7,764 nt of DNA from Acidobacteriota bacterium (GTDB lineage Bacteria; Acidobacteriota; Vicinamibacteria; Vicinamibacterales; UBA8438). The notes beneath the pieces were generated by a model. The model worked only from the letters and a program-made list of their open reading frames with translations, searched no databases and was not told where the DNA came from. Made by a program: the position numbers and the translations under genes. The stretch is taken from contig WTGR01000930.1 in assembly GCA_011523485.1 (NCBI GenBank), positions 1 through 7,764 of the forward strand, read 5' to 3'. Below, one piece after another: positions 1-7,764 of the stretch. How positions within the stretch are numbered: the stretch's first letter is position 1; each line of letters opens with the position of its first letter.

Positions 1-910
1 CTTTCTCGAAGAAGGGGTTGGCGTCGCCGTAGCCCTCCCGGATACGGCTCCATTCCTGATCATCGAGGAGCCCGACCGATTGTTCCACGCCGCGTTCTTC
101 GTCCAGTCCCTTGTCGAGCCTGTAGCCACCACGATCGGTCAGCACGTATCGGGCGTGAAAATCGTGCGGCTCGCCTTCACGCATGCGCCATCGACAGACG
201 CGTATCGAAGAGAGTTCCCCGGAGATCATCGCCGGCAGGTGAAGTGCACAGTGCTTCCGAAACTCGTCGGCGTTCCACTTCCTGTCCGTTTCCAGCGTGT
301 GGATCTCTGCAGCCCGCGCGTGGCCGAGGGGACGCGCCGCCAGATTGAGGCACGCCTCGATGACGGGACGCCACCTGTGCTGCGAGAGATCGAGATGTGG
401 ATCGATCAGCAGAAGCTCGCGGCTGTTCAGGACCAGGGTCTCGATGTGCGTGACGAGTTCTTTCGGCTGGCGTAGCACCTGCTGCTCACGCCGGACATCG
501 AACCTGACGTGCGATTCGTCGATGTCCTCTTCCAGCACGACGTCATGATGGCTCGTCGGATTGCGCGTCGAGAGGATGGCATGGAATCTTCCGGCTCCAC
601 CCTGATGAGCCGTGGCGTTTCTGATCCAACATTCTTCCGGCGGCGTGATCGAACCATCGTAGCGGGCACGCCCGCGCGTCGAGACGAGCTTGTCCTCGGA
701 CTCCTGGATCTTCTCGTATATCCGCTCGAATTCACGCTCGCCGCAGCTCGGGTTCCTGTTGCAGGCCTGGAAGATCATCTTCTTCCAATCCTTGAGTGAC
801 GGATAGACGGCGATCGCCCGGCCATGCCGGAAACCCATCAGGTTGAGCGTGATCCGGCACTTGTCCCAAGTGATGAGCACATCGGGCTCGATGGCGTATA
901 CGTAGAGCAT
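1..910 (-). CDS. PLD-like protein B (HARY variant), 3' end beyond window
   Basis: The reading frame starts at the ATG at 910 and stays open for 303 codons to base 2, so the C-terminus lies outside the window. I translated it by hand. Residues 169-174 read IDPHLD, and residues 251-270 carry FHARYV followed by GGYRLDKGLD. This pair of motifs resembles the PLD-like domain found at the C-terminus of MIT-domain proteins (an HDR motif, then GW-x-GRGLD), and matches the same two motifs in the paralogue at 3061-4005. The Asp of HDR is Ala here. The N-terminus begins with YAIEPDV, like YAITPDV in the paralogue, but the ~150 residues before the PLD-like part are divergent and unrecognised. The start overlaps the ATPase-B stop by one base and has GGAG at 922-919, 8 nt upstream. 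It may be a nuclease, a phosphodiesterase or a non-catalytic binding domain; the sequence does not decide. Confidence 0.85.
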   Translation of the reverse strand, partial: MLYVYAIEPDVLITWDKCRITLNLMGFRHGRAIAVYPSLKDWKKMIFQACNRNPSCGEREFERIYEKIQESEDKLVSTRGRARYDGSITPPEECWIRNATAHQGGAGRFHAILSTRNPTSHHDVVLEEDIDESHVRFDVRREQQVLRQPKELVTHIETLVLNSRELLLIDPHLDLSQHRWRPVIEACLNLAARPLGHARAAEIHTLETDRKWNADEFRKHCALHLPAMISGELSSIRVCRWRMREGEPHDFHARYVLTDRGGYRLDKGLDEERGVEQSVGLLDDQEWSRIREGYGDANPFFEK

Positions 911-922
911 CAGAACAACTCC
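908..922 (-). promoter_or_regulatory. TGATG stop/start overlap with Shine-Dalgarno, ATPase-B to PLD-B
   Basis: The ATPase-B stop (912-910) shares one base with the PLD-B ATG (910-908). A GGAG sits at 922-919 inside the ATPase-B coding region, 8 nt before the ATG. This suits translational coupling and supports 910 as the start. Confidence 0.75.
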
Positions 923-3030
923 GCCGCCCGCTCACGAAAGAAACCTTGCGGCCAGCGGTCGATGAATTCGCCGGTTTCGTCGATCCGGAGCCGGGTGGCC
1001 TGAATCTCGCCGGCGACCTGTTCAAGGAAGACTACGGATACTTGATCCGGTCTCAGTGCCGGTTTGCCTTCGGGCAACTCGCCGCTGTGGGTTTCCTCGA
1101 TTCGTCGCAGCAGGCGCAGCATCAGGTGCTCGCTGTGGTTCTCGAGCAGGAATATGCGGCCGTCGTCGACCGGCTGCGCGAAGAGGTCGCCGAGCTCCAC
1201 CTGCATTGCAGGATGAAGGTGGAGCTCCGGTTGCTCGATGGCGGTGATTCCGGGCCGGTGTGGATCCAGCGCGGCAGCGACCACAGGGAGGATCTGCGAG
1301 ATGCCGACGCCGATGTCGGTTGTCCGCACCGGCAGCTCCGATCCGGCGGTCACAATTTGAAGGTTGGATTGAAGCGGCGCTTCGGCAATAGCATGAACGA
1401 GATCCTTGGCTGCCGCTCCACCCTTCTCGATTCCATCGACGGCTTCGATGATGGCAGTGAGGAGCCGGTAGATCGCGCGGTTGGATTCCAGGACCTTCTT
1501 GCGGTTGGATTCCACTGTTTGTTCCGTGTCAGAGTCATTCTTCCCGGAAGAGTCCACGTCGACGGGCTCGTTCTCGCCACCGCTGCGTTCCTTGATGCGA
1601 GCCTTGACGTCATCGGGATCACATCCGAAAAGACCTGCCATTTTCAAGGCCTGCTTCTTGGCCCAGTAGTCAGGATCGACGTCGCCATTCTCGTTTCTGA
1701 ATTCGGCTGGAAGCTGGTTGAGGGAGTGAATCTCAGTCACCCCGGGCGCCGTTGCGGGAAGCTCCACTATCGAGTTCCTATACAGCTTGTACCCGGTATC
1801 GAGTCGGTCATCGCGCTCCAGCCAGTCATTGACATCGTCGATCAGGCCCCGGCGGGTACGCGGATCCGGATCGCGGTGCAGAAGCAGATTCCACGCCGCG
1901 GAGCCGTCGCTCCAGGTTCCGCGATCGTGCAAGCCGGGTTCTGCGGTGGTGCGTGGGCGCAACTTGCGCACCGGACCGACGTATCTGAGTGCGCCAAGTT
2001 CGTTGCACAGAGTGCGTCCGATACCGACCACGAAGCCGGATACCAGGGTTTCGAAATCCGGGACACTGAATGGACCGGCACCGTAGAGCGGGTTCTTTTC
2101 GTCGTCCTCCAGGTCTTCGCGGTTCAAGGCAAGTGGCCGGCTCCAGTCCGGCAACATGTTCGGCGCGTACGCCGTGACGCGATGTAGCTGCCAGTCGTTG
2201 GTCTTCGGGTCCGAAGCCTCGCTCACATGCGCGGTGGTCGCTTCAGCCGCCTCCAAGGGCACGGGGCGCAACGGGTCGAACAGCGGATGCGCCCAGTTGA
2301 ATTCCAGGTGGATGCGGTCTTCGAAACTACCGGCCCGGGCAATGCGTCCGAAGAGTATCTCGTTGACGCCCACCTCGTATCCGACAAGCAGTGGCCCTTC
2401 CGGAAACTTGTTCCAGGCGATGGCGAGTTCCACCCATCCCGACCGGACGGATTCGGTTCTGGCCTGGGAGTCGACCCATTCGGCGAATTCGTCGGCGTGC
2501 TCAGGTTCAACCCGGTCGTGATGGACCATTCTCTCCACCAGTGGTCCGGGTACCTGCCAGTTCTCAAGGCTCAACTCGAAACGCAGTCTGACGTCGCGCT
2601 CCAGGTCGTGCGCGTGGACCAGGTTGCGAAATCCGCCGAGGTCGATCTGGTCGCCGCCAAGGTGGGTCTTGCCGGCGTCGACGTTGCCGCGGCTGAGGAT
2701 CTCGTGCGCATAGCAGAGTGCGTGCAGAACGGTGCTCTTGCCGGCGCTGTTGCGCCCGAAGAGCAGCGTGATGGGGCGCATCTCGATCCGCGCCGGTCGG
2801 CTGATGCCCTTGAAGTTCTCGATCTCCACGGCGGTGATCAGCGGCGACTTCGACCGATGGACGTCAAGCTCATAAGCTTCCTCCGGTGTAAGGCCCCGGA
2901 AGACGGTGATCGACGACGACTCCCCTTGATGCATGGAGCCTCGGTTCGGGGTGGCCCCGGCCGTTTCGGCGGGTTGGGGAACTGAATGGGTCTCGGCGGC
3001 GCGCTCGTGTTCATCTGACATATCTGACAT
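910..3030 (-). CDS. SMC/ABC-type ATPase B with DUF3696-like C-terminus
   Basis: This 706-residue protein is an ATPase of the AAA15/AAA_21 (OLD- and SMC-like) class. After a low-complexity acidic N-terminus of about 60 residues comes ITAVEIENFKG, then the Walker A GRNSAGKST at 92-100. The middle contains LRYVGPVR and GLIDDVNDWL blocks shared with ATPase A, plus a short acidic Ser/Asp-rich stretch. The C-terminal half has an IGVGISQILP signature-like motif near 573, Walker B EQPELHLHP at about 599-607, and ENHSEH at 630-635, where related ATPases and ATPase A have ETHSEH. The protein ends with WPQGFF near 693-698, as in DUF3696 tails. The ATG at 3030 is preferred because a GGA lies 7 nt upstream; the frame could open at TTG 3042, or at ATG 3021. 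It probably hydrolyses ATP to gate or load its partner PLD-B (inference). Confidence 0.92.
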   Translation of the reverse strand: MSDMSDEHERAAETHSVPQPAETAGATPNRGSMHQGESSSITVFRGLTPEEAYELDVHRSKSPLITAVEIENFKGISRPARIEMRPITLLFGRNSAGKSTVLHALCYAHEILSRGNVDAGKTHLGGDQIDLGGFRNLVHAHDLERDVRLRFELSLENWQVPGPLVERMVHHDRVEPEHADEFAEWVDSQARTESVRSGWVELAIAWNKFPEGPLLVGYEVGVNEILFGRIARAGSFEDRIHLEFNWAHPLFDPLRPVPLEAAEATTAHVSEASDPKTNDWQLHRVTAYAPNMLPDWSRPLALNREDLEDDEKNPLYGAGPFSVPDFETLVSGFVVGIGRTLCNELGALRYVGPVRKLRPRTTAEPGLHDRGTWSDGSAAWNLLLHRDPDPRTRRGLIDDVNDWLERDDRLDTGYKLYRNSIVELPATAPGVTEIHSLNQLPAEFRNENGDVDPDYWAKKQALKMAGLFGCDPDDVKARIKERSGGENEPVDVDSSGKNDSDTEQTVESNRKKVLESNRAIYRLLTAIIEAVDGIEKGGAAAKDLVHAIAEAPLQSNLQIVTAGSELPVRTTDIGVGISQILPVVAAALDPHRPGITAIEQPELHLHPAMQVELGDLFAQPVDDGRIFLLENHSEHLMLRLLRRIEETHSGELPEGKPALRPDQVSVVFLEQVAGEIQATRLRIDETGEFIDRWPQGFFRERAAELF
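1020..1345 (-). repeat. Paralogous block, copy B: Walker B to switch-loop region
   Basis: The stretch encoding VGISQILP through ENHSEH is still clearly alignable at the DNA level with 4130-4440 in ATPase A, including a shared run at about 1290-1306 (gatctgcgagatgccga). It is coding sequence and marks duplication of the ATPase gene. Confidence 0.7.
2620..2840 (-). repeat. Paralogous block, copy B: P-loop region
   Basis: This stretch encodes ITAVEIENFKG, the Walker A and ALCYAHEIL, and aligns with 6100-6346. Two exact matches stand out: 21 nt (2732-2752 with 6238-6258) and 24 nt (2803-2826 with 6309-6332). Confidence 0.75.
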
Positions 3031-3060
3031 GGTCACATCCAATGTGTCGATGCACGTGTC
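3031..3060 (-). promoter_or_regulatory. 30-nt intercistronic gap with weak Shine-Dalgarno and small hairpin
   Basis: This is the only gap between genes in the window. On the minus strand GGA at 3040-3038 is 7 nt from the ATG at 3030. A 5-bp stem (CACAT at 3046-3042 paired with ATGTG at 3038-3034) has a 3-nt loop that contains most of the GGA. A second 5-bp pairing (3066-3062 with 3052-3048) covers the PLD-A stop. There is no T-tract, so it is not an intrinsic terminator, and I see no promoter consensus. Confidence 0.4.
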
Positions 3061-4005
3061 TCATCGAACCTCGAAGCGCAACTGCAGCTTGTGTGAGCCG
3101 GTGGCGGGATGGAATTCCCGACGAATGTCGTCGCGGTCCTTTCGTCCGAGGCGGTTCCACGTCGTGGTCTGGTTGGCCCTGGTGTCGAAGCCGTTGGACA
3201 GCGAGATCCCGATCAGATTGCTGATCAAGTAGCGATCATGGAAGTCGTCCCAGACGAAGACTTCCGCGAGCAGGCCGGCAGCGCGTAGCCGGAACGCGAG
3301 CTCGTTGCGGAATACGCGCTCGAAGTAGGTGGCGTCGTCGCGCAGGGGGAAACGGCGTCGGGGCCCTGATCCCTCGTAACAGACGCGGTGGACTTCGATC
3401 TTCGGGACCGGTGCTCGCCGTCCGGCACGCGCGAGGAGCGCTCCGAAGTCGCGGTATCTCCGTTTCGCCGGATCCAGGTGCGGATCGATGAAGATGAGCG
3501 AGTTCGAACAGCGGAGCACGGCGTCAAGTTGTGCCTCGTAGTCGTCGCGTGTGCGTTGGAGTCTCACCGACGGGCTTCGTGATGCCCACCACGGGGCGCC
3601 CGCGAGCCGGTCGATCCGCGCAACGGTCGGCTCCCTGCGGTTCACGTCTTTGACCGCCTTGGTTACGATGATACCGCCGGTGAACGGTTGCTTCGAGTGG
3701 GTAGCAAGTGCCTCGGCGCACCAATGCCGGTCCTGACGGGCAAGAGCAGGGAGCTCTGGTTCGTGGCGCACGAGGCGTCCCTGCGTCGCGAGTTCCTTGA
3801 TGAGCTTCGTTCCGCGTGGATGCCACGGACGGGCATCCGTTGCGAAAAGCGCGCCCCACTCGCCGTCGCGAAGATCGCGAACGAGTCCCTCTATCAGCAT
3901 CGCCTCGCGAATCGTCTCGAGGCGGGCTTCGCATTCGCCAGCGGTCGGGTACGAGGTCATGTCGAACACGTCCGGCGTGATGGCGTAGTCGGCAAGGAGC
4001 GGCAT
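3061..4005 (-). CDS. PLD-like protein A (HDRY motif)
   Basis: This 314-residue protein starts at the ATG at 4005, which overlaps the ATPase-A stop by one base and has GGGAG 8 nt upstream. The frame itself extends further upstream into ATPase A, but that part is an out-of-frame shadow. The N-terminal ~150 residues are unrecognised; a basic, helix-rich stretch around 60-90 could be a small winged-helix-like region, but this is weak. Residues 173-179 read IDPHLDP, 255-260 FHDRYL and 265-274 IGISLSNGFD. These resemble the PLD-like fold of MIT-domain C-termini (HDR then GLD), a divergent relative of HKD phosphodiesterases with Arg in place of the catalytic Lys. No signal peptide or membrane segment is visible. 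It is the probable effector or substrate-binding partner of ATPase A (inference). A site-specific nuclease or a non-catalytic lipid- or nucleic-acid-binding protein are both possible. Confidence 0.88.
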   Translation of the reverse strand: MPLLADYAITPDVFDMTSYPTAGECEARLETIREAMLIEGLVRDLRDGEWGALFATDARPWHPRGTKLIKELATQGRLVRHEPELPALARQDRHWCAEALATHSKQPFTGGIIVTKAVKDVNRREPTVARIDRLAGAPWWASRSPSVRLQRTRDDYEAQLDAVLRCSNSLIFIDPHLDPAKRRYRDFGALLARAGRRAPVPKIEVHRVCYEGSGPRRRFPLRDDATYFERVFRNELAFRLRAAGLLAEVFVWDDFHDRYLISNLIGISLSNGFDTRANQTTTWNRLGRKDRDDIRREFHPATGSHKLQLRFEVR

Positions 4006-4018
4006 CAGAAGATCTCCC
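4003..4018 (-). promoter_or_regulatory. TGATG stop/start overlap with Shine-Dalgarno, ATPase-A to PLD-A
   Basis: The ATPase-A stop (4007-4005) shares one base with the PLD-A ATG (4005-4003). GGGAG at 4018-4014 is 8 nt upstream of the ATG, the same spacing as at the ATPase-B/PLD-B junction, and both junctions share TTCTGATG. Confidence 0.75.
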
Positions 4019-6542
4019 GCAGGTCTTCCTCGAAGAAGCCGCCGGGCCAAGCCTCGACCAGCTCTCCGCGCTCGTTGAGCGGCATCTCGCGAATCAAGGT
4101 CTGCTCGCCTTTGGGATCGACCTCCACGAAGTACACGGCGATGTCCTCCGGTCGCACCTTCGGGGCTCCTTGCAAGGCGCCGTCGCACGTCTGCCGCATA
4201 CGCTTCATGAATCGCAGGAGCAGGTGCTCGCTGTGGGTTTCGATCAGGAAGGCGCCACCCTTGTCGATCTGCTGCGCGAACAGATCGCCGAGCTCTACCT
4301 GGAGCCTGGGGTGGAGGTGGAGCTCCGGCTGTTCGATGGCGGTGATCCCGGGACGGTGCGGATCCAGTGCCGCGACAACTACCGGTAGGATCTGCGAGAT
4401 GCCGACGCCAACGTCGGCCGGCCGAACTGGCAGACCCGTTTTCGCGGCGACCAGCTGCAGTTCCCGTTGCGATGAACCGGCGACCAGGGCAGCGGCGAGC
4501 GTGTCGACGTCCGTTGTCGTGAAATGGCGTTGCTGCATTTTCGCGACCAGCGCCGCCAGGCGGGGGTATTCCTTCTGTGCCGGCTCCACGCTGGCGTCAA
4601 GCTCCTCGATGCCGAACGCATGGATTCGCGCTTCGATTCTCTCCGTGTTCACGCCGCTGCCGTAGGCGTCGAGCTTCTTCTTGATAGCCTCCCTGAGTCG
4701 TGCTTGGCTCTTCACCAACGTGGTCGTGTTCTCCTTGCGCAGTTCATCTCGACATTCGTCGTCCTGGACTTTCAGCTTGCGAATCTCGTCACGGTGTTTC
4801 CTGCGTGCATCCGTTCTCGCGACGATCCGGGCCAAGCTGCGGGTGTCTTCCCGGTCCCACGCCGGTGGCGTGTGAGTCTCGTCCTCGTCGGGAGCCTTGA
4901 TCCGCGCCGCCAGCGCGTCGACGGTGCTCAGTTCGCGCAGGCACCCCAGGCGCCTCAGGTACCGGTCCACCATCTCGATGCCCCGGCCGGCCTCCTCGAC
5001 TTCCCGGTCGAAGTAGTCGGCACCCGCGACCTCGGTGAACTGCTCGCGAATCTCGCGACACGTTCGCGTCGCACGGTCTATCTCTTCCGTGACGCCGGCA
5101 ACGATCTCGTCGGCTTGGTGGCGTGCCCATCGATCGAGATCGGCCGCTTCCGTGTCGTTTCCGAACTGCTCGCGCAGACGGTGATACTCCCGCAACGCCG
5201 GTACGAGTTGCGCATCCTCTTCCTGGATTGTCACGAGGGATCGGGCGTGGAGGGCGTAGCCGGTGTCGAGTCGGTCCTTGTCTGCCAGCCAGTTGTTCAC
5301 GTCGTCGATCAGGCCGCGACCAGGACTGTCGTGGAGGCGCGCCCAGGCGGCGGACCCGTCGGCCCAGGACGCGAGTCGGTAAGACTGCGATTCGGACGCT
5401 GCGGGCCGGCCGTGGATGAAATCCGTGGCGAATGCGGCCATTTGGCGCTCCGGATCGGGTTTCGGCGATGCGGTTCGCGTTCGCGGATGCAGGTCGCGCA
5501 CCGGACCGATGTATCGGAGGCGCGCCAGATCGTCGCGGAGAGACTGTCCGATGCCGGTGAACAGTGCCGACACCCGCGCGCGGAACACGGCGCTTGCGTC
5601 TTCATCACTTCCGGTATCGTCCAACTCGAGTTCGTCCAGGACGAGCGGCTCGCTCCAACGAGGCAGAGCGGAGGTCAACCCGAGCACTTCAACGCGCGAC
5701 AGCCGCTGGACGTCGTTCGTCGATTGGTAAGTCGTGCGCGCACGGTCGGGGGGCTTGTTCACTTGTGGCGCGTCGTCCGTGCGCTCCGCTTCGCGCGTGA
5801 CCGCGTCGGCATGGCTGTCCAAGAGCAGCGGGTGTTCCGGATTGAACTTCAGCACCACGCCCGCCTGATGATGTGTCTGGATACATCCGACGGGCATTTC
5901 GTTGACGCCAACCTCGTAGCTCACGAGAAGCGGTTGTGCGTCCCGCTGTTCGACTTGCAGTTCAACCCATCCGGAGGTGACCTGCAACACGAGCTCATCG
6001 ATAGCCTCCTTCGCCTCGAATTCGTAGGAGGGCGCGAGTCTCTCCGCCAGCGCGGGCGGATTCCAGCCTTCGAGATTCAGATCGAACCGAAGCCGGACGG
6101 TTCGTGCCGGATCGTGCGCGTGCACGAAACTATCGAATCCGCCCAGGTCGATGCGGTCACCGCCGAGTTCGGTGGTGTGCGCATCGACGTCGCCGTAGCT
6201 CAGGATTTCGTGCGCGTAGCAAAGTGCATGCAGCACCGTGCTCTTGCCGGCGCTGTTGTTCCCGAACAGCAGGGTGACCGGCCGCAGGTCGACGCGCATC
6301 GGACGGCCGATGCCCTTGAAGTTCTCGATCTCGACGGCGGTGATCAACCGGCTTCCGGCGGCGCTCCGCTTCCGTTCGGATAGCGCGCGGAAGTCCGGCC
6401 AGCCGGCGTCGGATGGGGGCGCGTCGCCCGCCGTTTCAATCGGCTCCGTCGACGAATCAGCCTCGATGCGATGATCGTCTTCATCCGGCATGGTCTTGTC
6501 CGTCATCTCGTTCCAACGAGTAAGCAACGAGCGTGCCATCAT
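4005..6542 (-). CDS. SMC/ABC-type ATPase A with coiled-coil insert and DUF3696-like C-terminus
   Basis: This 845-residue protein (counted from the ATG at 6542) belongs to the same AAA15-type ATPase class as ATPase B. An acidic N-terminus precedes ITAVEIENFKG and the Walker A GNNSAGKST at 94-102. Shared middle blocks are LRYIGPVR and GLIDDVNNWL. Unlike ATPase B it then has a long charged stretch, roughly residues 470-690, rich in Glu, Arg and Lys and probably coiled coil, as in SMC/Rad50-like proteins. VGVGISQILP follows near 711, Walker B IEQPELHLHP at 736-745, ETHSEH at 768-773, and a WPGGFFEED tail at 832-840 typical of DUF3696. The frame is open further upstream inside the regulator gene. 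The ATG at 6542 overlaps the regulator stop (TGATG) with AGGG 10 nt upstream. ATGs at 6539, 6506 (GGA 5 nt upstream) and 6491 are alternatives; 6506 gives an N-terminus more like ATPase B. Confidence 0.92.
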   Translation of the reverse strand: MMARSLLTRWNEMTDKTMPDEDDHRIEADSSTEPIETAGDAPPSDAGWPDFRALSERKRSAAGSRLITAVEIENFKGIGRPMRVDLRPVTLLFGNNSAGKSTVLHALCYAHEILSYGDVDAHTTELGGDRIDLGGFDSFVHAHDPARTVRLRFDLNLEGWNPPALAERLAPSYEFEAKEAIDELVLQVTSGWVELQVEQRDAQPLLVSYEVGVNEMPVGCIQTHHQAGVVLKFNPEHPLLLDSHADAVTREAERTDDAPQVNKPPDRARTTYQSTNDVQRLSRVEVLGLTSALPRWSEPLVLDELELDDTGSDEDASAVFRARVSALFTGIGQSLRDDLARLRYIGPVRDLHPRTRTASPKPDPERQMAAFATDFIHGRPAASESQSYRLASWADGSAAWARLHDSPGRGLIDDVNNWLADKDRLDTGYALHARSLVTIQEEDAQLVPALREYHRLREQFGNDTEAADLDRWARHQADEIVAGVTEEIDRATRTCREIREQFTEVAGADYFDREVEEAGRGIEMVDRYLRRLGCLRELSTVDALAARIKAPDEDETHTPPAWDREDTRSLARIVARTDARRKHRDEIRKLKVQDDECRDELRKENTTTLVKSQARLREAIKKKLDAYGSGVNTERIEARIHAFGIEELDASVEPAQKEYPRLAALVAKMQQRHFTTTDVDTLAAALVAGSSQRELQLVAAKTGLPVRPADVGVGISQILPVVVAALDPHRPGITAIEQPELHLHPRLQVELGDLFAQQIDKGGAFLIETHSEHLLLRFMKRMRQTCDGALQGAPKVRPEDIAVYFVEVDPKGEQTLIREMPLNERGELVEAWPGGFFEEDLREIF
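4130..4440 (-). repeat. Paralogous block, copy A: Walker B to switch-loop region
   Basis: This coding block pairs with 1020-1345 in ATPase B. Both copies keep the same order of motifs (signature-like GVGISQILP, EQPELHLHP, and the His-containing loop) with no visible length change between them. Confidence 0.7.
6100..6346 (-). repeat. Paralogous block, copy A: P-loop region
   Basis: This block pairs with 2620-2840 in ATPase B. Similarity falls away sharply on the N-terminal side of the block, where the two acidic leaders are unrelated in sequence. Confidence 0.75.
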
Positions 6543-6556
6543 CAGCGGCGCGCCCT
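6540..6556 (-). promoter_or_regulatory. TGATG stop/start overlap, regulator to ATPase A
   Basis: The regulator stop (6544-6542) shares one base with the ATG at 6542-6540, and a second ATG follows at 6539-6537. AGGG lies at 6556-6553, 10 nt before the first ATG. This ties the regulator to the operon it probably controls. Confidence 0.6.
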
Positions 6557-7764
6557 GGCCGGCAGCGTCACATCGTACCGCTTCATCCAGTTCGTGAGTG
6601 TCTGGTAGCTCGGCAGGCCGACGAGCTCGGCCGCCCGGGTCTTGTTGCCGTCCGCCTCGGCCAGCGCGCGTTCGAGGTAGTGGCGGGCGAGATCGGCAAC
6701 CAGGGTCGGGAGCTCCAGCCCGCTGCCCAGCGGCCGGCCGAGCAGATCGCCCGATTCGTCCTGAACCGTCTTGAGCAGCTCTTCGCGGACATCGTCCGCG
6801 GTGACCGACGCTCCGGGCGCCCACAGCGCCAGCCGGTCGATCGTCGCCTGGAGTTCCCGCGCGTTCCCGGGCCACGGATGCCGCAACAGAAGGTTCCTTG
6901 CCGCCGGAGAAAGGGCCTTCTGTTCGACGCCGGGCTGATCGGCGAACTTGCGGTTCGCGGCGGCGAGAAAGTGGTTGATGAGCGGCGTGAGGTCGCCCTG
7001 GCGCTCGCGGAGCGGCGGGAGCCGGATGACGCCGGTCGCGAGCCGGTAGTAGAGGTCCTCCCGGAACCGGCCGGCCGCCACCTCGGTCCGCAGGTCGCGG
7101 TTCGTGGCGGCGATGATCCGGACATCGATGGCAATCGACCTGTCCGATCCGAGCCGCCGGACGGTCTTCTCCTGCAGCGCGCGGAGGAGCTTGACCTGCG
7201 CGGGCAGCGGCAGTTCGCCAATCTCGTCCAGGAAGAGGGTGCCGCCGCCGGCGGCCTCGAAGTGGCCGGCGTGGGGACGCACGGCGCCGGAGAACGCGCC
7301 GCGGGCATGGCCGAAGAGCAGCGATTCGACGAGTCCCTCCGGCAGCGCGCCGCAGTTGACCTCTTCGAACGGTCCGCCGCGGCGGCGGCTCTCGGCATGA
7401 ATGGCCCGTGCGAACAGCTCCTTGCCGGTGCCGGACTCACCCTCGATTAGCACCGTGACGTCGTGTGGGGCGATGCGCCGGGCGCGCGTCCGGGCGCGCT
7501 CCAGCGCCGGGCTGCGGCCGATGATCCGGTCGAACTCGGGCGACTCGGGCGGCAGGCCGGCGGTCAGGCGGGTCAGCTTGTCGTCGGTCTCGCGCAGCAG
7601 CGCGGGCACGTACTCCGCTGCGATGTCGAACGGCACGGATACGGTTCGGACGCCGGTCTTCTCATGGGACTGGATCAGCTCGGCGGGGTAGCGTGTCTTG
7701 GCCAACAGAACCCATACCGCCTGCATGGCCGGCGTGCCGGGACTGACGTGAATGGAGAGATCCG
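6542..7764 (-). CDS. RtcR-like sigma-54 activator (CARF-like, AAA+, Fis HTH), 5' end beyond window
   Basis: The frame enters from the right edge. An ATG at 7726 is internal, because the 12 codons before it read on in frame as DLSIHVSPGTPA and continue into MQAVWVLLAKTRY and LIQS. That run matches the end of the RtcR sensor domain (IHITTGTH, WFLLAEARY, LIQS), a CARF-family fold. The AAA+ domain follows, with Walker A GESGTGKE, a GAFSGA loop (normally GAFTGA), Walker B GGTLFLDEIGE, and ATNRDLR and FREDLYYRL motifs. A GNARELQ motif marks the end of the AAA+ region. A Fis-type helix-turn-helix (GNKTRAAELVGL, then TLTNWMKRYDV) ends the protein. In the family, sensor release lets the AAA+ ring remodel sigma-54 RNA polymerase. 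Its stop overlaps the ATPase-A start, so it is probably co-transcribed with the system it regulates. No symbol is given because RtcR proper controls the rtcBA RNA-repair genes, which are absent here. Confidence 0.93.
   Translation of the reverse strand, partial: DLSIHVSPGTPAMQAVWVLLAKTRYPAELIQSHEKTGVRTVSVPFDIAAEYVPALLRETDDKLTRLTAGLPPESPEFDRIIGRSPALERARTRARRIAPHDVTVLIEGESGTGKELFARAIHAESRRRGGPFEEVNCGALPEGLVESLLFGHARGAFSGAVRPHAGHFEAAGGGTLFLDEIGELPLPAQVKLLRALQEKTVRRLGSDRSIAIDVRIIAATNRDLRTEVAAGRFREDLYYRLATGVIRLPPLRERQGDLTPLINHFLAAANRKFADQPGVEQKALSPAARNLLLRHPWPGNARELQATIDRLALWAPGASVTADDVREELLKTVQDESGDLLGRPLGSGLELPTLVADLARHYLERALAEADGNKTRAAELVGLPSYQTLTNWMKRYDVTLPARARR

Follow-up and report, generated by a model that had tools for sequence, protein, structure and literature searches.

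The window, by which we mean the whole stretch of 7,764 nucleotides analysed here, encodes on its minus strand, in this order, an RtcR-type activator, ATPase-A, PLD-A, ATPase-B and PLD-B (Table 1), which confirms the gene set proposed for it in an initial annotation. The ends of the window cut two of these genes, leaving rtcR without its 5' end and PLD-B without its 3' end. The stop codon of ATPase-A and the start codon of PLD-A overlap by one base; the start of ATPase-A was set at the ATG at 6491-6489 by comparison with two related loci, L002 and L011, an alternative ATG being at 6506-6504. Within the window there are no sigma-70 promoters or terminators above chance and no matches to tRNAs or Rfam families. 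None of its genes is an hsdR, hsdM or hsdS gene, an McrB-type GTPase or McrC gene or, in a view limited to the window, an rtcA- or rtcB-like gene.

Table 1. Features of the window and the basis of their assignment
Feature	Positions	Strand	Basis or remark
RtcR-type regulator: CARF end, sigma-54-interacting AAA+, Fis-type HTH	6542..7762	-	PADLOC RtcR_PspF2, Pfam
Sigma-54 (-24/-12) promoter, TGGCACG-N4-TTGCT	6523..6538	-	0 mismatches
ATPase-A, ABC ATPase of AriA/OLD type, DUF3696 tail	4005..6491	-	Pfam, PADLOC
ATPase-A head, N-terminal half, Walker A GNNSAGKS	6078..6347	-	
ATPase-A arm, 555 residues, fast-evolving	4413..6077	-	
ATPase-A head, C-terminal half: GVGISQ signature, IEQPELHLHP Walker B, ETHSEH switch	4197..4412	-	
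ATPase-A tail, DUF3696 region	4008..4196	-	
PLD-A, effector candidate, subfamily A, 314 aa	3061..4005	-	homologues, alignment
ATPase-B, start ATG 3030-3028 by inspection	910..3030	-	Pfam AAA_15, DUF3696
ATPase-B head, N-terminal half	2572..2841	-	78% identity to ATPase-A counterpart
ATPase-B arm	1315..2571	-	33% identity to ATPase-A arm, 394 aligned columns
ATPase-B head, C-terminal half	1099..1314	-	78% identity to ATPase-A counterpart
ATPase-B tail	913..1098	-	34% identity to ATPase-A tail
PLD-B, effector candidate, subfamily B, 303 residues in window	2..910	-	homologues, P0121
PLD-B N-domain, residues 1-139, possibly PIN-like	494..910	-	
PLD-B C-domain, residues 141-303, PLD/MITD1-like fold, invariant D170-P171, H252-x-R254	2..490	-	

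Regulator and sigma-54 promoter

The regulator combines CARF, NtrC-type AAA+ and HTH parts, as in the CARF-sigma54 regulators (RtcR_PspF2). It matches the PADLOC model RtcR_PspF2 (PDLC01995) with 559.6 bits over model positions 94-480 of 481, the first ~93 positions falling outside the window, and the Pfam families Sigma54_activat (5.1e-68) and HTH_8 (9.5e-7). Three bases past the rtcR stop codon begins a sigma-54 site with no mismatch to the generally known -24/-12 consensus that was used for scoring. A site of at least 10/12 lies downstream of rtcR in 31 of 34 sequences (26 of 28, window included, plus 5 of 6 further non-duplicate loci) as against 2.2% of 5283 random stretches, which rules out chance, and no such site lies upstream of rtcR in any of 17 loci. 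In L147, where RtcR is present, the best site reaches at most 7/12. A scan of the window alone with two mismatches allowed found 1 site where 1.17 were expected, a number that is uninformative by itself.

ATPases and their PLD-like partners

Both ATPases match Pfam AAA_15 and DUF3696 (4.2e-19 and 7e-5 for ATPase-A, 2.4e-17 and 1.8e-4 for ATPase-B), and ATPase-A also matches AAA_21 (6.8e-17). Their best PADLOC matches are NsnB, PDC-M55A and HEC-03B, with the C-terminal head and tail as the best-matching stretch, and ranked under these are the AriA models, which match ATPase-A and ATPase-B with E values of 6.5e-21 and 7e-19. The ATPases, initially assigned to an OLD/SMC-like class, are AriA/OLD-like with a DUF3696 tail. 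In 48 of 54 ATPases the Walker B motif has the residues E-Q-P-E, and hydrolysis may therefore be slow or absent.

PLD-A has 917 homologues at E<=0.001 among 7996 candidates scored, and PLD-B has 108 at the same threshold; P0121, a complete relative of PLD-B, is 95% identical and 329 residues long. Searches with Pfam, PADLOC and further profiles gave no family match for PLD-A, and PADLOC has no model of the PLD family's own, in keeping with the initial suggestion that the gene set is that of no named system. The AF2 model of PLD-B (pLDDT 92.9) predicts that the partner protein has a PLD-superfamily fold; that of PLD-A, from a shallow alignment (pLDDT 57.5), was left out of the analysis. In structure comparisons of the predicted model, the PLD-B C-domain matches PLD enzymes, the nuclease SauUSI and MITD1 at equal Z. 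The N-domain, which is possibly PIN-like, has no acidic residue that is invariant among the PLD relatives. The catalytic HxKxxxxD motif is altered, H-x-R being present in 102 of 102 relatives and D at position +7 in 39; with arginine in place of the HKD lysine and no conservation of the aspartate, the PLD domain may serve for binding and not for cleavage. Nucleases of the PIN and PLD classes generate 3'-OH ends, and the products of such an effector would therefore not feed the RtcR signal.

MITD1 is a non-catalytic membrane binder that carries a motif of the H-x-R type, and a reading of the pairs as a toxin-antitoxin addiction module, its toxin a membrane-active or lipid-binding MITD1-like PLD protein, has to be weighed here. 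We consider it very improbable, given that Pfam MIT_C matches are weak (7 of 102 relatives at E<=1, best 0.008), that the PLD enzymes and SauUSI score as well as MITD1 does, and that an inducible sigma-54 promoter is ill-suited to such a module.

Seven weak PADLOC matches of the PLD relatives are to BrxL, DrmD (4 models), DrmC and Csm2; the BrxL matches (16 of 102 relatives, best E 2.4e-5) were taken as shared fold only. The models named NsnB, PDC-M55A or HEC-03B match none of the 102, and no PADLOC AriB match was obtained for the window partner protein or the PLD relatives. A search of 50,697 phage records gave no match to PLD-A, nor did plasmids, and viral contigs yielded no confirmed relative. 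P0337, a proteobacterial PLD relative, occurs in five plasmid records, of which four, all but the second Methylocella record, were examined.

Settings and mosaicism of the related loci

The ATPase lies immediately upstream of the PLD gene in 52 of 57 loci. In line with the initial annotation, the regulator, the ATPase and the PLD-like protein co-occur in several phyla, and single-pair versions exist (L066 and type I loci). The regulator proved a frequent but not a constant companion of the pair: L009, L024 and L082 have neither RtcR nor hsd genes in more than 8 kb upstream, and L023 has a WYL gene in place of RtcR. The commonest classified setting, unforeseen at the outset, is a type I restriction-modification operon that houses the pair, mostly downstream of RtcR; hsd genes lie ahead of the pair at 29/57 loci, some of them on plasmids; an association of RtcR-like regulators with restriction-modification genes was reported in 2014 (PMC4012209, in its available text). 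Fourteen loci resemble the window in having RtcR and pairs without hsd genes; the window belongs to a branch of this broader association that lacks restriction genes.

The frequency of the type I setting would suit an accessory that needs a type I complex, for example one that acts on cut DNA or guards against anti-restriction proteins, the restriction-free arrays being its decaying remnants, and so would the damaged loci, namely L015 with broken frames, L005 and L068 with RtcR pieces only, and L010 and L109 with PLD remnants. We regard this as rather unlikely: the RtcR tree places the restriction-free loci in two clades, several of these loci (the window, L002, L008, L011 and L107) keep intact frames and promoters, and the arrays mix PLD subfamilies, which decay alone would not yield.

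The same settings bear on an RNA- or DNA-repair or stress operon, in which an RtcR-like activator would sense broken RNA and the pairs would act on the cell's own damaged nucleic acid, as with rtcBA. Such an operon would explain a regulator of RtcR type; RtcR itself binds cyclic-phosphate tRNA fragments according to the available text of PMC7790460. Defence surroundings, which had been expected, were found for the hsd loci but not for the restriction-free arrays, whose ten neighbour ORFs (a naive ORF choice in GC-rich DNA) contain no defence family, a weak result that speaks in favour of repair; the sole Pfam match among these ORFs is polyphosphate kinase 2. We nevertheless judge repair unlikely in view of the lack of an rtcA/rtcB-like gene in the window, the hsd genes in so many loci and on plasmids, a patchy distribution (11/193, 13/398, 6/188, 9/64 and 8/246 genomes), and an ATPase arm far more variable than the heads and tail.

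PLDs within one array are only 16-22% identical to each other (11 within-array comparisons), and each is more similar (38-94%) to a PLD of some other locus, for which reason tandem duplication of one pair was rejected. The aligned sequences suggest that the ATPases are themselves mosaics, with lineage-specific heads, a fast-changing arm shared across PLD subfamilies and a tail that in most cases goes with its PLD. Within our set the ATPase-A arm is matched best by that of the second L002 pair, which has a PLD of another subfamily, whereas the ATPase-A tail resembles tails of other subfamily-A pairs. Counting against a strict link of tail and PLD, pairs 2 and 3 of L104 have tails that are 61% identical but PLDs that are 22% identical.

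Interpretation and comparison with known systems

We give an even chance to the reading that the window is a sigma-54-inducible anti-phage operon with two ATPase/effector pairs that act as sensor and effector in the manner of PARIS. The ABC ATPase heads would form the NTP-dependent core of each pair, the fast-changing arm would recognise a phage feature as its trigger, and the tail would serve as docking site for the cognate PLD-type effector, which, once freed or activated, might cut nucleic acid, its putative target, much as AriA holds AriB in PARIS (PMC11455837). Points that weigh against this reading are the altered HKD motif, the non-catalytic nature of MITD1, the lack of an invariant acid in the N-domain, the loci without RtcR or with a WYL gene in its place, the L104 tails, the missing promoter of L147, the neighbour ORFs of the restriction-free arrays, the negative PLD-A searches of viral contigs and phage records, the 3'-OH ends and the Walker B residues. 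The pair is widespread beside type I restriction operons, and the window lineage, without restriction genes, would have collected unlike pairs. More tentatively, the locus is possibly a damage-inducible combinatorial immune array, in which a single CARF/sigma-54 switch, through its presumed ligand, governs stacked unlike ATPase-effector pairs, and in which arms are recombined with exchangeable tail-plus-effector cassettes, such that sensing and killing evolve separately and the arms do so under phage pressure. If true, the anti-phage reading would extend ABC-ATPase defence by a PLD-type effector family that has no model so far, explain the genes that close many RtcR-controlled restriction operons on the 3' side, provide a natural experiment on the recombination of sensors and effectors, and predict from the split of arm and tail which of the two is responsible for the trigger and which for binding the effector.

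OLD nucleases carry a C-terminal TOPRIM domain on the ATPase, unlike the window ATPases, which have no Pfam match to Toprim and end in DUF3696. The MITD1 C-domain (MIT_C) shares the fold of the partner protein, which differs in its weak sequence match, bacterial origin, coupling to an ATPase and extra N-domain. NsnB, PDC-M55A and HEC-03B resemble the locus in being the best PADLOC model matches of the window ATPases, and the name NsnB retrieved only unrelated papers from the open-licence literature searched. In titles and abstract starts of open-licence papers we found no account of the ATPase/PLD pair, of which an earlier description is possible. The RtcR-rtcBA operon has a regulator of the same CARF, sigma-54 AAA+ and HTH architecture; the window differs in having no ligase or cyclase, and its regulator scores 559.6 bits with RtcR_PspF2 as against 206.7 with RtcR proper in PADLOC. 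RtcR-like regulators of restriction-modification genes are similar in placing a CARF activator ahead of such genes (available text of PMC4012209 and PMC11090510). The window, unlike CoCoNuT superoperons, has no hsd or mcr gene, and the ATPase/PLD pair is not described in the available text on them; the legend of Figure 8 in PMC11090510 names a PLD domain among its labels, with no detail. The dyads in BREX loci likewise link an OLD-type ABC ATPase to a nuclease gene (PMC12839542, available text), the nucleases there being TOPRIM or HNH whereas the window partner is PLD-type and stands behind RtcR. PARIS, finally, is like the window in being a two-gene pair of ABC ATPase and nuclease-like effector tied to restriction biology, from which the window is set apart by an effector of PLD rather than TOPRIM fold, an RtcR/sigma-54 promoter, arrays of unlike pairs and a DUF3696 tail.

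Window genes and the promoter behind rtcR

The five genes of the window are closely spaced, all on the minus strand, and each ATPase stop has one base in common with the start of the following gene for a PLD (a protein with a PLD/MITD1-like fold), in a TGATG overlap. The score of the activator against the PADLOC model for RtcR proper (206.7 bits) is far below that for RtcR_PspF2.

Features of the window, with positions on WTGR01000930.1
Feature	Position	Strand	Description
Sigma-54 activator fragment (rtcR)	6542-7762	minus	PADLOC RtcR_PspF2, 559.6 bits, model positions 94-480 of 481
Sigma-54 site	6523-6538		perfect TGGCACG-N4-TTGCT, three bases past the rtcR stop
Palindrome	6507-6520		CTCGTT-GG-AACGAG, found by eye
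ATPase-A	4005-6491	minus	AAA_15/AAA_21 matches; DUF3696 at C-terminus
C head with Walker B, ATPase-A	4197-4412		IEQPE
PLD-A	3061-4005	minus	no match at E<=1 (Pfam, PADLOC, NCBIfam, PHROGs)
ATPase-B	910-3030	minus	AAA_15/AAA_21 matches; DUF3696 at C-terminus
C head with Walker B, ATPase-B	1099-1314		IEQPE
PLD-B	2-910	minus	truncated by window edge; no match at E<=1 (Pfam, PADLOC, NCBIfam, PHROGs)

A promoter scan covered the window and 27 loci in which RtcR is encoded on the same strand (28 sequences in all), taking the best site in the interval that runs from 60 bases ahead of the rtcR stop to 350 past it. The scores were 12 in 8 sequences, 11 in 14, 10 in 4 and 8 in 2, the last two (L004 and L068) having partial RtcR matches, and a score of 10 was reached by 2.2% of 5283 random 410-base stretches drawn from the same loci. 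Six more non-duplicate loci scored 12 (L122, L124, L149), 11 (L123), 10 (L146) and 7 (L147), for a combined 31 of 34 sequences with a site of at least 10 after rtcR; L147, whose RtcR match covers the full length, is a true exception. The scanned loci come from Acidobacteriota, Pseudomonadota, Planctomycetota, Myxococcota and Gemmatimonadota, and since many of them are related the occurrences are not independent events. On the upstream side of rtcR no site of 10 or more was present in 17 loci. With sites behind rtcR and none ahead of it, RtcR control appears to cover the genes behind rtcR rather than rtcR itself. The window palindrome follows the sigma-54 site and precedes the ATPase-A start, and is absent at the corresponding place in L010, L011 and L002.

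The ATPase-PLD pair and its neighborhoods

Sixteen loci came from a PLD-A pattern search with one genome per species, and four plasmid loci were read. A PLD-A profile search was positive in 4 of 396 genomes of the phylum of L004, and searches with alignment A4 in 11/193 Vicinamibacteria (the class of L004), 13/398 Pseudomonadota, 6/188 Myxococcota, 9/64 Gemmatimonadota and 8/246 Planctomycetota genomes; these tallies count previously known positives and weak or fragmentary matches, and each group label is that of the named locus at the center of the search. Removal of one duplicate (L065) and two loci without a PLD (L079, L111) from the 51 scanned left 48, and nine non-duplicate loci (L120, L122-L125, L145-L148) raised the total to 57. 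When the 193 Vicinamibacteria genomes were searched with the ATPase alignment, at E<=1e-40, to which this count is restricted, matches fell in exactly the 11 PLD-positive genomes. The one ATPase match without a PLD (L149, on contig C88 of genome G545) is an ATPase start, preceded by RtcR and by a sigma-54 site scoring 12/12, and ended by the contig edge. In G545, one contig thus closes with RtcR and this ATPase start, and a separate contig closes with the latter part of an ATPase and a PLD (L064).

The ATPase is directly 5' of the PLD in 45 of the 48 loci, including five with a partial or broken ATPase match (L012, L013, L015, L068, L105); the exceptions are a contig edge (L070) and two PLD fragments (L085, L110). 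In 22 of the 48 the pair is preceded by type I restriction-modification (hsd) genes (L001, L003, L006, L007, L012-L014, L016, L021-L023, L069, L071-L073, L075, L078, L080, L081, L083, L084, L103), the set being sometimes incomplete as stretches or contigs end, and RtcR being divergent in L083. Fourteen have RtcR without hsd (L002, L004, L005, L008, L010, L011, L015, L066, L068, L104, L106-L109), in pieces only in L004, L005 and L068. Among the other 12, L009, L024 and L082 look like lone pairs, because more than 8 kb upstream holds neither RtcR nor hsd; L067 and L074 have 2.9 kb upstream without either, and the remainder are contig edges or fragments. Seven of the nine added loci have the pair with hsd upstream, the others being a PLD fragment (L125) and a contig edge (L145). 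The full order RtcR-HsdR-HsdM-HsdS-ATPase-PLD has unbroken hsd genes in L122 (ATPase split), L123, L124 and L146 and a split hsdM in L147; L120 and L148 are cut. Over the 57 loci, the pair is present in 52, hsd upstream in 29 and RtcR without hsd in 14.

Several loci carry additional genes. On a Methylocella plasmid (L023) a WYL-domain gene replaces RtcR before hsdR-hsdM-hsdS-ATPase-PLD, and SIR2 and DUF87 genes follow; the pair on a Deinococcus plasmid (L024), without RtcR or hsd, adjoins genes annotated as DUF2357, AAA ATPase and protein phosphatase 2C. In L013 (5845-7865) hsdS and the ATPase are separated by cargo, Hypoth_Ymh plus a predicted pPIWI-associating nuclease, and in L014 (6803-8026) by a YhcG nuclease; the gap at this place is ~2-3 kb in L071, L072, L123 and L124. 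In L003, the HsdR at 2477-5251 carries a Peptidase S24-like segment close to its N-terminus. A PADLOC BrxL model (PDLC02508) weakly matches the PLD-like C-domain in 16 of the 102 members (lowest E 2.4e-5; in the PLD relative P0332 the match covers model positions 533-683 of 698), and one member matched the DrmC model (E 0.044).

Restriction-free arrays

PLD identity within arrays is 16-22% (11 comparisons), and each PLD has a 38-94% relative elsewhere, so that arrays are collections of unlike pairs. By subfamily (our own labels, single linkage at 40% identity), the window and L008 run A-B, L004 and L015 (its second pair broken) B-A, L002 and L011 A-C, and L106-L108 A-D; L104 has three unlike pairs. 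Under the 40% rule L103 falls into C together with pair 2 of L002 and of L011, a group not recovered in the PLD tree (56 rows; fast method with SH-aLRT support only); in this tree subfamilies A and B each mix members with and without hsd. PLD remnants adjoin other pairs in L010 (11202-11435) and L109 (3509-5850), as if pairs had been lost as well as gained. In an RtcR tree (23 rows, L012 a long branch) the restriction-free loci split into a group that includes the window and a Gemmatimonadota group. The restriction-free label needs two changes on it; because well-supported branches force only one, these loci may have a single origin.

Mosaic ATPases and comparison with known systems

All 54 ATPases compared retain both glycines and the glutamine of the signature, the glutamate of Walker B and the E-(T/N/S)-H-S-E-H switch; at the position of the Walker A lysine 51 have K and one has R, and two partial sequences lack this position. 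In 48 of the ATPases the residue following the Walker B acid, which we take to be the site of the catalytic glutamate, is Q, and in the other 6 it is E, as if the glutamate had been naturally replaced, and hydrolysis may be slow.

The ATPases look mosaic. For restriction-free A pairs, identity in the N and C halves of the head is 76% and 75% with the B/C pairs of other loci and just 51% and 61% with A pairs that have hsd, so that heads seem to track lineage. Tails (the DUF3696 region) are 69-77% identical between A pairs and 34-37% between an A pair and its own B/C array mate. The arm averages 35% even between restriction-free A pairs, in contrast to the 92% identity of the window and L010 RtcR. 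For 43 of 51 modules (eight single-member subfamilies left out; partner from another locus), the nearest module shared the PLD subfamily in 40/43 by tail, 33/43 by C head, 29/42 by N head and 26/43 by arm, and within the two array lineages alone in 23/25, 18/25, 14/24 and 10/25, respectively. ATPase and PLD distances are correlated (Mantel r 0.61, 51 modules, 0/2000 permutations). Because tail and PLD mostly stay together, the tail is likely the docking site for the PLD; a counterexample is L104, whose second and third pairs have tails 61% and PLDs 22% identical.

Arms cross subfamilies. Arm identity is 74% over 458 residues between pair 1 of L011 (A) and L064 (B), whose PLDs are 29% identical, 62% between L103 and L009 (A), with PLDs at 24%, and 63% between pair 2 of L004 (A) and pair 1 of L015 (B), with PLDs at 27%. 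In each of these three cases the strongest break lies within the C head or the tail (0/300 permutations each, assuming exchangeable alignment columns), and the arm is closer than the tail, the reverse of the usual order seen in the same-subfamily control, window and L010 (46% before the break, 67% after). Pair 2 of L002 has the arm nearest to that of window ATPase-A (40% over 581), and in this comparison the break is weaker and located 19 residues inside the PLD. As the fastest-changing part, and one crossing PLD subfamilies, the arm behaves as would a recognition part.

RtcR-like regulators near restriction-modification systems have been known since a 2014 report (PMC4012209). RtcR is described as binding tRNA fragments that end in a cyclic phosphate (PMC7790460), and such fragments were proposed by the CoCoNuT authors as the signal for RtcR-linked restriction superoperons (PMC11090510); we infer that the window regulator senses RtcR's ligand. 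Within the accessible text of the open-licence literature, we found no published description of the ATPase/PLD pair or of its place behind RtcR-controlled type I genes, and no account of restriction-free arrays or of the arm/tail mosaic. The ATPase is AriA-like, the fold is of nuclease type, the setting is one of restriction and the inducer is of a damage type; on these grounds a second line of defense resembling PARIS (the AriA ABC ATPase with the effector AriB) is the simplest account. Pairs of an ABC ATPase and a nuclease are already a known kind of system, and the window pairs would belong among them.
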